Below, piece after piece: positions 1 through 64,000 of a stretch of DNA of 64,000 nucleotides (position 1 is the stretch's first letter; the number at the start of each line of letters is the position of its first letter). The position numbers and the translations under genes are program-made. Location: NCBI GenBank assembly GCA_034520215.1, contig JAXHNR010000001.1, forward strand, positions 496,001-560,000, in the 5' to 3' direction. The notes below the pieces were generated by a model, which saw nothing but the letters and a program-made list of their open reading frames with translations, was not told where the DNA came from and made no database searches. This DNA is from Candidatus Krumholzibacteriota bacterium (GTDB lineage Bacteria > Krumholzibacteriota > Krumholzibacteriia > Krumholzibacteriales > WJIX01).

Positions 1-2
1 AG

Positions 3-203
3 AGCGTGTCATTAGTCTCAGGATTTGACAGCTCTATTCCGTTTGTAATCCAGCCCGCGACTCTATTGACAAATAACGGCGGGGGTGATTTGAGACTGGC
101 TGTCGATTCTGACTTGATGATCAAGTTTTATGATGACGCGTCAAAGTACCTCGAGAATGTAAAACTTATTCCTCAGTGTCATAGGCTGCTTGGAGTTTTA
201 TGA
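3..203 (+). CDS. Possible 3' end of an unidentified gene
   Basis: The reading frame is open from the left edge and stops at 201-203, so this could be the last 66 or so residues of a gene that begins outside the window. I see no recognisable domain. Residue composition (many Asp, Leu, Val) is protein-like, but the fragment is too short to judge. It could equally be a chance open frame. Confidence 0.25.
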   Translation, partial: SVSLVSGFDSSIPFVIQPATLLTNNGGGDLRLAVDSDLMIKFYDDASKYLENVKLIPQCHRLLGVL

Positions 204-440
204 ATAATGCCGCGAGATGATTCGATGCAGGGTCGGGTTCGTGAAGGCGGCGACCACCTCGCAGCGACTATTTGTTTGAGCAAGCTGCATACCAGATTTA
301 TATTCAAATTGTCATTAAACCCTGTAAGTCCTTGCCAAACAAGTGTTATCAAAGAACCGGCTTTTAATGAAATGTTTCTCAGAGTTTCCTGTTATTCCTT
401 GTAATTTTTTTAACACTGCTTAAGAAAGAATACATTTTCT

Positions 441-474
441 TCGAAATCGCAATATATGAATGTCGAAATTGCAA
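441..474. repeat. Short 12-bp direct repeat, 22-bp period
   Basis: tcgaaatcgcaa at 441-452 recurs with one change as tcgaaattgcaa at 463-474. Two copies two helical turns apart upstream of a promoter can be an operator, but two copies of 12 bp in AT-rich DNA may also be chance. Confidence 0.3.
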
Positions 475-536
475 CAGTGAGGAACTTATTTTAAACTTGT
501 TTGCCGGCAGGTTATAAAATAAACTGATAAAATTAC

Positions 537-564
537 TTGACACCTGTCCGTATTTTGCTTTAAG
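537..564 (+). promoter_or_regulatory. Candidate sigma-70 promoter for the HU gene
   Basis: A perfect TTGACA lies at 537-542. Sixteen bases on is TTTAAG at 559-564, with an upstream TG that would make an extended -10. Initiation near 571 would give a leader of about 70 nt. The -10 matches only 4 of 6 consensus bases, so this is tentative. Confidence 0.4.
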
Positions 565-639
565 AAATTGTAATACTAGGACTTAGTGTTTAAGTCAGTT
601 CATGGGACTTGTTTTCATACCTTAATAAAGGAGGGGTAG

Positions 640-918
640 ATGACAAAGGCTGACATAGTTGAGGACATAGCCAATAAGACCGGTTTGACAAAAAAGGAAG
701 TAGCTGAATCGGTCGAGGGATTCCTTAGTTGTATTTCAAATGGATTGGCAAACGGCGAACATTTTGAAATCAGGGGATTCGGAACCTTCAAGGTGAAGCG
801 TCGTAAGGCGAGGATGGCCAGAAACCCGAGGACCGGGGAACCTGTTCCGGTGCCCGAAAGGCTTGTGCCCGTATTCAAGGTCTCCCGTGAATTAAAAGAG
901 CTTGTTGCTCAAGCTTAA
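640..918 (+). CDS. HU/IHF-family DNA-binding protein
   Basis: A 92-residue nucleoid protein that binds DNA as a dimer and bends it. The length and the sequence are typical of HU: an N-terminal helical half (MTKADIVEDIANKTGLTKKE) and the beta-arm hallmark GFGTFKVKRRKARMARNPRTG at about residues 46-66, where the Arg/Pro arm inserts into the minor groove. A strong Shine-Dalgarno (AAGGAGGGG, 628-636) precedes the ATG. It stands alone with its own candidate promoter. HU versus IHF-like role cannot be decided from sequence alone. Confidence 0.95.
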   Translation: MTKADIVEDIANKTGLTKKEVAESVEGFLSCISNGLANGEHFEIRGFGTFKVKRRKARMARNPRTGEPVPVPERLVPVFKVSRELKELVAQA

Positions 919-1101
919 TTCACACTGATTGAGATCTTTTTGAGGCGAGCATGATATTTCCCTCTCTCCGCCTATAATGGTGAAGCTGGATGATTACTTT
1001 TTTATATTCAGTGCCGCGGCTGAATATATTAATCGGTTAAAGTATTTGCCGCGGAGGTGTATTATTACCGTCTTTCATGGAATTGACTAAGTGGTGATTG
1101 A

Positions 1102-2130
1102 TTGGATAAAAGAGTAATAGATTTGAGAAGCGATACAGTTACAAGATGCTCTCCCGGAATGAAAGAGGCGATGTGTGAAGCTGAGGTTGGTGACGATGTG
1201 CTGGGGGATGACCCTACCGTAGAGCTTTTTGAAGAAAGGATTGCGAAGCTTCTCGGTAAGGAAAAGGCGCTGTTTGTGATCAGCGGCACTATGGCTAACC
1301 TGCTTGCCTTGATTTCCCAGACAAGACCCGGAGACGAGGTTCTTCTTGATAGAAACAGCCATATATTTAATTACGAAGCCGCCGGTTCGGCGGTAATTGG
1401 CGGGCTGCAGCTTCATCCTTTTGACGGTTCCGGCGGTTTTCTTCCTGTTGATGAATTGCCTCTTGCTGTCAGACCCGATAATTTCCATTATCCTCGCACT
1501 TCACTCGTTTGTGTTGAAAACACTCATAATCGAGGCGGCGGGACAATTTACCCATTCGATGAATTAAAGGATATTTCCAGTTTCGCGGCGGAATTCAATC
1601 TGAGGACTCATATGGATGGAGCTCGCCTGGCGAATGCCGTTATCGCTTCGGGGATTCCGTTTGACAGATGGGCCCGGCTTGCCGATTCTGTGAATGTATG
1701 TTTTTCTAAAGGCCTTGGAGCACCGGTGGGATCGGTTATTGCCTCCGATGCTGAAACGATTAAAAGAGCCAGAGACTGGCGTAAGAGGTTGGGAGGAGGA
1801 TGGAGGCAGGCGGGTCATTTGGCGGCGGCATGCCTATACGCGATCGATCATAACATAGAACGTCTGACCGAAGATCATGAAAAGGCTTCAAGAATAGCAG
1901 AAGTGATAAAGGCCGACCCGCGATTTAAACTTGTTTATCGTGTAGAGACGAATATCGTGATTTTCGAGATTACCGATAATTCTATAGATGCAGATTCCGT
2001 TGTAAGTAAACTGGCTAAATCCGGTATTCTCTGTTTACCTTTCGGGGGCAGAAAAATTCGTATGGTCACTCATCTGGATATTTCCTTTGAAGATATCGAA
2101 TATTTTGAGAAGGTATTTCCTGGAATCTAA
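1102..2130 (+). CDS. ltaE: Low-specificity L-threonine aldolase
   Basis: A 342-residue fold-type I PLP enzyme expected to cleave L-threonine/allo-threonine to glycine and acetaldehyde. The N-terminal DLRSDTVTR motif (residues 7-15), GDDVLGDDPTV (30-40), the aspartate of HMDGARLAN (about 170-178) and the PLP lysine in FSKGLGAPVGS (Lys203) are all characteristic. It begins with TTG with a weak ribosome site. rsmI follows after only 8 bases, so the two are probably co-transcribed. The family also includes beta-hydroxy amino-acid aldolases with other specificity. Confidence 0.93.
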   Translation: MDKRVIDLRSDTVTRCSPGMKEAMCEAEVGDDVLGDDPTVELFEERIAKLLGKEKALFVISGTMANLLALISQTRPGDEVLLDRNSHIFNYEAAGSAVIGGLQLHPFDGSGGFLPVDELPLAVRPDNFHYPRTSLVCVENTHNRGGGTIYPFDELKDISSFAAEFNLRTHMDGARLANAVIASGIPFDRWARLADSVNVCFSKGLGAPVGSVIASDAETIKRARDWRKRLGGGWRQAGHLAAACLYAIDHNIERLTEDHEKASRIAEVIKADPRFKLVYRVETNIVIFEITDNSIDADSVVSKLAKSGILCLPFGGRKIRMVTHLDISFEDIEYFEKVFPGI

Positions 2131-2138
2131 AAAATGCA

Positions 2139-2825
2139 ATGAGACTTTTCCAATTTTATTTTGTAAGCACTCCTATAGGTAATCTCGGCGATTTTTCGGA
2201 AAGGGCGGCAGTAACATTAAGAGATGTTGATTTAATACTGGCAGAAGATAAGAGGAAAACCGGAATTCTTCTTTCACGGTATAAAATCAACACTAAGCTG
2301 AGAGCGTATCATGATCATAACAAGAAGAGAGTTACGCCGGATGTTATAAAAGGGCTGAACGAAGGTCTAAGAATGGCCCTTGTTACAGACGGAGGCACTC
2401 CGTTGATATCCGATCCGGGATTCTACCTTATAAGGGAACTTATAAAGAATGACATTGAATTTACCGTGGTGCCGGGTCCAACCGCTCCAATTAGCGCGCT
2501 TGTTCTTTCAGGCTTTCCTCCCGACAGATTTACTTTCTTTGGATATATGCCCAGGAAAAAGGGAAAAAAGGAAAAGCTTATAGAAAAGGCGGGTAAGAGA
2601 AAAGAAACTTCAATCTTCTTCGAAAGTCCATACCGTTTATTGAAGACACTTGAATATATAGAGAGAGTTCTTGGAGATAGAGATGTTGTTGTAGCAAGGG
2701 AACTGACAAAGAGATATGAAGATATTCGCAGAGGCCGAGTGAGTGAACTAATTGAGTATTTTTCTTCTAAAAAGGTCAAAGGGGAAATTACACTGCTTAT
2801 CAAGGGAAACGCCGGCAATAAATAA
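2139..2825 (+). CDS. rsmI: 16S rRNA (cytidine-1402-2'-O)-methyltransferase RsmI
   Basis: A tetrapyrrole-methylase-fold SAM enzyme that 2'-O-methylates C1402 in the ribosomal decoding centre. Family motifs are present: TPIGNL (11-16), AEDKRKT (35-41), TDGGTPLISDPG (about 83-94) and VPGPTA (about 112-117). At 228 residues it keeps the catalytic core but lacks the roughly 50-60 residue C-terminal extension of E. coli RsmI. It sits 8 bases behind the threonine aldolase. Confidence 0.93.
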   Translation: MRLFQFYFVSTPIGNLGDFSERAAVTLRDVDLILAEDKRKTGILLSRYKINTKLRAYHDHNKKRVTPDVIKGLNEGLRMALVTDGGTPLISDPGFYLIRELIKNDIEFTVVPGPTAPISALVLSGFPPDRFTFFGYMPRKKGKKEKLIEKAGKRKETSIFFESPYRLLKTLEYIERVLGDRDVVVARELTKRYEDIRRGRVSELIEYFSSKKVKGEITLLIKGNAGNK

Positions 2826-2881
2826 ATGGAAGCTCTTGACATAAACGGGGCTTAAGTTTAATAATACCTCATCAGGAGAAA

Positions 2882-3499
2882 GTGAGAGGATTTATTTTGT
2901 CTGTAAAAACTGAAATCAAAAATTTTTTTAGAAGACTTCTAACGCCTCTTGTTTCTTTGATTTCCTTAATGGGTATTTCACCATTAACTATTACTTCAGC
3001 GGGCATCTTAATTAGTTTAGTCGGAGCTTTTCTGGTTGCCGGCGGCAAGCTGTTTGCCGGGGGTGTAGCGCTCGCGATTTCCGGTCTATGCGATATAATA
3101 GATGGTTCACTCGCGAGAAAAGGTGAAAAAGTAACTGTTTTTGGGGCTTTCTTTGATTCCACGGGGGACCGGGTAGCGGAACTCGCTTATTTCGGCGCGT
3201 TGGTTTTATACTATGCGGGTAAGGTTCCCGTGAGCAGTTTTTATATAATTCTCGTTCTTATTGCCATGTCGGGGTCTCTCCTTACGAGCTATGCCAGAGC
3301 GAGAGCTGAAGGACTTGGCGTCAGGTGTGAAATAGGATTTCTTGAAAGACCGGAGAGGATTATTCTGCTTATCGTGGGGTTGATATTTGGCGGGGTTACA
3401 CTTGTTACTGTTATTGCTGTACTTGCCTTTTTAACTGTCTTTACATTTATTCAGCGGGTTGTTCATGTGGGAAAATTGACAATGGGTAAAGATCTGTAG
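2882..3499 (+). CDS. CDP-alcohol phosphatidyltransferase
   Basis: An integral membrane enzyme of phospholipid synthesis that moves a phosphatidyl group from CDP-diacylglycerol to an alcohol. The full family signature D-x2-DG-x2-AR-x8-G-x3-D-x3-D is seen at residues 71-96 (Asp71, Asp74, Gly75, Ala78, Arg79, Gly88, Asp92, Asp96). Several hydrophobic segments flank it. 205 residues, GTG start behind aggaga. The acceptor is not evident: phosphatidylglycerophosphate synthase or an inositol-phosphate-type enzyme are both possible. Confidence 0.88.
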   Translation: MRGFILSVKTEIKNFFRRLLTPLVSLISLMGISPLTITSAGILISLVGAFLVAGGKLFAGGVALAISGLCDIIDGSLARKGEKVTVFGAFFDSTGDRVAELAYFGALVLYYAGKVPVSSFYIILVLIAMSGSLLTSYARARAEGLGVRCEIGFLERPERIILLIVGLIFGGVTLVTVIAVLAFLTVFTFIQRVVHVGKLTMGKDL

Positions 3500-3618
3500 C
3501 ATCTTTTTTCGGTTTTTTTTGTTGATTAAGAATTAGGTTTTTGTTTTTCCATAACCGAAATGTGAAACTTTATCAATTTCAGCAGTCAAGTTGTTAGTTA
3601 ATCAGCATTGGATATATA

Positions 3619-4995
3619 GTGACGAATCTTAAAAGTGTCCTTAAAACATCTGTTCCAATCGTAGTGGACCTAGGCGCTCAGATAGTTATGTGGACAATTG
3701 AAACCACATTAGTCGGGCACATCGCCGTTGACTCTATGAAAAGGTTTTACCCCGGTCTGAACGCGAGTGGTGTAGACGCCCTAACTGCTGTGGGGAATGT
3801 AGTGCAGATAATCCTCTATACCTGCACGATACTTCTTATATTCGTTTTCGGCGCCACAATTATTGTAAACAAACTCCTTGGGGAGAAAAAGATTAAAGAA
3901 GCAAATCATTTTCTCGGGCAGGCTCTCTCTACCGCCCTTATCCCCTCTTTCCTTATAGCGATAATCTGGTATTTCGGCACACCATTTATTTTCAGCACGG
4001 TACTGGGAGCTACGGAAGCTGTAACTGCTATCGGAATAGATTATTTCAGGTTGATTTCCTTTTTCGCTCCTTTAATAGTTATGAATTTTGTGGCGATAGG
4101 TATAGTCCGCGGCGCGGGCGATACTCATCTTTCGATGATTACCGGGCTTCTTGTAAACGGAATTCATCTTGCCCTGGCGATAGTGCTGATTTTTGGACAT
4201 TACTTTTTTCCTGAATTAGGTGTCCGGGGCGCCGCGCTTGCCGCGGGGATAGGACATACAGTCGGATGTATTCTGACATTCAGCGTAATCTTACGGGGAC
4301 AAAGTGTCCTCACCTTCAAGTGGAGTGATTTTACAAGCTTTAACGGAAAGAGCATATCAGCAATCATAAAAACCGGCATTCCAATCACACTTGAACAATT
4401 GGCGTGGATGACGGGAATGACTATAGTTATAGGGTTCAGTAACAGGCTGGGAACTGTTGCCGCCGCCGCCCAAATCGTGATCATTACGTACCAGAGGTTG
4501 TTTTCGATTCTTTATCAGGCCTTTGGAATTGGAACCCTTACACTCGTAGGTCAGCTTTACGGGGCGGATAAGCATAAAAGCGCGAGAGATACAAGCAGAA
4601 CATTTTTCTGGTTTGCCGCGGTAGTCGTTCTAATTATTTCAACTATAATATTCTTCCGTTCCCGTCACCTTGCCATGATATTCACAAGGAATGAGAAGGT
4701 TCTCGATTTGTGCTCGAAGGTGTTTAAGATTGTGGCTGTTGTACAATTGCCCAAAGTTCTCTCCTTTGTTTATTCTTTCAGCCTGCGCGGGGTTGGTGAA
4801 AATAAATACCCCATGTATCTCGCCTTCATTGGTGTGTTATTCTTTGAAGTTATACTGGGGTACACGCTGGCATTTGTTTTCTCTATGTCACTCGTGGGAT
4901 TGTGGATAGCGGCTTTTGGAGATGAAACCTTTAAGGTTTTTATGGCGAAAAGACGTTTTCACAAAAGGATAGCGGATCTACAAAACGGAAAGTAA
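3619..4995 (+). CDS. MATE-family multidrug/Na+ efflux transporter
   Basis: A 458-residue inner-membrane protein with about 12 hydrophobic segments in two homologous halves. MATE-like features include an N-terminal helix with VPIVVDLGAQIVMWTIETT, the VRGAGDTHLSM segment in the first half and the matching LRGVGENKYPM segment in the second half (about residues 392-402). It is expected to export cationic drugs or metabolites by Na+ or H+ antiport. GTG start with no strong ribosome site. Thymidylate kinase follows 10 bases later. Substrate is unknown. Confidence 0.92.
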   Translation: MTNLKSVLKTSVPIVVDLGAQIVMWTIETTLVGHIAVDSMKRFYPGLNASGVDALTAVGNVVQIILYTCTILLIFVFGATIIVNKLLGEKKIKEANHFLGQALSTALIPSFLIAIIWYFGTPFIFSTVLGATEAVTAIGIDYFRLISFFAPLIVMNFVAIGIVRGAGDTHLSMITGLLVNGIHLALAIVLIFGHYFFPELGVRGAALAAGIGHTVGCILTFSVILRGQSVLTFKWSDFTSFNGKSISAIIKTGIPITLEQLAWMTGMTIVIGFSNRLGTVAAAAQIVIITYQRLFSILYQAFGIGTLTLVGQLYGADKHKSARDTSRTFFWFAAVVVLIISTIIFFRSRHLAMIFTRNEKVLDLCSKVFKIVAVVQLPKVLSFVYSFSLRGVGENKYPMYLAFIGVLFFEVILGYTLAFVFSMSLVGLWIAAFGDETFKVFMAKRRFHKRIADLQNGK

Positions 4996-5005
4996 GTGAT
5001 TAGAA

Positions 5006-5653
5006 TTGAAACCTTTCTTTATTACATTTGAAGGTATCGAAGGCTCGGGTAAATCAACTGTGGCTTCATTGATAGCGGGCCGATTTAAAAAAGCGGGATA
5101 TAATTTACTTCTGACTCGTGAGCCGGGCGGCACCGATTTGTCCGAGGATATAAGAAAAATTCTCCTGGATCCGCGGGAAACTGATATGTCCGAGAAAACT
5201 GAATTGATGCTTTATCTGGCAAGCAGAGCTCAACTTGTAGATGAAGTTTTAAAACCGGCTCTCGCTGACGGGAAAATTGTTTTATGTGATCGATATTTCG
5301 ATGCCACAACGGCATATCAGGGTTGGGCGCGCGGAATTGGGGAAGAATTTATAAATCAGCTTAACATATTTACCGTCGGAGCTGTAATACCTGATCTTAC
5401 GTTTCTTCTCGATCTTTCAGTAGAGGAAGGTTTTAGAAGGGGCCCAAAGCGGAGGGAAAAAACAGGGGCTCGCCACAGAGACCGTCTGGAACTTGAAGAT
5501 ATTGAGTTTCATAAAAGGGTCAGAGAGGGATATCTGAGGATTGCGGAAGGAGAAAAGCAGCGTGTAACAGTAATTGATGCTTCTAAAGATATCAATTCTG
5601 TTGTTTTTGAAATATCAGGGGTTATAAACTACCGTTTTGCCGTGAATATTTAA
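5006..5653 (+). CDS. tmk: Thymidylate kinase
   Basis: Phosphorylates dTMP to dTDP in DNA precursor synthesis. The 215-residue protein has the P-loop GIEGSGKST (10-18), TREPGGT just downstream, the DRY-type motif CDRYFDATTAYQG (about 92-104) and a basic lid near residues 148-158 (RRGPKRREKTG). TTG start, 10 bases after the MATE gene. Confidence 0.95.
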   Translation: MKPFFITFEGIEGSGKSTVASLIAGRFKKAGYNLLLTREPGGTDLSEDIRKILLDPRETDMSEKTELMLYLASRAQLVDEVLKPALADGKIVLCDRYFDATTAYQGWARGIGEEFINQLNIFTVGAVIPDLTFLLDLSVEEGFRRGPKRREKTGARHRDRLELEDIEFHKRVREGYLRIAEGEKQRVTVIDASKDINSVVFEISGVINYRFAVNI

Positions 5654-5835
5654 TAAATTCGAATTCCTGATTTATTCACATAATTTGATTTCACGGTTTA
5701 TATATTGCTATATTTCAACATGTAAATGATTATATTTTGTTTAACTTATAAAAAGTGTGAATTTGATATCTTATTTTATTTAATATTTCCTGAGTTTCAA
5801 GTCGATTTACATATATTGTACCTTGGAGGTTTATT
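5654..5835. other. AT-rich gap upstream of the S41 protease
   Basis: 182 bases, very AT-rich, no ORF of note. It ends in a good ribosome site (GGAGG, 5825-5829). Several TATA-like sequences make a promoter likely here, but none stands out enough to place. Confidence 0.4.
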
Positions 5836-7428
5836 TTGAACTGGAAAAAAGCGGCATTCTCAGTTTCTATACTTGTCTTAGTTATTGCCGGAGCGTTCAT
5901 AGTTTGGGGCGGTGAATGGACTCAGAAGGAAAAGGATGAAGCTTTCAAGGACCTTGAACGCTTTCAGGAAGTTCTTGTAAAAATACAGGATTATTACATT
6001 GATGAGAAAGACTTCGGTGAGCTTATAGATGCGGCCATAGGCGGTATGCTCGATGAGCTTGATCCGCATTCTGTATACCTCGATGAACTTGCCTATCAGA
6101 ATTTGATGATTCACACAAAAGGCAAGTTCGGCGGATTGGGGATAACAATCTCAGTCAGGGATAAGTTCCCGACTGTTATATCTCCCATAGAAGGCACACC
6201 CGCTTTCCGATTGGGTATTCAGGGAGGTGACAGGATCGTTCAAATAGAAGGTGAATCTACGAGGGGATGGTCTTCCAACGATGCCGTATCCAAGTTACGC
6301 GGCGATCCGGGTACAAAGGTAGGTATTACTGTCGCGCGGGAAGGCCTGCCCGATTCGCTTCAATTTACAATAACCAGGGAAATAATAAAGGTGCCGAGTA
6401 TTAACTATTCGACTATTGTTGACAGTGTCGGATATATAAGAATATCAAGATTCGCGCGGAAAACCGCCGGTACTCTAAGTGACATACTGAAAGATTTTGA
6501 AGATAAGAATATTAAAGGCGTCATTCTGGATCTTCGCTCAAATCCGGGCGGGCTGTTGAAATCGGCATACTCGGTTTCTGATCTTTTCCTCGAGAAGGAT
6601 AGAATGATAGTTTCAACAAAGAGCAGGTTTGAAGAAAATAATATGGAATACAAATCACATAGAAGGAATCTGCATGGTTCTTATCCCGTAGTAGTTATGG
6701 TAAACGGCTCAAGTGCCTCTGCCTCGGAAATTGTTGCCGGAGCCCTTCAGGATTGGGACAGAGCTGTTGTCGTCGGTCAGACGACCTTTGGAAAGGGTTC
6801 GGTGCAGAGCGTTTTCCCAATAGGTGATTCCACGGCTCTTAAACTTACGACTCAGCACTATTTTACTCCGAGCGGAAGGTGTATACATAAAAAGAGGAAC
6901 AGGGATGGAGAGGTAGTTGGAGAAATAAAAGAAGGGGAGGTAAAGGAGGAATTCTTCACAAACGCAGGGAGAATTGTATACGGCGGTGGAGGAATAACTC
7001 CTGACTGGAAGTTTGAATTACCGGACGTTACTGATCTGCAGCGTGAACTCCTTATCAGAGGGGTGTTCTTTTCCTTCGCCGTACACTATGCGGCTTACAA
7101 TGATGTAAATAATGACTTCGTTGTTGACCGGAATGTTATATCCGATTTCAAGGAATTTATAAAATCAAAGGATATTGAGGTTACCGACGAAGATTGGACT
7201 GAAGAGAATATAGAGTTTGTAAAGACCGGTATAAAGCGGGAGGTATTTAGAAAAGTAATGGGAACTGAGGGGGCTTATATAGCGGCACTTCCAGAAGATG
7301 AAGATTTTCAGAAAGTGATGAAAATGTTTAAATCCAATGATTCTCTCAGCGAGATGTTCAAATATGTTAAAGAGAAATCTAATGTTGCTGGAAGGGATGA
7401 GGATAGTGATGGGGGTAATGATAAGTGA
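5836..7428 (+). CDS. ctpA: S41-family carboxy-terminal processing protease
   Basis: A periplasmic serine protease that trims C-termini of envelope proteins. An N-terminal signal/anchor helix (about 5-25) is followed by a PDZ domain (about 95-180, KGKFGGLGITI onward) and the S41 catalytic domain. The Ser/Lys dyad is seen as SSASASEI (Ser near 295) and FGKGSVQ (Lys320), with the LRSNPGGLL motif at 233-241. A C-terminal region of about 150 residues ends in an acidic tail. TTG start behind GGAGG. It overlaps the next gene by 4 bases. Confidence 0.94.
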   Translation: MNWKKAAFSVSILVLVIAGAFIVWGGEWTQKEKDEAFKDLERFQEVLVKIQDYYIDEKDFGELIDAAIGGMLDELDPHSVYLDELAYQNLMIHTKGKFGGLGITISVRDKFPTVISPIEGTPAFRLGIQGGDRIVQIEGESTRGWSSNDAVSKLRGDPGTKVGITVAREGLPDSLQFTITREIIKVPSINYSTIVDSVGYIRISRFARKTAGTLSDILKDFEDKNIKGVILDLRSNPGGLLKSAYSVSDLFLEKDRMIVSTKSRFEENNMEYKSHRRNLHGSYPVVVMVNGSSASASEIVAGALQDWDRAVVVGQTTFGKGSVQSVFPIGDSTALKLTTQHYFTPSGRCIHKKRNRDGEVVGEIKEGEVKEEFFTNAGRIVYGGGGITPDWKFELPDVTDLQRELLIRGVFFSFAVHYAAYNDVNNDFVVDRNVISDFKEFIKSKDIEVTDEDWTEENIEFVKTGIKREVFRKVMGTEGAYIAALPEDEDFQKVMKMFKSNDSLSEMFKYVKEKSNVAGRDEDSDGGNDK

Positions 7429-8090
7429 TTGATAGAATTGCGGTTGTTTGCGATTTTGACGGAACAATAGCGAAGAGAGATATAGGGCACGAGTTCTTCG
7501 GTAAATATGTTTCTGATAAAGATAGACGGGAAAAGCTTCTTGAAGAGTGGAAGATTGGCCTGATAAGTTCCAGGGAATGTTTAGCCGAAGAAATAGAAAT
7601 GATTTTACCGGCGAATACGAGAGAACTTAAAGCCTTTGCCGGCGGGGAGGCATTGGATCCCTACTTTAAGGATTTTGTCGATTACTGTAATACATGCGGA
7701 TATGAGATTGAAATTTTAAGCGATGGACTCGATTATTATATAGATTACCTGCTTATGAAATCCGGTCTGGGATTTTTAGATTTTAAAGCCAATCACCTCG
7801 TTCATGATAATGGAGAAATAAAAACTGTCACTTTCCCCTACTATAATTCCATGAATTGCCAGATGTGCGGAAATTGCAAGAGAAAACATGTTGAAGACCT
7901 GCGTGAAAAAGGGTTTTTTATTGTTTATGTGGGTAACGGGTACAGTGACCGTTGCCCCGCTGAATATTCCGATATTGTATTCGCGAAGACCGAACTTCTC
8001 GGCTACTGTGAGGATAAAAAGATCGAACATATACCGTTTACGAATTTCAGAGATGTAGAGCAGGAGTTTTCAAGGAGAATCAGAATCTGA
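7425..8090 (+). CDS. MtnX-like HAD-superfamily phosphatase
   Basis: A 221-residue soluble HAD hydrolase. Motif I CDFDGT places the nucleophile at Asp10 and general acid at Asp12; motif II is around ILSDGLD and motif III/IV around GYSDRCPA. A Cys cluster (NCQMCGNCKR, about 143-152) is also seen in relatives of MtnX, the methionine-salvage 2-hydroxy-3-keto-5-methylthiopentenyl-1-phosphate phosphatase. No other methionine-salvage gene is near, so the true substrate is uncertain. The GTG start overlaps the protease stop. Confidence 0.8.
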   Translation: MIDRIAVVCDFDGTIAKRDIGHEFFGKYVSDKDRREKLLEEWKIGLISSRECLAEEIEMILPANTRELKAFAGGEALDPYFKDFVDYCNTCGYEIEILSDGLDYYIDYLLMKSGLGFLDFKANHLVHDNGEIKTVTFPYYNSMNCQMCGNCKRKHVEDLREKGFFIVYVGNGYSDRCPAEYSDIVFAKTELLGYCEDKKIEHIPFTNFRDVEQEFSRRIRI

Positions 8091-8123
8091 TTGCTTAAAT
8101 AAGAGTTTAATAGCGGTCCGGAT

Positions 8124-8528
8124 TCAATCTGAGAATATTACAGTTTCCTCCGAGCGGGATGATTCGTTGTTCTTTTTGATTATCGCCGTTGTATATATGT
8201 CACTTACATAATCGATAAAGTCAAAAATTTCATTTCTTGTAACAGTTTCTTTCCGGTTGAGAGCTTTAAGACGGTCCAACACCTCGTTAAGATCATTTTG
8301 TGTGGTAAGATTCTCCTGGCGGGAAGACCATAATTTATTCATCGTGTAACGCAGGTCCTCCTTGTAGTTTGTCCTCTCGCCGGCAGGGACTTTTTCGGCT
8401 AATTCGTTCACCTGCCTCATGTATATCTGTTTAGAAATAAATCCTTTCAATAGAAATAGTACGAGTACAACAGACAAAGCGGCCGTTATCATGATAATCA
8501 GTTTCTTGTTCATAATAAAACCCTTCAT
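8124..8528 (-). CDS. Small membrane-anchored protein of unknown function
   Basis: 134 residues, not recognised. One hydrophobic helix near the N-terminus (about residues 8-27, KKLIIMITAALSVVLVLFLL) is followed by a charged, probably helical domain. The first ATG overlaps the stop of the hydrolase gene by 4 bases. A second ATG five codons in (8513) has a better ribosome site (gaaggg). The tight overlap suggests it is translated with the hydrolase. Confidence 0.65.
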   Translation of the reverse strand: MKGFIMNKKLIIMITAALSVVLVLFLLKGFISKQIYMRQVNELAEKVPAGERTNYKEDLRYTMNKLWSSRQENLTTQNDLNEVLDRLKALNRKETVTRNEIFDFIDYVSDIYTTAIIKKNNESSRSEETVIFSD

Positions 8529-9400
8529 TCAGGGACAGTTTCAACTAACCATTCCTCTGTTTTATCCAGACTTAACAGAAGCTCTTTAGTAGGTCTGATC
8601 ATGGGATGTTTCACTCCGAATGTGTGGCCGCATCCCTCAATCCTATAAAATCTAATTCTATCAACTCTATTTAATTTAGTAAATCTTTCAGCTTCTTTCA
8701 AGCTAACTGCGGCATCCTGTTCTCCGTGTATTATAAGGTGAGGTATTCGCAATTTTGATGCTTTTGCCGGAAGGTCGTATTTTTCGCGGTTTGAGGCGAC
8801 ATCTTCGTAGAAGGAATAATTCATATAGAGCGGCCAATCCGCTCTTGAATTTTGAAAAGCAAGTCTGCCCGATTCCGCCCATTTCTTTTTGCGTCTGTCA
8901 GTGTAGCGGTCCAAAGATGGGGGAGTTGACCATGTGACAAGGGATTTAACCTCTTTGAAACGACCGGCGGTTATTATGCAGACAGCCCCGCCGCGGCTGT
9001 GCCCGAAAAGTCCCCATCTTTTGAGATTAGCAGGTATCGGGAGTTTTCCCTTCCTGATAAAGGAAAGTGTATTCTCCAGATCATGAACTTCTCTTGTAAA
9101 TGTATTGCGGGCGAATTCGTCCGGTTTTGTTATCCTGCCGGTTTTTTCGTCTGTCCCATTCATCGAAAAGCTTATGGTGAGAGTATGGAATCCTCTCTCG
9201 GAAATACGGCGGGAAATAAAAGGTAACCAACCCCACCTTTTATATCCCAGAAAACCGTGGCAAAGGATAATAACGGGAAGTTCTCTCTCCGGATCCGCTG
9301 TTCTTATGTCAGCATAAACTGGAGGGCAGTCGCAGTTATCAATTTGAATCTCCTTTTCCAGCCGGCATATTTTAGACATATCGGTCTCTTCTGAATTCAT
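8525..9400 (-). CDS. Alpha/beta-hydrolase, dienelactone-hydrolase-like esterase
   Basis: A 291-residue alpha/beta hydrolase. CHGFLG (47-52) is the oxyanion-hole strand, GHSRGG (133-138) carries the nucleophile Ser135, IHGEQDAAV holds the likely acid Asp and EGCGHTFG the catalytic His. No signal peptide is evident, so a cytosolic esterase or acyl-hydrolase is likely; substrate unknown. Translation could start at the first ATG or at a second ATG (9379) that follows agaagaga. It faces the upstream membrane-protein gene divergently. Confidence 0.83.
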   Translation of the reverse strand: MNSEETDMSKICRLEKEIQIDNCDCPPVYADIRTADPERELPVIILCHGFLGYKRWGWLPFISRRISERGFHTLTISFSMNGTDEKTGRITKPDEFARNTFTREVHDLENTLSFIRKGKLPIPANLKRWGLFGHSRGGAVCIITAGRFKEVKSLVTWSTPPSLDRYTDRRKKKWAESGRLAFQNSRADWPLYMNYSFYEDVASNREKYDLPAKASKLRIPHLIIHGEQDAAVSLKEAERFTKLNRVDRIRFYRIEGCGHTFGVKHPMIRPTKELLLSLDKTEEWLVETVPE

Positions 9401-9530
9401 ATTAATAAATATTCTATTAGCTTATTAGAAAATATGTAAAGAGATTCACGCAATCAACTATAATGCCATACTTGCTTTTGATTCGATTTTGGAATATCAT
9501 GTTATTCGGGTTGAAGAAATGGAGGCAAGT

Positions 9531-10352
9531 ATGGCCAGACGCGTTATCATAGCTTTTTTGTTGACTATTGTTATCTTCTTTATCGCGAGGAAGATCTCTA
9601 AAAACAATTCCGTTCACGTGGAACTGGAAAAAAAGGGAGTCAGGGTAGAACATTCTACGGTGTTTGAGCATGTAGGGATGGGAAATCCTGCCGTTAAGAT
9701 AAAAGCGCTGTCTTCTGAAAGTCTATCCGTGAATCTTGCATACGTACATGGAGATAACGAGGAGAAGATCCTGCGTATGCGGAAGGAGGATTCGGGGATA
9801 TGGAAAGCCGATTTGCCTTCGCTCGGCAAGGGAGAAAAACTAAAATACTTTTTTAAACTGAACCGTAGAGGGGAAGAAATTCTGCGTGTTCCCGATGATG
9901 AATCCTTCTATACTGTAAAATATAAAGGTGAATATTCAAAAACCGTTGTTCTGCTGCATATAGTATTTATGTTCCTCTCTTTTTTCTTTATAATTACATC
10001 TTTCCTGGGATCTTTGGCGATATTGTTTTCCGGAGAGGGGATCAGTTATACTATCAGGATGATGAGAGCCGGAATAATATGCCTCTTTATAGGAGGTTGG
10101 CCTCTCGGTTTTATATTAAATTATCAAAGGTTCGGTCCCGTCTGGGAAGGGTTCCCGTTCGGGTTTGATATTACGGACAATAAAACACAGATCATTTTTG
10201 TTTGCTGGCTGATTGCGGCTCTTCTTGTGCGCGGCTCTTTCTTCGGTCTCGGGCGCGACCGAGATATTATAGGAAAGAATAACTATGCTTATGCCGTCAT
10301 TATTTGTTCTATTATTACTGTGGGATTATACCTGATCCCGCACAGCTTATAA
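9531..10352 (+). CDS. Integral membrane protein with an extracytoplasmic beta domain
   Basis: Not recognised as a named family. The start at 9531 is preferred because GGAGG (9521-9525) lies 5 bases upstream, giving 273 residues. A signal-anchor helix (about 3-20) leads into a roughly 100-residue hydrophilic domain whose pattern (LSVNLAYVHGDNEEKI ... GIWKADLPSLGKGEKLKYFFKL) resembles an Ig-like fold of the glycogen-branching/isoamylase-N type. Four further hydrophobic helices follow. Function unknown. Confidence 0.72.
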   Translation: MARRVIIAFLLTIVIFFIARKISKNNSVHVELEKKGVRVEHSTVFEHVGMGNPAVKIKALSSESLSVNLAYVHGDNEEKILRMRKEDSGIWKADLPSLGKGEKLKYFFKLNRRGEEILRVPDDESFYTVKYKGEYSKTVVLLHIVFMFLSFFFIITSFLGSLAILFSGEGISYTIRMMRAGIICLFIGGWPLGFILNYQRFGPVWEGFPFGFDITDNKTQIIFVCWLIAALLVRGSFFGLGRDRDIIGKNNYAYAVIICSIITVGLYLIPHSL

Positions 10353-10396
10353 TTTTTTAGAATTGTATTTTATCGGGACGATAACTCGTTGTTTTA

Positions 10397-11482
10397 ATGG
10401 AGGTCGAGAATTACGATTGCCGGCCGTGTTCTAATCAAGATATTATGAGAGAACTTTTCACAGGACCAGCTCTTTGTCTAGCGCCTCTGGCCGGATACTC
10501 TGACGCGGCATTCAGGCTGCTCTGTTTTGAATTCGGGGCGGACTTTGCCGTGACTGAAATGGTAAGCGCGGAAGGGCTGATGAGGAGAGCTTCAAAAACG
10601 GAAAAGCTGACTTCGAGAAAGGACCGGGAAGGCCCCGTGGGAGTCCAGCTTTTTGGATCCGACCCTTTATCTATGGCTGAAGCGGCTGAAATAGCAGCAG
10701 CTGACAACCCGGCTTTTATAGATATGAACTTTGGGTGCCCCGTAAAGAAAGTCGTGCGGAAAAACGGAGGGGCCGGCATTATGCGTGATTTGAGTTTGAT
10801 GGGAAAGATCGCCCGTGAGGTTGTAACTAGAGTAGATCCGCTTGCTGTAACGGCAAAAATAAGAAGCGGCTGGGATCGGGCTGATGAAAATTATATAGAA
10901 GCGGGTAATGTGCTTCAGGAATCGGGAATTTCCGCTGTAACGCTTCACCCCCGCTATAGATCGCAGGGTTTTTCCGGAGAAGCTAATTGGTTTCATATTG
11001 CCAGACTGAGAGAAGAATTGGATATTCCGGTTATTGCTAACGGAGATGTTTGTGATTTCGAGGGATATAAGAATATTGTCGATAAGACGGGATGCGATAT
11101 TGTGATGATTGGCAGAGGAGCTGTGGGGAGACCTTGGATTTTCGCGCAGATCAAAGAGAAAGCGAAATATTCTTTCGGCATGGACAATAAGAATGATGGG
11201 ATCAAATCATCCGGAGAGAACTGGTCGATGCCCCGGCGGAAAGCACCGTCGGATTTTCTGGACAAAATTGATATTCTGCAGCGTTTTATAAGAATGGAAG
11301 TTGACCTTAAGGGTGAGCGTACGGCAATTCTTCAGATGCGAAAGTGTTATAGATCGTATATCCGGGATTATAGGGGAATGAAAGATTATAGAGAAAGGCT
11401 TTCTCATTCGGAAAGCTTAAGCGATGTTCTTGCTATTCTTGACGAGCTCAGGGAGGAGATAAGAGTAAATGAAGGAGAATGA
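10397..11482 (+). CDS. dus: tRNA-dihydrouridine synthase
   Basis: FMN enzyme that reduces specific uridines in tRNA D-loops. The TIM-barrel hallmark APLAGYSDAAFR (29-40), the active-site motif DMNFGCPVKKV (Cys114), the KIRSGW segment and the FMN-phosphate site IGRGAVGRPWIF are all present. 361 residues, DusB-like. A roughly 16-residue N-terminal lead precedes a second possible ATG at 10445. Its last codons overlap larB by 14 bases. Confidence 0.93.
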   Translation: MEVENYDCRPCSNQDIMRELFTGPALCLAPLAGYSDAAFRLLCFEFGADFAVTEMVSAEGLMRRASKTEKLTSRKDREGPVGVQLFGSDPLSMAEAAEIAAADNPAFIDMNFGCPVKKVVRKNGGAGIMRDLSLMGKIAREVVTRVDPLAVTAKIRSGWDRADENYIEAGNVLQESGISAVTLHPRYRSQGFSGEANWFHIARLREELDIPVIANGDVCDFEGYKNIVDKTGCDIVMIGRGAVGRPWIFAQIKEKAKYSFGMDNKNDGIKSSGENWSMPRRKAPSDFLDKIDILQRFIRMEVDLKGERTAILQMRKCYRSYIRDYRGMKDYRERLSHSESLSDVLAILDELREEIRVNEGE

Positions 11483-12233
11483 TCTGAAAGGGCTTCTTGA
11501 AAGAGTAGCCAAAGGAAAAATTTCCGTTTCGGACGCCTTGGAACGGTTGAAAGTGTTGCCTTTTGAAGATATTAATTTCGCCAGGATAGATCATCACAGA
11601 GAGCTGAGAAGAGGTTTCCCCGAAGTAATTTTTTGTCAGGGTAAAAGAGCGGATCAGATTGTAAGAATAGCGAGGGGAATTCTAGAGAGCGGAGCTAACC
11701 TGCTTGCGACAAGATGCAGTGACAAGCAGTTTGAAAATATTTCCCCTTCATTGCCGGACGCTGAATACCATCACGACGCGAAGCTGTTCACTGTCCGGAG
11801 GGTCCCTGTCGAGAAAAATGGAAAAGTCGCGATAGTATCCGGCGGAACGTCTGACATGCCCGTCTGTGAAGAAGCGGCTCTCTCTGCGCTCTTTTTCGGC
11901 TGTGCTGTAGATAGATTCTACGATGTCGGTGTTGCCGGCATACACCGGTTCATTTCATCTCTCGAAGAGATACGTAAAGCTGATGTAATTATAGTTGTGG
12001 CGGGTATGGAGGGAGCTCTTGCCAGTGTTGTGGCCGGGATGATCAGTGCGCCGGTTATAGCCGTGCCGACCAGTATAGGTTATGGAGCCAGTTTCGATGG
12101 ACTGTCCGCGCTTCTTACGATGCTCAACAGCTGCGCGGGAGGAGTGTCGGTTGTAAACATCGACAATGGATATGGAGCTGCTTTTTCAGCCGCTCTAATA
12201 TGCCGCGGAATATACAACAAAGACAAGAGATAG
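11469..12233 (+). CDS. larB: Nickel-pincer cofactor synthesis carboxylase LarB
   Basis: LarB carboxylates and hydrolyses nicotinic acid adenine dinucleotide, the first step to the nickel-pincer nucleotide cofactor of lactate racemase and related enzymes. The 254-residue protein has the PurE/AIR-carboxylase-like C-terminal domain with VSGGTSDMPVCEEA (about 120-133), GVAGIHR and VVAGMEGALASVVAG, and the LarB N-terminal stretch ending EVIFCQGKR. It overlaps the dus gene and is about 100 bases upstream of larC. Confidence 0.92.
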   Translation: MKENDLKGLLERVAKGKISVSDALERLKVLPFEDINFARIDHHRELRRGFPEVIFCQGKRADQIVRIARGILESGANLLATRCSDKQFENISPSLPDAEYHHDAKLFTVRRVPVEKNGKVAIVSGGTSDMPVCEEAALSALFFGCAVDRFYDVGVAGIHRFISSLEEIRKADVIIVVAGMEGALASVVAGMISAPVIAVPTSIGYGASFDGLSALLTMLNSCAGGVSVVNIDNGYGAAFSAALICRGIYNKDKR

Positions 12234-12334
12234 ATTGAGTTAAAAGAAAAATAGTAGTAAATATATCAATAAGAAGGAAATTGTTCATTTTGACGGTTAC
12301 TCCTTCCGGAATTTAGTAGAGTTGAGGAAAAAAG

Positions 12335-13561
12335 ATGAATGCGAATTTAGAAAAGACAGAGATTGATACACTTCTGGTTGATCCCTCAGAGGGTATGAGC
12401 GGTGATATGTTTCTCGGATGTATCTTCGAGCTTGGAGCGGATCCGGAGAAAGTCAGGCGAATTGTAGCTAAACTGCCCGGCCTTGAACCTTTCAGAATAA
12501 TAACAGAAAGTGTTATTTCAAGAGGGATAACTACCAGAAGAACAAGTGTTGTAAGTGATTCTGAGCCTTCTGCTCGAAACTTCAGTGATATTTTATCAAT
12601 GATAAATGATTCGAATATTGACCCTTCAATTAAATCTCCGGCAGTAGATATCTTTAAGATTATTGCCGAGGCGGAGGGAAAGGTTCACGGCAAAAAAGCT
12701 GAGGAAGTTCATTTTCACGAAGTCGGAGCGGTAGATTCTATCGTCGATATAGTGGGTTCTGTCGCCGGGCTCTATCTTCTCGGCTTTCCAAAAATATATC
12801 GTAGAAGATTCAGGCTCGGAAGCGGTTCTATATCGATCGCTCACGGAGTTCTTCCCGTTCCGGCTCCGGCAACCCTTGAGATTCTAAGAGGTGAAGAAGT
12901 TGAGATGACAGAGAGAGACGCGGAAATAATCACCCCTTCAGGCGCAGCGATATTGAAGGTATTGGCTGAGCCCCTTTCTCCTTCTCTTCCTGTAATACTC
13001 AAAAGAGTTGTGTATTCTTCCGGTACGAGAGAGTACAACGGGGGGCCGGGCCTGCTCAGGGTAATTGAAGTCGGGGAAGCGGGCAGTAGTAGTAGTGAAA
13101 TAGCGGTTATAAGAACAACAATTGACGACATGAACCCTGAGATTCTGCAGTACCTCAGGGAAAAGTTATTTGAGCTTGGCGCACTTGAGGTATATTTCAC
13201 GGGAGTTATGATGAAGAAGGGCCGCCCTGGGATTAAAGTAACAGTATTGTGCCTTCAAGACGCGGCAGAAGATATTTATCAAGCTGTTTTTAAGGAAACC
13301 ACTACTTTCGGGATAAGGATAACGAGTGAAAAACGTATAGAGCTTGACAGATGGGTTGAATCGGTCAAGACAGCATTTGGCGGTATTGAGATAAAATTCA
13401 GGAAATTCCCGGACGGTTCGGTTGATTTTACACCGGAATATGAATCGTGTAAAGAGGCGGCCCTTGCCCGGAAGGTTCCCCTTGAAAAGGTTTACAGGGA
13501 AGCCCGTCAGAGTGCTTCAGAAAGGTTGAAACGTGTGGAGCAAGAGAGAGAAGACAGATAG
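12335..13561 (+). CDS. larC: Nickel insertion protein LarC, full length
   Basis: CTP-dependent cyclometallase that puts nickel into the pincer nucleotide. The 408-residue chain shows LVDPSEGMSGDMFLG near the N-terminus, the metal-binding-type HFHEVGAVDSIVDI (126-139) and the C-terminal half (NGGPGLLRV, TTIDDMNPE). In Lactobacillus plantarum the gene needs a programmed frameshift; here both halves are in one continuous frame. LarE and LarA are not in the window. Confidence 0.93.
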   Translation: MNANLEKTEIDTLLVDPSEGMSGDMFLGCIFELGADPEKVRRIVAKLPGLEPFRIITESVISRGITTRRTSVVSDSEPSARNFSDILSMINDSNIDPSIKSPAVDIFKIIAEAEGKVHGKKAEEVHFHEVGAVDSIVDIVGSVAGLYLLGFPKIYRRRFRLGSGSISIAHGVLPVPAPATLEILRGEEVEMTERDAEIITPSGAAILKVLAEPLSPSLPVILKRVVYSSGTREYNGGPGLLRVIEVGEAGSSSSEIAVIRTTIDDMNPEILQYLREKLFELGALEVYFTGVMMKKGRPGIKVTVLCLQDAAEDIYQAVFKETTTFGIRITSEKRIELDRWVESVKTAFGGIEIKFRKFPDGSVDFTPEYESCKEAALARKVPLEKVYREARQSASERLKRVEQEREDR

Positions 13562-13580
13562 GAAGGCCAAGGGAAGAATA

Positions 13581-14348
13581 ATGAAAAGAAAGATAACCGC
13601 AGGTTTGTTTTTCTCTTTGATTCTGCTTGTTTGCTGCGCCGAAAAAAAGGGGCATATTATTCCGGAAGAATCTGTCAGAAAAGTTGTAACTCACAGAGTA
13701 ACGGAGGGAGAAACGTGGAAATCCATTGCTGATGATTTTTATAAGGAGCCTGAAAGGGCAGAGGCGCTCGCGCTTTATAACGGGTCGGAAAAAGGTGATA
13801 ATCCCAGACCCGGCTCAGGTGTAAGAGTGCCTCTTTCGGAAGATGACATTGACGCTATAGAGGATGATCTGGAAGCTTCCAGAAGGTATAATACGGGCCT
13901 AAAGCTTGTCTCTGAAGGAAATTACGCGGAAGCTATCAATAATTTTCAGAAGGTTTTGAAACTGGACAGATCTCTCTATGATGCTTCTTTTAATCTCGGA
14001 GTTACCTATCAGAGGTTGGGGCTTCATAAGAATGCAATTGTGGTGCTTCGCGATCTGTCCGTTCGAGTAAAGGATAACCCTGAATATCTTTTTGCTCTCG
14101 GCAATTCCCTCTTTCATACCGGCGAAATTGAAGATGCTAAGCGGACCTTCCGAAGAGTTCTTGATATTGATTCATCGCATTTGAAATCAATTTATTCTCT
14201 TGCGGTAATCTACGAAAAAGAAGGCGACAAGAACAAAGCTGAAGAAATGTGGCAGAGGTATCTTGAACTTGACTCCTCAAGTGACTGGGCGGATAATGCT
14301 CGTTCTCACCTTGACGCCATAAGGCAGTCCGGAGGGGAAGGCAATTGA
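13581..14348 (+). CDS. LysM-TPR lipoprotein
   Basis: The start at 13581 follows caagggaag and gives 255 residues. A hydrophobic leader ends in two cysteines (Cys18-Cys19), so a lipidated envelope protein is likely although the lipobox is imperfect. A LysM-like peptidoglycan-binding module follows (THRVTEGETWKSIADDFY to VRVPLS), then about four TPR helices (NYAEAINNFQKVLKLD and similar). Such proteins act as envelope scaffolds. The next gene overlaps by 4 bases. Confidence 0.8.
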   Translation: MKRKITAGLFFSLILLVCCAEKKGHIIPEESVRKVVTHRVTEGETWKSIADDFYKEPERAEALALYNGSEKGDNPRPGSGVRVPLSEDDIDAIEDDLEASRRYNTGLKLVSEGNYAEAINNFQKVLKLDRSLYDASFNLGVTYQRLGLHKNAIVVLRDLSVRVKDNPEYLFALGNSLFHTGEIEDAKRTFRRVLDIDSSHLKSIYSLAVIYEKEGDKNKAEEMWQRYLELDSSSDWADNARSHLDAIRQSGGEGN

Positions 14349-15724
14349 TCCGTCTGGAGAATCTCTCTCTTACAATAAATGGCAGGAAAGTTATTGGTCC
14401 CTTGGACTTAAGGATTGAAGACGGCAACTGGGTCGTTCTGGCAGGGGGTAACGGTTCGGGCAAGAGTACCCTGTGCCGTCTGGCGGCGGGATTGCGGGAA
14501 CCGACTGAAGGAAACCTGTTTGTTGATTCTAAGACGGCAGTTACAACCGGAATAGCTATGCAGAATCCCGACAGTCAGTTTATTACAACTACTGTCGAGA
14601 GGGAGATCCTCTTCGGCATGGAAAATCTCAAATTAAGCGCTATTGAGAAGAAAAGACGTTTCAATGAAGCAGCGGCGGCGTTTGCTCTTAAAGGCCTTGT
14701 GACAAGGAATCCCCATACACTTTCCGGCGGAGAAAAACAGAGGCTTCTTCTTGCCTCTGTGTGGGTGTTAAACCCGGGTCACCTTATTCTTGATGAACCC
14801 CTTTCCTTTCTCGACAGCGCGGAGAAGGATAATTTTATAAAACTGGTTGAAGACTTATTTTATAAAAGGAAAATAACCGTATTATGGGCAACCCTGAGTC
14901 CTGATGAAACACCCCGGGCGAACAGAGTGGTTTATCTAAGAGAGGGAAGGGTTTTCTTTGATGGCACACCGGAGGATTTTAAGGATATCGGGAGTGAGGA
15001 TTTGATCGCGGGAGTTTCTTCCGGACCGGCAGAAAAAAAGCTTTACCGAAGGGATAAGTCTCCGGAGCTTGAAGCCGGCACAGGTATTGAGGATGTTGTT
15101 AATATCAAGGAAGCTGTTATTTCACCCGGAGAAGGAGATTTTCTGCTTCGGATTGAGGATCTTTGTATAAAAAAGGGCGAGGCCGTTGGAATAACAGGGC
15201 CGAACGGGTCCGGGAAAACAACGCTTCTTATGGCGTGTGCCGGATTGCTCTCCGCCCGGAAAGGTCGGGTAGAAGTGTTGGGAAAAGATGTCTCTTCTGC
15301 GGGTGATTTTCAGCCCGGAAGGGTGGCCGTTCTTTTTCAGTCACCTGAAGAGGCCTTTTTCTCGCCAAGCGTTCAAGAAGAGGTATCGTTAGGATACAGG
15401 TCTTTCAAAGGAAATAATGGTTCGACCGAAGCTGTAAAGCGCGCTCTTGAGACAGTGGGTCTTGAATACGACAGTTTCAGAGAGAGGAATCCGTTTCATT
15501 TATCTCAGGGTGAAAAGAGGCTCTGCGCGATAGCCTCGGTTCTTGTTTTCAGGGCACAGTTATATCTTTTCGATGAGCCCGCTCTCTTTCTTGACGGCAA
15601 TTCGAGAAGGAGGCTTATATCAGCCCTAGGCAGCTTTAAGGATTCGAAAGAGACGACATCGGTAATTGTTTCTCACGAATGGGAGTTTTTAGACGCTGTT
15701 ACTGAAAGGGTTATTCAGCTTTAA
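14345..15724 (+). CDS. Fused two-domain ECF-type ABC ATPase, first H-loop altered
   Basis: 459 residues with two ABC domains, like the EcfA1/EcfA2 pair fused into one chain. Domain 1: Walker A GGNGSGKST (34-42), the ECF hallmark QNPDSQF at the Q-loop (73-79), LSGGE (126-130) and Walker B ILDEP. Domain 2: GPNGSGKTT (285-293), LSQGE (386-390), LFDEP and His444. The H-loop histidine of domain 1 is replaced by Leu184 (ATLSPDE). No EcfT or S-component lies nearby. Vitamin, nickel or cobalt uptake are possible; larB/larC upstream hints at nickel. TTG start. Confidence 0.85.
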   Translation: MIRLENLSLTINGRKVIGPLDLRIEDGNWVVLAGGNGSGKSTLCRLAAGLREPTEGNLFVDSKTAVTTGIAMQNPDSQFITTTVEREILFGMENLKLSAIEKKRRFNEAAAAFALKGLVTRNPHTLSGGEKQRLLLASVWVLNPGHLILDEPLSFLDSAEKDNFIKLVEDLFYKRKITVLWATLSPDETPRANRVVYLREGRVFFDGTPEDFKDIGSEDLIAGVSSGPAEKKLYRRDKSPELEAGTGIEDVVNIKEAVISPGEGDFLLRIEDLCIKKGEAVGITGPNGSGKTTLLMACAGLLSARKGRVEVLGKDVSSAGDFQPGRVAVLFQSPEEAFFSPSVQEEVSLGYRSFKGNNGSTEAVKRALETVGLEYDSFRERNPFHLSQGEKRLCAIASVLVFRAQLYLFDEPALFLDGNSRRRLISALGSFKDSKETTSVIVSHEWEFLDAVTERVIQL

Positions 15725-15873
15725 GTAATATAGAGAAGCAGCTTTCATATCTGCAGATACAAAGAGTCTAATCGAAAGTATTTGATTATAAACTGAAAAT
15801 TTGTATTATGTTATTATAAACTAACTTTTCAGAGTATTAAATTATTGCATATATCCTGCTCAAAGGAGTTTTT

Positions 15874-17220
15874 ATGAAGTACGATATAGTCGTTATAGGC
15901 GGCTCCGCGGCCGGCATTATTTCAGCTAAAACCGCGAAGCTTGATTATCCTGAAAAGAGCGTTCTTGTAATAAGGAAAGAGGAAATTTCTCTGATTCCCT
16001 GCAGCATTCCGTACACATTTTCCACATTAAAAAGTGTTGACGATGGTGTTATGGGTATAGAGGGCCCCAAGAAGCTGGGTATCGAATTTCTTATTGATGA
16101 AGTTGTAAGCGTCGATACTGAAGACAAAAGGGTTAAAACAAAGCGCGGAAAAGAAATTAAGTATAACAAACTTGTTTTTGCTACGGGATCAACTCCTGTA
16201 ATACCTCCGATTGAAGGGGCAAAATCAGATGGTGTATATTCAATTCCCAAGGATTATGAGTATATTAAAAAAGCTCAGCCGGAATTAAAGGGGTCAAAGA
16301 ATCTTGTCGTAATTGGCGCTGGTTTTATCGGTATGGAGATGAGTGATGAGCTCAGAAAAGAGGTCGAAAAGGTAACATTGGTTGAGGCTCTTGATGGTGT
16401 GTTGCCGTTGGCCTTTGATAAGGATGTCTCTGACTACGCAGCTAAGGCTATGTCTGATAACGGGATAGATATTATGACTTCCAGCAGGGTTAAAAGGATT
16501 TCAAATGAAAACGGAAAGGTATCAGGGGTTGAACTTGAAGATTCAACTGTCATAGAGGCCGACGCTGTGATTCTCTCTATTGGATATAAAGCGAACGCCC
16601 AGCTAGCTCTGGAGGCCGGTCTTCACATGGGGATTACCGGAGGGATATGGGTTGATGAATATATGAGAACATCGGTAAAAGATGTATTCGCGGCAGGAGA
16701 TTGCGTCGAGCATAAATGTTTTTTCACTAGAAAGCCTTCAAAATTAATGCTGGCTTCAACCGCTACTTTTGAAGCGAGGATAGCGGGAGGAAACCTCTTT
16801 GGTTTAAAGATGGTAAGGGAGAAGAAGGGTAATATAGCTATATTCTCTACATCTATAGAGGGTGTGTCGTTAGGATCCGCCGGCATGATAGAAAAATCTT
16901 CAATAGCTGAAGGTTTTGAAATAGTTGTTGGAGAAGCCAAATCACGCGACCGCCATCCCGGCTGTTTCAGCGACAGCTCTCTTCAATACGTAAAACTCGT
17001 CTTCGCGGGACCGAGCGGAATCCTGCTGGGCGCACAAGTGGTATCAGGCAAATCAGCGGGTGAGATGGTTAATATATTCGGAGTAGCGATTCAGAATAAG
17101 ATGACAGCGACAGATCTTGCGACATTGCAATTTGGAACACATCCTCTGTTGACATCGTCGCCCACAACGTACCCTATCGTTGACGCGGCCAAGAACGCCT
17201 TAAGAAAGATGGGTAAATAA
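15874..17220 (+). CDS. CoA-disulfide-reductase / NADH-oxidase-like flavoprotein
   Basis: A 448-residue pyridine-nucleotide-disulfide oxidoreductase. FAD-binding VVIGGSAAG (6-14), a single redox cysteine Cys43 in SLIPCSIPY, the NAD(P)-binding VVIGAGFIGMEM (about 145-156) and FAD motif VFAAGDCVE (about 272-280) are visible. Cys43 matches the single-cysteine position of coenzyme A disulfide reductase. It could reduce CoA disulfide, polysulfide or oxygen. Good ribosome site (aaaggag). A terminator follows. Confidence 0.87.
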   Translation: MKYDIVVIGGSAAGIISAKTAKLDYPEKSVLVIRKEEISLIPCSIPYTFSTLKSVDDGVMGIEGPKKLGIEFLIDEVVSVDTEDKRVKTKRGKEIKYNKLVFATGSTPVIPPIEGAKSDGVYSIPKDYEYIKKAQPELKGSKNLVVIGAGFIGMEMSDELRKEVEKVTLVEALDGVLPLAFDKDVSDYAAKAMSDNGIDIMTSSRVKRISNENGKVSGVELEDSTVIEADAVILSIGYKANAQLALEAGLHMGITGGIWVDEYMRTSVKDVFAAGDCVEHKCFFTRKPSKLMLASTATFEARIAGGNLFGLKMVREKKGNIAIFSTSIEGVSLGSAGMIEKSSIAEGFEIVVGEAKSRDRHPGCFSDSSLQYVKLVFAGPSGILLGAQVVSGKSAGEMVNIFGVAIQNKMTATDLATLQFGTHPLLTSSPTTYPIVDAAKNALRKMGK

Positions 17221-17256
17221 TAGATCGTTTTATACAAAAAAAAAGGACAGTATTAC

Positions 17257-17296
17257 AGATTGAGTCACAAGTCTGCTTGCGGCTCAATCTATTTTT
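17257..17296 (+). terminator. Rho-independent terminator after the flavoprotein gene
   Basis: agattgagtc (17257-17266) pairs with ggctcaatct (17281-17290) with one G-U pair; the inner caag/cttg adds four pairs around a tctg loop. A run of five T follows at 17292-17296. It begins 36 bases after the stop codon. Confidence 0.8.
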
Positions 17297-17406
17297 AAAC
17301 GGGTTGAAGTCGTAAGGTTTAAGGAAAATTCCGGCGCCGTTGATATTCAATCCAGGGGTATATTCTTAAATAAGTATTAAGAGAAAATAGTTTCTAAAGA
17401 GGGATA

Positions 17407-19017
17407 ATGAATTTCAGAGAATTTGTCGTAGAACATGAGAATGTCATCAAACCCCTTGAAAAGAAAATAGCGCTTGCCCACTGGAAGGGGTCTGTTACGG
17501 GCGCTAAAAAATACTTTGATGATTTATCCCGTTTGCGCTTTAAGCTTGAGGAGGTTTACGCAAACAGAGAGGATTTTGCGTTTGTAGAGAGAGTAAAAGA
17601 GAGCGGAGATTTCGAGAATAGCCTTTTTTCCAGAATCGGAGATATTCTTTATCTGCGGTATCTCGGCGGGCAGACCGATTTATCATTCCTTGCCGGTATT
17701 ACAAAGCTCTCCTCCGAGCTGGAACGGAAGTTCAATCTCTTCAGAGCCGAGCTTGACGGAAAGAAATTCTCCCATAATGATGTGACTGATATGCTTTTAA
17801 CAGAAAGAAACAGCAAGAAAAGACAGCTCGCCTGGGAAAGCCATAAAAGGGTTGGAAAACTGATTGAAGAGGATCTTATCAAACTTGTTGAGCTTCGAAA
17901 TGAGGCCGCAGCTAAGGCGGGATTTGATAATTTCTACTCCATGTCCCTCTATCTTAACGAGCAGGATGAAGGTAATCTTATAGAACTCTTCGACAGGCTT
18001 GAAAGGATTACGCGTGAACCGTTCAGGAGAGTTAAGGATGAATTAGATTGCAGAACAGCCGAGCTTTACAGAATTACAGAGGATCAGATTATGCCCTGGC
18101 ATTATGAGGATCTCTATTTTCAGGAGCTTCCGAGTTTGTTTAGTATGGATTTTGATAAATATTACTCAGGTAAGATGCCCGCTGAGATAGCCAGAGAATT
18201 TTATGACAGCATTGGAATGAATGTCCGTTATATTTTAGATAGAAGTGATCTTTACGAACGGGAGGGGAAGTCGCCGCACGCTTTCTGTACTGACATCGAT
18301 CGCGCCGGTGATATCCGTGTTCTCTGCAATATTAAAGATAACGCGAAATGGACCGATACGATTCTTCATGAACTCGGTCACGCGGTTTATGATAAGTATG
18401 TCGGCAGTTCTCTCCCCTATCTACTTAGAATATATCCTCATATCTGCATGACAGAAGCTTCGGCTATGTTTTTCGGAGGATTAGCAAGAGACCCGTTGTG
18501 GATGAAGAGCGCCCTGGTTTTGAGTGGTAAAGAAGCAGAAAAGATAAGTTCTCAGGCAGGCAGAGCAAACAGCGCCAGACTGCTTGTGTTTGCCCGCTGG
18601 TGTCAGGTCATGTTCAGGTTTGAGAGGGAAATGTACATAAATCCTCGAAGCGACTTGAACTCAATATGGCGGGATATAGTCGGTGAATATCAGTTTATAA
18701 CTCCTCCTCCCGGAAGAGATATGCCTGATTGGGCGACTAAGATTCATATCGTTACAAGTCCCGTCTATTACCATAATTATATGTTGGGTGAACTTATCGC
18801 GGCGCAGTTCCGTCATTACGTAGAAAATAATATCATCGGTCAAACTTCCGGGAAAAAGGGTTCTATTTACGGGAATAAGGATGTGAGCGAATTTTTTATT
18901 GATTCAGTTTACAGGACGGGCAATCTTGTAAGCTGGAATGAACTTATAGAAAATGCCGTGGGAGAACCTTTGAAGGCTGATTATCTCATGTCATATTTTA
19001 GAGAGGAGAAGAGTTGA
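17407..19017 (+). CDS. Zinc oligopeptidase, M2/M3 (gluzincin) type
   Basis: A 536-residue, mostly helical, apparently cytosolic metallopeptidase. HELGH at 321-325 gives two zinc ligands and the catalytic Glu; Glu350 in MTEASAMF, 25 residues after the second His, is the likely third ligand. The spacing and the overall alpha-helical chain fit the thimet oligopeptidase (M3) / angiotensin-converting-enzyme (M2) clan; I cannot settle which. Probably degrades short peptides. It overlaps the next gene by 4 bases. Confidence 0.82.
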   Translation: MNFREFVVEHENVIKPLEKKIALAHWKGSVTGAKKYFDDLSRLRFKLEEVYANREDFAFVERVKESGDFENSLFSRIGDILYLRYLGGQTDLSFLAGITKLSSELERKFNLFRAELDGKKFSHNDVTDMLLTERNSKKRQLAWESHKRVGKLIEEDLIKLVELRNEAAAKAGFDNFYSMSLYLNEQDEGNLIELFDRLERITREPFRRVKDELDCRTAELYRITEDQIMPWHYEDLYFQELPSLFSMDFDKYYSGKMPAEIAREFYDSIGMNVRYILDRSDLYEREGKSPHAFCTDIDRAGDIRVLCNIKDNAKWTDTILHELGHAVYDKYVGSSLPYLLRIYPHICMTEASAMFFGGLARDPLWMKSALVLSGKEAEKISSQAGRANSARLLVFARWCQVMFRFEREMYINPRSDLNSIWRDIVGEYQFITPPPGRDMPDWATKIHIVTSPVYYHNYMLGELIAAQFRHYVENNIIGQTSGKKGSIYGNKDVSEFFIDSVYRTGNLVSWNELIENAVGEPLKADYLMSYFREEKS

Positions 19018-19856
19018 TCTGGTTATTGTCCGCGGCCGGCTGCTCGATTGCCATAGCCCTGATTCTTAAAGTAAATGAAGTAAGAGGCGGAAACAGACTT
19101 CTGCTTATAGGGGCAAATTATGTGGTTGCCTCCATTCTTTCAGTGATTCTTCTAAAGGGGGAGATACGCTGGCCGGGGATGAAGACATTAAGTCTGGGGG
19201 TAGGCGCCGGAGTTGATTTTGTGTTGGGTTTTCTTCTGCTGCTTTCCGGGATTTCCAGAGGGCCTTTGGCAGTCCCCGTGACAGTAATGCGGCTTTCTGT
19301 AGCCGTTCCCATAACAGCTTCGATTCTGCTGTGGGGAGAACAGCCCGGTCTATATCAGTGGAGCGGGATCGGACTGGGGATGATAGCGATCATTCTATTC
19401 GGCATAGGGCTTTCCGGAGAAAATTCAAAGAACCAGGCGGGTGAAAGGTACTGGTTTGTTATTGTTTCTCTTTTCTTTGTGATGGGAGCGGGAGATCTGC
19501 TGCTCAAGGCTTTTAGAGAGCTCTCGCCCGATATTGAAAGACTTCTCTTTACATGGATTCTCTTTACCGTAGCCGCGATCATAGTATGGATCATTATCTG
19601 GGTAAAACGCATACACTTCGACTACGGCACTCTCGCGCTGGGTCTCTTCCTCGGAGCCCCGAATCTTTTCAGTACGGTATTTATTCTCAAGGCTCTTCAG
19701 ACGATTCCGGCGTCACAGGCTTTTCCATTTGTGAATCTTACAGTTATTCTTGTTTCTAGTCTGTTCGGGTTTGCGGTCTGGAAAGAGCGTCTAGGGTTTA
19801 TTGCTGTAGCCGGGCTGGCGCTCGCCGCGATTGCCATTGTTCTTCTTCCAATGTAG
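19014..19856 (+). CDS. EamA/DMT-type membrane transporter
   Basis: 280 residues with about ten hydrophobic helices and the two-repeat layout of drug/metabolite transporters; the second repeat ends FAVWKERLGFIAVAGLALAAIAIVLL-like (only partly quoted), where the conserved ERL/ERG sits before the last helix. TTG start overlapping the peptidase stop. Substrate unknown. Confidence 0.82.
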   Translation: MIWLLSAAGCSIAIALILKVNEVRGGNRLLLIGANYVVASILSVILLKGEIRWPGMKTLSLGVGAGVDFVLGFLLLLSGISRGPLAVPVTVMRLSVAVPITASILLWGEQPGLYQWSGIGLGMIAIILFGIGLSGENSKNQAGERYWFVIVSLFFVMGAGDLLLKAFRELSPDIERLLFTWILFTVAAIIVWIIIWVKRIHFDYGTLALGLFLGAPNLFSTVFILKALQTIPASQAFPFVNLTVILVSSLFGFAVWKERLGFIAVAGLALAAIAIVLLPM

Positions 19857-20260
19857 GCGGGATCTTTTACCAGCATCTTCCCCAAAGATTGAACAATAAA
19901 TTGGATAACAGTATATCAATAAATAAATTAGCGCGGTGGACAAGTGGAATGAGTATTATGGATACCATGTGACAGTTGATTGAATTTGTCAAAACCCTCC
20001 GGAGGGTGAGCGGGCAAGGATTTCTGGCCCCGCAGGGGCAGAAAGAGCGAACCCGAGGTGGGAGCTGCGATTACCTCGCCGGGGGAATCGACAGCGGTTT
20101 TGACATATTCAATCAACTGGAAACTCCAGGATCTTTTACGTCTTGAGCCTCTGGTGTCTTTCTGATATAGTGCTCTTAAGTTGCATATTTTAAAATTTAA
20201 TGATTTATAAGACAGTTTGTTTCCTGAATAGTTGTACGGTAAGCCCGGGAGGCGAATGTT
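19857..20260. other. 404-base intergenic region with an inverted-repeat element
   Basis: No convincing plus-strand gene. The middle is a 147-bp element bounded by 24-bp inverted repeats (19973-20119, listed separately). The flanks are AT-rich. The final part carries gggaggcg, the ribosome site of the LVIVD gene. Confidence 0.6.
19973..20119. repeat. 147-bp element with 24-bp terminal inverted repeats
   Basis: Left arm 19973-19996 and right arm 20096-20119 are reverse complements with one mismatch in 24 (outer end cagttgattgaat). Inside are a perfect 14-bp palindrome (accctccggagggt, 19994-20007), a tttct..ccccgcagggg..agaaa hairpin (about 20031-20054) and a cgaggt/acctcg hairpin (about 20054-20078). 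The interior is far more GC-rich than its flanks. On the minus strand one reading frame is open right through. It could be a MITE-like mobile repeat or a structured RNA. No target-site duplication is evident. Confidence 0.65.
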
Positions 20261-21958
20261 ATGAGCAAAATTGAAATAAGGACGATATGTCTTATTATTC
20301 CACTCTTTTTTGCCTTCTTTTTATATTCAGCTGACATTCAAGCGCAAGATTTATCGACCGGGGATATGAAAATAGCCCCCGCAAACGCGAAAGAAATATC
20401 GCGACAGTATTTGGATGAAAAGGGTAAAATGGTTTCTTCTACGCGGCTTTTTCTCTCGCAAAACGGGATTGAAAATGAAAAGCCTCAAGCTGACGGAGAA
20501 AGTGAAAACGTGGATCTGCGGGGAATATGGGATACAGTCGGCGGGTGTGAATCAGCCGCGGCGAGGGGAGACACCGTTTACTTCGGGGATGATTCAACTC
20601 TTGTAAAAGTAGATTTCACAAATCCCCCTCTTCCCGTTAAAATCGAGGAAATTACCGTTGGAGGGCTGATAAAGGATATAGCATTAAACGGTAATTATGC
20701 CTATGTCGTTGTTGATAATAACGGGCTTCATGTGATTGATATCAGTGATCCGGACACCCTTTTTGAAACAGATTTCTTAAGCACTGACGGAGCGAGTGGT
20801 GTGGCGGTAAACGATGATTTCGCCTATGTGGCAGATGTGAATTCCGGCTTAAGGGTGATAGATGTCAGCGATCCCTACAGATTAGTGGAGGTTGGTTTAT
20901 TTGGTACTAACGGTTATGCCATAGAGGTTGTTGTAAGAGGTGATTACGCTTACGTAGCTGATGGCTTGGAAGGTCTGAGGGTGATCGATATAAGCAACCC
21001 GGACAGCCTCTACGAAGCGGGGTTTTTTGATACAGGCGACTATCCCTGTTATGCCTGTGGCGTGGCTCTTGACGGGAACTTCGCCTATGTCGCTTATTTT
21101 GAGTGCGGTCTTCGTGTAATTGATATCAGCGTTCCCGATAGCCTGAAAGAGGTCGGATTTATTATGACCGCGGACAGGGCTTGGGATGTGGCCTTAGACG
21201 GCAATTTCGCGTATGTAGCTGACAGATCTGGCGGACTTCGCGTGATAGAAATAACCGATCCTGAAAACCCGTTCGAAGCGGGGTATTACGACACAAGCGA
21301 TGAAGCTATGGCAATTTCCCTATCTGATGATAATATATTCGCGGCAATGGCCGGCAGCGGAATATATCTTTTCTATACCCATCTTGTCCCTACTCTAGTT
21401 CAGGAATATTCTGCGGTTTTCTCTAATGAAACGATCAAAGTAGAATGGAAACTGTCTGAAGCTGTTGATATTTCAGAATTCGCAGTTTACAGGGGGCAAT
21501 TTCCGGAAGGAAATTTAGAGAGAATTCAGCCCCTAAAGATAAAGGTCTATGATTTGATATACACATTCGAGGATGCCGATTGCAGAGCGGGGGAAACATA
21601 TTTTTACCGTGTGGGAATCGAAGACGGAAACTGTTATAAAATTCTCTTTGAGACAGAGAGAATATCTATTCCACAGGTGCCGTTTGCTCTTCATCAGAGT
21701 TATCCGAATCCATTTAATCCCTCAACTACTATTGTTTATGATTTACCTGAGAGAGGAAAGGTTACGCTGGATATCTATGATGCGGCTGGAAGGTTCGTCA
21801 AATGTCTTGTAGATCGCGCACAGAATGGAGGAAGTAATAAATCTGTTGTGTGGAATGGTAAGGATATGGCCGGTAACCCGGTATGCTCGGGAGTTTACTT
21901 CTGCAGGTTAAGATTCGGCCGGAAGGAGCTTTCTCGAAAGATGATATTGTTAAAATAA
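20261..21958 (+). CDS. Secreted LVIVD beta-propeller protein with C-terminal sorting domain
   Basis: 565 residues. A signal peptide (about 1-28, ending in IQAQD) is followed by about six LVIVD-type repeats (consensus G-x-FAYVAD...GLRVIDISNPDSLxEVGFFDT; roughly 130-370), a fibronectin-like stretch, and a C-terminal domain starting QSYPNPFNPSTTI (about 476-489) and ending in SGVYFCRLRFG...KMILLK. This last domain is the FlgD-like / type IX secretion sorting module of FCB bacteria. Expected location is the cell surface or medium. Confidence 0.87.
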   Translation: MSKIEIRTICLIIPLFFAFFLYSADIQAQDLSTGDMKIAPANAKEISRQYLDEKGKMVSSTRLFLSQNGIENEKPQADGESENVDLRGIWDTVGGCESAAARGDTVYFGDDSTLVKVDFTNPPLPVKIEEITVGGLIKDIALNGNYAYVVVDNNGLHVIDISDPDTLFETDFLSTDGASGVAVNDDFAYVADVNSGLRVIDVSDPYRLVEVGLFGTNGYAIEVVVRGDYAYVADGLEGLRVIDISNPDSLYEAGFFDTGDYPCYACGVALDGNFAYVAYFECGLRVIDISVPDSLKEVGFIMTADRAWDVALDGNFAYVADRSGGLRVIEITDPENPFEAGYYDTSDEAMAISLSDDNIFAAMAGSGIYLFYTHLVPTLVQEYSAVFSNETIKVEWKLSEAVDISEFAVYRGQFPEGNLERIQPLKIKVYDLIYTFEDADCRAGETYFYRVGIEDGNCYKILFETERISIPQVPFALHQSYPNPFNPSTTIVYDLPERGKVTLDIYDAAGRFVKCLVDRAQNGGSNKSVVWNGKDMAGNPVCSGVYFCRLRFGRKELSRKMILLK

Positions 21959-21998
21959 TCGTTTTGGTTTTACAGGCATATTACACATGGAGGAAAAA

Positions 21999-23138
21999 AT
22001 GCAGATTATTGTCCTGGGAGCGGGACTAGTGGGAGGACCAATGGCCGAGGACCTTGCCGCTGAATCAGGTTTTGAGATCACAGTTGCTGATATCAATGAA
22101 TCAGCATTGGATAGCATTGACAGATCTCTCTTTATTTCCAGGATTAAGAGGGACCTTTCCGATCCGGCTGAGGTTAAAAGTCTTGTTTCAGATTATGATA
22201 TGGTGGTGAACGCGGTTCCCGGATTTATGGGATATCGTACATTTGAAGCGGTACTGCTGGCAGGAAAGAATGTTATAGATATCGCGTTTTTCCCTGAAGA
22301 CCCTTTTCAGCTTGATGAGCTCGCGAAGAGAAGAAACTCTGTGGCCATAATGGACTGCGGCGTGGCTCCCGGGATGAGTAATATATTAATAGGTTACGTG
22401 GATCATTTATTGGATGAAACAGAAAATTGCGAAATATACGTGGGCGGGCTGCCGGAGTTGAGGAAGTGGCCTTATGAGTACAAAGCGGTTTTTTCACCTG
22501 TTGACGTAATAGAAGAATATACCCGGCCCGCCAGGTATGTTGAAAATGATGTCCTTGTTACTAAACCCGCTCTTTCTGATCCGGAATATATCGATTTTCC
22601 GGAGATTGGAACCCTTGAGGCCTTTAACAGTGACGGACTTAGAACTCTGGCGAGGACTATTGACGCCCCTTATATGAAAGAGAAAACACTTCGATACCCC
22701 GGTCACATAGATAAGATGAAGGTATTGAGAGAAACCGGATTTTTCAGCAAGGAACCGCTGAAAATCAAAGGGGTGAATATCAGACCTATAGATTTCACGT
22801 CTAAACTGCTTTTTCCAATGTGGGAACTTAAAAGCGGCCAGGTCGATATTACAGTCATGAAGGTTATCGTTGAAGGGAAAAAAGATGACCGGAACGTGAG
22901 GTATGTTTACAACTTGTATGACAGATATGACGAAGAGTCTGATGTTCATTCTATGGCGCGTGTGACTGGATACACGGCTACAGTAGCGGCAAGGATGGTT
23001 GCCGAGGGGCTTTATGACAGAGAAGGTGTTTCCCCTCCTGAGTATATCGGCAAGAGCCAGCGGTGTGTTGATTTCATGCTTAAAGGGCTTAAAGAACGGG
23101 GTGTCGTATATAAGGAGAATATCGAGATACTGAAATAA
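21999..23138 (+). CDS. Saccharopine-dehydrogenase-family oxidoreductase
   Basis: An NAD(P)-dependent enzyme of the saccharopine/lysine-ketoglutarate reductase family. The start at 21999 is preferred because GGAGG (21989-21993) is 5 bases upstream, giving 379 residues; an in-frame ATG at 21987 lies within that site. The Rossmann motif VLGAGLVGGPMA is at the N-terminus, and MDCGVAPGMSN (near residue 115) is typical of the family. Involvement in lysine or polyamine metabolism is possible; no partner gene is adjacent. Confidence 0.85.
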   Translation: MQIIVLGAGLVGGPMAEDLAAESGFEITVADINESALDSIDRSLFISRIKRDLSDPAEVKSLVSDYDMVVNAVPGFMGYRTFEAVLLAGKNVIDIAFFPEDPFQLDELAKRRNSVAIMDCGVAPGMSNILIGYVDHLLDETENCEIYVGGLPELRKWPYEYKAVFSPVDVIEEYTRPARYVENDVLVTKPALSDPEYIDFPEIGTLEAFNSDGLRTLARTIDAPYMKEKTLRYPGHIDKMKVLRETGFFSKEPLKIKGVNIRPIDFTSKLLFPMWELKSGQVDITVMKVIVEGKKDDRNVRYVYNLYDRYDEESDVHSMARVTGYTATVAARMVAEGLYDREGVSPPEYIGKSQRCVDFMLKGLKERGVVYKENIEILK

Positions 23139-23237
23139 GATTCTTTCTTGATGAACCAAGGGGGCAAAGCATTTATCAGCAGTATCTTGAGAAACTGTTT
23201 AAAATAATATAAGACAGGATTTAGAGAAAGGGCAGAT

Positions 23238-24092
23238 ATGAAAAAAGTTACACTATTTCTGGTGTTTCTTCTGATTTCATCATGCGGCGGCGAAGTGGGG
23301 AGTGTCAATAAACGGTGGGCTACATCGAGAGAGTTTAAGACTCCCGAATCTGTAAAATACGATCAAGTGAGAAATGCAATCTATGTTTCTAACATAAACG
23401 GCAGGCCGACAGCACGTGACGGGAACGGTTTTGTTTCGAAATTAAATACCGACGGTGAGGTGAAAGTTTCAAGATGGATTACATCTTTAAACGCGCCCAA
23501 GGGTATGGCGATTTATGAAGGTAAGTTGTACCTTGCCGATATCGATGAAGTTGTGGAAATAGATATCGGAAGCGGGAAGATAATGAACAGGTATAAAGCC
23601 CCCGCGGCGGAATTCTTAAATGATGTCGCAGTTGATACCGCTGGCAACATATATGTTTCCGATTCCTCTTCGAAAGTGAGCGCGATATACCGGCTGCGCG
23701 GGAAGGATATAAAGGTCTGGATTAAGGATGATAAAATAAAGAATCCCAATGGTCTTTTTATCAACAAGGGCACCCTTTTTGTAGGGAGCAGTGGTGACGG
23801 GACACTGAAAGCGGTAGATCTTGAGACTTCAGAGATCAGCACTGTCGCTCAGCCGGGGTTTGGTATTGACGGTTTGGTGGTTGACGGAAAGGGAGGGTTT
23901 ATTCTTTCCGACTGGAGAGGGAAGACAAGCAGAATTGACAGAAAGGGAGAACTTAAGGTACTGATAGATACATCCGAAGCGGGAATCAATTCAGCAGACA
24001 TTGACTATATTGCCGAGAAGAACCTTCTCCTTGTTCCAACATTTTCAGATAACAGGATCATGGCATATAGTCTGGATGAAGCCGGTAAGTGA
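23238..24092 (+). CDS. SMP-30/NHL-like beta-propeller lipoprotein
   Basis: 284 residues. A clear lipobox (LLISSC, lipidated Cys16) is followed by six-bladed-propeller repeats of the SMP-30/gluconolactonase or NHL type (GMAIYEGKLYLADIDEV, DVAVDTAGNIYVSDSSS, GLVVDGKGGFILSDWRG). The catalytic metal residues of SMP-30 are not obvious, so a binding or sensing role in the periplasm is as likely as lactonase activity. Confidence 0.82.
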   Translation: MKKVTLFLVFLLISSCGGEVGSVNKRWATSREFKTPESVKYDQVRNAIYVSNINGRPTARDGNGFVSKLNTDGEVKVSRWITSLNAPKGMAIYEGKLYLADIDEVVEIDIGSGKIMNRYKAPAAEFLNDVAVDTAGNIYVSDSSSKVSAIYRLRGKDIKVWIKDDKIKNPNGLFINKGTLFVGSSGDGTLKAVDLETSEISTVAQPGFGIDGLVVDGKGGFILSDWRGKTSRIDRKGELKVLIDTSEAGINSADIDYIAEKNLLLVPTFSDNRIMAYSLDEAGK

Positions 24093-24118
24093 TATGAATC
24101 ATAGAAATCAGGATCAAG

Positions 24119-25066
24119 TTAGTCGACTATAAACTCTTCCGGTTCTTTCATTATCTGTTTGGCTTTCCATTCGGTTAGAAGGAACGGATAATCGCTTCCG
24201 GATGAAATCGCGGGATATTTACCGTCATCCCTCTTCTTGAATATGGAAAGTGTGTGTGTTTCGTTCCCGTTTACAGTGATTGTATAAACGGGATCTGTGA
24301 AATTGGACTTTATTTTCCCATCTATATAGCTGTTGCACTGGAGAGTTGAGAGGGTTCTGAATATCTGTTTAATAACTTCCGGCTTTCCTGTTTTGCCCTC
24401 TGTTGTTCTCCATGTTACTTCCGGTTCATGTGGAGGGGACTCTTTCTGTTCACCGGGAGTTACAGGTTGAGGCACAGCGCTTTTCTCAAATTCGATTGAT
24501 TTATCCCCGGTCTTTATAGTTAAACCTCTAACCGAGGTAGCTTCAAAACTCAGGACATTTTTGTCTCGAAGTTCGTCGATAGTTTTGTCAAATATATTCC
24601 TGATGTTGTTTCTGGCTTCGTAAATCTTTGTGTTGTCCTTAAGCATAACGTAAGTATGACGTTTAGTTGAAGCGGCCTTGCCGATATAAAAATCTCTTTT
24701 TATATTTTCACCGGTGAAGGCCTGAAGATGGATTTTGTTGTCTTCCTCGAAACCGTAGCGCGAGTATAATTCCGCCTCCGATACCATCTCTGTCAGCCTG
24801 AAATCGGAAAATTCTTTTAATAAACGGTCTACCTCTTGCTTGTCCGCGGCATAATTCTGCGGTTTGATTAACCAGCTGCCGTCATTTTCTGCTAGAGTGA
24901 TTTTAGTATCCTTCTTATTTATGATGATCTTCGATATCTCTGATTTCTCCAAAGGTTCTACTGCCGGAAGAGTGTAATTTATTTTATCAGTATCCCTGAG
25001 GGATAGATATAGAACCAGGGCGGCTATAATTACTACGAGACCAACATATTCCTTTTTAAATTTCAT
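24119..25066 (-). CDS. DUF4340-type membrane-anchored protein
   Basis: 315 residues. One N-terminal helix (about 8-23) anchors a large extracytoplasmic domain rich in beta strands (KSEISKIIINKKDTKITLAENDG and similar repeats). This matches the DUF4340 proteins that accompany GldG-type ABC modules. It is the last gene of the minus-strand ABC operon, 20 bases after the GldG-like gene. Confidence 0.82.
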   Translation of the reverse strand: MKFKKEYVGLVVIIAALVLYLSLRDTDKINYTLPAVEPLEKSEISKIIINKKDTKITLAENDGSWLIKPQNYAADKQEVDRLLKEFSDFRLTEMVSEAELYSRYGFEEDNKIHLQAFTGENIKRDFYIGKAASTKRHTYVMLKDNTKIYEARNNIRNIFDKTIDELRDKNVLSFEATSVRGLTIKTGDKSIEFEKSAVPQPVTPGEQKESPPHEPEVTWRTTEGKTGKPEVIKQIFRTLSTLQCNSYIDGKIKSNFTDPVYTITVNGNETHTLSIFKKRDDGKYPAISSGSDYPFLLTEWKAKQIMKEPEEFIVD

Positions 25067-25086
25067 TTCCGGTTTCCCTCCATTTT

Positions 25087-27273
25087 TTATTTCTCAAAAA
25101 TCCTTTGAATATTACGTTTCTTCGATTCACGCCGCATCCATATTATAATGCCGAACAATATTACAAGCACAGGTAGTCCCGCTATGTTGAAAGTCTTTAC
25201 AAATGCTCTTGAACCGGAAGATGTTTCGTCAAGCGGGTTGAACCTCTGCTGTTTGCTTCTCATCGACGCGTATGCCTCTCTGCCGTTGAGTTTGTCTATG
25301 AGATTCATTACAAATGTGGAGCTGGGAGCTTTGCCTGTTTCATCGATTATGCTGTTAGCCAGCAGTTCTGAGCTCCCCGTAAGAAAGATTTTGCCCGGTT
25401 TTCCGTCGGCAATAAAAGTTTTCTCATTGCTTAGTTCGGTTGGGTTGATTCCGGTTGTTTCTTCCCCGGATTCTTCTTCACCTTCCTCTTTTTCTTCCGC
25501 CGGTTTCTCTGGAATTTCTCTGTTTTTAAAATAACTCGGAAATTCTCCTTCCAGAAGCAGGCTTAGAGGATAGCTTCTGAATTTTGAAGGGTCTTGCGGG
25601 GGGCGTGTCATCATGGGGTTGAGAGTAATTCCCTCGCTCATCTCCCAGGATCTTTCCGAGGAAGAAAAGAGTATATTCTCCGTGACTCCAATTTCTTCTA
25701 TCCGTTCTTTAAGGGGGTTCACCGGCGATGCTTTAAGTGTGATTAACGCCTTGATATTTTTCATGAATTCCACGTTGCTGTTGATATTTTTGTTTTTTAT
25801 AAGAGGAGCGAAATACACTTTCTGTTTTCCGCCGCCGTATCTGCGGGGCATGTTCTGCTCGTAGCATTCCTCGTCGAGAATATAAGAATTGCTTGTTTGT
25901 GCCCCATAGTTTGATAAGAGCTTTCCCAGCCCGGTCTTTATGGGCATATAGGTGGGGCGGTTGTTGTATCTTCTCTGCATCTGGTTACCGGATGGCTCAA
26001 TTTGTTCAAAGGGGTCGAGGAAAAAAGCCACAGATTTTCCACTCATAAGGAACTGATCTATTTCGAAGAGTTCGTACTCGGAAAAATTTTCTTTAGGACC
26101 GGCGATAATAAGACAATCTATCCCCTTAGGTATATCATTCTGCTTTAGATCCACTTCAGAGACAGAATAACTTTCTGAAAGAAGAGAGTTGAAATTATCA
26201 AGTGAATTTGTTCTGCTCGTTCCATTTCCCTTAAGCGGGGTTGACCCGTGGCTCGTCAGATAACCGATCTTCTTGTTGATATCTATAACGTTATCAATAG
26301 CTTCACTTATTGTTTCCTCAATAGTGCTTAGGTCGGCGAGTTGGTATTGAGTTCCGAAAATGGGCATGTTCATAACATTAATCAATTCTATTGTTTCGTA
26401 TTTCCCTTCGTTAATAACGACGATACCGATTGAACCGTGGCCTTTTTCGATTGTTGTATTTCCCGATTTATCTTCAATCGCCGGCCATCTCAGGGTCATC
26501 ACATTGTATTTTGACACCTCTTCTTCGAGAGAAGAGTCCTCGGTTGGATTCCGTTTTTCAAAATCCAGCCTTGAGTAATACTTGTCGTTCAGGTTCTCCA
26601 GGGCAGACTCAATCTTTTCCGGTATTTGCGGCAGTTCCTCCATATTGATCTCTGGAGCTATCTTTTCCAGAGATGTGGAATAGTACAGTCTGACCGTTAT
26701 CTGTTCTTCGAGATTGAGAAGAGCGCTTATCTTGTCGTTCATTTTCTCTATTTTCGAAGTAATTTTGTATTCCAGTCCGTCAGTGGATGTAATTGAAGGT
26801 ATTTTGTCTATGATATCTCCATGAACCATTGCTATCCCCATATATGCTTTTTTGAACTGTACTTCGTCCTGTTCTATGTTCTTGATCTGTACGGGGTATA
26901 TGCCGTAGCTGTGGGCTAGCTGTTGATTCTTCCTGCTTTCTTCGTTAAGATCACCTTCTTTTACGCTGACATCGTAGAAGCGATAGTTGAAATACTTGTT
27001 TGAATTAACAGAATACTCCTCCAGCATGTCACGAAGGTAACGTCTTGTGTTGTTGTGAGGAGCTGGAAGGTCCCTTGTAAAGAAAACATTTACGGTTAGT
27101 GGTTCGGAAAGTGTTTTTACGGCTTCTTTGCTGGCCTCAGAAAGTGAATATATCTTTCCCGATGTAAGATCAACTCTGGAAAAGATTGTAATCCCCGCTA
27201 AATTAATCAGAATTACTATTACTACGTAAACTAAAAATTTGAAGTATTTGCCCGTTTTTATATTTCTACTCAT
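25087..27273 (-). CDS. GldG-like ABC auxiliary membrane protein
   Basis: 728 residues with a single helix at each end (about 12-32 and 695-715) and a large periplasmic part between. The sequence fits the GldG / DUF4350-type family: SGKIYSLSEASKEAVKTLSEPLTVNVFFTRDLP-like start (partly quoted), a GSTPLKGNG and FLMSGKSVAFFLDPF middle. An acidic linker (EEKEEGEEESGEE) lies near residue 595. GldG works with GldA and GldF in Bacteroidetes gliding, but homologues are common in non-gliding bacteria. Confidence 0.85.
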   Translation of the reverse strand: MSRNIKTGKYFKFLVYVVIVILINLAGITIFSRVDLTSGKIYSLSEASKEAVKTLSEPLTVNVFFTRDLPAPHNNTRRYLRDMLEEYSVNSNKYFNYRFYDVSVKEGDLNEESRKNQQLAHSYGIYPVQIKNIEQDEVQFKKAYMGIAMVHGDIIDKIPSITSTDGLEYKITSKIEKMNDKISALLNLEEQITVRLYYSTSLEKIAPEINMEELPQIPEKIESALENLNDKYYSRLDFEKRNPTEDSSLEEEVSKYNVMTLRWPAIEDKSGNTTIEKGHGSIGIVVINEGKYETIELINVMNMPIFGTQYQLADLSTIEETISEAIDNVIDINKKIGYLTSHGSTPLKGNGTSRTNSLDNFNSLLSESYSVSEVDLKQNDIPKGIDCLIIAGPKENFSEYELFEIDQFLMSGKSVAFFLDPFEQIEPSGNQMQRRYNNRPTYMPIKTGLGKLLSNYGAQTSNSYILDEECYEQNMPRRYGGGKQKVYFAPLIKNKNINSNVEFMKNIKALITLKASPVNPLKERIEEIGVTENILFSSSERSWEMSEGITLNPMMTRPPQDPSKFRSYPLSLLLEGEFPSYFKNREIPEKPAEEKEEGEEESGEETTGINPTELSNEKTFIADGKPGKIFLTGSSELLANSIIDETGKAPSSTFVMNLIDKLNGREAYASMRSKQQRFNPLDETSSGSRAFVKTFNIAGLPVLVILFGIIIWMRRESKKRNIQRIFEK

Positions 27274-27285
27274 TACTTCCCCCTT

Positions 27286-27999
27286 CTACTTTTTCTCCTG
27301 CATTACCAGATAGGCTGCGTATAAAGCGATAAAGATAAAGCTTAGAAAATATATTATATCTCTTGAATCTATTATTCCCTTGGTGATGTTGCTAAAATGA
27401 TATCCCGCTCCGAGCTGCTGGAAAAAACCCAGCATTGACTCAGGAAGGAAAAAGAGCAGGTTATCAATCATTGTCAAAGCGAAACAAATTCCTATGGCTG
27501 TAAGCAGCGCGATTATCTGGTTTTTTGTGAGGCCTGACGTGAAGAGTCCTATTGATGTAAACATTGCTCCAAGCAAGATTGCTCCAAGATAGCCGCCCGC
27601 TACAGGTCCCCAATCAATGTCTCCCAGCAGAGATACTGAAATCGCGTAGCTCACCGTGGGCAACAGCATAATTACGACGAAGGCCAGGGCGGCGAGGAAT
27701 TTGCCCGCGATAATATCTTTGATCGAGACAGGAAGAGTGAGCAGTACCTCGTATGAACCGGAGCTCAATTCTTCCGAAAAGAGGTGCATTGTAACAGCTG
27801 GTATGATAAATGAAAATGTTATCGGTAAAAGGGAAAAGAAGCTTCTCAATTCCGCCTGGTTATAGAGAAAGAATGTTGAGAAGAAAAACCATCCCGTTAC
27901 AATCAGAAATATTGATATGACTATGTATGCAATTGGAGATATGAAATATACAGTAAATTCCTTTTTGAATATTTGAGCTATGTTACGCGATTTCAGCAT
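27286..27999 (-). CDS. ABC-2 type permease, GldF-like
   Basis: 237 residues with six hydrophobic helices and no ATPase motif, as expected for an ABC-2 permease. The N-terminal FKKEFTVYFISPIAYIVI and the central ELSSGSYEVLLTLPVSIKDI segments are typical of the GldF/NosY group. Ribosome site aaggag 7 bases before the ATG. It lies between the ATPase and GldG-like genes. Confidence 0.88.
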   Translation of the reverse strand: MLKSRNIAQIFKKEFTVYFISPIAYIVISIFLIVTGWFFFSTFFLYNQAELRSFFSLLPITFSFIIPAVTMHLFSEELSSGSYEVLLTLPVSIKDIIAGKFLAALAFVVIMLLPTVSYAISVSLLGDIDWGPVAGGYLGAILLGAMFTSIGLFTSGLTKNQIIALLTAIGICFALTMIDNLLFFLPESMLGFFQQLGAGYHFSNITKGIIDSRDIIYFLSFIFIALYAAYLVMQEKK

Positions 28000-28035
28000 A
28001 TTTTTTCTCCTTTATTTAATCAAATAGTTCAAGAG

Positions 28036-28971
28036 TTAATTTTCTTTTGTCAATTCACCGAATATTTTCTCGAGACTCTTAACATCCCTCGTCATTTCAA
28101 CAAGAACCCAGTCCTGCTCTTTTATTTTTCCGTATATCGATTCTCTGATATCCTTTTCAGTATGACATGAAAGTTTAACTGACAGAATTTCGTTATTTTT
28201 TCCAACACTTTCTATGTCCTTGATTTCTTCTATCATGTTAAGCCCGTTGCTTACATCCTCAAATTCCGCGTTTTTGAGTGAAATATTGACTGTATATTCG
28301 GTTTTTGTGGATTGTTTGAGTTCATCAGTACTTCCGTCGGCGACGATACTGCCGCGGTTAATAATAACAATTCTGTCACAAGTTGCTTCGACCTCGCTCA
28401 GTATGTGAGTGGATAGTATTACTGTTTTTTCTCTTCCGATCTTTTTTATGATATCACGGATCTCAACTATCTGGTTGGGATCGAGGCCAGTTGTCGGTTC
28501 GTCAAGCACCAGGATTTCAGGGTCGGCCATTATCGCGTGAGCAAGTCCCACTCGCTGTTTATACCCTTTGGATAGTTCGTGTATGGGACGGTGCATATTT
28601 TTTCGCAGGCCGCATATATCAGCCAGTTCAGATAAACGTCTACGTTTCTTCTGTTCCTCTAATCCTCGCACATTCGCAATATAGTCGAGGTATTCATAGA
28701 CTATCATATTTTCGTAGAGAGGGGCCGATTCGGGAAGGTATCCGATCATTTCTTTTATTTTAAGAATATCTTTTTCAATGGAAAGTCCCCTTGCTTCAAT
28801 TGTGCCTGTGGTAGGAACAAGATATCCGGTCAGAATCCGCATTGCCGTTGTTTTGCCGGCGCCGTTTGGTCCCAGGAGTCCGAGTATCTGTCCCCTTTCT
28901 ATTGTAAGGTCAACTTTATTCAGAGCGCAAAGATCCCCATAATACTTCGTCAACTGTTTGAATTCTATCAT
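28036..28971 (-). CDS. ABC transporter ATP-binding protein, GldA-like
   Basis: 311 residues, with an intact ABC domain: Walker A GPNGAGKTT, Q-loop near IGYLPESAPLY, signature LSKGYKQRVG, Walker B ILVLDEPTTGLDP and H-loop STHILSE. A C-terminal domain of about 90 residues follows, as in ABC-2 export ATPases. It is the first gene of the four-gene minus-strand operon, with aaggag 7 bases upstream of the ATG. Confidence 0.93.
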   Translation of the reverse strand: MIEFKQLTKYYGDLCALNKVDLTIERGQILGLLGPNGAGKTTAMRILTGYLVPTTGTIEARGLSIEKDILKIKEMIGYLPESAPLYENMIVYEYLDYIANVRGLEEQKKRRRLSELADICGLRKNMHRPIHELSKGYKQRVGLAHAIMADPEILVLDEPTTGLDPNQIVEIRDIIKKIGREKTVILSTHILSEVEATCDRIVIINRGSIVADGSTDELKQSTKTEYTVNISLKNAEFEDVSNGLNMIEEIKDIESVGKNNEILSVKLSCHTEKDIRESIYGKIKEQDWVLVEMTRDVKSLEKIFGELTKEN

Positions 28972-29287
28972 ACCAGAGCTCCTTTTTATTAATATTTATT
29001 TTATACTTGTTACAATAATTTTTGATAGATAGTTCCAAAAATTCCAGCTCATATTCATTTAAGTACGTTAAGAAAAAAACCCGATAATTTCAAGATTGCT
29101 TATTTTTTCAAGATAATAAAAATAACTTGTCATTTTGTCAAAAAAAATCTAACAATCAGTAAATAGGGATTTTAAGCAAAATTTGCTGACCCCTCAAGTT
29201 TTCAAGATCTGAGAAAAGATTTAATAATTTGTTATATAAGTCAAGATTATGGTTAAATTAATCGTTATCAAAAAAGGAGAACGCGCC
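28972..29287. other. AT-rich divergent intergenic region
   Basis: About 316 bases between the minus-strand ABC operon and the plus-strand DUF2891 gene. It is very AT-rich with many A/T runs and presumably holds promoters for both sides, but I could not place a good -35/-10 pair. No small gene or RNA structure was recognised. Confidence 0.45.
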
Positions 29288-30463
29288 TTGCGGAAAAATG
29301 TGTGCGGTTTAAAGTCTGTTCGAACATTTATTATCACGGTTATATTTTCTTTTTTATGTGCTCAGCAGGTTAGCGGCGCGGGGTCTGGCAGCGTCACGAC
29401 CGCTGTTACTCGGTCCGGGCGGAGTCGCGGAACTGCTCTTACAAGTGAGACCGCTTCGGCGTTTGCGCGTATAGCCCTCAGGTGCGTGAGGAAGGAGTAT
29501 CCCGCTAAGCTTTCTCATGTGATGAATGATCGGAGTGAAGTTAAAAGCCCCGCACAGCTGCATCCCGCTTTCAACGGGTGTTTCGATTGGCATTCCTGCG
29601 TGCACGCGCACTGGATGATGACGCGCCTGCTTAGGATTTTCCCTGAACTGCCGGAGGCGGACAGTTTACGTTCTGTTCTCGGAAGCACCCTTACAGAGAG
29701 AAATATCGAAGCTGAAGTCAGATACCTAAGCCAGCCGGGACGCAAATCATTTGAGCGAATGTACGGCTGGGCGTGGCTCCTTAAGCTTTCCCAGGAGCTT
29801 CTTGAGTGTGATGACCCCGCGGCTGAGAGCTGGAGCAGAAATCTTCAGCCTCTGACTGATAATATAGTTGAACGATATCTTTCATTTATCCCTAAGCAGA
29901 CATATCCGATTAGAAGAGGTGTGCATGCCAATACCGCTTTCGGATTAACATTCGCGCTTGATTATGCCCGGGCGGCGGGTGTTTCTGAATTGGAAGAGTT
30001 GATTGTTTCGAGAAGCATAGATTATTTTGCCGATGACCGGAGATGCCCCGGTTCATGGGAACCAGGCGGAGATGATTTCCTTTCACCGTGTCTTATTGAA
30101 GCTGATCTTATGAGAAGGGTTTTTAAGCGGGATGAATTCAGAGAATGGTTTCACAACTTTTTGCCGGAACTTAATAAGGGTTATCCTGAAAATCTCCTTA
30201 AACCCGCAGTTGTATCTGACAGAAGTGATCCGAAAATAGTTCACCTCGATGGTCTCAACTTGAGCCGCGCCTGGTGCCTCTATGGAATTGCCAAATTCCT
30301 TAAAGAAGGAGATCCCGCCCGTAGAATAATATTTGAAGCCGCGGAATTGCACTCTAATGACGCACTCAGCCGCGTTGCGACCGGCAATTATGAGGGAGAA
30401 CACTGGTTGGCTTCATTCGCGGTTTATATGTACTCTTGTGCCGGCGGCGTGAATAAACGTTAA
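29288..30463 (+). CDS. DUF2891-family protein, exported
   Basis: The TTG at 29288 is preferred over the ATG at 29249 because aaggag (29274-29279) lies 8 bases upstream; 391 residues. An N-terminal signal (about 11-30) precedes the DUF2891 domain, recognised by HPAFNGCFDWHSCVHAHWM, YGWAWLLKLS, HANTAFGLTFALDYAR and WEPGGDDFLSPCL. Conserved His, Asp and Trp residues suggest an alpha/alpha-barrel enzyme. The biochemical role of the family is not known to me. Confidence 0.85.
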   Translation: MRKNVCGLKSVRTFIITVIFSFLCAQQVSGAGSGSVTTAVTRSGRSRGTALTSETASAFARIALRCVRKEYPAKLSHVMNDRSEVKSPAQLHPAFNGCFDWHSCVHAHWMMTRLLRIFPELPEADSLRSVLGSTLTERNIEAEVRYLSQPGRKSFERMYGWAWLLKLSQELLECDDPAAESWSRNLQPLTDNIVERYLSFIPKQTYPIRRGVHANTAFGLTFALDYARAAGVSELEELIVSRSIDYFADDRRCPGSWEPGGDDFLSPCLIEADLMRRVFKRDEFREWFHNFLPELNKGYPENLLKPAVVSDRSDPKIVHLDGLNLSRAWCLYGIAKFLKEGDPARRIIFEAAELHSNDALSRVATGNYEGEHWLASFAVYMYSCAGGVNKR

Positions 30464-30546
30464 ATTGTCAATAAAAATCATCAGCTATGCTGGACGGTAT
30501 TAAACCGGTTTTAGATATTTTATTCTTTGTGATGAAATGAGGTTAA

Positions 30547-31410
30547 TTGAAAAGCAAGATAATACGCTATGATTGTTTGCTGTTTTTTACAGCTGCTATC
30601 TGGGGATTTGCTTTTGTTGCTCAGCGCGTAGGGATGAAGTACGTCGGGCCGTTTATTTTTAACGGTGTCCGTTTTGCTCTTGCCGCTCTTGTTCTGTTTC
30701 CGTTTGTTCTTGTTAGAAGATATAAGTTTGGTTACGGCTGGACGGGAAAAAGAAGACATGTTCTAGTTAGCGGTTTTTTGGCCGGGCTGTTCCTGTTTAT
30801 CGCGTCATCTCTTCAGCAAGTCGGTGTTGTTTATACAACCGCGGGTAAGGCCGGCTTTTTCTGGAAGAGGCAGGTTGGGGGAAGAACATGGCTCGGAGCT
30901 GTGCTGGCTGTTATAGGGCTTTATCTGCTCTCGATTGCGGGGGGGCTTAGGTTGGTCAAGGGGGATATTCTGGTATTTGCGGGAGCCTTCTTCTGGGCCG
31001 GACACGTTCTTCTGATCGGTTCCTTCTCAAAAAGTATTGATCCGCTGGTTCTCGCCTTCATTCAGTGCGCGGTATGTTCTCTTTTAAGCCTCGCTGTTTC
31101 TATCTTTACAGAAGTGATAAGTTTAACCGCGCTGTACTCAGCGGCAGTGCCGATAATTTACGGAGGAGTTTTCTCCGTCGGAGTTGCTTATACATTTCAG
31201 ATTCTAGCCCAACGGTACACTCCCGCGGCCCACGCTTCGGTTATTATGAGTTTCGAAGCGGTTTTTGCTGTTTTGGGCGGATGGTTGATATTGGGAGAAG
31301 TTCTTTCCCTTCGAGGAATTGCCGGATGTACTCTCATGTTCGCCGGGATGATCATCTCTCAACTGGGCGTGATCGCGGACAGGAGAAGGGGAAAAGCCGG
31401 GGATATATGA
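30547..31410 (+). CDS. EamA/DMT transporter with a shortened fourth helix
   Basis: 287 residues, ten-helix drug/metabolite transporter plan (TAAIWGFAFVAQRVGMKYVG at the N-terminus, then GVRFALAAL). After TTAGKAGF (about 97-104) family members normally continue through a helix such as ITGLYVV..VP before the RTWLGA segment. Here only eight residues (FWKRQVGG) separate them, so about 14 residues are missing in frame. Topology, and so activity, may be disturbed. TTG start. Confidence 0.8.
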   Translation: MKSKIIRYDCLLFFTAAIWGFAFVAQRVGMKYVGPFIFNGVRFALAALVLFPFVLVRRYKFGYGWTGKRRHVLVSGFLAGLFLFIASSLQQVGVVYTTAGKAGFFWKRQVGGRTWLGAVLAVIGLYLLSIAGGLRLVKGDILVFAGAFFWAGHVLLIGSFSKSIDPLVLAFIQCAVCSLLSLAVSIFTEVISLTALYSAAVPIIYGGVFSVGVAYTFQILAQRYTPAAHASVIMSFEAVFAVLGGWLILGEVLSLRGIAGCTLMFAGMIISQLGVIADRRRGKAGDI

Positions 31411-31535
31411 GAGGTGCTGAAAACACGCCGGCGTTGAATTTTATTCAGCCGCGCGGGACCCGGTTTGCAAGTAGATATAAAAGCAGTTAGTTATTGGTTT
31501 CTAAAACATTTGTTTTTAAAAAATAAAAAAAAGGG

Positions 31536-31564
31536 TTGTATTACCTTTTTGTTGGGGTTAATAT
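31536..31564 (+). promoter_or_regulatory. Candidate promoter of the pyr operon
   Basis: TTGTAT (31536-31541), 17 bases, then TAATAT (31559-31564). The predicted start near 31571 falls just before the PyrR-binding structure, which is what a pyr attenuator needs. Confidence 0.6.
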
Positions 31565-31574
31565 GCTGAGGATA

Positions 31575-31608
31575 TCCTTTTAATCCGGTCCGGGAGGCCG
31601 GCAAGGGA
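31575..31608 (+). promoter_or_regulatory. PyrR-binding leader element (anti-antiterminator)
   Basis: Two short stems, cctt/aagg (about 31576-31579 and 31603-31606) and ccgg/ccgg (about 31585-31588 and 31598-31601), separated by a bulge. They present GTCCGGGAGGC, close to the conserved PyrR loop GUCCnGnGAGGC but one base shorter. PyrR with UMP would stabilise this fold. Its CCGGGAGG (31590-31597) is exactly complementary to the first arm of the terminator, giving the competing antiterminator. Confidence 0.78.
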
Positions 31609-31623
31609 AGAGAGAGCCAAATA

Positions 31624-31649
31624 CCTCCCGGTGCGGGAGGATTTTTTTT
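31624..31649 (+). terminator. Pyr-operon attenuator terminator
   Basis: cctcccg (31624-31630), loop gtg, cgggagg (31634-31640), then eight T (31642-31649). It lies about 90 bases upstream of the pyrR start and inside the leader. A second GC hairpin, gcccgg-atg-ccgggc (31650-31664), follows directly. Confidence 0.85.
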
Positions 31650-31738
31650 GCCCGGATGCCGGGCTGATTGATTGTTTGAAAATATATTATGGATACAACG
31701 TTTTAGTATATGTTGCCCGCTATAAGGAGGTTTTGCAT

Positions 31739-32482
31739 TTGGATATTTTAAGGAAAGCGGTTGTTATGGATGGCACCCAGATTCGCCGCACCATAATGAG
31801 AATCGCTCATGAAATTGTTGAGAACAACAGAGGTGTTGGAGATCTTGTTCTGGTTGGGATAAGAAAACGGGGTGTACCTCTGGCTGAACGTATAGCGAGC
31901 CTCATCCAGGGATTTGAGGGAGTAGATGTGCCGGTAGGAGCCCTTGATATCACTTTGTACAGAGATGACGTACAGATGATTGCTTCAAATCCTGTAGTCG
32001 GCAAAACAGATATCAGTGTGGACATAAATGAGAAGGTGGTTGTTCTTGTTGATGATGTATTATCCACTGGGCGTACTGTTAGAGCGGCTTTAGATGAACT
32101 TATCGATTTTGGCAGGCCAAAGGTTATCAGACTTGCCGTTCTTATTGACAGGGGGCACAGAGAATTTCCGATACGAGCGGATTTTGTTGGAAAAAACGTA
32201 CCTACTTCAAGTCATGAAACTGTCAGGGTGTTTTTAAAGGAAACAGACGGAGAAGAAAGCGTTATCTTGGGAGAAGTTGTTTCCGGAGTAAAAGACGATG
32301 AAGGAGAAAAGAGTATAGCTGGAAAGTCAAAGAAGTCCAATGGGACTTCTTCAAATAAGAAGCGAAAGACTTCATCAAAACCCCGGCGCGGTAAATCCGA
32401 CGGGCGGAAGAAAAAAAGAAAACCCGCCGGAAATAAGGATAAGAAAGGATCAAAAAGAAAACCGGGGTCGAAAAAGAGATAG
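31739..32482 (+). CDS. pyrR: PyrR pyrimidine regulator with a basic C-terminal tail
   Basis: UMP-sensing RNA-binding attenuator protein and uracil phosphoribosyltransferase. The TTG at 31739 has AAGGAGG (31724-31730) 8 bases upstream; longer readings would begin inside the terminator and are rejected. 247 residues. The PRTase domain shows [23 protein letters not shown], and PRPP loop [18 protein letters not shown] (near 100-117). The last 65 or so residues are an unusual Lys/Arg/Ser-rich, probably disordered tail ([20 protein letters not shown] and on), absent from textbook PyrR of about 180 residues. Confidence 0.93.
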
Positions 32483-32518
32483 ATATTGTTACTGACGAGA
32501 ATCAAGTAAGGGGGTAAG

Positions 32519-33475
32519 GTGCGGTACAATCAAAAGAATCTTCTGGGGCTTGAAGAGCTGTCTTCCGGGGAGATAGAGCTGATTCTGGATACGGCTGATA
32601 ATTTCAAGGAAGTTTCCGAGAGGGCAATTAAGAAAGTTCCGGCTCTAAGGGGGATAACGATCGCGAACCTCTTTTATGAGCCAAGCACGAGAACTAAAAT
32701 GAGCTTTGAACTCGCGGAGAAGAGACTCAGCGCGGACATTGTTAATTTCTCGAAAGCTACTTCATCGGTTAAAAAGGGAGAGAGCCTCCGTGATACAGCT
32801 GAGAATATCGAAGCTATGAAGGTTGATATTGTTGTCATGCGGCACGGCAGTTCAGGAGCTCACAGATTTCTATCTGAATTTCTCGATGCTTCGATTGTTA
32901 ACGCGGGTGACGGTCAGCATGAACATCCTACGCAGGCTTTACTTGATATGTTGACTCTCAGGCAGAGATGGGGAACATTAAAAGGGAAAAAAGTAACTAT
33001 TATAGGGGACATTATGCACAGCAGAGTAGCACGTTCTAATATTTGGGGTTTGACCAGAATGGGGGCGGAGGTTACGGTTTGCGGCCCGCCCACTATGATG
33101 CCGCCTGAAGTCGAGAATATGGGCGACGGAGGAGTGAAGATCGAGTACGATCTTAGAAAAGCCGTGGCCGATGCTGACGCGATTAATATTTTGCGTATAC
33201 AGCTTGAACGTCAGAAAAACAAACTATTCCCCAGTCTAAGAGAGTACTTTGCTGTTTTCGGAGTTTCATCTGAAATTCTTAAAGATGCCAAGAATGATTG
33301 TATTGTTATGCATCCGGGGCCTATGAACAGAGGGGTTGAAATAAGTCAGCGTGTTGCCGACGGTGAGCAGGCGGTGATATTGCCCCAGGTAACGAATGGA
33401 GTCGCTGTTAGGATGGCGGTTTTATTTCTGATCGCTGGCGGCAGGAGCGGAGAAGCAAAGATAGAAAAGAAATAG
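32519..33475 (+). CDS. pyrB: Aspartate carbamoyltransferase, catalytic subunit
   Basis: Condenses carbamoyl phosphate with aspartate. 318 residues; carbamoyl-phosphate motif FYEPSTRTKMSFE (about 52-64), the VKKGES loop, VMRHGSSGAH and HEHPTQALLDM are present. GTG start, 36 bases after pyrR. No regulatory subunit (pyrI) is in the window, as usual when PyrR controls the operon. Confidence 0.96.
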   Translation: MRYNQKNLLGLEELSSGEIELILDTADNFKEVSERAIKKVPALRGITIANLFYEPSTRTKMSFELAEKRLSADIVNFSKATSSVKKGESLRDTAENIEAMKVDIVVMRHGSSGAHRFLSEFLDASIVNAGDGQHEHPTQALLDMLTLRQRWGTLKGKKVTIIGDIMHSRVARSNIWGLTRMGAEVTVCGPPTMMPPEVENMGDGGVKIEYDLRKAVADADAINILRIQLERQKNKLFPSLREYFAVFGVSSEILKDAKNDCIVMHPGPMNRGVEISQRVADGEQAVILPQVTNGVAVRMAVLFLIAGGRSGEAKIEKK

Positions 33476-33503
33476 TTTCCAAGAAAAAAACTGAGGAGTT
33501 TTA

Positions 33504-34805
33504 ATGATCAACAAGTGGAAAAATAAAAGTGAATTCTGGATAGCGGGGGCTAAGCTCGCCGACACTGTAACTCGAACTCTAAAGGCCGGTTCTATTCACA
33601 TCAAGAGGGGCAGAATTGAAGAAATCGTCTGGAAGAAGAGTGTAGATACAGATCTACCGGTTTTTGATGCTGAAGGATATTTGGTAACGCCTGGCTTTAT
33701 AGATATTCACAGTCATCTCAGGGAGCCGGGATATGAAGAAAGTGAAACTGTTGCCACCGGTACCGCGGCCGCGGCGGCAGGCGGATATACTTCGGTCGTC
33801 TGCATGGCAAATACTGATCCCGCCGTGGATGATCCGAGTGTCGTTCGATATCTTATGGATAAGAATAAAGCCGCGGGTCAGTGCAGGTTATATGTGACAG
33901 GAGCGGTCACTAAAGGGCTCGAGGGAAGAGATATAAGCGAGTTTCATCTGTTGAAAGAAGCGGGGATAGTAGCACTGAGTGACGACGGTAAATTTGTCGA
34001 GAACGCCAAGGTTATGCGAAGTGCTCTTGAATACGCCCGTATGCTTGAATTACCCATTGTTTCCCACTGTGAAGACCCGAGTCTCGCGAGGGGTGGATTG
34101 ATGAATGAAGGATATTATTCCACCAAACTGGGACTTTCGGGGATACCGGCAGAGTCGGAGGAAATTGCCGTGGCCAGGGATATATCGCTTGCTGAATTAA
34201 CCGGCTGCAGGCTTCATATTGCCCACGTGAGTACTTCCGGGTCAGTTCAGCTGATCAAAGACGCTAAAAAGAAGGGTGTTCCTGTTACCGCTGAAGTGAC
34301 ACCACACCATTTGACTATGGATGATTCCATGCTGGAAGATTACGACAGGAACCTGAAGGTTAATCCTCCCCTTAGAACTCAGCAAGACATAAAGGCATTA
34401 AAAAAGGCGCTTAAGAATGGAACGATTGATTGTATCGCAACTGACCACGCTCCTCATAATGAGATTTCCAAACAGGTTGAATTCAATTTCGCGCCGCCTG
34501 GTATGATCGGACTTCAAACGGCTTTTTCTCATCTCTATACTGAGCTGGTTATGTCCGGCGATCTGGAACTGATAGATCTCGTACGTTTGATGACATCCGC
34601 CCCCGCGGAGGTACTGGGTCTTGCCGGAGGAACATTAAACAGCACAGAGCCCGCGGATCTGACAGTTATAGATATTGATGAAGAATGGACATTTAACGGA
34701 GAAGTTAACAAATCAAAATCGATGAACACTCCCCTCGCGGACAGAAAATTTAAAGGACGCGTAAAGGGGATATTTTTGGCCGGAAAGTGGAAAAGAACGG
34801 GTTGA
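33504..34805 (+). CDS. pyrC: Dihydroorotase
   Basis: Zinc amidohydrolase that closes carbamoyl-aspartate to dihydroorotate. 433 residues, class I length. Metal-binding HSHLREPGYEE follows TPGFIDI (about 62-79); further motifs are CMANTDPAVD, SHCEDPSLARGG, HIAHVSTSGS, and TDHAPH with the catalytic Asp. gaggag ribosome site before the ATG. 28 bases after pyrB. Confidence 0.96.
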   Translation: MINKWKNKSEFWIAGAKLADTVTRTLKAGSIHIKRGRIEEIVWKKSVDTDLPVFDAEGYLVTPGFIDIHSHLREPGYEESETVATGTAAAAAGGYTSVVCMANTDPAVDDPSVVRYLMDKNKAAGQCRLYVTGAVTKGLEGRDISEFHLLKEAGIVALSDDGKFVENAKVMRSALEYARMLELPIVSHCEDPSLARGGLMNEGYYSTKLGLSGIPAESEEIAVARDISLAELTGCRLHIAHVSTSGSVQLIKDAKKKGVPVTAEVTPHHLTMDDSMLEDYDRNLKVNPPLRTQQDIKALKKALKNGTIDCIATDHAPHNEISKQVEFNFAPPGMIGLQTAFSHLYTELVMSGDLELIDLVRLMTSAPAEVLGLAGGTLNSTEPADLTVIDIDEEWTFNGEVNKSKSMNTPLADRKFKGRVKGIFLAGKWKRTG

Positions 34806-34861
34806 TGGGGGTCGGTTGATCTGCGAAGTGAAGTGACTTGTATTTGTTGGGAGAGTCGGCG

Positions 34862-36445
34862 GTGAGAGAAGATAAGAAACGTCTAGTTTTGATAATATGT
34901 ATGCTTATTATTTTTCTGTCCTCCTGCGTTTATTTCAATACTTTGTATAATGCCCGCCGCATTTACAGCGACACGGAGGAAAAACGCCTGCAAAGCAAGT
35001 CAAGCACCGGTATGGAGAAGGAATATCAAAGGGTTGTTGTTAAATGCTCGAAGATCCTACAGAATAATCCTGACAGCGGATGGGCCGATGACGCGGCCTT
35101 CCTTCTTGGCAAGGCATTGTTCAGGCAGGGTAAGTATAACGAGTCAGCGAAAAAGTTTGAGGAAATATTAGATAATTGGCCCGAAGAAAAATACGCTCCC
35201 CTTTCACTCTTCTGGCTGGGGAAAATATATCTAAGCAAGGAAGAATTTAATAAAGCTCTTGAATATACTGCTCGTTTCATTAAAAAATATCCGGAACATG
35301 AAATACGTTTTCAGGTAATGCTGCTTGCCGGAGAAATTAGCCTGAAATTAGATAGAAGAAAAGAAGCTCTGGAGTTCTATTCGAAGGTTATCAGGGAAGC
35401 TGACAGCGAGGAAGTTGTAGAAAAAGCAACAGCAGAATGCGCCGATTTATACTTTTTGTTCGAAGAATGGAAAGATGCCGCTCGTTTTTATGAAAAAATG
35501 CTGCATAAAGGCATTTCATGGGAGAAAAGATACAATTTCTCATTGTCGCTGGGTGAGTGTTACACGAAACTCGAAAGGTGTCGCGAGGCCATTGACTTAT
35601 ATGATAAGCTCTTTGACGAGGTGATCGGGAAGAAGGAAAAAGCTCCGGTATTACTTGGTAAAGCGGCCGGTTACGTGTGCATAGATTCAGTGAGTCTGGC
35701 AAAGCGCTTTTATGAAGATATTATTGGAAAATATCCAAAGACACTATTTTCAGCGGAAGCCTGTTATCATCTGGGAATGCTGTTTCACGCGCAGGCAGAT
35801 TCACTCGAAAAGGCAAAAGAGTATTTCAGTAAAGTGGGAAAAGAAGCTCCGGAATCGCAGTACGCCACCGAAGCTCTAAAGAAATCGAACAGCATAGGAC
35901 GGTTACTTGAACTGGAAAATGAAGGGGAGAAAGGTCAAACAGATAAGCAGAAAGCTAAGAAGAAATTTTATTCAGCTGAATTACAATTATCACAGTTCGG
36001 TAACGTGGAGAAAGCTCTCAGAAATTATCGAGTAGTTCTGGACAGTTTCCCGGAGATTGAGATTAGTCCCAGAGCCGCGTACGCTATTGGTTGGATTTAT
36101 CAAGAAAAACTGAAACAAAATGATAAAGCTGTAAAGGCCTACAGAGAAGTTATCCTGAGTTTTCCAAGATCTGTACAGGCCTTGGGAGCGATTGAACAGA
36201 TCGAGTTTTTAGGGGATCTTAAGTTAATGGAAAGACTTCAAGGATATGTTGATTCTGTAAGAGCGTTAAAACCTGACACTTCCCTGAAACAGTCTGATTT
36301 TGAGTCTTCTGAAATAACAGACAGCAGTGGTATGCTTAATAACACGGGTGTTAAGGCTGATTCCACAGGAGTGTCTCCTGACACAAGCGGGACGGTAATT
36401 CCAGAATCTGCTGATAAAGAACAGAATGGATCAGGGGGAGAATAA
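34862..36445 (+). CDS. TPR lipoprotein inside the pyr operon
   Basis: The GTG at 34862 behind gggagagtcggcg is preferred to a TTG at 34838; 527 residues. A hydrophobic leader ends in FLSSC (lipidated Cys22), then at least ten tetratricopeptide-type helical pairs (WADDAAFLLGKALFRQGKY, ALEYTARFIKKYPEHEIR, AIGWIYQEKLKQND). The C-terminal about 55 residues are Ser/Thr/Asp-rich and probably disordered. It resembles YbgF/BamD-like TPR scaffold lipoproteins. Its place between pyrC and pyrK is odd. Confidence 0.83.
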   Translation: MREDKKRLVLIICMLIIFLSSCVYFNTLYNARRIYSDTEEKRLQSKSSTGMEKEYQRVVVKCSKILQNNPDSGWADDAAFLLGKALFRQGKYNESAKKFEEILDNWPEEKYAPLSLFWLGKIYLSKEEFNKALEYTARFIKKYPEHEIRFQVMLLAGEISLKLDRRKEALEFYSKVIREADSEEVVEKATAECADLYFLFEEWKDAARFYEKMLHKGISWEKRYNFSLSLGECYTKLERCREAIDLYDKLFDEVIGKKEKAPVLLGKAAGYVCIDSVSLAKRFYEDIIGKYPKTLFSAEACYHLGMLFHAQADSLEKAKEYFSKVGKEAPESQYATEALKKSNSIGRLLELENEGEKGQTDKQKAKKKFYSAELQLSQFGNVEKALRNYRVVLDSFPEIEISPRAAYAIGWIYQEKLKQNDKAVKAYREVILSFPRSVQALGAIEQIEFLGDLKLMERLQGYVDSVRALKPDTSLKQSDFESSEITDSSGMLNNTGVKADSTGVSPDTSGTVIPESADKEQNGSGGE

Positions 36446-36479
36446 AGGGAATAAAGTCTTAATATAGAGGGAGCAGGGA

Positions 36480-37307
36480 TTGAAAAAATCGCCAAAAGGA
36501 AGGTACGAAACAGAAGTTATTACCTGCAAAAAGGTTTCACCTTCAAGTTTTATTATTGAATTGTCAAAGCCGGAGAGATTCCCCGGTGCTATGCCTGGAC
36601 AGTTTATATCCATTAGGGTTAGCGGCGTGAATTTTCCTCTTTTAAGACGCCCTTACAGTATATTGGACATGACAGACGATCATATCGCTCTTCTTGTAAA
36701 GATCGTGGGGCGGGGGTCAGAGGCCCTTGCTTCCCTGAAAACGGGGGATCTGGTCGACTTTATAGGTCCGCTCGGAAGCACATATTTTGAGCTGGATAAA
36801 GGGACTGACGCGGTTTTTGTGGCTGGAGGCACAGGTCTCGCTCCACTTGTCTTTGCCGCAAGGATGTGGTCGCTGGAGGGAAGAGCGCAAAGAATGGATC
36901 TTTTATATGGAACAGATGACAGTTCTGAGGTTCTTGCCGATATCTTCAAAGATGATTTCTCGCAAGTTTACATAGCAACAATAGATGGTTCAAGAGGTTT
37001 CGAAGGTAATGTGGTGGAGATGTTTAAGGATCTGACAGAAAGAGGAATCCTGCCGGAAGGGAAATTGTATTCCTGCGGCCCGTCTGGTATGGTAAAGGCA
37101 CTTGTAAACAGCGGTACACATTCTTTTATTGATCATTATACGTCGCTTGAATCTGTTATGGCTTGCGGTGTTGGCGCCTGCAGAGGTTGTGTTGTTCCTG
37201 TAACCTTTCCAAAAGGCGCGAAGTATAAGTCGGTTTGCGGTGACGGAACAGTTTTTAGAGCCGAGGATATAGACTGGGATAATTGGAGAGGGCCAGGTAA
37301 AGATTAG
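36480..37307 (+). CDS. pyrK: Dihydroorotate dehydrogenase electron-transfer subunit
   Basis: FAD/2Fe-2S partner of type 1B dihydroorotate dehydrogenase that passes electrons to NAD+. 275 residues. FAD-binding RRPYSILDM (about 58-66), NAD-binding FVAGGTGLAPL (about 116-126) and the cluster cysteines in ACGVGACRGC plus a later VCGDG are in place. TTG start with gagggag upstream. pyrD follows 4 bases later. Confidence 0.94.
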   Translation: MKKSPKGRYETEVITCKKVSPSSFIIELSKPERFPGAMPGQFISIRVSGVNFPLLRRPYSILDMTDDHIALLVKIVGRGSEALASLKTGDLVDFIGPLGSTYFELDKGTDAVFVAGGTGLAPLVFAARMWSLEGRAQRMDLLYGTDDSSEVLADIFKDDFSQVYIATIDGSRGFEGNVVEMFKDLTERGILPEGKLYSCGPSGMVKALVNSGTHSFIDHYTSLESVMACGVGACRGCVVPVTFPKGAKYKSVCGDGTVFRAEDIDWDNWRGPGKD

Positions 37308-37311
37308 CAAC

Positions 37312-38163
37312 ATGAGCGGGGGAAAATTACATATCGGCAGCACAATTTTTAAGAATCCTGTTTTTCTGGCTTCCGGCCCCGCGGGCTACGGGATTGAATA
37401 TGGGGATCTTATAAATCTCGAGAAACTGGGGGCGGTCGTCACAAAGACCATTTCCTTAATGCCGAAGGAAGGGAATCCGGGGGCGAGATTGAAGGAAACT
37501 GAATCGGGCCTCCTGAACAGTGTGGGGCTTGAAAATGTCGGAGCGCGAACTTTCTTTAGTGAGAAACTGCCGGAGTTGTTAGACCTTGGTGTGAAACCTG
37601 TTGTGAGTCTGGCTTGTGAGGGTAGAGAGAAATATCTCAATCTTTTAGAATTCGCAGCTGAAGAGGATGGAGTTGACGCGGTGGAGTTGAATCTTTCATG
37701 CCCCAATGTGGATGAGGGCGGGATGGCCGTCGGAACCGATCCGGAGTCAGTGAGATGGTATGTCTCGAAGGCGAAAGATATTCTTGAAAGTAGTACGGTT
37801 CTTGCTAAATTAACACCTAACGTTGGAAATATAGCTGAACTCGCTGTTATTTCCCAGGAGGCCGGCGCCGACGGGGTAACCGCTATAAACACAATTTTAG
37901 GTATGGATATCGATCCTGTGACCGGGGAACCTGTTTTTGATAGAATTACCGCTGGTCTTTCAGGTCCGGCAATTATGCCCGTAGCTCTCAGAGCTGTCTG
38001 GCAGATTGTTCAGGCGGTGGATATCCCTGTAGTGGGTGTTGGCGGAATATCTTCCGTTAAAGGATCCAGAAAATTTTTCGCCGCCGGCGCTTCAGCTGTC
38101 CAGATAGGAACGGCGCTCTTTTATGATCCGGGACTGCCGGAGAGGATTATTGATTCACTTTAG
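37312..38163 (+). CDS. pyrD: Dihydroorotate dehydrogenase, type 1B catalytic subunit
   Basis: FMN enzyme oxidising dihydroorotate to orotate. 283 residues. The active-site NLSCPNVDEGG (with the catalytic Cys typical of class 1 enzymes), NSVGLENVG near residue 67 and the FMN-phosphate loop GVGGISS are seen. It is directly behind pyrK, its electron-transfer partner. Confidence 0.95.
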   Translation: MSGGKLHIGSTIFKNPVFLASGPAGYGIEYGDLINLEKLGAVVTKTISLMPKEGNPGARLKETESGLLNSVGLENVGARTFFSEKLPELLDLGVKPVVSLACEGREKYLNLLEFAAEEDGVDAVELNLSCPNVDEGGMAVGTDPESVRWYVSKAKDILESSTVLAKLTPNVGNIAELAVISQEAGADGVTAINTILGMDIDPVTGEPVFDRITAGLSGPAIMPVALRAVWQIVQAVDIPVVGVGGISSVKGSRKFFAAGASAVQIGTALFYDPGLPERIIDSL

Positions 38164-38171
38164 TAACCATT

Positions 38172-38918
38172 TTGGAATCATGGAAGGATTCGTTTGTGGG
38201 CCCAGAAAAGAATATTCCGGAAGTTATAGTGGCTCTGGATGTCGAAAGTGGAACAAAAGCGCTCAAGCTGGTTAATGACCTCAAGGAAAAAATAAGGTAC
38301 TTTAAACTTGGAAGCAGGATCTTTACTTCTGAAGGGCCGGCTCTAGTTAAGAAAATTAATAGATTGGGGTGCTTGGTTTTCCTTGATCTTAAATTTCATG
38401 ATATTCCGGCTACTGTAGCCGGGTCGGTAAGAGCGGCTTGCGGCCTGGGAGTAAAGATGCTTACCATCCATACAACAGGCGGGATGGAAATGATGAAAGC
38501 CGCAGTGCGGGAGGCCGATAGATTTCAAGAGTCAGGCGGGAGGCGGCCGCTTCTTATCGGTGTAACAATTTTGACCAGTATGTCTGTTGAGGATTTCGAA
38601 GTATTTTCTCCCGTCCGGAAAGAAATGTCAAAACTTGTGCTCGAGCTGGCTTTAAAAGCGAATGAGGCCGGTTTGGATGGAATTGTTTCATCAGCCGGGG
38701 AAGCGGACAGGGTTAGAAAAGAGTTTGGAGAGGATTTTATTATAGTAACCCCGGGTATAAGACCCTCCGGTCACAGCGAAGATGATCAGAAACGTGTGGC
38801 AACACCTAAATCGGCAGCTGAAGCCGGTTCAAGTTTCCTGGTTGTCGGGCGCCCCGTATATGAGGCTTCTTCTCCGCCTCAGGCAGTTGAATCAATCTTG
38901 CGTGAACTGGAGGAATAA
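38172..38918 (+). CDS. pyrF: Orotidine 5'-phosphate decarboxylase
   Basis: Decarboxylates OMP to UMP, the last step of the pathway. 248 residues; VIVALDVESG (about 18-27), catalytic KFHDIPATV (Lys/Asp) and VTPGIRPSG are diagnostic. TTG start 8 bases after pyrD with a poor ribosome site. The orotate phosphoribosyltransferase (pyrE) that should supply its substrate is not in the window. Confidence 0.94.
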   Translation: MESWKDSFVGPEKNIPEVIVALDVESGTKALKLVNDLKEKIRYFKLGSRIFTSEGPALVKKINRLGCLVFLDLKFHDIPATVAGSVRAACGLGVKMLTIHTTGGMEMMKAAVREADRFQESGGRRPLLIGVTILTSMSVEDFEVFSPVRKEMSKLVLELALKANEAGLDGIVSSAGEADRVRKEFGEDFIIVTPGIRPSGHSEDDQKRVATPKSAAEAGSSFLVVGRPVYEASSPPQAVESILRELEE

Positions 38919-38927
38919 CTCAGAATA

Positions 38928-40211
38928 ATGTGGAAAGCCTCGATTATATTTATACTGGTTTATACAGCGCTTGTTCTTACAAAGCATTACCGATGGCTTA
39001 TTGCCTGGATAGGTATCGCCGCGGCGCTTTTATTTGGAGCTCTTGAAGTCACGGAGATAGCAAGAGGTATTAACTGGAATGTCATAGGGATCTTTGTAGG
39101 TTCGCTTCTTTTGGCTGAGGCTTTTGTCTGTTCCAGGCTTCCGGAGACAATATCAGATCATATTATCAACCGGTCACCGAATCTGGGTGTCTCGCTTATG
39201 CTGATAATTGTTTTTGCCTCTATTTTCTCTATATTCATGGACAATGTAGTAACTGTTTTGATGGTAGCGCCAATAGCCCTGGAAGTGACAAAAAAGGCAG
39301 ATGTTTCGCCCGTTCCGGTTATAATAGGTATCGCCATATCTTCAAATCTGCAGGGTATGGCAATACTTATAGGTGATACTCCCAGTATGATTCTCGCTGC
39401 CAGAGCCCACATGGATTTTCTTGATTTCTTTTTCTACAATAGTTCAATGTCGTCATATATGACTGTGAAGATTGGGATATTCTGGTTGGTTCAGCTGGGA
39501 GCTTTAGCAGGTTTCGTCGTCCTCTATTATTATTTCAGAGGGGAAAAAAGGAAGGTGGAGTCAATAGCGGTAACATCGGTTAAAAGCTGGGTCCCCGTCA
39601 TTCTTCTGGCGCTCGCGATTGTTATGCTTTCACTCGCCAACTTTATAGATCCCGACTTTGTCTGGTTCAGCGGTGTTTCCTGTGTCTTAACTGGGGGAAT
39701 GTCATTTCTGTATGTTAGAATAAGAAAGCTTCACAGGGAAATCAATGCTTCTCTGAAATTTGATTGGGAAACTGTACTCTTTCTTTCCGCGGTTTTCGTC
39801 CTCGTGTATATGCTCGAAAAAAGAGGTGTAGTGGCCGCTCTAGTGAATCAGCTTGATATTCTTGAAAGTGCAAGCCCCTTCGTCGTTCTTACGGCTATTG
39901 TCTGGGTATCTGTCCTTGTTTCCGCTTTTATAGACAATGTACCATATATTACAGCTGCTTTGCCCGTTGTCCAGGGATTGGCAAAAACTCTCGGAGTTCA
40001 CCCGGAGCTGCTAGTTCTCGGCGTTCTTATTGGTTCGTGTATGGGGGGGAATATCACACCGATAGGTGCCGCGGCTAATCTTACAGCTATAGGTATTCTT
40101 AGAAGAGAGGGGAGGCCTGTTTCATTTGCCGCCTTCGTAAAGATAGGGCTGCCGTTTACACTTGCGGCTACTCTCGCCGCTTATATTGCCCTTTACTTTG
40201 TTTATCGTTAA
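38928..40211 (+). CDS. ArsB/NhaD-type ion transporter (IT superfamily)
   Basis: 427 residues with about 11 hydrophobic helices. SIFMDNVVTVLMVAP in the first half and AFIDNVPYITAALPV plus GGNITPIGAAANLTAIG in the second are the paired re-entrant motifs of the ion-transporter superfamily (arsenite, Na+/H+, dicarboxylate and others). It begins 9 bases after pyrF and so is probably in the pyr transcript. Substrate unknown; a pyrimidine-linked acid is one guess. Confidence 0.83.
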   Translation: MWKASIIFILVYTALVLTKHYRWLIAWIGIAAALLFGALEVTEIARGINWNVIGIFVGSLLLAEAFVCSRLPETISDHIINRSPNLGVSLMLIIVFASIFSIFMDNVVTVLMVAPIALEVTKKADVSPVPVIIGIAISSNLQGMAILIGDTPSMILAARAHMDFLDFFFYNSSMSSYMTVKIGIFWLVQLGALAGFVVLYYYFRGEKRKVESIAVTSVKSWVPVILLALAIVMLSLANFIDPDFVWFSGVSCVLTGGMSFLYVRIRKLHREINASLKFDWETVLFLSAVFVLVYMLEKRGVVAALVNQLDILESASPFVVLTAIVWVSVLVSAFIDNVPYITAALPVVQGLAKTLGVHPELLVLGVLIGSCMGGNITPIGAAANLTAIGILRREGRPVSFAAFVKIGLPFTLAATLAAYIALYFVYR

Positions 40212-40462
40212 ATCGGGAAAATCCCACGGTTTAATGGATTTTAGATAAACAGAATAAGAAAGAGAGCCTTTGGGGAAACGAACGATTTGTTTATAAGTAA
40301 AAATAATAATGACTCTAGAAGAAAATACCGATACAGGGAAAATCAATAAAACCAAAGGAAACTCCAAGCTTGAAATTTCGAAAATACTTAATATATTATA
40401 ATTACCTGTATTCTGTAGCAATGAGAGTTTTTGTAATAACCGGAAAGTCTGGAGGAAGTGCC

Positions 40463-41680
40463 ATGAAAAGGTTTTTTGCGGTATCTGTATGGATTTCTGT
40501 TCTTTTTTTAGCGATCGGTTGCAGTGAGGATAGTGAAACACAAGGACCAGTAATTAATGATGATTATATAGTTGCTGAAATAGTATCACCTAGTGATGGA
40601 GCGAGATTTTCTCAGGACATGGGAATAACGTTTTACGGTGAAGCAAGATATTTCCAGAGCAGCAGCAGAGTTCCAGATAGTCAGCTCGTTTGGATTTCAG
40701 ATATAGATGGAGAGCTCTCTAGCGGCAGAGCCTTAACCGACAATCTTCTTTCTGTTGGTACTCATGAAATAAAGTTTGAAGCTTTTGACAATGACGGAAA
40801 TATCTCAGGCGACAGTATATCTGTCGTTGTGTATTTAGATTCTGTTTTGGTTTCGATACCATCCGCAGCGGATTTTGATATGGGCTGGAGTGACGGAGTC
40901 GGTACTACCCAGCTTGATTATGAGCCCATACACAGTGTGGCTCTGGATGCCTTTGAGTTAGGCAGATATGAAGTAACCTATTCTCTCTGGTCAAAAGTGA
41001 AAAGCTGGGGTGAATTAAATGGATATACTTTCGAGAACGAAGGCATACGGGGATCAAATTCTACGCTTTCAACTACTATTCAACACCCTGTAACTAATAT
41101 TTCCTGGAGGGACTGCATTGCCTGGTGTAACGCTTATTCAGAGAAAGAGGGGCTTGATCCCGTCTATTATACGAGTTCCGGAAAAACAGAATATTATAAA
41201 GATTCATCATCAGACGGAGATATAAACAATGACTGCGTGGACTGGGCGGGAAATGGGTTCAGACTTCCCACAGAAGCGGAGTGGGAATATGTTGCCAGGT
41301 ATATAGACGGCAGCAGCTATGTGGATGGGGATATGCACAGCGGGTATAATATTAATGCTAATTTGAGTGACTGCGCCTGGTTTCAAGATAATTCAGAGTA
41401 TTTAACACATGGTGTCGGCGAGCTGGCAGCCAATAGTCTGGGGATAAATGACATGAGCGGCAATATCTTTGAATGGTGCTGGGATTACTATGATAGTGAT
41501 TATTATCCCATAGACCCCATAGATCCTATAGATAATCCACGTGGTCCGGATAGCGGGGTTTACCGAGTGCTCCGCGGGGGCAGCTGGATTGATAGTTCTG
41601 AAAAATGCGCTACTTCTGTAAGAAGCAATTTTAGCCCCGGCATCGACAGTAATAACATCGGTTTTAGAGTTTGTCGTTGA
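40463..41680 (+). CDS. SUMF1/FGE-sulfatase-domain lipoprotein
   Basis: The start at 40463 follows GGAGG (40451-40455); 405 residues. LAIGC is a good lipobox (Cys20). An Ig-like or PKD-like domain (about 35-125, VSPSDGARFSQDMGITF) is followed by a formylglycine-generating-enzyme-type domain: LGRYEVTYSLW, HPVTNISWRDCIAWCNAYSE, RLPTEAEWEYVAR, NIFEWCWDYY and LRGGSW, ending GFRVCR. A PIDPIDPIDNP mini-repeat sits in a loop (about 41508-41540). Most such proteins are not real sulfatase activators. Surface lectin or enzyme role unknown. Confidence 0.85.
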   Translation: MKRFFAVSVWISVLFLAIGCSEDSETQGPVINDDYIVAEIVSPSDGARFSQDMGITFYGEARYFQSSSRVPDSQLVWISDIDGELSSGRALTDNLLSVGTHEIKFEAFDNDGNISGDSISVVVYLDSVLVSIPSAADFDMGWSDGVGTTQLDYEPIHSVALDAFELGRYEVTYSLWSKVKSWGELNGYTFENEGIRGSNSTLSTTIQHPVTNISWRDCIAWCNAYSEKEGLDPVYYTSSGKTEYYKDSSSDGDINNDCVDWAGNGFRLPTEAEWEYVARYIDGSSYVDGDMHSGYNINANLSDCAWFQDNSEYLTHGVGELAANSLGINDMSGNIFEWCWDYYDSDYYPIDPIDPIDNPRGPDSGVYRVLRGGSWIDSSEKCATSVRSNFSPGIDSNNIGFRVCR

Positions 41681-41761
41681 GGGTTTTTGAGCCGGGATTA
41701 CTTGTTGCTATATAGAATAACCTGACAGGGCAGCGGTTTTATAAGCTGTTATCGCGCGGAT

Positions 41762-42838
41762 ATGAAAATAGGGTTTGAAGTAACCAGTGTTATTACGGAT
41801 AAACCAACGGGGATCGCGCGTTATATTGCCGGATTGATTTCCGCCTTCTCAGATGAAATAGAAGATTATAACGAACTCATATTGTATTATAAGCTGTCGA
41901 GATTATGCAAAAGATCAAGCTGGTCGAGACCTGAAAATTTAAAAATCAGGGAATATTACAAATCTTATTGGCCAATCAGTAAAAATGTTGATATTATACA
42001 CGGATTGGACGGCCGGACCCCTTTCTGGAGTAATGTCAAAAAAGTTGTTACCATCCATGACCTCTTAACTTTGAAACAAATCGGCAATAAAACAGCCTCT
42101 GAAAAATTTCATCAAAAAAAAGAGAGGGCATACAGGAAAATGTCGAAACACGCCGATTGCTTTATCACAGTCAGCGAATCGACAAAGCGCGATGTTGTTA
42201 ATTTACTGAATGTTTCTCCGGATCAAGTAAATGTGATTTATCATGGAGTTGATGAATCTTTCTTTCCTCAGGAGAAAGCGGTTGTCGGCAGGATCAGAAA
42301 TAAATATGGATTGAGGAAAGATTATTTATTATTTGTGGGCAGTATTTCAGAAAGAAAGAATACAGCGCGTCTAGTTGAAGCGTTTTCCCGCTCTAAAGCA
42401 AGCAGGGATGTGGATTTGGTACTTGCCGGAACGGTATCTTATAAGGGTGATAAAACTCTAAGGGCAGTCAAAAGATATCATCTGGACAGCAAGGTGAAAA
42501 TTCTCGGGTTTGTAGAAGAGGGCGATCTCCCCGCGCTTTATAGCGGCGCGATTGGTTTTGTCTTTCCAACTTTATACGAAGGATTCGGACTTCCGGTGCT
42601 TGAAGCTATGGCTTGCGCGACACCTGTTTTAGCCGGGAACAAGGGCGCCGTTCCTGAAATAAGCGGAAATTTAGCTGTTTACGTAAATCCTTTAGATACC
42701 TGTGAGATTGCTGGAGCTATCGACAGGCTGCCGGAAACTCCACAGGATGAGATCAAGAAGTGTGTTGACCACGCGAATGGTTTCACGTGGAAGCGCTGCG
42801 TGGGAAAAACACTGGATGTATACAAGAAATTACTGTAA
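41762..42838 (+). CDS. Family 4 glycosyltransferase
   Basis: 358 residues with the GT-B layout. N-terminal FEVTSVITDKPTGIARYI binds acceptor; the C-terminal donor site shows LFVGSISERKNTARLVEAF and the E-x7-E motif in PTLYEGFGLPVLEAMA. It is expected to add a sugar to a lipid-linked or surface glycan on the cytoplasmic face. No Shine-Dalgarno is obvious. It is the first gene of the polysaccharide block. Confidence 0.88.
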   Translation: MKIGFEVTSVITDKPTGIARYIAGLISAFSDEIEDYNELILYYKLSRLCKRSSWSRPENLKIREYYKSYWPISKNVDIIHGLDGRTPFWSNVKKVVTIHDLLTLKQIGNKTASEKFHQKKERAYRKMSKHADCFITVSESTKRDVVNLLNVSPDQVNVIYHGVDESFFPQEKAVVGRIRNKYGLRKDYLLFVGSISERKNTARLVEAFSRSKASRDVDLVLAGTVSYKGDKTLRAVKRYHLDSKVKILGFVEEGDLPALYSGAIGFVFPTLYEGFGLPVLEAMACATPVLAGNKGAVPEISGNLAVYVNPLDTCEIAGAIDRLPETPQDEIKKCVDHANGFTWKRCVGKTLDVYKKLL

Positions 42839-43160
42839 TAGTTTTTCTATATGTATATGAAAACGGCTCTGTTCCTATGCGGACCGTTTGATCAATCAGC
42901 CGCATACTATACAAATCAATCGACCGCCTGATAGGATATAAAAATTGGGGAAACAACTCAGAGTCTTTTTGAAAGTTATCTTTCCGAAATCATCTATTTT
43001 TGCTATACTTCTAAAGTTATGCCGTTGTTATATTAAGTATTGGAAAAACAAGAAATCGGTCAATAAAATTTTCCCCAGTGGTTGTGAGATTTTTTATAAA
43101 AGCTCACGTAATTAAAAGTATTATTGGAATCTATATTTAATGTATTACGAAGGGAAGAAA
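42839..43160. other. AT-rich intergenic region with an extended -10 promoter candidate
   Basis: About 320 bases without a gene. TGcTATACT at 43001-43009 is a good extended -10, with a weak -35 (TTTCCG, 42981-42986) 17 bases upstream. This would give a leader of about 145 bases ahead of the first dehydrogenase gene. A small gtgag/ctcac inverted repeat (about 43085-43108) lies in that leader. Nothing else was recognised. Confidence 0.45.
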
Positions 43161-44123
43161 ATGCGTGTTCTTATCACGGGAATAACAGGTTTTGCGGGGA
43201 GCCATCTCGCCGATTTATGTCTTGAAAAGAAAAATGTGGAACTGTACGGGATTATTCGCTGGAGAAGCAGAACAGAGAATATTGAACATATCTGGGATAG
43301 AATAAAGTTGTTGGAGTGTGATCTTAGAGACGCTATTTCCACGAGAGATGTGATAGAACAGATTAAACCTGATTATATTTTCCATCTCGCGGCTCAAAGT
43401 TTTGTTCCCACATCTTGGCAAGCTCCAAGTGAATCGCTAAGCACCAATATTCTCGGTGAACTCAATATTTTTGAGGCTGTCCGTAAATCAGGCCATTCAT
43501 GCAGGATTCAGATCGCCTGTTCAAGCGAGGAATATGGAATGGTTCTAGAGAATGAAATTCCGATAAAGGAGACAAATCCTTTGAGACCGCTGAGCCCTTA
43601 TGGAGTAAGCAAAGTGGGACAGGACTTGCTTGGTTATCAGTACTACAAGAGTTACGGTATGGAAATAGTCAGAACCCGGGGGTTTAATCACACAGGCCCA
43701 CGCCGCGGCCCTGTTTTTGTTTGTTCAGATTTCGCGAAGCAGATCGTTGATATAGAGAACGGGAAGAGATCCTCGGTTATGGAAGTTGGAAATCTCGACG
43801 CCAGACGTGATTTTACAGATGTGAGAGATATGGTCAGAGGGTACTGGCTTTCTCTTGAGAAAGGCATCGCCGGCGAAGTCTATAATGTATGTACTTCAAA
43901 GAGTTACAGCATACGTGAAATTCTCGATATGCTCATTAAGATAAGCGGGGTTGAAGTAGACGTAAGGATGGACAGAGGAAGGTTGAGACCGAGTGATGTC
44001 CCCAGACTGGAAGGTGACTACAGTAAGTTCAAGAATGACACGGGTTGGGAACCCGAGATACCTATAGAGAAGACTCTGTCGGATCTTCTTGAGTTTTGGC
44101 GGGAAAATCAGGGAAGGAGATGA
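43161..44123 (+). CDS. NAD-dependent epimerase/dehydratase, RMD/GMD-like (first copy)
   Basis: The ATG at 43161 follows aaggga and begins the Rossmann motif MRVLITGITGFAGSHL directly; 320 residues. Catalytic SSEEYG and YGVSK (Ser, Tyr, Lys) and the GFNHTGPRRG and RDFTDVRDMVRGY segments match the GDP-4-keto-6-deoxymannose reductase / GDP-mannose dehydratase group. It would make a deoxyhexose nucleotide sugar. The next gene is a diverged paralogue. Confidence 0.85.
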   Translation: MRVLITGITGFAGSHLADLCLEKKNVELYGIIRWRSRTENIEHIWDRIKLLECDLRDAISTRDVIEQIKPDYIFHLAAQSFVPTSWQAPSESLSTNILGELNIFEAVRKSGHSCRIQIACSSEEYGMVLENEIPIKETNPLRPLSPYGVSKVGQDLLGYQYYKSYGMEIVRTRGFNHTGPRRGPVFVCSDFAKQIVDIENGKRSSVMEVGNLDARRDFTDVRDMVRGYWLSLEKGIAGEVYNVCTSKSYSIREILDMLIKISGVEVDVRMDRGRLRPSDVPRLEGDYSKFKNDTGWEPEIPIEKTLSDLLEFWRENQGRR

Positions 44124-44138
44124 GTGGTTTAACTTTTT

Positions 44139-45110
44139 ATGAAAGCTATTGTAACCGGAGCATATGGTTTTGTTGGAAGACATCTGACCCGAGAACTTCT
44201 GGGCGCGGGTTACGAAGTGCTTGCTGAAGATATTATAGATGTCAATTCCTTCCATAGATCTTCCGCCTTGATTGATGAATTGCCGGAAGGAGTTGTATAT
44301 AAGAAATGCGATCTTATGAATGCTCCCGCTGTGGATAAACTCATTAAATACTGGAATCCGGATACAGTATTCCATCTTGCCGCACAGAGCTCAGGAGCAC
44401 TTTCCTTTAAGTATCCGGCGGAAACTGTCAGAACGAATTTTATTGGGTTTCTGAACCTTGCCGAAGCCGTTAGAAAGAACAAGAAAAACGCGCGGATTCT
44501 GGCGGTTGGTTCCTGTGAGGAATACGGCAAGAGATCTCGAAGGGATATGCCCCTTTCCGAAAACACTCCTATTGAACCTGTAAACCCATACGCGGCGAGC
44601 AAAGCGGCACAGTCCGTTTTAGCCCTGCAGTATGTGAGATCTTTTGATATGAATGTTATTGTCACGAGAAGTTTCAGCCACACAGGACCTGGTCAGAGTG
44701 TTACTTTTGTCTTTCCGTCATTTGCCAGACAGTGCGCGAGAATAAAAGCCGGCAACGCTGAACCTGTTATCAGAACGGGAAACCTTGATATTCTCCGTGA
44801 TTTTCTTGACGTCAGAGATGTAGTAAGAGCCTATAGACTTATAGTGGAGAGGGGTGAAGTCGGAAATGTATACAATGTTTGTTCTGGTGAGGGGCTGAAT
44901 CTTGGAAATGCTCTGAGTATGATGGTTGAAGAAGCCGGAATAAAAGTGAATATTGAAAAGGACCCCGATCTAATAAGACCCGTGGATGTGGCTGTTTTTA
45001 CTGGGAATAATAAGAAGCTGTGTGATACTACCGGTTGGGAAAGAAAAATATCAGTTGAGCAAATGATCTCAGATCTGTTGGAGTACTGGTATTCGCGGTC
45101 TGATGATTGA
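44139..45110 (+). CDS. NAD-dependent epimerase/dehydratase, RMD/GMD-like (second copy)
   Basis: 323 residues starting with the Rossmann motif VTGAYGFVGRHL. SCEEYGK and YAASK supply the catalytic residues, and SFSHTGPGQ plus RDFLDVRDVVRAY align with the upstream gene along its whole length. The two were probably made by tandem duplication. They may carry out consecutive steps (dehydration then reduction) or act on different sugars. Confidence 0.85.
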   Translation: MKAIVTGAYGFVGRHLTRELLGAGYEVLAEDIIDVNSFHRSSALIDELPEGVVYKKCDLMNAPAVDKLIKYWNPDTVFHLAAQSSGALSFKYPAETVRTNFIGFLNLAEAVRKNKKNARILAVGSCEEYGKRSRRDMPLSENTPIEPVNPYAASKAAQSVLALQYVRSFDMNVIVTRSFSHTGPGQSVTFVFPSFARQCARIKAGNAEPVIRTGNLDILRDFLDVRDVVRAYRLIVERGEVGNVYNVCSGEGLNLGNALSMMVEEAGIKVNIEKDPDLIRPVDVAVFTGNNKKLCDTTGWERKISVEQMISDLLEYWYSRSDD

Positions 45111-45173
45111 AGAAGGTATTTTGTGTTTTGCTCAGGTGTTCGAAATAAAGTTTAAATAAAAGGAGCCAAAAAA

Positions 45174-46484
45174 ATGCCTGATTTATGTATGGTGGGAACC
45201 GGTTATGTCGGTCTGGTCAGTGGAGCCTGTCTTGCTGATTTTGGAAATAACGTGATATGTGTTGATATTGACTGTGACCGGATCGAAAGGATCAAGAATG
45301 GCGAAATGCCTATATATGAGCCGGGGCTGAAAGAACTTGTGCAGAGGAACGTGGAGGCGGGGAGGCTTTTTTTTACGACAGACCTCGCTGAAGCGGTAAG
45401 AAAATCAGGGGTGATATTTTCAGCGGTAGGGACTCCTATGGGGGAAGACGGCTCTGCTGATTTGAGCGCGGTATATCAAGTAGCTGAAGATATTGTTCCC
45501 CATATAGATGAGTATAAAGTTTTTGTACAGAAAAGCACAGTCCCTGTAGGAACATCGGAAAATGTGGAAAATATTATTCGCGAAAACCTTTCAGAGAAAT
45601 TTTCCTTTGACAGCGTTTCAAATCCCGAGTTTCTAAGAGAAGGCTCCGCGATTGAAGATTTTATGAGGCCCGACAGGGTTGTGATTGGAGTGGAAAGCAG
45701 GCGTGCTCGTGAAATTATGCGTGAGATATACAGTCCGCTATATCTTTTGAAAACACCTATGGTGTTTACTTCCGTGCGGACAGCTGAACTTATTAAATAT
45801 GCCAGCAATTCATTTTTAGCCGTAAAGATATCTTTCATAAACGAGATAGCTGATCTTTGCGAAGAGCTTGGAACAGATGTAAAAGACGTCGCGGAGGCGA
45901 TGGGGTTTGATAAGAGGATAGGCCCTAAATTTCTGCACGCCGGGGTTGGCTATGGAGGATCGTGTCTTCCAAAAGATGTTTCGGCTATATTGCATGCCGC
46001 AAGCCGGGCCGGTGTGCCCCTTAAGATTATCCATAGCGCGAGTGATGTTAATGATTCCCGGGTTGACAGGCTCATAGAGAAGATGCGATCTGAAATTCCC
46101 GATTTCTCCGGAAAGGCTGTAGCTCTCCTGGGGCTTTCATTTAAACCAAATACCGATGATCTTCGTCACGCCCCATCTTTGAGATTTCTCGACAGGATGC
46201 TTGCTGAAGGTGCCAATGTTAATGTTTATGACCCGATAGCCATGAATAATACTAAGAAGATATACCGGGATAAGATTAAATATTACGATGATTCATATAA
46301 AGCCATGAAGGGTGCTGACGCCCTGGTGATTATGACTGAATGGAATGAATTCAGGGTTCTTGAGCTGGAAAAGGTAAAAGAGTTGATGAAGGGAGACCTT
46401 ATTTTTGACTGCCGGAATATATATGAGAAGGGAAAGGTGGAAGCTCATGGTTTCTTTTATTATTCTTTCGGAACAAAATCCTGA
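45174..46484 (+). CDS. ugd: UDP-glucose 6-dehydrogenase
   Basis: Oxidises UDP-glucose to UDP-glucuronate. 436 residues. NAD-binding VGTGYVGLVSGACLA (7-21), the catalytic cysteine in GYGGSCLPKD (about 260-269) and the C-terminal SFKPNTDDLRHAPS motif are diagnostic of the nucleotide-sugar dehydrogenase family. Ribosome site aaaggag. UDP-ManNAc dehydrogenase is a relative, but the SCLPKD/SFKPNTDD pattern fits UDP-glucose best. Confidence 0.92.
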   Translation: MPDLCMVGTGYVGLVSGACLADFGNNVICVDIDCDRIERIKNGEMPIYEPGLKELVQRNVEAGRLFFTTDLAEAVRKSGVIFSAVGTPMGEDGSADLSAVYQVAEDIVPHIDEYKVFVQKSTVPVGTSENVENIIRENLSEKFSFDSVSNPEFLREGSAIEDFMRPDRVVIGVESRRAREIMREIYSPLYLLKTPMVFTSVRTAELIKYASNSFLAVKISFINEIADLCEELGTDVKDVAEAMGFDKRIGPKFLHAGVGYGGSCLPKDVSAILHAASRAGVPLKIIHSASDVNDSRVDRLIEKMRSEIPDFSGKAVALLGLSFKPNTDDLRHAPSLRFLDRMLAEGANVNVYDPIAMNNTKKIYRDKIKYYDDSYKAMKGADALVIMTEWNEFRVLELEKVKELMKGDLIFDCRNIYEKGKVEAHGFFYYSFGTKS

Positions 46485-46560
46485 TTCTGCCGGCGTATTC
46501 CAGGAAGACAGATATTAAAAATCAAATGTGTGTTTAATGAGATTTTATAGATAGAAAACA

Positions 46561-46570
46561 CCCCCCCCCC
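46561..46570. repeat. Homopolymer of ten C
   Basis: Ten C in a row between ugd and rfbB, about 105 bases upstream of the rfbB start. Tracts of this kind can slip in replication and alter promoter spacing; they are also error-prone in sequencing. Confidence 0.6.
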
Positions 46571-46674
46571 TTATTAGGACGGATAATTCTAATCGAACGG
46601 GCGGAGATTTATGATGGATTTATTAAATTATCATAGTTAGTTATTTAGTTAAGATTAAATGGGAAGAGGCGAAT

Positions 46675-47709
46675 ATGAGGAAAATACTCGTTACCGGCGG
46701 AGCCGGTTTTATTGGTTCTAATTTTATAAAGATGCTTCTAAAAAGAAAGAGCAAAAAACATATCGTTGTTCTTGACAAATTAACTTACGCGGGAAATATG
46801 AAGAACCTTGAAGGGTATATCGACAGGGAGGATGTCGAGTTTGTTAAGGGCGACATCTGTAATTCCAGCCTTCTTGATAAAATCATTCCCGGTGTGGATA
46901 TTATATATAACTTCGCGGCGGAAACCCATGTAGACCGTTCAATCATCAAAGGAGGGAGTTTTGTAAAAACAGATGTAATGGGTACATATAGTTTGCTTCA
47001 AAAGGCTTTGGAGCATAAAGTTCCCCGATTCGTGCAGGTTTCCACAGATGAAGTTTATGGAAGTGTGGAAAAGGGTAAGTTCAGTGAAAAGGACCCGATA
47101 GAACCTAACAGCCCCTATTCAGCGAGCAAGTCAGGCGGAGATCTTCTCGCGGGGGCATTCTATAAGACCTATGGGTTGCCTGTCGTTATAACCAGAAGTT
47201 CAAATAATTACGGCCCGTTTCAACACCCCGAAAAATTTATTCCTCTCTTTATAACTAACGCGCTGGAGGGCAGGCCGTTACCTATATACGGGGACGGCAA
47301 AAATGTGCGGGACTGGATTTATGTTGAAGATAATTGCAGGGCGATTGATCTTGTCGGAAGAAGGGGCGGAATCGGCCAAGTCTATAATATTGCAGCGTCT
47401 GAAGAGAAAGAAAATATATATATTGCTGAAAAGATTATCAAGTTAACCGGCGCTGATAAAGATCTTCTGACATTCATAACAGATAGGCCGGGGCATGACC
47501 GCAGGTACGCCCTCAACACGAGGAGGATAAAATCTCTCGGATGGAAGAAGAAATATACGTTCAATCAGGGATTGGAAAAGACTGTAAAATGGTACCGAGA
47601 CAACAGAGAATGGTGGCGTGAGATTAAAAGCGGTTCTTTTAGAAAGTATTATAACAAGATGTATAAAAAACGCATTGCGGAGTCTAGAGGAAGGAAGGCC
47701 AATAAATGA
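46675..47709 (+). CDS. rfbB: dTDP-glucose 4,6-dehydratase
   Basis: Converts dTDP-glucose to dTDP-4-keto-6-deoxyglucose, the precursor of rhamnose and other deoxysugars. 344 residues. ILVTGGAGFIGSNF (4-17), the dehydratase active site STDEVYGS (Thr, Asp, Glu), catalytic YSASK and RSSNNYGPFQHPEKFIP are the family marks. It overlaps wecB by 4 bases. The rest of the rhamnose set (rfbA, C, D) is not in the window. Confidence 0.94.
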   Translation: MRKILVTGGAGFIGSNFIKMLLKRKSKKHIVVLDKLTYAGNMKNLEGYIDREDVEFVKGDICNSSLLDKIIPGVDIIYNFAAETHVDRSIIKGGSFVKTDVMGTYSLLQKALEHKVPRFVQVSTDEVYGSVEKGKFSEKDPIEPNSPYSASKSGGDLLAGAFYKTYGLPVVITRSSNNYGPFQHPEKFIPLFITNALEGRPLPIYGDGKNVRDWIYVEDNCRAIDLVGRRGGIGQVYNIAASEEKENIYIAEKIIKLTGADKDLLTFITDRPGHDRRYALNTRRIKSLGWKKKYTFNQGLEKTVKWYRDNREWWREIKSGSFRKYYNKMYKKRIAESRGRKANK

Positions 47710-48788
47710 AAGCGGCAATTGTCGTTGGAGCGCGGCCTAATTTTATGAAAGCAGCTCCTCTTATTAAGGAGTTCAGGAGAAGAGGCAAGGTGGATATTCT
47801 TTTTGTTCATACTGGTCAGCACTATGACAGTAATATGTCGAAGATTTTTTTCGACGATCTGGGACTTCCCCGTCCCGATATCTATCTGGGAGTAGGTTCG
47901 GGAACTCACGCTGAACAAACAGCCAGAGTTATGGTTGAATTTGAAAAGGTTATAACAACCGAGGGTGTTGACCTGATTATTGTAGTTGGTGACGTAAACT
48001 CGACGTTAGCCTGTTCTCTCGTTGGAGCCAAACAGCATATTCCGGTTGCTCATGTCGAAGCGGGACTTAGGAGTTTTGATAAAAATATGCCCGAGGAGAT
48101 AAACAGGATGGTCACTGATATCCTTTCCGATTATTGTTTTACAACTTCGCCGGAAGCTGAAGTGAATTTAAGGCGTGAGGGTATTGAGAAAGAAAGAATA
48201 TTTTTTGTGGGTAATATTATGATTGACTCTCTGAAAAGTTATATAGAAAAAGCGGAAGAGTCGAAGATTCTCGACGCACTCAAAGTTGAAAAAGAGAATT
48301 ACATTCTTGTAACGCTTCATAGACCTTCAAATGTTGATGAGCCGGAGCAATTTCGTTCACTGTATAATGTTCTTGTTGAATTATCCGAAGCTCACACAAT
48401 TGTCTTTCCAGCTCATCCGCGCACGAGAAAGATTATAGATTCACGGGTTCAGTCTTTTCCCCGGCCTTCCAGTCTGAAATTAATCGAACCCGTTGGATAC
48501 CTTGATTTCCTGAAGTTAATGAAATATGCCGGATTGCTTGTCACAGATTCCGGAGGAATTCAGGAGGAGACTACGGTTCTGGGCGTTCCCTGTTTAACTG
48601 TCCGAAATAATACTGAGCGTCCTGTGACAATCGAGATGGGGACGAATTCCCTGGTCGGGACTGATCCTGATAAGCTTCTGGGTGCCGCACTCAAGGTTAT
48701 GGCGGAGGGCGGGAAGGAATTCAGTATTCCGCCGCTATGGGATGGTAAAACCGCGGGGCGTATTGTAGATGTAATTGAAAAATATTGA
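47706..48788 (+). CDS. wecB: UDP-N-acetylglucosamine 2-epimerase (non-hydrolysing)
   Basis: Interconverts UDP-GlcNAc and UDP-ManNAc. 360 residues. VGARPNFMKAAPL at the N-terminus, FVHTGQHYDSNM, VVGDVNSTLA, HVEAGLRSFD and TDSGGIQEE are standard signatures. Start overlaps the rfbB stop, so the two are translationally linked. Confidence 0.95.
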   Translation: MKAAIVVGARPNFMKAAPLIKEFRRRGKVDILFVHTGQHYDSNMSKIFFDDLGLPRPDIYLGVGSGTHAEQTARVMVEFEKVITTEGVDLIIVVGDVNSTLACSLVGAKQHIPVAHVEAGLRSFDKNMPEEINRMVTDILSDYCFTTSPEAEVNLRREGIEKERIFFVGNIMIDSLKSYIEKAEESKILDALKVEKENYILVTLHRPSNVDEPEQFRSLYNVLVELSEAHTIVFPAHPRTRKIIDSRVQSFPRPSSLKLIEPVGYLDFLKLMKYAGLLVTDSGGIQEETTVLGVPCLTVRNNTERPVTIEMGTNSLVGTDPDKLLGAALKVMAEGGKEFSIPPLWDGKTAGRIVDVIEKY

Positions 48789-48840
48789 CACCGGATAATT
48801 ATTGATATAATCTTTTATTTTGAATATGGAAGGGGGGGAT

Positions 48841-49923
48841 TTGCCGACAATACAGCTAGTTATTTCATTTACCATACCGTTTGTTATAGTTCTTGCCATG
48901 ATCCCTCTTGTGAGAAGTATGGCTGTCAAATGGAAGATCAGTGAAAAACCCAACGGTAGGAATAATGGAGATATCGCGCATTTAGGGGGGGTAGTAATAG
49001 TAATTTCCGTTATAGCGGGGCTAGTGCCGGTTTTTCTATTCTTTCTTGTTACACATTCTGTTACTGCGGTTTTTCTTTCCGTTCTGATACTTAGCGGATT
49101 TACAATTTTTCTCCTTGGTATTATCGATGATCTCCGCAGTTTACATTACAAATATAAGTTGATTCTTCAGGTTATAGCTTCAATCTTCGTTTCCGTGGGC
49201 GGGATTATCCTACTCAGCTATTTTTCTGTATTTGAATTTTCAACCCTGATTCGTGTTATTCTGTTTGTCATTGTAACATTATGGATTCTGGCTATTACTA
49301 CCTCTTTCAATCTCATTGACGGGATTGACGGGTTGGCGGGCGGGATTGCTGTTGTATCTTCTATTTCTTTTACAGTAGCCGGGTTGATTCTCGGACAGCA
49401 GATAGTTGTGTTCCTTTCAGTTATTATTTTAGGTTCTTCACTCGCTTTTCTCTGTTACAATTTTCCACCCGCGAGGATATTTATGGGGGATTCCGGCAGT
49501 TTGTTTCTGGGACTTATATTCGGGCTGATTTCACTCCTCTTTTTGCTTCCCGGGAAGGATCTTTTGTTCAGGATTGCGGGATCTATCTTTATTTTGACTG
49601 TACCCTTGCTCGATACGACTCTCGCTTTTCTTCGCAGGGTAATAAAGAAAAAGTCGCTTTTTCAGGCTGATTTGAGCCATTTGCATCATCTGCTGCTTAC
49701 AAGATACAAGTCAATGCGGAAAGTTGATTTCATCCTCTGGGGCCTGGCAGTGATATTAGGCTGCCTGGGAGTATTGACGATGATGGGTAATGTAGCGGCC
49801 TTTATCGCGGCAGTTATCCTTGAAATAGCGATCTTCGCCTTCTCTCTGTATGTTATGAACAGCAGAAAAGCTCCCGAAGAGAGTATTGAAAGTATAATAA
49901 AAAAGCATAGATCAACGATTTGA
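48841..49923 (+). CDS. wecA: Undecaprenyl-phosphate sugar-1-phosphate transferase, WecA/TagO-like
   Basis: Polytopic membrane enzyme of the MraY/WecA family that starts a lipid-linked glycan by moving HexNAc-1-phosphate to undecaprenyl phosphate. The TTG at 48841 follows a strong aaggggggga site; a TTG at 48820 has none. 360 residues. AHLGGVVIV, GIIDDLRSLHYK, FNLIDGIDGLAGG, FMGDSGSLFLG and DLSHLHHLLL are the conserved cytoplasmic loops, with Asp pairs that bind Mg2+. Confidence 0.92.
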   Translation: MPTIQLVISFTIPFVIVLAMIPLVRSMAVKWKISEKPNGRNNGDIAHLGGVVIVISVIAGLVPVFLFFLVTHSVTAVFLSVLILSGFTIFLLGIIDDLRSLHYKYKLILQVIASIFVSVGGIILLSYFSVFEFSTLIRVILFVIVTLWILAITTSFNLIDGIDGLAGGIAVVSSISFTVAGLILGQQIVVFLSVIILGSSLAFLCYNFPPARIFMGDSGSLFLGLIFGLISLLFLLPGKDLLFRIAGSIFILTVPLLDTTLAFLRRVIKKKSLFQADLSHLHHLLLTRYKSMRKVDFILWGLAVILGCLGVLTMMGNVAAFIAAVILEIAIFAFSLYVMNSRKAPEESIESIIKKHRSTI

Positions 49924-50075
49924 ACCTTTTGACAGATTAATATTTGTTTTATCCATTTAAATTTGCCTTTTCCCGTATCCTGTGATAGTTTATGATTTGG
50001 GATTGTATTATCCTGAATTCGGGCAGGTTTGTTTTCTCATTTGATTGGTGTACAGAGGTTTGGAGTAGAACGTTT

Positions 50076-51347
50076 ATGCTTGACAGGAAATTTATAAGAA
50101 ATGAACCTGAGGCCTTGCGCAGGGGTATCGAGAATAAGGGAGTGGATTTTGATCTGGATCTTCTCTATCAGTTGGATAAGGATAGGAGGAGGATTATACA
50201 GGAATCTGAAGATCTCAAGCACAGTAAAAATGTTGTTTCTAAAGAGATTGCCCAACTGAAAAAGAACAAGAAAGATGCCTCGGAATTTATAGACAGAATG
50301 AAGGTGACATCTAAACGTATAAAGGAAATAGACAATGAATTAAAAGCAGTCTCAGATAAATTACATGAGATGGAATTAGCAATTCCCAATCTGCCGCATA
50401 AATCTGTTCCAATTGGAAATACTGAGCAGGACAACGTTTTGATAAGAAGTTGGGGAGATCCTTACAGAAATGATCTCGAAATAGCACCTCATTGGGAGAT
50501 TGGTGAAGAATTGGGACTGCTCGACCTCAAGGCTGGATCGGCGGTGAGTGGAAGCGGTTTTGTGGTTCTAAGAGGTGACGGGGCTTTGCTTTCGAGAGCT
50601 CTAATTAATTTTATGCTTGATACTCACAGATCTCATGGATATGAAGAAGTATCGGTCCCCTATCTAGTCAGCAGGGATTCAATGATTGGAACAGGGCAGC
50701 TGCCAAAGATGGCTGAAGACATGTATCACTGCGAAGCAGACGATCTCTACTGTATCCCAACTGCCGAAGTGCCAATTACAAATCTTCTAAGGGAGACTGT
50801 ACTTCCGGCAGATCAGCTGACCGTTAAATTGACAGCGTACAGTCCGTGTTTCAGGAGAGAAGCCGGCAGTTACGGAAAAGATACAAGAGGTCTGATTCGT
50901 GTTCATCAATTTGACAAAGTGGAAATGGTAAAGGCTACTCTGCCTGAGAGATCATATGAAGAGCTTGAGTTATTACTTGATGACGCCTGCAGAGTTCTTG
51001 AATCTTTAGATATTCCTTACCGTGTGGTTGAATTGTGTTCAGGAGATCTGAGTTTTTCCGCGGCAAAATGTTATGATATTGAAACCTACGCTCCGGCCAT
51101 TTCGAAATGGCTGGAAGTTTCTTCATGCAGTAATTTTGAAGATTTTCAAGCCCGCCGTGCCGGTATCAAATTCAGAAGGGGAAAAGGGGAAAAATCTCGA
51201 TTTGTTCATACTCTGAATGGTTCGGGATTAGCCCTTCCAAGGATAATTGCCACAATATTTGAACTCTACCAAACTCCGACCGGCAGGATACGCGTTCCTG
51301 ACGCCCTCGTGAAATATATGGGGGGAAGGGAATATTTAGAGGGTTAA
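50076..51347 (+). CDS. serS: Seryl-tRNA synthetase
   Basis: Class II synthetase. The ATG at 50076 (MLDRKFIRNEPE) is preferred over an earlier frame start at 49992 because it begins at the family's normal N-terminus and gives 423 residues. The N-terminal coiled-coil arm (about 25-105) precedes the catalytic core: motif 2 PCFRREAGSYGKDTRG, QFDKVEM, and motif 3 NGSGLALPRIIA. The kinase gene starts one base after the stop. Confidence 0.96.
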   Translation: MLDRKFIRNEPEALRRGIENKGVDFDLDLLYQLDKDRRRIIQESEDLKHSKNVVSKEIAQLKKNKKDASEFIDRMKVTSKRIKEIDNELKAVSDKLHEMELAIPNLPHKSVPIGNTEQDNVLIRSWGDPYRNDLEIAPHWEIGEELGLLDLKAGSAVSGSGFVVLRGDGALLSRALINFMLDTHRSHGYEEVSVPYLVSRDSMIGTGQLPKMAEDMYHCEADDLYCIPTAEVPITNLLRETVLPADQLTVKLTAYSPCFRREAGSYGKDTRGLIRVHQFDKVEMVKATLPERSYEELELLLDDACRVLESLDIPYRVVELCSGDLSFSAAKCYDIETYAPAISKWLEVSSCSNFEDFQARRAGIKFRRGKGEKSRFVHTLNGSGLALPRIIATIFELYQTPTGRIRVPDALVKYMGGREYLEG

Positions 51348-51348
51348 C

Positions 51349-52593
51349 GTGAAGATAAATATTTCAAGAAATCTTCCCTTTTTAATCAAAATTTATTTTA
51401 TAGTGGGAAGTATTATAATTGTCACTTCACTTCTTTTGTATAACAACAATCTGATTATGCGTATGCAGAAGCAGGCCGAAAATACAACTAGGCTTTTTTC
51501 CCGTTTTACTGGGCTGGCTCTCGGAAGTGTGGAGAATTCAAATAATCAGAAGTTCATACGTGAGATTAGAGAGGCAATGGATCTCCCCTTTGTTATAACT
51601 GATAATGAGGGGCGGCCTATGATATGGAACGAAATCGGAGTTCCTCAGGTAAAGGACGATGAGTATGACAGACTTCTCGATTTTGATCCCCGGAAACCTG
51701 ATGATCTATTGCTCGAAAGGGTATTAGAAAAGGCGAATGAGTTTGACAGGGTAAACAAACCGGTGATTGTTGACACAGAGGAGATGGAACTTTTTATTCA
51801 CTACGGGCTTTCCGGATTGGCCCGGGAACTTAGAATTGCGCCATACGTTCAATTAGGTGTGTTCGTTCTGTTCGCTTTATTTGGTTTTATTGGGTTCAGA
51901 GCTTTAAAGCTCGGGGAACAAAGATCGGTATGGGTTGGCATGGCTAAGGAAACAGCTCATCAGCTCGGCACCCCGCTGTCCTCACTGATGGGTTGGCTGG
52001 AAATCATGAGAGGACAGATAGAATCCGGGCGTGTTTCCGAAAAGTTGTCCTTGGCTGTTGACGAGGCCGGGCTTGATGTTGAAAGGTTAAGCCGGATATC
52101 ATCCCGGTTCAGTAAGATAGGGTCTGCTCCTGAACTTGAATATCAGGACATATCGTCGCTGATTATGGAAACAGTGAGTTATTTTGAACGGAGGCGGCCG
52201 GCTCTGAAAATAAAGTCGATAATAGATGTTGAATTTGAAAAATTGCCTATGGTTCGCTGCAGCAGGGACCTTGTCGGCTGGGTATTCGAGAATCTGATAA
52301 AGAATTCTCTCGATGCTATATCCGGCAAAGAGGGGAAGATATCTATAAAAGGCAGTTTAAATAGAAAAAGTAACAATATAGAGATTCTATTCAGTGATAC
52401 CGGCAAGGGTATAACAGCGGCCCTCAGAAAGAGAATTTTCGATCCGGGTATTACAACAAAAGAAAGGGGTTGGGGGTTGGGTCTTGCTCTTGTAAAGCGT
52501 ATCGTTGAAGAGATACATGATGGGTCTATAAAGTTAATTCAATCCCGTTCCAACGAGGGGACTACCTTTCTAGTTACATTTCCAGTAGATTAA
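51349..52593 (+). CDS. Sensor histidine kinase next to PorX
   Basis: 414 residues. Two membrane helices (about 11-31 and 165-185) flank a roughly 130-residue periplasmic domain. No HAMP domain is obvious; the second helix leads almost at once into the H-box AKETAHQLGTPLSS with His204. N-box ENLIKNSLDAI, DTGKGI and GWGLGLALV form the ATP site. GTG start. It ends 15 bases before the PorX-like gene, so the two are very probably cognate. Confidence 0.92.
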   Translation: MKINISRNLPFLIKIYFIVGSIIIVTSLLLYNNNLIMRMQKQAENTTRLFSRFTGLALGSVENSNNQKFIREIREAMDLPFVITDNEGRPMIWNEIGVPQVKDDEYDRLLDFDPRKPDDLLLERVLEKANEFDRVNKPVIVDTEEMELFIHYGLSGLARELRIAPYVQLGVFVLFALFGFIGFRALKLGEQRSVWVGMAKETAHQLGTPLSSLMGWLEIMRGQIESGRVSEKLSLAVDEAGLDVERLSRISSRFSKIGSAPELEYQDISSLIMETVSYFERRRPALKIKSIIDVEFEKLPMVRCSRDLVGWVFENLIKNSLDAISGKEGKISIKGSLNRKSNNIEILFSDTGKGITAALRKRIFDPGITTKERGWGLGLALVKRIVEEIHDGSIKLIQSRSNEGTTFLVTFPVD

Positions 52594-52608
52594 AAGGGAA
52601 AAATTAAA

Positions 52609-54174
52609 ATGTCTGCTTTAAGAAAAAGAAAACGCATATTATGGGTAGATGATGAGATTGATCTTCTTCGTGCGCATTTGATTTTTCTCGAAGAAAAGGG
52701 CTACTACGTAAAGGGTGTCCCCAGTGGTCAGGAGTGTTTAGAGCTTATAGCGGCTGAGAACTTTGATCTTGTTCTTCTCGATGAGACTATGCCCGGTAAA
52801 AGTGGATTGCAAACACTTCATGAAATAAAAGAGGTTAATGCCAACCTGCCCGTTATTATGATAACCAAGAATGAAGAAGAAGGGTTGATGGATCAGGCAA
52901 TTGGGATGAAAATAGACGGTTATCTTTTAAAACCCGTCAATCCGCTCCAGATTTATTCCGCGTCTAAGCGTATTCTGGAATCTCATAAAATCCAGGAAGG
53001 GATTATCAACAAGGAGTATTTACAGTTTTTTCATTCCGCGGATAATCTTATCGGCGGTAACATTTTTTATGAAGACTGGATAAAAATCCACAAGGATCTA
53101 ACTTACTGGGATCTTGAATTTGACCGTTTCAGCAATACCGGCCTTAACCAGACTCATATGGAGTTGAGAGACAAGAGTAATATGAGATTTGGCCGTTTTA
53201 TTGAAAAGGAATATGTTGAGTGGGTTAATTCGGTAAATGGACCTAAATTGAGCGTGGACCTTTTTGACCAATTTGTATTTCCTCATCTCGACAGTAATAA
53301 AGCCGTTTATCTTATTGTCATAGATTGTATGCGGTACGACCAATGGCTTATGATGGAAGATCTTTTAGCTGATTTTTATACTATAAACAGGGACTTCTTC
53401 TACGCGACCCTGCCAACGGCCACACCCTATTCGAGAAATTCAATATTTTCAGGTTTACACCCGATTGATATTAAGAAGAAGTACCCCTCGTACTGGATGG
53501 AGAAAGCAAAGAATGAAGAAACGGGAAAGAATCTATTTGAAGATGAACTTATGCGGGAACAACTTAACAAGAAAGGGTTTGGTAAGATAAAATCAAAATA
53601 TATAAAAATTTATGACTCTGACGGAGCTGATAATATTCAAAATCAGGTTGCTACTTATAAGTCCCTTGATTTGGTTGCAATAGTTATTAATTTTATCGAC
53701 ATACTTTCTCATGGAAGAAGCCACAGCAGGATACTTTCAGAAATATCTCCCGATGAGAGTGCTTTTCGTTCTTTGACGCGGTCGTGGTTTATACATTCCG
53801 TTCTTTTCGAGATACTGAAGAAGATAGTGCGGCAAGACGCCACTGTCTTAATTACTACCGATCACGGGTCTATTTTAAGCAAAAAAGCTGCCCTTATCAG
53901 AGCTAACAAGAAAACTTCCACTAATCTCAGATATAAATTCGGTGAAAATATAAGCTCTGATAAAAAATACTGTTATCATGTAAGTAATCCGGTTGATTTA
54001 AGACTTCCGGCGGAAAGTCCATCAAAGAATTATGTGTTTGCCAAAGAGAATTACTATTTTGTTTATCCTACTGATTTTCATAAATATGAGAAACAGTTCC
54101 GGGGAAGTTTTCAACATGGTGGAATTTCTCTCGAAGAGATGATCGTTCCGTGTGTTACACTTGAATCGAAATAA
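52609..54174 (+). CDS. porX: PorX-type response regulator with PglZ domain
   Basis: 521 residues. The receiver domain (1 to about 125) has Asp14/Asp15, phospho-acceptor Asp58 (LVLLDETMPG) and Lys108. It is joined through a helical linker to an alkaline-phosphatase-superfamily PglZ domain (about 200-520): VIDCMRYDQW, PTATPYSRNSIFSGLHP (Thr270/Thr272 as nucleophile candidates), TTDHGS and a C-terminal HGGISLEEM. This architecture is that of PorX, the regulator of type IX secretion in Porphyromonas. The acceptor position (Asp58) coincides with it. Confidence 0.92.
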   Translation: MSALRKRKRILWVDDEIDLLRAHLIFLEEKGYYVKGVPSGQECLELIAAENFDLVLLDETMPGKSGLQTLHEIKEVNANLPVIMITKNEEEGLMDQAIGMKIDGYLLKPVNPLQIYSASKRILESHKIQEGIINKEYLQFFHSADNLIGGNIFYEDWIKIHKDLTYWDLEFDRFSNTGLNQTHMELRDKSNMRFGRFIEKEYVEWVNSVNGPKLSVDLFDQFVFPHLDSNKAVYLIVIDCMRYDQWLMMEDLLADFYTINRDFFYATLPTATPYSRNSIFSGLHPIDIKKKYPSYWMEKAKNEETGKNLFEDELMREQLNKKGFGKIKSKYIKIYDSDGADNIQNQVATYKSLDLVAIVINFIDILSHGRSHSRILSEISPDESAFRSLTRSWFIHSVLFEILKKIVRQDATVLITTDHGSILSKKAALIRANKKTSTNLRYKFGENISSDKKYCYHVSNPVDLRLPAESPSKNYVFAKENYYFVYPTDFHKYEKQFRGSFQHGGISLEEMIVPCVTLESK

Positions 54175-54406
54175 ATAGAATATCTTCATGATTCCACGTT
54201 AGCCAATATGGTGTTAATCAGTGATTTATAAACCATGACTGCAGGGCGGGAGTTACCTTCCGGCAGAAAGCGCAAATACATAACCCTATAGGGGTATGAA
54301 CAAAGGTTGTAAATTAGAAGTGCTATGGAGGGTGATTTTGTAAATTTCTTTAAATTGATGAGTTGATCATTTCAAATTACGCGCGTTAAGTAAGTGGAGC
54401 GGATAT
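54175..54406. other. Intergenic region before tsaE
   Basis: 232 bases without a gene. A short near-palindrome (accctataggggt, about 54282-54294) is present. I found no convincing terminator, riboswitch or promoter. Confidence 0.4.
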
Positions 54407-54922
54407 ATGAATCGCCTGAATGATTTAAGCGGTCCCCCGAGAGTGTTATCTCTCCGGAGCGAATCAAGTACAAAGACAATGAATATCGGGAGATTATTTG
54501 GAAGCATCCTTCCCGCCGGATCGGCAGTTTCTCTCGAAGGGGGGCTCGGAGCGGGTAAAACTCTTTTCGCCGGCGGTATATGCGAGGGTCTGGGAATTAA
54601 GGAAGAAGTCCTAAGCCCGACATTTATCCTGCTGGAAGAGTATAAAGGTTTATTTCCCGTACTCCATTTTGATCTTTATAGACTGGAAAAAATCGAAGAT
54701 GTCAGAGAATTAGGATTATTCGATGCCGCCGATGGACGTAATGTAATTTTAGTTGAATGGGGGGATCGCCTGCCGGACTGTGTTATGGAGTTTGATATTC
54801 ACGTGGATATTAAAATAATAAACGACGATGAAAGAAGAATTAGTTTTAAAGGTCCGGATAATTTGATACGAACGCTTATGGAGGATGATATTGAGCTCGA
54901 CACGTTTTATAATGGCAATTGA
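54407..54922 (+). CDS. tsaE: tRNA t6A synthesis ATPase TsaE
   Basis: ATPase that works with TsaB and TsaD to make N6-threonylcarbamoyladenosine at tRNA position 37. 171 residues; P-loop GGLGAGKT (45-52), SPTFILLEEY and HFDLYRL are typical. tsaB starts inside its 3' end. TsaD is not in the window. Confidence 0.93.
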   Translation: MNRLNDLSGPPRVLSLRSESSTKTMNIGRLFGSILPAGSAVSLEGGLGAGKTLFAGGICEGLGIKEEVLSPTFILLEEYKGLFPVLHFDLYRLEKIEDVRELGLFDAADGRNVILVEWGDRLPDCVMEFDIHVDIKIINDDERRISFKGPDNLIRTLMEDDIELDTFYNGN

Positions 54923-55634
54923 CAGTTCACACCTTAAGGGCAGTGTGGCTGTATCTCGTGGAGATGAATTATTGTGTGAAATTCTCTTTGACGCCAGCGA
55001 TACTCATTCCGCCACATTGCTTCCCGCGGTAGACGTGTGTCTGCGCTCTGCTCACCTTGGAGTTAAAGATATTGACTTATTCGGCATTGTAAGAGGCCCC
55101 GGCAGTTTTACAGGACTTAGAATAGGACTGGCCACGATTAAGGCTTTAGCCGCTGTCAAAAAAAGGCCGGTTGTTTCAGCCACAAGTCTGGAGGTTCTCG
55201 CGGCTGCTTTTCCGTATCTTTCCCGCGAGGTGGTCCCGATAATTGACGCGAGGAGGGGTGAAGTCTATTTGGCGATATACAGCACGAAAGGGGGGTTGCC
55301 TTCCGCCATTCTCGAACCGGTTGCTGTAAGACCTGAAGAAATACCTTCGCTGATTGAGGAAAATTGCCAAGGCCCAGTTATTTTCTGCGGAACGGGGATA
55401 AAAAAATACAGGGAAGCAATAGAGCCGAAGATGCCCCCGGGCAGCAGTTATTCAGTTTTATATGGTTCTGTTCCGCGTGCATCGCTTCTTATAGCCGTAA
55501 CAAGGGGCAGAGTGGAAGTTGAATACGAGGAGCTTTCTGAATTGGCGCCATTATATATCAGACCTCCCGACGCTAAATTGCCTGACTCAACTGATCTTAA
55601 TCCCGGAGGGAGCAGCCGTTGGCCGATTTTGTGA
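54912..55634 (+). CDS. tsaB: tRNA t6A synthesis protein TsaB
   Basis: Inactive ASKHA-fold partner of TsaD. The ATG at 54912 gives the usual N-terminus (MAIDSSHLKGSVAVS) and 240 residues; an ATG at 54885 is possible but would add an odd leader. GIVRGPGSFTGLRIGLATIK (about 58-77) is the hallmark. It overlaps both tsaE and rimI. Confidence 0.92.
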   Translation: MAIDSSHLKGSVAVSRGDELLCEILFDASDTHSATLLPAVDVCLRSAHLGVKDIDLFGIVRGPGSFTGLRIGLATIKALAAVKKRPVVSATSLEVLAAAFPYLSREVVPIIDARRGEVYLAIYSTKGGLPSAILEPVAVRPEEIPSLIEENCQGPVIFCGTGIKKYREAIEPKMPPGSSYSVLYGSVPRASLLIAVTRGRVEVEYEELSELAPLYIRPPDAKLPDSTDLNPGGSSRWPIL

Positions 55635-56068
55635 TAAGGGAAATGCAAGAGGGTGATATACCGGAAGTTCTTGAAATAGAACAATCCAGCTTTGATTGTC
55701 CTTGGCCCGAAAGTATGTTTGCAGGTCAACTCAAATTGAAGGATACAGCTTTGATATTAGTGGCTGTGTTGGATGATACTGTTATTGGATATGTTATTGT
55801 ATGGTTTGAAATGGATTATTCTCATATTCTCAATATAGCTGTCGGTGAGAGATGGAGGGGGAAAAAGATAGCCGACAAAATTCTTGAAGTAGTCAAAAAG
55901 AAGTCGGCTGATAAGGGATGCAAAAGTATTTATCTCGAGGTCAGAGAGAGCAATAAATTTGCCCTGGATTTTTATAATCGGCACGGGTTCCGTTTAATTG
56001 GAGAACAGAAAGAATATTACGGAAGAACAGGCGAAAGTGCGTTGATTATGGAGCTTATAATTGATTGA
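55619..56068 (+). CDS. rimI: Ribosomal protein S18-alanine N-acetyltransferase (GNAT)
   Basis: 149-residue GNAT acetyltransferase. IREMQEGDIPEVLEIEQSSF at the N-terminus, the acetyl-CoA loop ERWRGKKIADKIL and the C-terminal LEVRESNKFALDFYNRHGF segment are those of RimI, and position behind tsaB is classical. TTG start, overlapping tsaB by 16 bases and the next gene by 8. Confidence 0.9.
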   Translation: MADFVIREMQEGDIPEVLEIEQSSFDCPWPESMFAGQLKLKDTALILVAVLDDTVIGYVIVWFEMDYSHILNIAVGERWRGKKIADKILEVVKKKSADKGCKSIYLEVRESNKFALDFYNRHGFRLIGEQKEYYGRTGESALIMELIID

Positions 56069-56843
56069 TATTAACAAAGAAATATCAGCTATTGAGGGAA
56101 AATCCAAGCTCGCGGTTATACTTGGATCCGGATTGTCGCCGAGTGGCGATGAAAAATCGGTACATAAACTAATTTCATACTCAGATATTGGTATTCTTCC
56201 TGTCCCAACGGCAAAAGGTCACCCCGGAATAATATTTCTCTTTGAACGTCTTGATGGCAGCTGTGTCTATCTGTTCGCCGGAAGATCTCATCTTTATGAA
56301 GGAGTCAGTAGGGAGCAGGCTGCCGCGGGTGTTGATCTGGCGTCAAAGCTCGGATGCCGGAAGGTTCTTTTTGTGAACACCGCGGGGAGTCTTACTTCCA
56401 GAGTTCCTTTGGAAAGCTGGTTTATCCCTTCTGACCTTATGGCGTTTCCATTTAATTACGGAGGGCATAAAGGAATTAACGGATACAGGAGGGATTATTG
56501 CCCGGCGCCCTTAATCTCAGATAGTTTCAGAAAGGAAGTTATAACAGCTGCCATGGAAGCTTCAATTCATACATATGAAGGTACTCTTATGTGGAATGTC
56601 GGCCCATGTTACGAAACTTGTACTGAGGCTTCAGCGGTCGCAGAACTTGGTGCTGATGCGGTTACCATGTCAATTTTGCCCGAACTTATAGAATCTTCCG
56701 ACAAGAATATAGAAACCGCAATATTGAGCCGTGTGACAAACTATACACCGAATGTGAACCGGAGATCAGTTTCTCACGATGAAGTAATCAGAAGTGGGAA
56801 AAAAGCAAAGAAGATGCTCTTTAGAATTCTTAGTGGATTATAA
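56061..56843 (+). CDS. punA: Purine nucleoside phosphorylase, trimeric (PNP-I) type
   Basis: Splits purine nucleosides with phosphate. 260 residues. VILGSGLSPSGD, the SHLYEG segment, VNTAGSL and the VGPCYETCTEASAV...MSILPE region map onto the PNP motifs, although several residues differ from the usual (family GP-x-FETPAE; here GPCYETCTE). The active-site Asn near NTAG and a later TNYTPNV are retained. TTG start. Purine specificity is inferred. Confidence 0.8.
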   Translation: MIDINKEISAIEGKSKLAVILGSGLSPSGDEKSVHKLISYSDIGILPVPTAKGHPGIIFLFERLDGSCVYLFAGRSHLYEGVSREQAAAGVDLASKLGCRKVLFVNTAGSLTSRVPLESWFIPSDLMAFPFNYGGHKGINGYRRDYCPAPLISDSFRKEVITAAMEASIHTYEGTLMWNVGPCYETCTEASAVAELGADAVTMSILPELIESSDKNIETAILSRVTNYTPNVNRRSVSHDEVIRSGKKAKKMLFRILSGL

Positions 56844-57094
56844 GTATTATACCTTGAATGATCATCATTTGATTTTACATTCTGCTTTTTCATTATCACA
56901 AAAAAAGCTGGTTGACGGTTGATGCAGGTGTTACATTTATGTAGGGTGTAAATATGCAGTATTATCTGATAATGTGATTTATCCGGGAGTAGTATTAAGT
57001 AAGCGCCGGTTAACAATGAAGTTATTTAATAAAATTATTTTTACTTATAACAGTTCGACATAAAGAATAAAATCAGGAAGAGGGATATTTAGCT
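56844..57094. other. Intergenic region before accD
   Basis: 251 AT-rich bases without a gene; it ends in an aggaagaggga ribosome site. No terminator or RNA element was recognised. Confidence 0.4.
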
Positions 57095-58000
57095 ATGATG
57101 AATTGGCTGAAAAGAGCGAGAAAAGGGATTAGAACCTTGAGCAAGAAGAGCTTGCCCGCGGGTTTATGGAAAAAATGCCCTTCCTGCGGGGAGATTCTCT
57201 ATGTGGAGAATCTTGAAAGAGAGATGTCGATTTGTCCGAATTGTCAAAGCCATTTTCGTGTTACGGGAGATAAATATATTCAAATATTGTTTGATGAAGG
57301 GACATTCGCGGAGTTAGATGCAGGGTTTTATTCAAGTGATCCGCTCAATTTCAAGGATAGGAAAAAATACAAGAAGCGAATTAAATCAGCCCGTAAGAGC
57401 ACCGGGCGTAATTCCGCGGTTATAACCGGAACAGGAGATTTGAACGGCTGTAGAGTGGCCGCGGCTGCAATGGATTTTTCTTTTCTTGGCGGCAGTATGG
57501 GTTCGGTTGTTGGAGAAAAGATTACCAGATTAATATCGATAGCCTTAAAGGATGAAATACCACTCGTTATAGTTTCGGCGTCCGGTGGAGCGAGAATGCA
57601 GGAATCAATACTTTCACTTATGCAGATGGCGAAGGTTTCAGCTGCTATTGCCGAACTGTCAAAAGCCAGACTGCCTTTTATATCTATATTAACAAATCCG
57701 ACTACGGGAGGTGTTGCCGCTTCTTTTGCTTTCCAGGGAGATTTGATTATTGCCGAACCGAAAGCACTTATTGGTTTTGCTGGACCGAGAGTAATCAAGG
57801 AAACAGTAGGTGAACAACTACCCGACGGGTTTCAGCGTTCTGAGTTTCTGCTTGAGCATGGTATGATTGATATGATATGCATCCGTAAAGAACTAAAAAA
57901 AGTTGTTGGTTATTTTGCCGATAGTTTCATGCGAAACAGGAAACTTAGATACAAGGAAGAGAGCCCGAGCAATGATGAAAAAAAGCTCTCGCTTATCTGA
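57095..58000 (+). CDS. accD: Acetyl-CoA carboxylase carboxyltransferase, beta subunit
   Basis: Transfers the carboxyl group from biotin to acetyl-CoA in fatty-acid synthesis. 301 residues. The N-terminal four-cysteine zinc ribbon (CPSCGEILY ... CPNCQSHF, about 28-50) and the crotonase-fold part with ASGGARMQE, TTGGVAASFA and GFAGPRVIKET are diagnostic. folC starts inside its last codons. Confidence 0.95.
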   Translation: MMNWLKRARKGIRTLSKKSLPAGLWKKCPSCGEILYVENLEREMSICPNCQSHFRVTGDKYIQILFDEGTFAELDAGFYSSDPLNFKDRKKYKKRIKSARKSTGRNSAVITGTGDLNGCRVAAAAMDFSFLGGSMGSVVGEKITRLISIALKDEIPLVIVSASGGARMQESILSLMQMAKVSAAIAELSKARLPFISILTNPTTGGVAASFAFQGDLIIAEPKALIGFAGPRVIKETVGEQLPDGFQRSEFLLEHGMIDMICIRKELKKVVGYFADSFMRNRKLRYKEESPSNDEKKLSLI

Positions 58001-59288
58001 TAGAAGATATCCATTTTCAAATATTGAGTTTCTTTATTCCCTGAGACCGACTAAAATGAGGCTCGGGCTTGAGAATATAACATCTCTTTTAGATTCTCTG
58101 GGCAATCCGCAGATGAAATATCCGGCGGTGTTGGTAGGCGGCACTAACGGCAAAGGGTCGGTTACCGCTTACATTTCTTCAATTCTCCGTTGTGCGGGAC
58201 TTAAAGTAGGCACTTTCTATTCTCCGCATTTGTTCAGGATTAATGAAAGAATCAGGATTAATAATCGGGAAATACCCTCAGCTGCACTGGATAGAATTGT
58301 GGACCGGCTGAGGCGCGGGTATGAAAGAAATCCTTTTACTTTCTTTGAAGGAATTACGGCTTCTGCGGCTTTGTATTTCTTGCAAAACAAGGTTGATATC
58401 GCGATATTTGAAGTAGGGCTTGGGGGGAGGCTTGATGCTACGCGTCCCGTTAATGCTGTTGCCACAGTGATTACGGGGATTTCAATTGATCACAGCAGCC
58501 ATCTGGGTAGAAGCAGAAAAGCAATTCTTGGTGAAAAATTGGGTATTGCCAGAGGGGGGGTCCCTTTGATAGTGAATCTGGACACCGATTCACTCATTGA
58601 AAAGGCATCTTTCTATTGCCGCCGGGAAGACTCCTCGGTGATAAATGTAAAAGAAAGTACATCTTCAAGGTTAAAGAAGATCACATTCGAAAGGATGACC
58701 TTCAGTTTAAAAACTGATAAATATGATTATGGAGATATCGAAACACGGATGATCGGCAAAGCTCAGAAAATCAACGTGTCAACCGCGGTAAAGACAATTG
58801 AAGTACTGGGTGATAAGACGGGTAAGTCATACGTCAAATATGTTAAAGAGGGTTTGGAAAAGACCTCTCTTCCCGGGCGTTTTCAGGTGCTGCGGGGAGT
58901 TCCAAGGGTGATTCTGGACACTTCCCATAATCAGCAGGCCCTTATCAATTCGCTCAATACTCTTCTTGCTGTATCTCAACCTCATAGAAATATCCTTCTT
59001 TTTGGATGTATGGCAAGGAAAGAACCGGGAAGATTCCCATCTATAGCGTTAAGATCGGCAAGGAAGATTATTCTGGTTCCTTTGAAACAGAAAGGGGCTG
59101 AAACAGGGGAGAATCTACTAAATTATTTTACCGAAGCGGGCAGCAAAGAAACTAAAGATGCGCGGGTGATTCTATCGAGAGGAATGGGAGACGCTCTAAG
59201 GAAAGCAAAGACAGGTTTGAAAGGGAATGATACCATATTGATTTGCGGGTCTCATCATATGGTTGATGAAGCTGTTTCATATTCATAA
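57972..59288 (+). CDS. folC: Folylpolyglutamate synthase / dihydrofolate synthase
   Basis: Adds glutamate to folates. The ATG at 57972 (or 57975) behind aaggaagag is preferred to a longer open frame from 57903; 438 residues. P-loop GGTNGKGSVTAYI, YSPHLFRINERI, EVGLGGRLDATRPV and DHSSHLG are Mur-ligase/FolC marks. It overlaps accD by 29 bases, an arrangement common in many bacteria. Confidence 0.93.
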   Translation: MMKKSSRLSDRRYPFSNIEFLYSLRPTKMRLGLENITSLLDSLGNPQMKYPAVLVGGTNGKGSVTAYISSILRCAGLKVGTFYSPHLFRINERIRINNREIPSAALDRIVDRLRRGYERNPFTFFEGITASAALYFLQNKVDIAIFEVGLGGRLDATRPVNAVATVITGISIDHSSHLGRSRKAILGEKLGIARGGVPLIVNLDTDSLIEKASFYCRREDSSVINVKESTSSRLKKITFERMTFSLKTDKYDYGDIETRMIGKAQKINVSTAVKTIEVLGDKTGKSYVKYVKEGLEKTSLPGRFQVLRGVPRVILDTSHNQQALINSLNTLLAVSQPHRNILLFGCMARKEPGRFPSIALRSARKIILVPLKQKGAETGENLLNYFTEAGSKETKDARVILSRGMGDALRKAKTGLKGNDTILICGSHHMVDEAVSYS

Positions 59289-59380
59289 ATATATTGAAAT
59301 ATATCTTTGGCTGTCTTCAGGTTTTAGAGACGGGCATTTTTATGGTTGACGGATAGAAAATTAAAGGAGAGGGATAATAT

Positions 59381-60328
59381 ATGGGAATGATATACGGGAT
59401 AGATATAGGTGGAACAAATATTAAACTAGGAATCGTGGATAAAGATGGAGTGATTCTAAAAGAAGGTAAGATCAGAACCCGGGCGGAAGAAGGCCCTTCT
59501 GCCGTTATTTCAAGAGTATTGGAATGGTTTAACTCTAAACGCGCCGGTTTCCCCGGTTCTGATATTATTGGAGCGGGTATCGGCTGTGCGGGATTAGTAG
59601 ATAGAGAAAGGGGCTTTCTATATTCATCACCGAATCTTCCCCGATGGGATAACGTTGAATTAGGAAAATTTTTTTCTGAGCAGCTCGATGTCCCCGTGGT
59701 TGTTGACAATGATGCTAATTGCGCCGCGTACGGGGAATTTCTGCTGGGAGCCGGAAGAGGAGCAAATAACTTCATATGTATTACTCTGGGAACCGGTGTT
59801 GGGGGGGGGATGGTAATAAATGGACGACTTTACAGAGGGGAGACGGGACAGGCGGGTGAGATTGGGCATATTGTAATAAAATTTGATGAAAAGTTGCGTG
59901 GGTATCAAAACAGAGGGAGTCTCGAAGCTTATATAGGTTCCGCCGCGATTGTCGAAAGAACAAAAGAAATGCTTAAACAGGAAAGCTCGAACCCTCTTCT
60001 TGATATTGACAGGTTGACTGTAAAAGATATAGCCGCGGCGGCAGGAAAGGGTAATGAACTTGCCGTAAGATCCCTGAGAAAAACAGGCATCTATTTTGGA
60101 ATAGGTTTATCTAATATTGTTCATATTGTAAATCCTGAAGTGATTGCGGTTGGCGGGGGCGTTTCAGCTGCGGGCGAATTGATATTCAAACCAGCCAGAG
60201 AAACGCTCGCCGAGTATGTTATTGATGACAAGTTTCTTGATGTGAAGATTGTTCCCGCCGAGCTCGGTAACAAGGCGTCTTTTCTTGGTGCCGCGATGAT
60301 GGTGTTTAATAACAAGCAAGATGAGTGA
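59381..60328 (+). CDS. ROK-family sugar kinase lacking the zinc cysteines
   Basis: 315 residues. N-terminal ATP-binding YGIDIGGTNIKLGIVD (5-20), catalytic VDNDANCAAYGE (Asp111), GTGVGGG (137-143) and GEIGH (Glu160, His163) identify a ROK kinase, probably glucokinase. Where ROK members have C-x-C-G-x2-G-C-x-E this one reads RGYQNRGSLE (173-182): all three cysteines are gone. Ribosome site aaaggaga. Substrate is inferred. Confidence 0.85.
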   Translation: MGMIYGIDIGGTNIKLGIVDKDGVILKEGKIRTRAEEGPSAVISRVLEWFNSKRAGFPGSDIIGAGIGCAGLVDRERGFLYSSPNLPRWDNVELGKFFSEQLDVPVVVDNDANCAAYGEFLLGAGRGANNFICITLGTGVGGGMVINGRLYRGETGQAGEIGHIVIKFDEKLRGYQNRGSLEAYIGSAAIVERTKEMLKQESSNPLLDIDRLTVKDIAAAAGKGNELAVRSLRKTGIYFGIGLSNIVHIVNPEVIAVGGGVSAAGELIFKPARETLAEYVIDDKFLDVKIVPAELGNKASFLGAAMMVFNNKQDE

Positions 60329-60506
60329 TTTCAGGAATATATTAATATTCAGATGTTTTTGATATTGTCTTTCTTGGAGTATAATTTGAATTTACTCCTG
60401 AGTCCCGCGGGCAGGCACTAAAAAAGGCTATAGATAGAATAGTTTGGATTAATCAGAATAGTTGCAACTGAATCGATAACAGAAGAGAAATGGCGGAGAT
60501 TTGAAT
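60329..60506. other. Intergenic region before lptD
   Basis: 178 bases. A small gaatat/atattc inverted repeat (about 60336-60352) just after the ROK stop is followed by a ttttt run, a weak terminator at best. No gene was seen. Confidence 0.35.
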
Positions 60507-63500
60507 TTGAACAGATTTTTTCTGAATATGTTGTTCTTACCGGGATACCTGGTAATTGCTATTCTTGTTTCCCCTTCATCTTATTCATATCCGGTTTTAA
60601 GCAGTGAGCGCGGCACAAAAACTGATTCAATTGAAGTTAAGCAAAGCAAAGGAATTGCTGATTCGACTCTCTATAGATGGAAAGCCGGTCACTTCAGATT
60701 CAGGGAAGAAGAGAATAAGCAGGTAATTTTCTTAAGGGACAGTGTTCGAATTGATCATCAGACGGCCGTAATAACATCTCTGAGGGGCAAGTACTATGTC
60801 GATGATGAGCGCTTTATTCTTATAAATAATGTGCATGCCGTCGACAGTACTATGGAGATATTTGGAGATGTGGGAGAATATTTTGGTGTTTCAGAGGTTC
60901 TTATCGTCAAGGAAAATGTACGGTGTCTCGATGTTGGGATGGAAATTCTATGCGAGAGGGGCAGGTATGACCGGAAGAAGAAAGAAGCACTTTTAACGGG
61001 TAATGTTATTCTGTCGGACAGTACAAGAGTTCTGTACGCGGATACTGTTTATTACGACAGGATAACTGAAATTGCCGACGCTTATGAAAATGTTGTTCTG
61101 GTAAACTTGGCAGAAGACTACGCGATAGCTGGAGATCACGCTCGTTACAAGAGGAAAGAAGATGAAGTCATAATGGACACCCTTCCCGTCCTAACCTTTG
61201 ATCAGAGTCAAGAGACCCCGGGAAGAGTAAAAGCGAACCGAATGCAGTTTGATGTTGAACGTAATGTTGGAATGGCTCAGGGTAATGTAGAGTTGATAAA
61301 GGGAGACACTAAGGCTACTTGCGATTCCACCGTTATGTTTAACGATCGGAAATATGTTGAATTACGCGGAGATCCGGTAGCTACCAGCGGGCCGTCGAGC
61401 ATGAAGGGAACTATAATCGGGCTCTGGTATGATGAAATGGAAGTTAACCGTATTGTTCTTCCCCGGAAAGGACGTCTCGCGCAGGCGCCTCCTAAAGGAT
61501 CCCACTGGTGGAAAGATTCCTGGATAGAGGGCGATTCAGTAGTAATTTACCTGTCTGAAGAGAATGTCGATTCAGTTAAGATATTTGGAAACGCCAAGGC
61601 TATGTACTATCCGTTGGAGAGCGAAAAGAACAAAGTGTCTAATAACTATTCAACCGGAGACAGTATGTTTTTTGAGTTTGAAGAAGGTGATCTTACCTAT
61701 GTCAGGGTTTCAGGTAATGCCGAGGGTTTGTATAAATATCTCCATTTGAAGAACAATGAGACGATCGACAGTTTAGCCGCGAAAACGGACACGGTTCTCG
61801 AGTATCGTAATTTTGATACCGAAAGCAACAGGGTCAAGTACAGCGGGGTTGATATAGAGTATTTCGCCGATAAAGAAGATATGATTCTTAAGGAGAAAGC
61901 CAGTCTGCATTATGAAAACAAAACATTAACGGCTGATCATATCGATTTTAATTCTAAAATGAACATTCTCAAGGCTGAGGGGGGACCTGTACTGGAAGAG
62001 GACGAACAGAAGATGTACGGATATGAAATGGGATATGATATGGGGGAAAGCGGCGGTATCGTTACAAATGGTTCAACTCAGTATGATCAAGGATATTATA
62101 GGGGTAAGCATATATTCAAGGAAGGCGAGGGTGTTTTAAAGGTTTATGATTCGATTTATACTACCTGTGATTTGAAAGATCCACATTTTTCACTTCGTGC
62201 CAATAAGATGAAAGTATATATTGGCGATAAAGTGATTTCAGGTCCTATAAAACTCTATATTGGTGAAATTCCTATTTTCTATCTTCCCTTCATGGCCAAT
62301 TCTATAAGGCATGACAGGCATTCAGGAATCTTAAGACCTAATTTTGATATTGGGATTAACAGTAGAGACGGTAGATTTATAAGAGGACTGGGTTATTATT
62401 GGGCCACGAATGATTATACAGATTTTGCTTTGAGGACGGATTTCAATGAATTTAAGAATGTTAGAATCCAGCTGGAGAACAGATATAAAGTCAGATATAT
62501 GCTGGGTGGTAATGTCAAGTTGAATTTCATGAGAGATTTCACGAATAAGGCGAATCAATGGACGGTAAATTCTTCTCATAGCCAGAATTTCGGAAAGTCT
62601 GCTTCCTTTCGCTCCAATCTCAGGTTTGTAAGCAGCGATCAAGCTCAAAGCGCTCTTCATAGAGCTGAGGATGTAAAGAAGATTGTTGATAGAAGAATAT
62701 ATTCAAGTGCCAATTTCAACAAAAGCTGGGGAGGAACAAGGCTCGGTTTGTCGGCAAGCCGCAACCAGAAGTTGAATGTTGAAGATCCTTATGCCACCAG
62801 AGTTTCTGGAACGATGCCGTCGGTTTCCCTTAATTTTCCCCGCACATCTCTCTGGTTTGGAGAGAATCACAAAAGCGGTAAGAGAAGTATCATAGAAAGA
62901 ATGCTTAGAAGTGTATCCTTTTCCCCAAACCTCAATGCAAAGCGAGCTACTGAAGAGAGCGACGCAAAAAGAATTACAAGAATATCGGCTAGCTCAGGTT
63001 TGTCTCTCAGCCAGCAGCATAAGCTGCTGTTTCTGAATCTTTCCCCGTCATTGAGTACGAGATGGAATTATTCCCGTGTTAGTTATGATAAGATCGATAC
63101 ATCTCTTGTTGCCAATCCAAATTCGCTTGTGAATGAGAGCGATAACAGGTTTTCGCTGAGTCTTAATTCGGGAATTGGAACCACTCTGTACGGGACTTTC
63201 TATCCGAAGCTGGGCGTGATACGCGGGATAAGGCATACTTTCAACCCTTCCGCCAATTATTCATATAGCCCCAAACTGGGAGAAGAGCAAGCCGAAAGCA
63301 GGAATGTAAGGTATTCAGTAAGGAACATACTTGATTTAAAAGTACTTGAAAATGACCAGCTGGTTAAAAAGAATAATGTGATAACCTGGAACCTCGGCGG
63401 GAGCTATAATCCCGATGCCGCTAAAGGCAATCGTTTTTCAAATATAGGCAGTAGTGTCCGCACTACCATAGCAAATTTTATGTCGTTTAGTCTTAATCAC

Positions 63501-64000
63501 TCAATAGATCCGAAGGAAAAGGAGATAGTATCGACTAGTTTCAGTGTTGACCTGTCACTTGGCGGGGAATTTTCATATCCCGCCAAATGGAGAATACGTA
63601 AAGCCGAAAAGATCGCTGCTGCAGCAGGTTCAGATTCATTGGAGTCAAAGGGTGACGGGAAAGGGTCAGAGAAGAAGGCGGAAGGTAAGCAAAGATGGTC
63701 ATTTAATATAGGATACAGTTATTCAAGCAGGGGGACAGGTGTATACAAATCGATCTCAAGCAAAGTGGACCTGAGAGGTAATCTCAAATTAACAGAGAAA
63801 TGGCAGATATCATATTCGGGATATTATGATTTGGAAAGGCAGGGATTTACGAGTCAGCAGTATTCTATAAAACGTGATTTACATTGCTGGCAGGCTAGTT
63901 TCATTCATCGTGAATTTGGAGGAGAATGGAGTTATTATTTCCAGATATCGATAAAGGAACTTCCCGATATAATGTATGAAAGAGGAAAGAGGGGTTTGAT
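60507..64000 (+). CDS. lptD: LPS-assembly outer-membrane protein LptD (3' end outside window)
   Basis: A frame open from the TTG at 60507 (ggcggag 8 bases upstream) to the window edge, at least 1164 codons with no stop. A signal peptide (about 1-27) is followed by OstA/LptA-like beta-jellyroll repeats (to about residue 550; TGNVILSDSTRVLYADTVYY) and a beta-barrel region. Conserved features include TTCDLKDPHFSL and GEIPIFYLPF at the junction. The end reads LPDIMYERGKRGL, close to the expected C-terminus. LptD places LPS in the outer leaflet; its partner LptE was not seen. Confidence 0.9.
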   Translation, partial: MNRFFLNMLFLPGYLVIAILVSPSSYSYPVLSSERGTKTDSIEVKQSKGIADSTLYRWKAGHFRFREEENKQVIFLRDSVRIDHQTAVITSLRGKYYVDDERFILINNVHAVDSTMEIFGDVGEYFGVSEVLIVKENVRCLDVGMEILCERGRYDRKKKEALLTGNVILSDSTRVLYADTVYYDRITEIADAYENVVLVNLAEDYAIAGDHARYKRKEDEVIMDTLPVLTFDQSQETPGRVKANRMQFDVERNVGMAQGNVELIKGDTKATCDSTVMFNDRKYVELRGDPVATSGPSSMKGTIIGLWYDEMEVNRIVLPRKGRLAQAPPKGSHWWKDSWIEGDSVVIYLSEENVDSVKIFGNAKAMYYPLESEKNKVSNNYSTGDSMFFEFEEGDLTYVRVSGNAEGLYKYLHLKNNETIDSLAAKTDTVLEYRNFDTESNRVKYSGVDIEYFADKEDMILKEKASLHYENKTLTADHIDFNSKMNILKAEGGPVLEEDEQKMYGYEMGYDMGESGGIVTNGSTQYDQGYYRGKHIFKEGEGVLKVYDSIYTTCDLKDPHFSLRANKMKVYIGDKVISGPIKLYIGEIPIFYLPFMANSIRHDRHSGILRPNFDIGINSRDGRFIRGLGYYWATNDYTDFALRTDFNEFKNVRIQLENRYKVRYMLGGNVKLNFMRDFTNKANQWTVNSSHSQNFGKSASFRSNLRFVSSDQAQSALHRAEDVKKIVDRRIYSSANFNKSWGGTRLGLSASRNQKLNVEDPYATRVSGTMPSVSLNFPRTSLWFGENHKSGKRSIIERMLRSVSFSPNLNAKRATEESDAKRITRISASSGLSLSQQHKLLFLNLSPSLSTRWNYSRVSYDKIDTSLVANPNSLVNESDNRFSLSLNSGIGTTLYGTFYPKLGVIRGIRHTFNPSANYSYSPKLGEEQAESRNVRYSVRNILDLKVLENDQLVKKNNVITWNLGGSYNPDAAKGNRFSNIGSSVRTTIANFMSFSLNHSIDPKEKEIVSTSFSVDLSLGGEFSYPAKWRIRKAEKIAAAAGSDSLESKGDGKGSEKKAEGKQRWSFNIGYSYSSRGTGVYKSISSKVDLRGNLKLTEKWQISYSGYYDLERQGFTSQQYSIKRDLHCWQASFIHREFGGEWSYYFQISIKELPDIMYERGKRGL

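Follow-up and report, generated by a model that had tools for sequence, protein, structure and literature searches.

A PorY-type sensor kinase is encoded directly upstream of PorX in Krumholzibacteriota

Two neighboring genes in the window, a stretch of 64,000 nucleotides from the genome of a Candidatus Krumholzibacteriota bacterium, very probably encode a PorY-PorX two-component system, made from adjacent and probably co-transcribed genes, whose phosphorelay acts on type IX secretion. The porY orthologue (51349..52593, 414 residues, GTG start) encodes a membrane sensor histidine kinase, and 15 nt downstream lies porX (52609..54174, 521 residues), encoding a response regulator with a PglZ effector domain of the alkaline phosphatase superfamily. 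All genes of this cluster are on the forward strand. Its upstream member, the seryl-tRNA synthetase gene serS (50076..51347; Pfam PF02403 and PF00587), ends 1 nt before porY. The serS open reading frame opens at 49992 (49992-51347; Seryl_tRNA_N and tRNA-synt_2b), but the gene probably starts at 50076, because the sequence shared with homologues starts at residue 29 of the frame. Downstream of porX, across a gap of 232 nt, follow tsaE, encoding the t6A synthesis ATPase (54407..54922; PF02367), and a tsaB-like gene of the TsaD/TsaB family (54885..55634; PF00814). The initial annotation had placed the kinase 15 bases upstream of a PorX homologue, with serS just upstream; this layout holds, apart from the probable serS start. 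A promoter and terminator scan gave counts near shuffle level (16 vs. 14.7 and 8 vs. 5.3 in shuffles) and was left unused.

On the evidence of sequence comparison, the kinase upstream of porX is a PorY orthologue. General domain models identify it only as a histidine kinase: in Pfam, HATPase_c scores above its cut-off and HisKA just under (22.2 bits against 26.9), and the 25 NCBIfam matches listed of 74 are generic kinases, with no PorY model among them. The window kinase aligns with Porphyromonas gingivalis PorY over its whole length at 203 bits (blastp; 130/407 positions identical, 32%). In the forward search PorY is the top P. gingivalis protein at 191 bits, the next kinase scoring 28; in the reverse search, against ten kinase open reading frames from the window and other stretches of its own genome, the window kinase scores 203 bits and the runner-up 87. 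We take the P. gingivalis match to be PorY because its 395 residues and His193 agree with the published description (PMC5005315). The H-box ETAHQLGTP (residues 201-209; 51949..51975) is common to both proteins, and the putative phospho-acceptor His204 of the window kinase aligns with His193. Both are two-helix sensor kinases: hydropathy places the hydrophobic segments at residues 12-30 and 163-181 in the window kinase and, by the same method, at 15-33 and 156-174 in P. gingivalis PorY, with minor extra segments. Between them lies the periplasmic sensor domain (residues 33-163; 51445..51837), which is likely to have a PAS/Cache-like fold. Its AlphaFold2 model has a mean pLDDT of 82.4 and a pTM of 0.72, and the best aligned chains are mostly sensor domains of histidine kinases and chemoreceptors; this reading stays a likelihood because the fold matches are middling (Z up to 7.6; best Foldseek E 0.02).

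The initial annotation was right to pair a sensor kinase with PorX; it had left the kinase unnamed, and this is PorY itself rather than a substitute partner. One could argue, on the one hand, that identity to P. gingivalis PorY is just 32% and that histidine kinase cores resemble each other across families, so that an unrelated sensor, a partner other than PorY, might have been recruited beside porX in this lineage. On the other hand, the alignment extends through the membrane and sensor parts, the two proteins are top-scoring in both directions, 34 of 35 FCB genomes each contain one clear PorY-type match, and 67 PorY sequences form a clade with 100/100 support that excludes 28 other kinases. 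Recruitment of an unrelated kinase is therefore highly improbable, and we rejected it in favor of PorY orthology.

PorX matches the NCBIfam equivalog NF052313 at 645.7 bits (cut-off 300; model positions 2-513 of 513), has the Pfam domains Response_reg and PglZ, and is encoded by a single-copy gene in this genome. In phmmer it matches PDB entry 7pv7 (E 7e-133). It also matches 8ted and 8p6f (E 3.6e-124 and 3.5e-124), which we take to be PorX of Flavobacterium johnsoniae. With P. gingivalis PorX it shares 204 of 517 aligned positions; both window proteins are orthologous along their length to the P. gingivalis pair (PGN_1019 and PGN_2001). The acceptor aspartate, which had been placed at residue 58 (codon 52780..52782), indeed aligns with P. 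gingivalis Asp58 and is invariant across 10 aligned sequences. All seven metal and nucleophile residues of the PglZ domain are identical in the alignment to P. gingivalis PorX: Asp239, the nucleophile Thr272, Asp364, His368, Asp418 and His419 (53323..53865), and His503 (54115-54117). PMC11320123 describes the roles of these residues in F. johnsoniae PorX, which has the same domain order, an equivalent zinc site and, in place of Asp58, the acceptor Asp54. The PglZ domain is also common to BREX PglZ; however, the BREX_PglZ_3 model reaches 101 bits on the window protein, below its cut-off of 250, and unlike BREX PglZ this protein has a receiver domain in front and serS, porY, tsaE and tsaB as neighbors.

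Because all seven residues are kept, the PglZ domain should be an enzyme, and the conserved site makes it a likely zinc phosphodiesterase. To this extent the initial annotation, which saw an enzyme under direct control of the kinase, agrees with the alignment. Direct control finds no such agreement: according to PMC11320123, F. johnsoniae PorX retains phosphodiesterase activity in vitro both as the phospho-null D54A variant and when it lacks the receiver domain. According to the same source, secretion in P. gingivalis does not require PorX catalysis.

To place the pair in context, we compared 72 Krumholzibacteriota loci from 71 genomes (G075 contributes two), leaving out G050 and G055, where PorX starts at a contig edge, and G000, the window itself. 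Four loci with less than 1300 nt upstream were excluded from the linkage count, although two of them still show the end of the kinase. In 65 of the remaining 68 loci porY lies directly upstream of porX; no kinase is found in the other three (L083, L105 and L107), and in three further loci the two genes are separated by about 700 nt. The flanking genes are similarly stable: serS lies upstream of porY in 55 of the 60 loci whose upstream sequence extends 2700 nt or more, and tsaE downstream of porX in 64/66. For comparison outside the phylum we kept the best 80 of 589 loci, a set that is thereby biased towards kin of the window; setting aside six short of upstream DNA and nine from phylum genomes (L150 belongs to both groups) left 66. 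In this set tsaE still follows porX in 62 of 66 loci, whereas porY adjoins porX in 14 and not in the other 52. Where no kinase is adjacent, a PorY-family kinase is normally encoded elsewhere in the genome. The serS-porY-porX-tsaE-tsaB cluster is also present in Zixibacteria and one Eisenbacteria genome, and Bacteroidota, Ignavibacteria, KSB1, Calditrichota and Cloacimonadota keep the porX-tsaE linkage with porY elsewhere. P. gingivalis porX, too, is beside tsaE; in a genome assembled as one contig of 2,354,886 nt, porX lies at 1.13 Mb and porY, about 1.1 Mb away, at 2.24 Mb, as against 15 nt in the window, which bears out the earlier statement that the genes are unlinked in Porphyromonas. The relatives were also searched for a different conserved partner; the neighbor is the same kinase family, so that the pair is not refuted and its description as one signaling unit is supported by conservation. 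Chance adjacency was considered and rejected, given the linked loci within and outside the phylum.

We also asked how often the two proteins occur together. Among 247 Bacteroidales genomes, with kinase presence defined as E below 1e-40 (the remaining matches lie at 1e-17 to 1e-25), 204 encode both PorX and the kinase and 19 neither (Fisher p = 7.6e-13, uncorrected for kinship). Fourteen genomes have PorX only and ten the kinase only; these speak against the pairing. Trees were built from chosen subsets (95 kinase rows and 63 PorX rows) and are unrooted. In a quick PorX tree all linked rows, together with one unlinked Latescibacterota row, form one clade, and the linkage label needs 2 changes; within the kinase tree, the PorY clade is comb-like and unresolved at its base. 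One FCB sub-group has inherited the porY-porX linkage, and the unrooted trees do not distinguish whether this clade gained it or the other lineages lost it.

The genome search for type IX secretion genes that the initial annotation had proposed found the SprA/Sov translocon (497 bits, cut-off 200) and 41 sorting-tail matches (TIGR04183), one of them in the window, in the protein at 20261-21958. The PorY-PorX pair therefore most likely regulates type IX secretion. At E <= 0.001 SprA is detected in 80/80 phylum genomes, 72 of them over the cut-off, and all genomes examined for sorting tails have them. Unlike in P. gingivalis, GldL and GldM are not recognizable here by the NCBI models: GldM is over its cut-off in 0/80 phylum genomes and GldL in 0/16. 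We rejected these negatives as proof of a missing motor because the models fail for genomes outside Bacteroidia. The GldM model matches just 3 of 28 control genomes (P. gingivalis, G106 and, weakly, G104), and both models miss every non-Bacteroidia genome tried, bar one weak GldM match. PorX has been reported to bind the GldL/PorL part of the motor. A tentative and rather doubtful extension would be that PorY-PorX, SprA and sorting-tail cargo make up an ancient FCB-wide type IX core, older than or independent of GldL/GldM, in which case PorX of Krumholzibacteriota would have a target different from GldL and might act on it by hydrolyzing oligonucleotides with its PglZ domain.

In the mechanism that we favor, PorY would sense the state of the periplasm through its PAS/Cache-like domain, autophosphorylate at His204 and hand the phosphate to Asp58 of PorX, as orthology suggests; such transfer is described for the P. 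gingivalis proteins in PMC4800418. Phosphorylated PorX would then dimerize and act on type IX secretion via expression, machine activity or both.

It is improbable that the pair serves a different function from type IX secretion, such as a general envelope or translation-linked response. Such a role might be suggested by the neighbors serS, tsaE and tsaB, by the breadth of the porX-tsaE linkage, which extends to P. gingivalis, by the GldL/GldM negatives, and by the fact that none of the scanned window proteins scored above cut-off as the product of a type IX machinery gene. However, housekeeping neighbors often persist without functional meaning, whereas SprA and sorting tails accompany the pair throughout the phylum genomes examined. 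Less probable still is that the adjacency is incidental, a matter of inherited gene order, with other donors supplying most of the phosphate to PorX. The linked clade could go back to one origin, so the linked loci are not independent; furthermore, deletion of porY in P. gingivalis is milder than deletion of porX (PMC8050853, PMC11320123), and another kinase may thus also serve PorX. Yet the order is kept in several phyla with short gaps, and the proteins co-occur where their genes are unlinked, both of which argue for selection on the pair, and phosphotransfer and binding are on record for P. gingivalis (PMC4800418 and PMC5005315). A PorY-PorX system acting on type IX secretion thus remains our preferred reading.

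PMC11320123 and PMC8050853 describe porX and porY of P. gingivalis as orphan genes and do not settle whether PorX has PorY as its true kinase, or as its only one. That their orthologues are linked in other phyla, and that the two co-occur even where the genes lie apart, independently supports an ancestral partnership. What is new here is the comparative evidence that PorY and PorX are natural partners, drawn from near-universal side-by-side genes in the relatives examined, and these linked porY-porX pairs are available for reconstitution.

Three genes lie together on the forward strand at 49992-54174: serS, a sensor kinase of 414 residues, and a PglZ-domain response regulator of 521 residues, with gaps of 1 nt (serS/kinase) and 15 nt (kinase/regulator) and with tsaE and tsaB downstream. 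The curated NCBI model identifies the regulator as PorX (645.7 bits; cut-off 300); the regulator's nearest solved structure is P. gingivalis PorX (E = 7e-133), and it is the sole full-length copy in the window genome. By sequence comparison, the kinase is PorY. It has a single strong match in the P. gingivalis genome (191 bits; the rest at or below 28.3 bits), a protein that, counted from its probable start, has 395 residues and the phospho-acceptor His193, the length and histidine reported for PorY (PMC5005315). The alignment (407 columns, 32% identity) takes in the sensor domain as well as the two membrane segments. In the reverse search, P. gingivalis PorY matched the window kinase at 203 bits and nine other kinase ORFs at 87 or less, these ORFs being drawn from the own-genome stretches that were read, which may not hold the full kinase complement. 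A careful tree of 95 rows placed 67 PorY proteins, encoded beside porX (linked) or elsewhere (unlinked), in one clade (100/100) apart from 28 other kinases, and 34 of 35 FCB genomes searched, of both arrangements, contained one strong kinase match each, with any second far weaker.

Within Krumholzibacteriota, PorX was identified in 74 of 80 genomes (45 of the 46 of good quality). Among the 72 loci fetched, 68 had at least 1300 nt upstream, and in 65 of these the kinase precedes porX on the same strand, no more than 250 nt away in 62; the remaining three are L083, L105, and L107. The flanking genes are also retained: serS adjoins porY in 55 of 60 loci, and tsaE follows porX in 64 of 66. The porY-porX spacing is about 700 nt in L057 and in L046 and L071 (family f3), the latter two having no serS nearby, and in L050 (genome G014) an open frame of 561 residues sits between porX and tsaE. 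A broken porX occurs in two genomes, both a single contig and both from the same genus: G074 (L105) retains only residues from about 110 onward, beside tsaE, and in G075 residues 8-271 and 281-521 (L106, L107) are separated by about 1.3 Mb. These breaks are possibly assembly joins.

Outside the phylum, loci came from the best 80 of 589 matches and are thus biased toward the window's kin; the 66 scored for linkage and the 66 scored for tsaE are not quite the same loci, each count needing its own flank. Within this sample, 14 of 66 loci are linked, every one with serS (nine titled Zixibacteria and one each Eisenbacteria, Ignavibacterium, and Calditrichota among them), and the other 52 have neither kinase nor serS nearby. 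The t6A gene tsaE is kept beside porX in 62 of 66, and it also adjoins P. gingivalis porX (L233). The loci titled Ignavibacterium and Calditrichota cluster with Zixibacteria in trees. Every linked PorX, together with one unlinked Latescibacterota sequence, falls into one clade (SH-aLRT 96) of a quick, unrooted tree of 63 rows, so one or two changes of gene order, in either direction, followed by inheritance probably account for the pattern. Of 247 Bacteroidales genomes, 204 have both PorX and the kinase, 14 have only PorX, 10 only the kinase, and 19 neither (Fisher p = 7.6e-13, ignoring kinship and genome incompleteness).

The outer-membrane translocon SprA was found in all 80 phylum genomes, above cut-off in 72. 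The window genome's own SprA reaches 497 bits; its gene, in the stretch 655000-674999 of contig C2 (L305), has lptF/lptG and a GWxTD-domain protein beside it on the opposite strand and rimP-nusA downstream. The TIGR04183 sorting tail matches 41 places in this genome and is present in 44 of 44 genomes tried, compared with 2 of 14 controls. One likely secreted cargo within the window, judging by its tail, is the LVIVD-repeat protein at 20261-21958 (+), with 36.8 bits to TIGR04183 (cut-off 23) and 27.8 to PF18962 (cut-off 27). Two other forward-strand proteins have matches to type IX models below cut-off: an FGE-sulfatase-domain protein at 40370-41680, whose top NCBIfam match is GldK/PorK (63.8 bits, far under the cut-off of 350) and which may be a ring-protein relative, and a TPR protein at 34838-36445 (PorW/SprE, 75 bits, cut-off 250; YbgF, 134 bits, over cut-off). 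The GldM model matched none of the 80 phylum genomes and three of 28 controls: P. gingivalis, G106, and, at a weak score, G104. Of 44 genomes searched with the GldL model, two exceeded cut-off, P. gingivalis and G106. These models also miss Balneola and Ignavibacteria genomes rich in sorting tails and therefore cannot show absence.

The periplasmic part of PorY is predicted, with fair confidence (mean pLDDT 82.4), to be an alpha/beta domain. Its best aligned chains include the sensor domains of CusS, KinD, WalK, LuxQ, CitA, and PhoQ (Z 5-7.6), and Foldseek gave E = 0.02 at best; on this model, it is probably a PAS/Cache-type sensor. By orthology, PorY would pass phosphate to PorX Asp58, a transfer that published work demonstrated for the P. 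gingivalis proteins (PMC4800418). The zinc site of the PglZ domain is intact; thus, the domain is likely to be an active enzyme. The initial annotation suggested direct control of this enzyme by the kinase. One published study does not support this: it reports that PorX phosphodiesterase activity is present without receiver phosphorylation and that catalytic mutants lose secretion only partially (PMC11320123). Other reports describe PorX as a PorL/GldL binder (PMC5005315, PMC10951265).

The PorY-PorX gene pair outside Bacteroidota is real and well conserved. The proteins themselves are known; a literature search covering few subscription papers found none on linked porX-porY, nor any joining PorX with TsaE, type IX secretion with Krumholzibacteria, or T9SS with Zixibacteria. 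According to published work, P. gingivalis porX lies within the operon PGN_1016-PGN_1021 and the porY phenotype is the milder one (PMC8050853), and the phylogeny of both proteins has been covered inside Bacteroidetes (PMC7323717). The linked pair helps with the question of partner identity.
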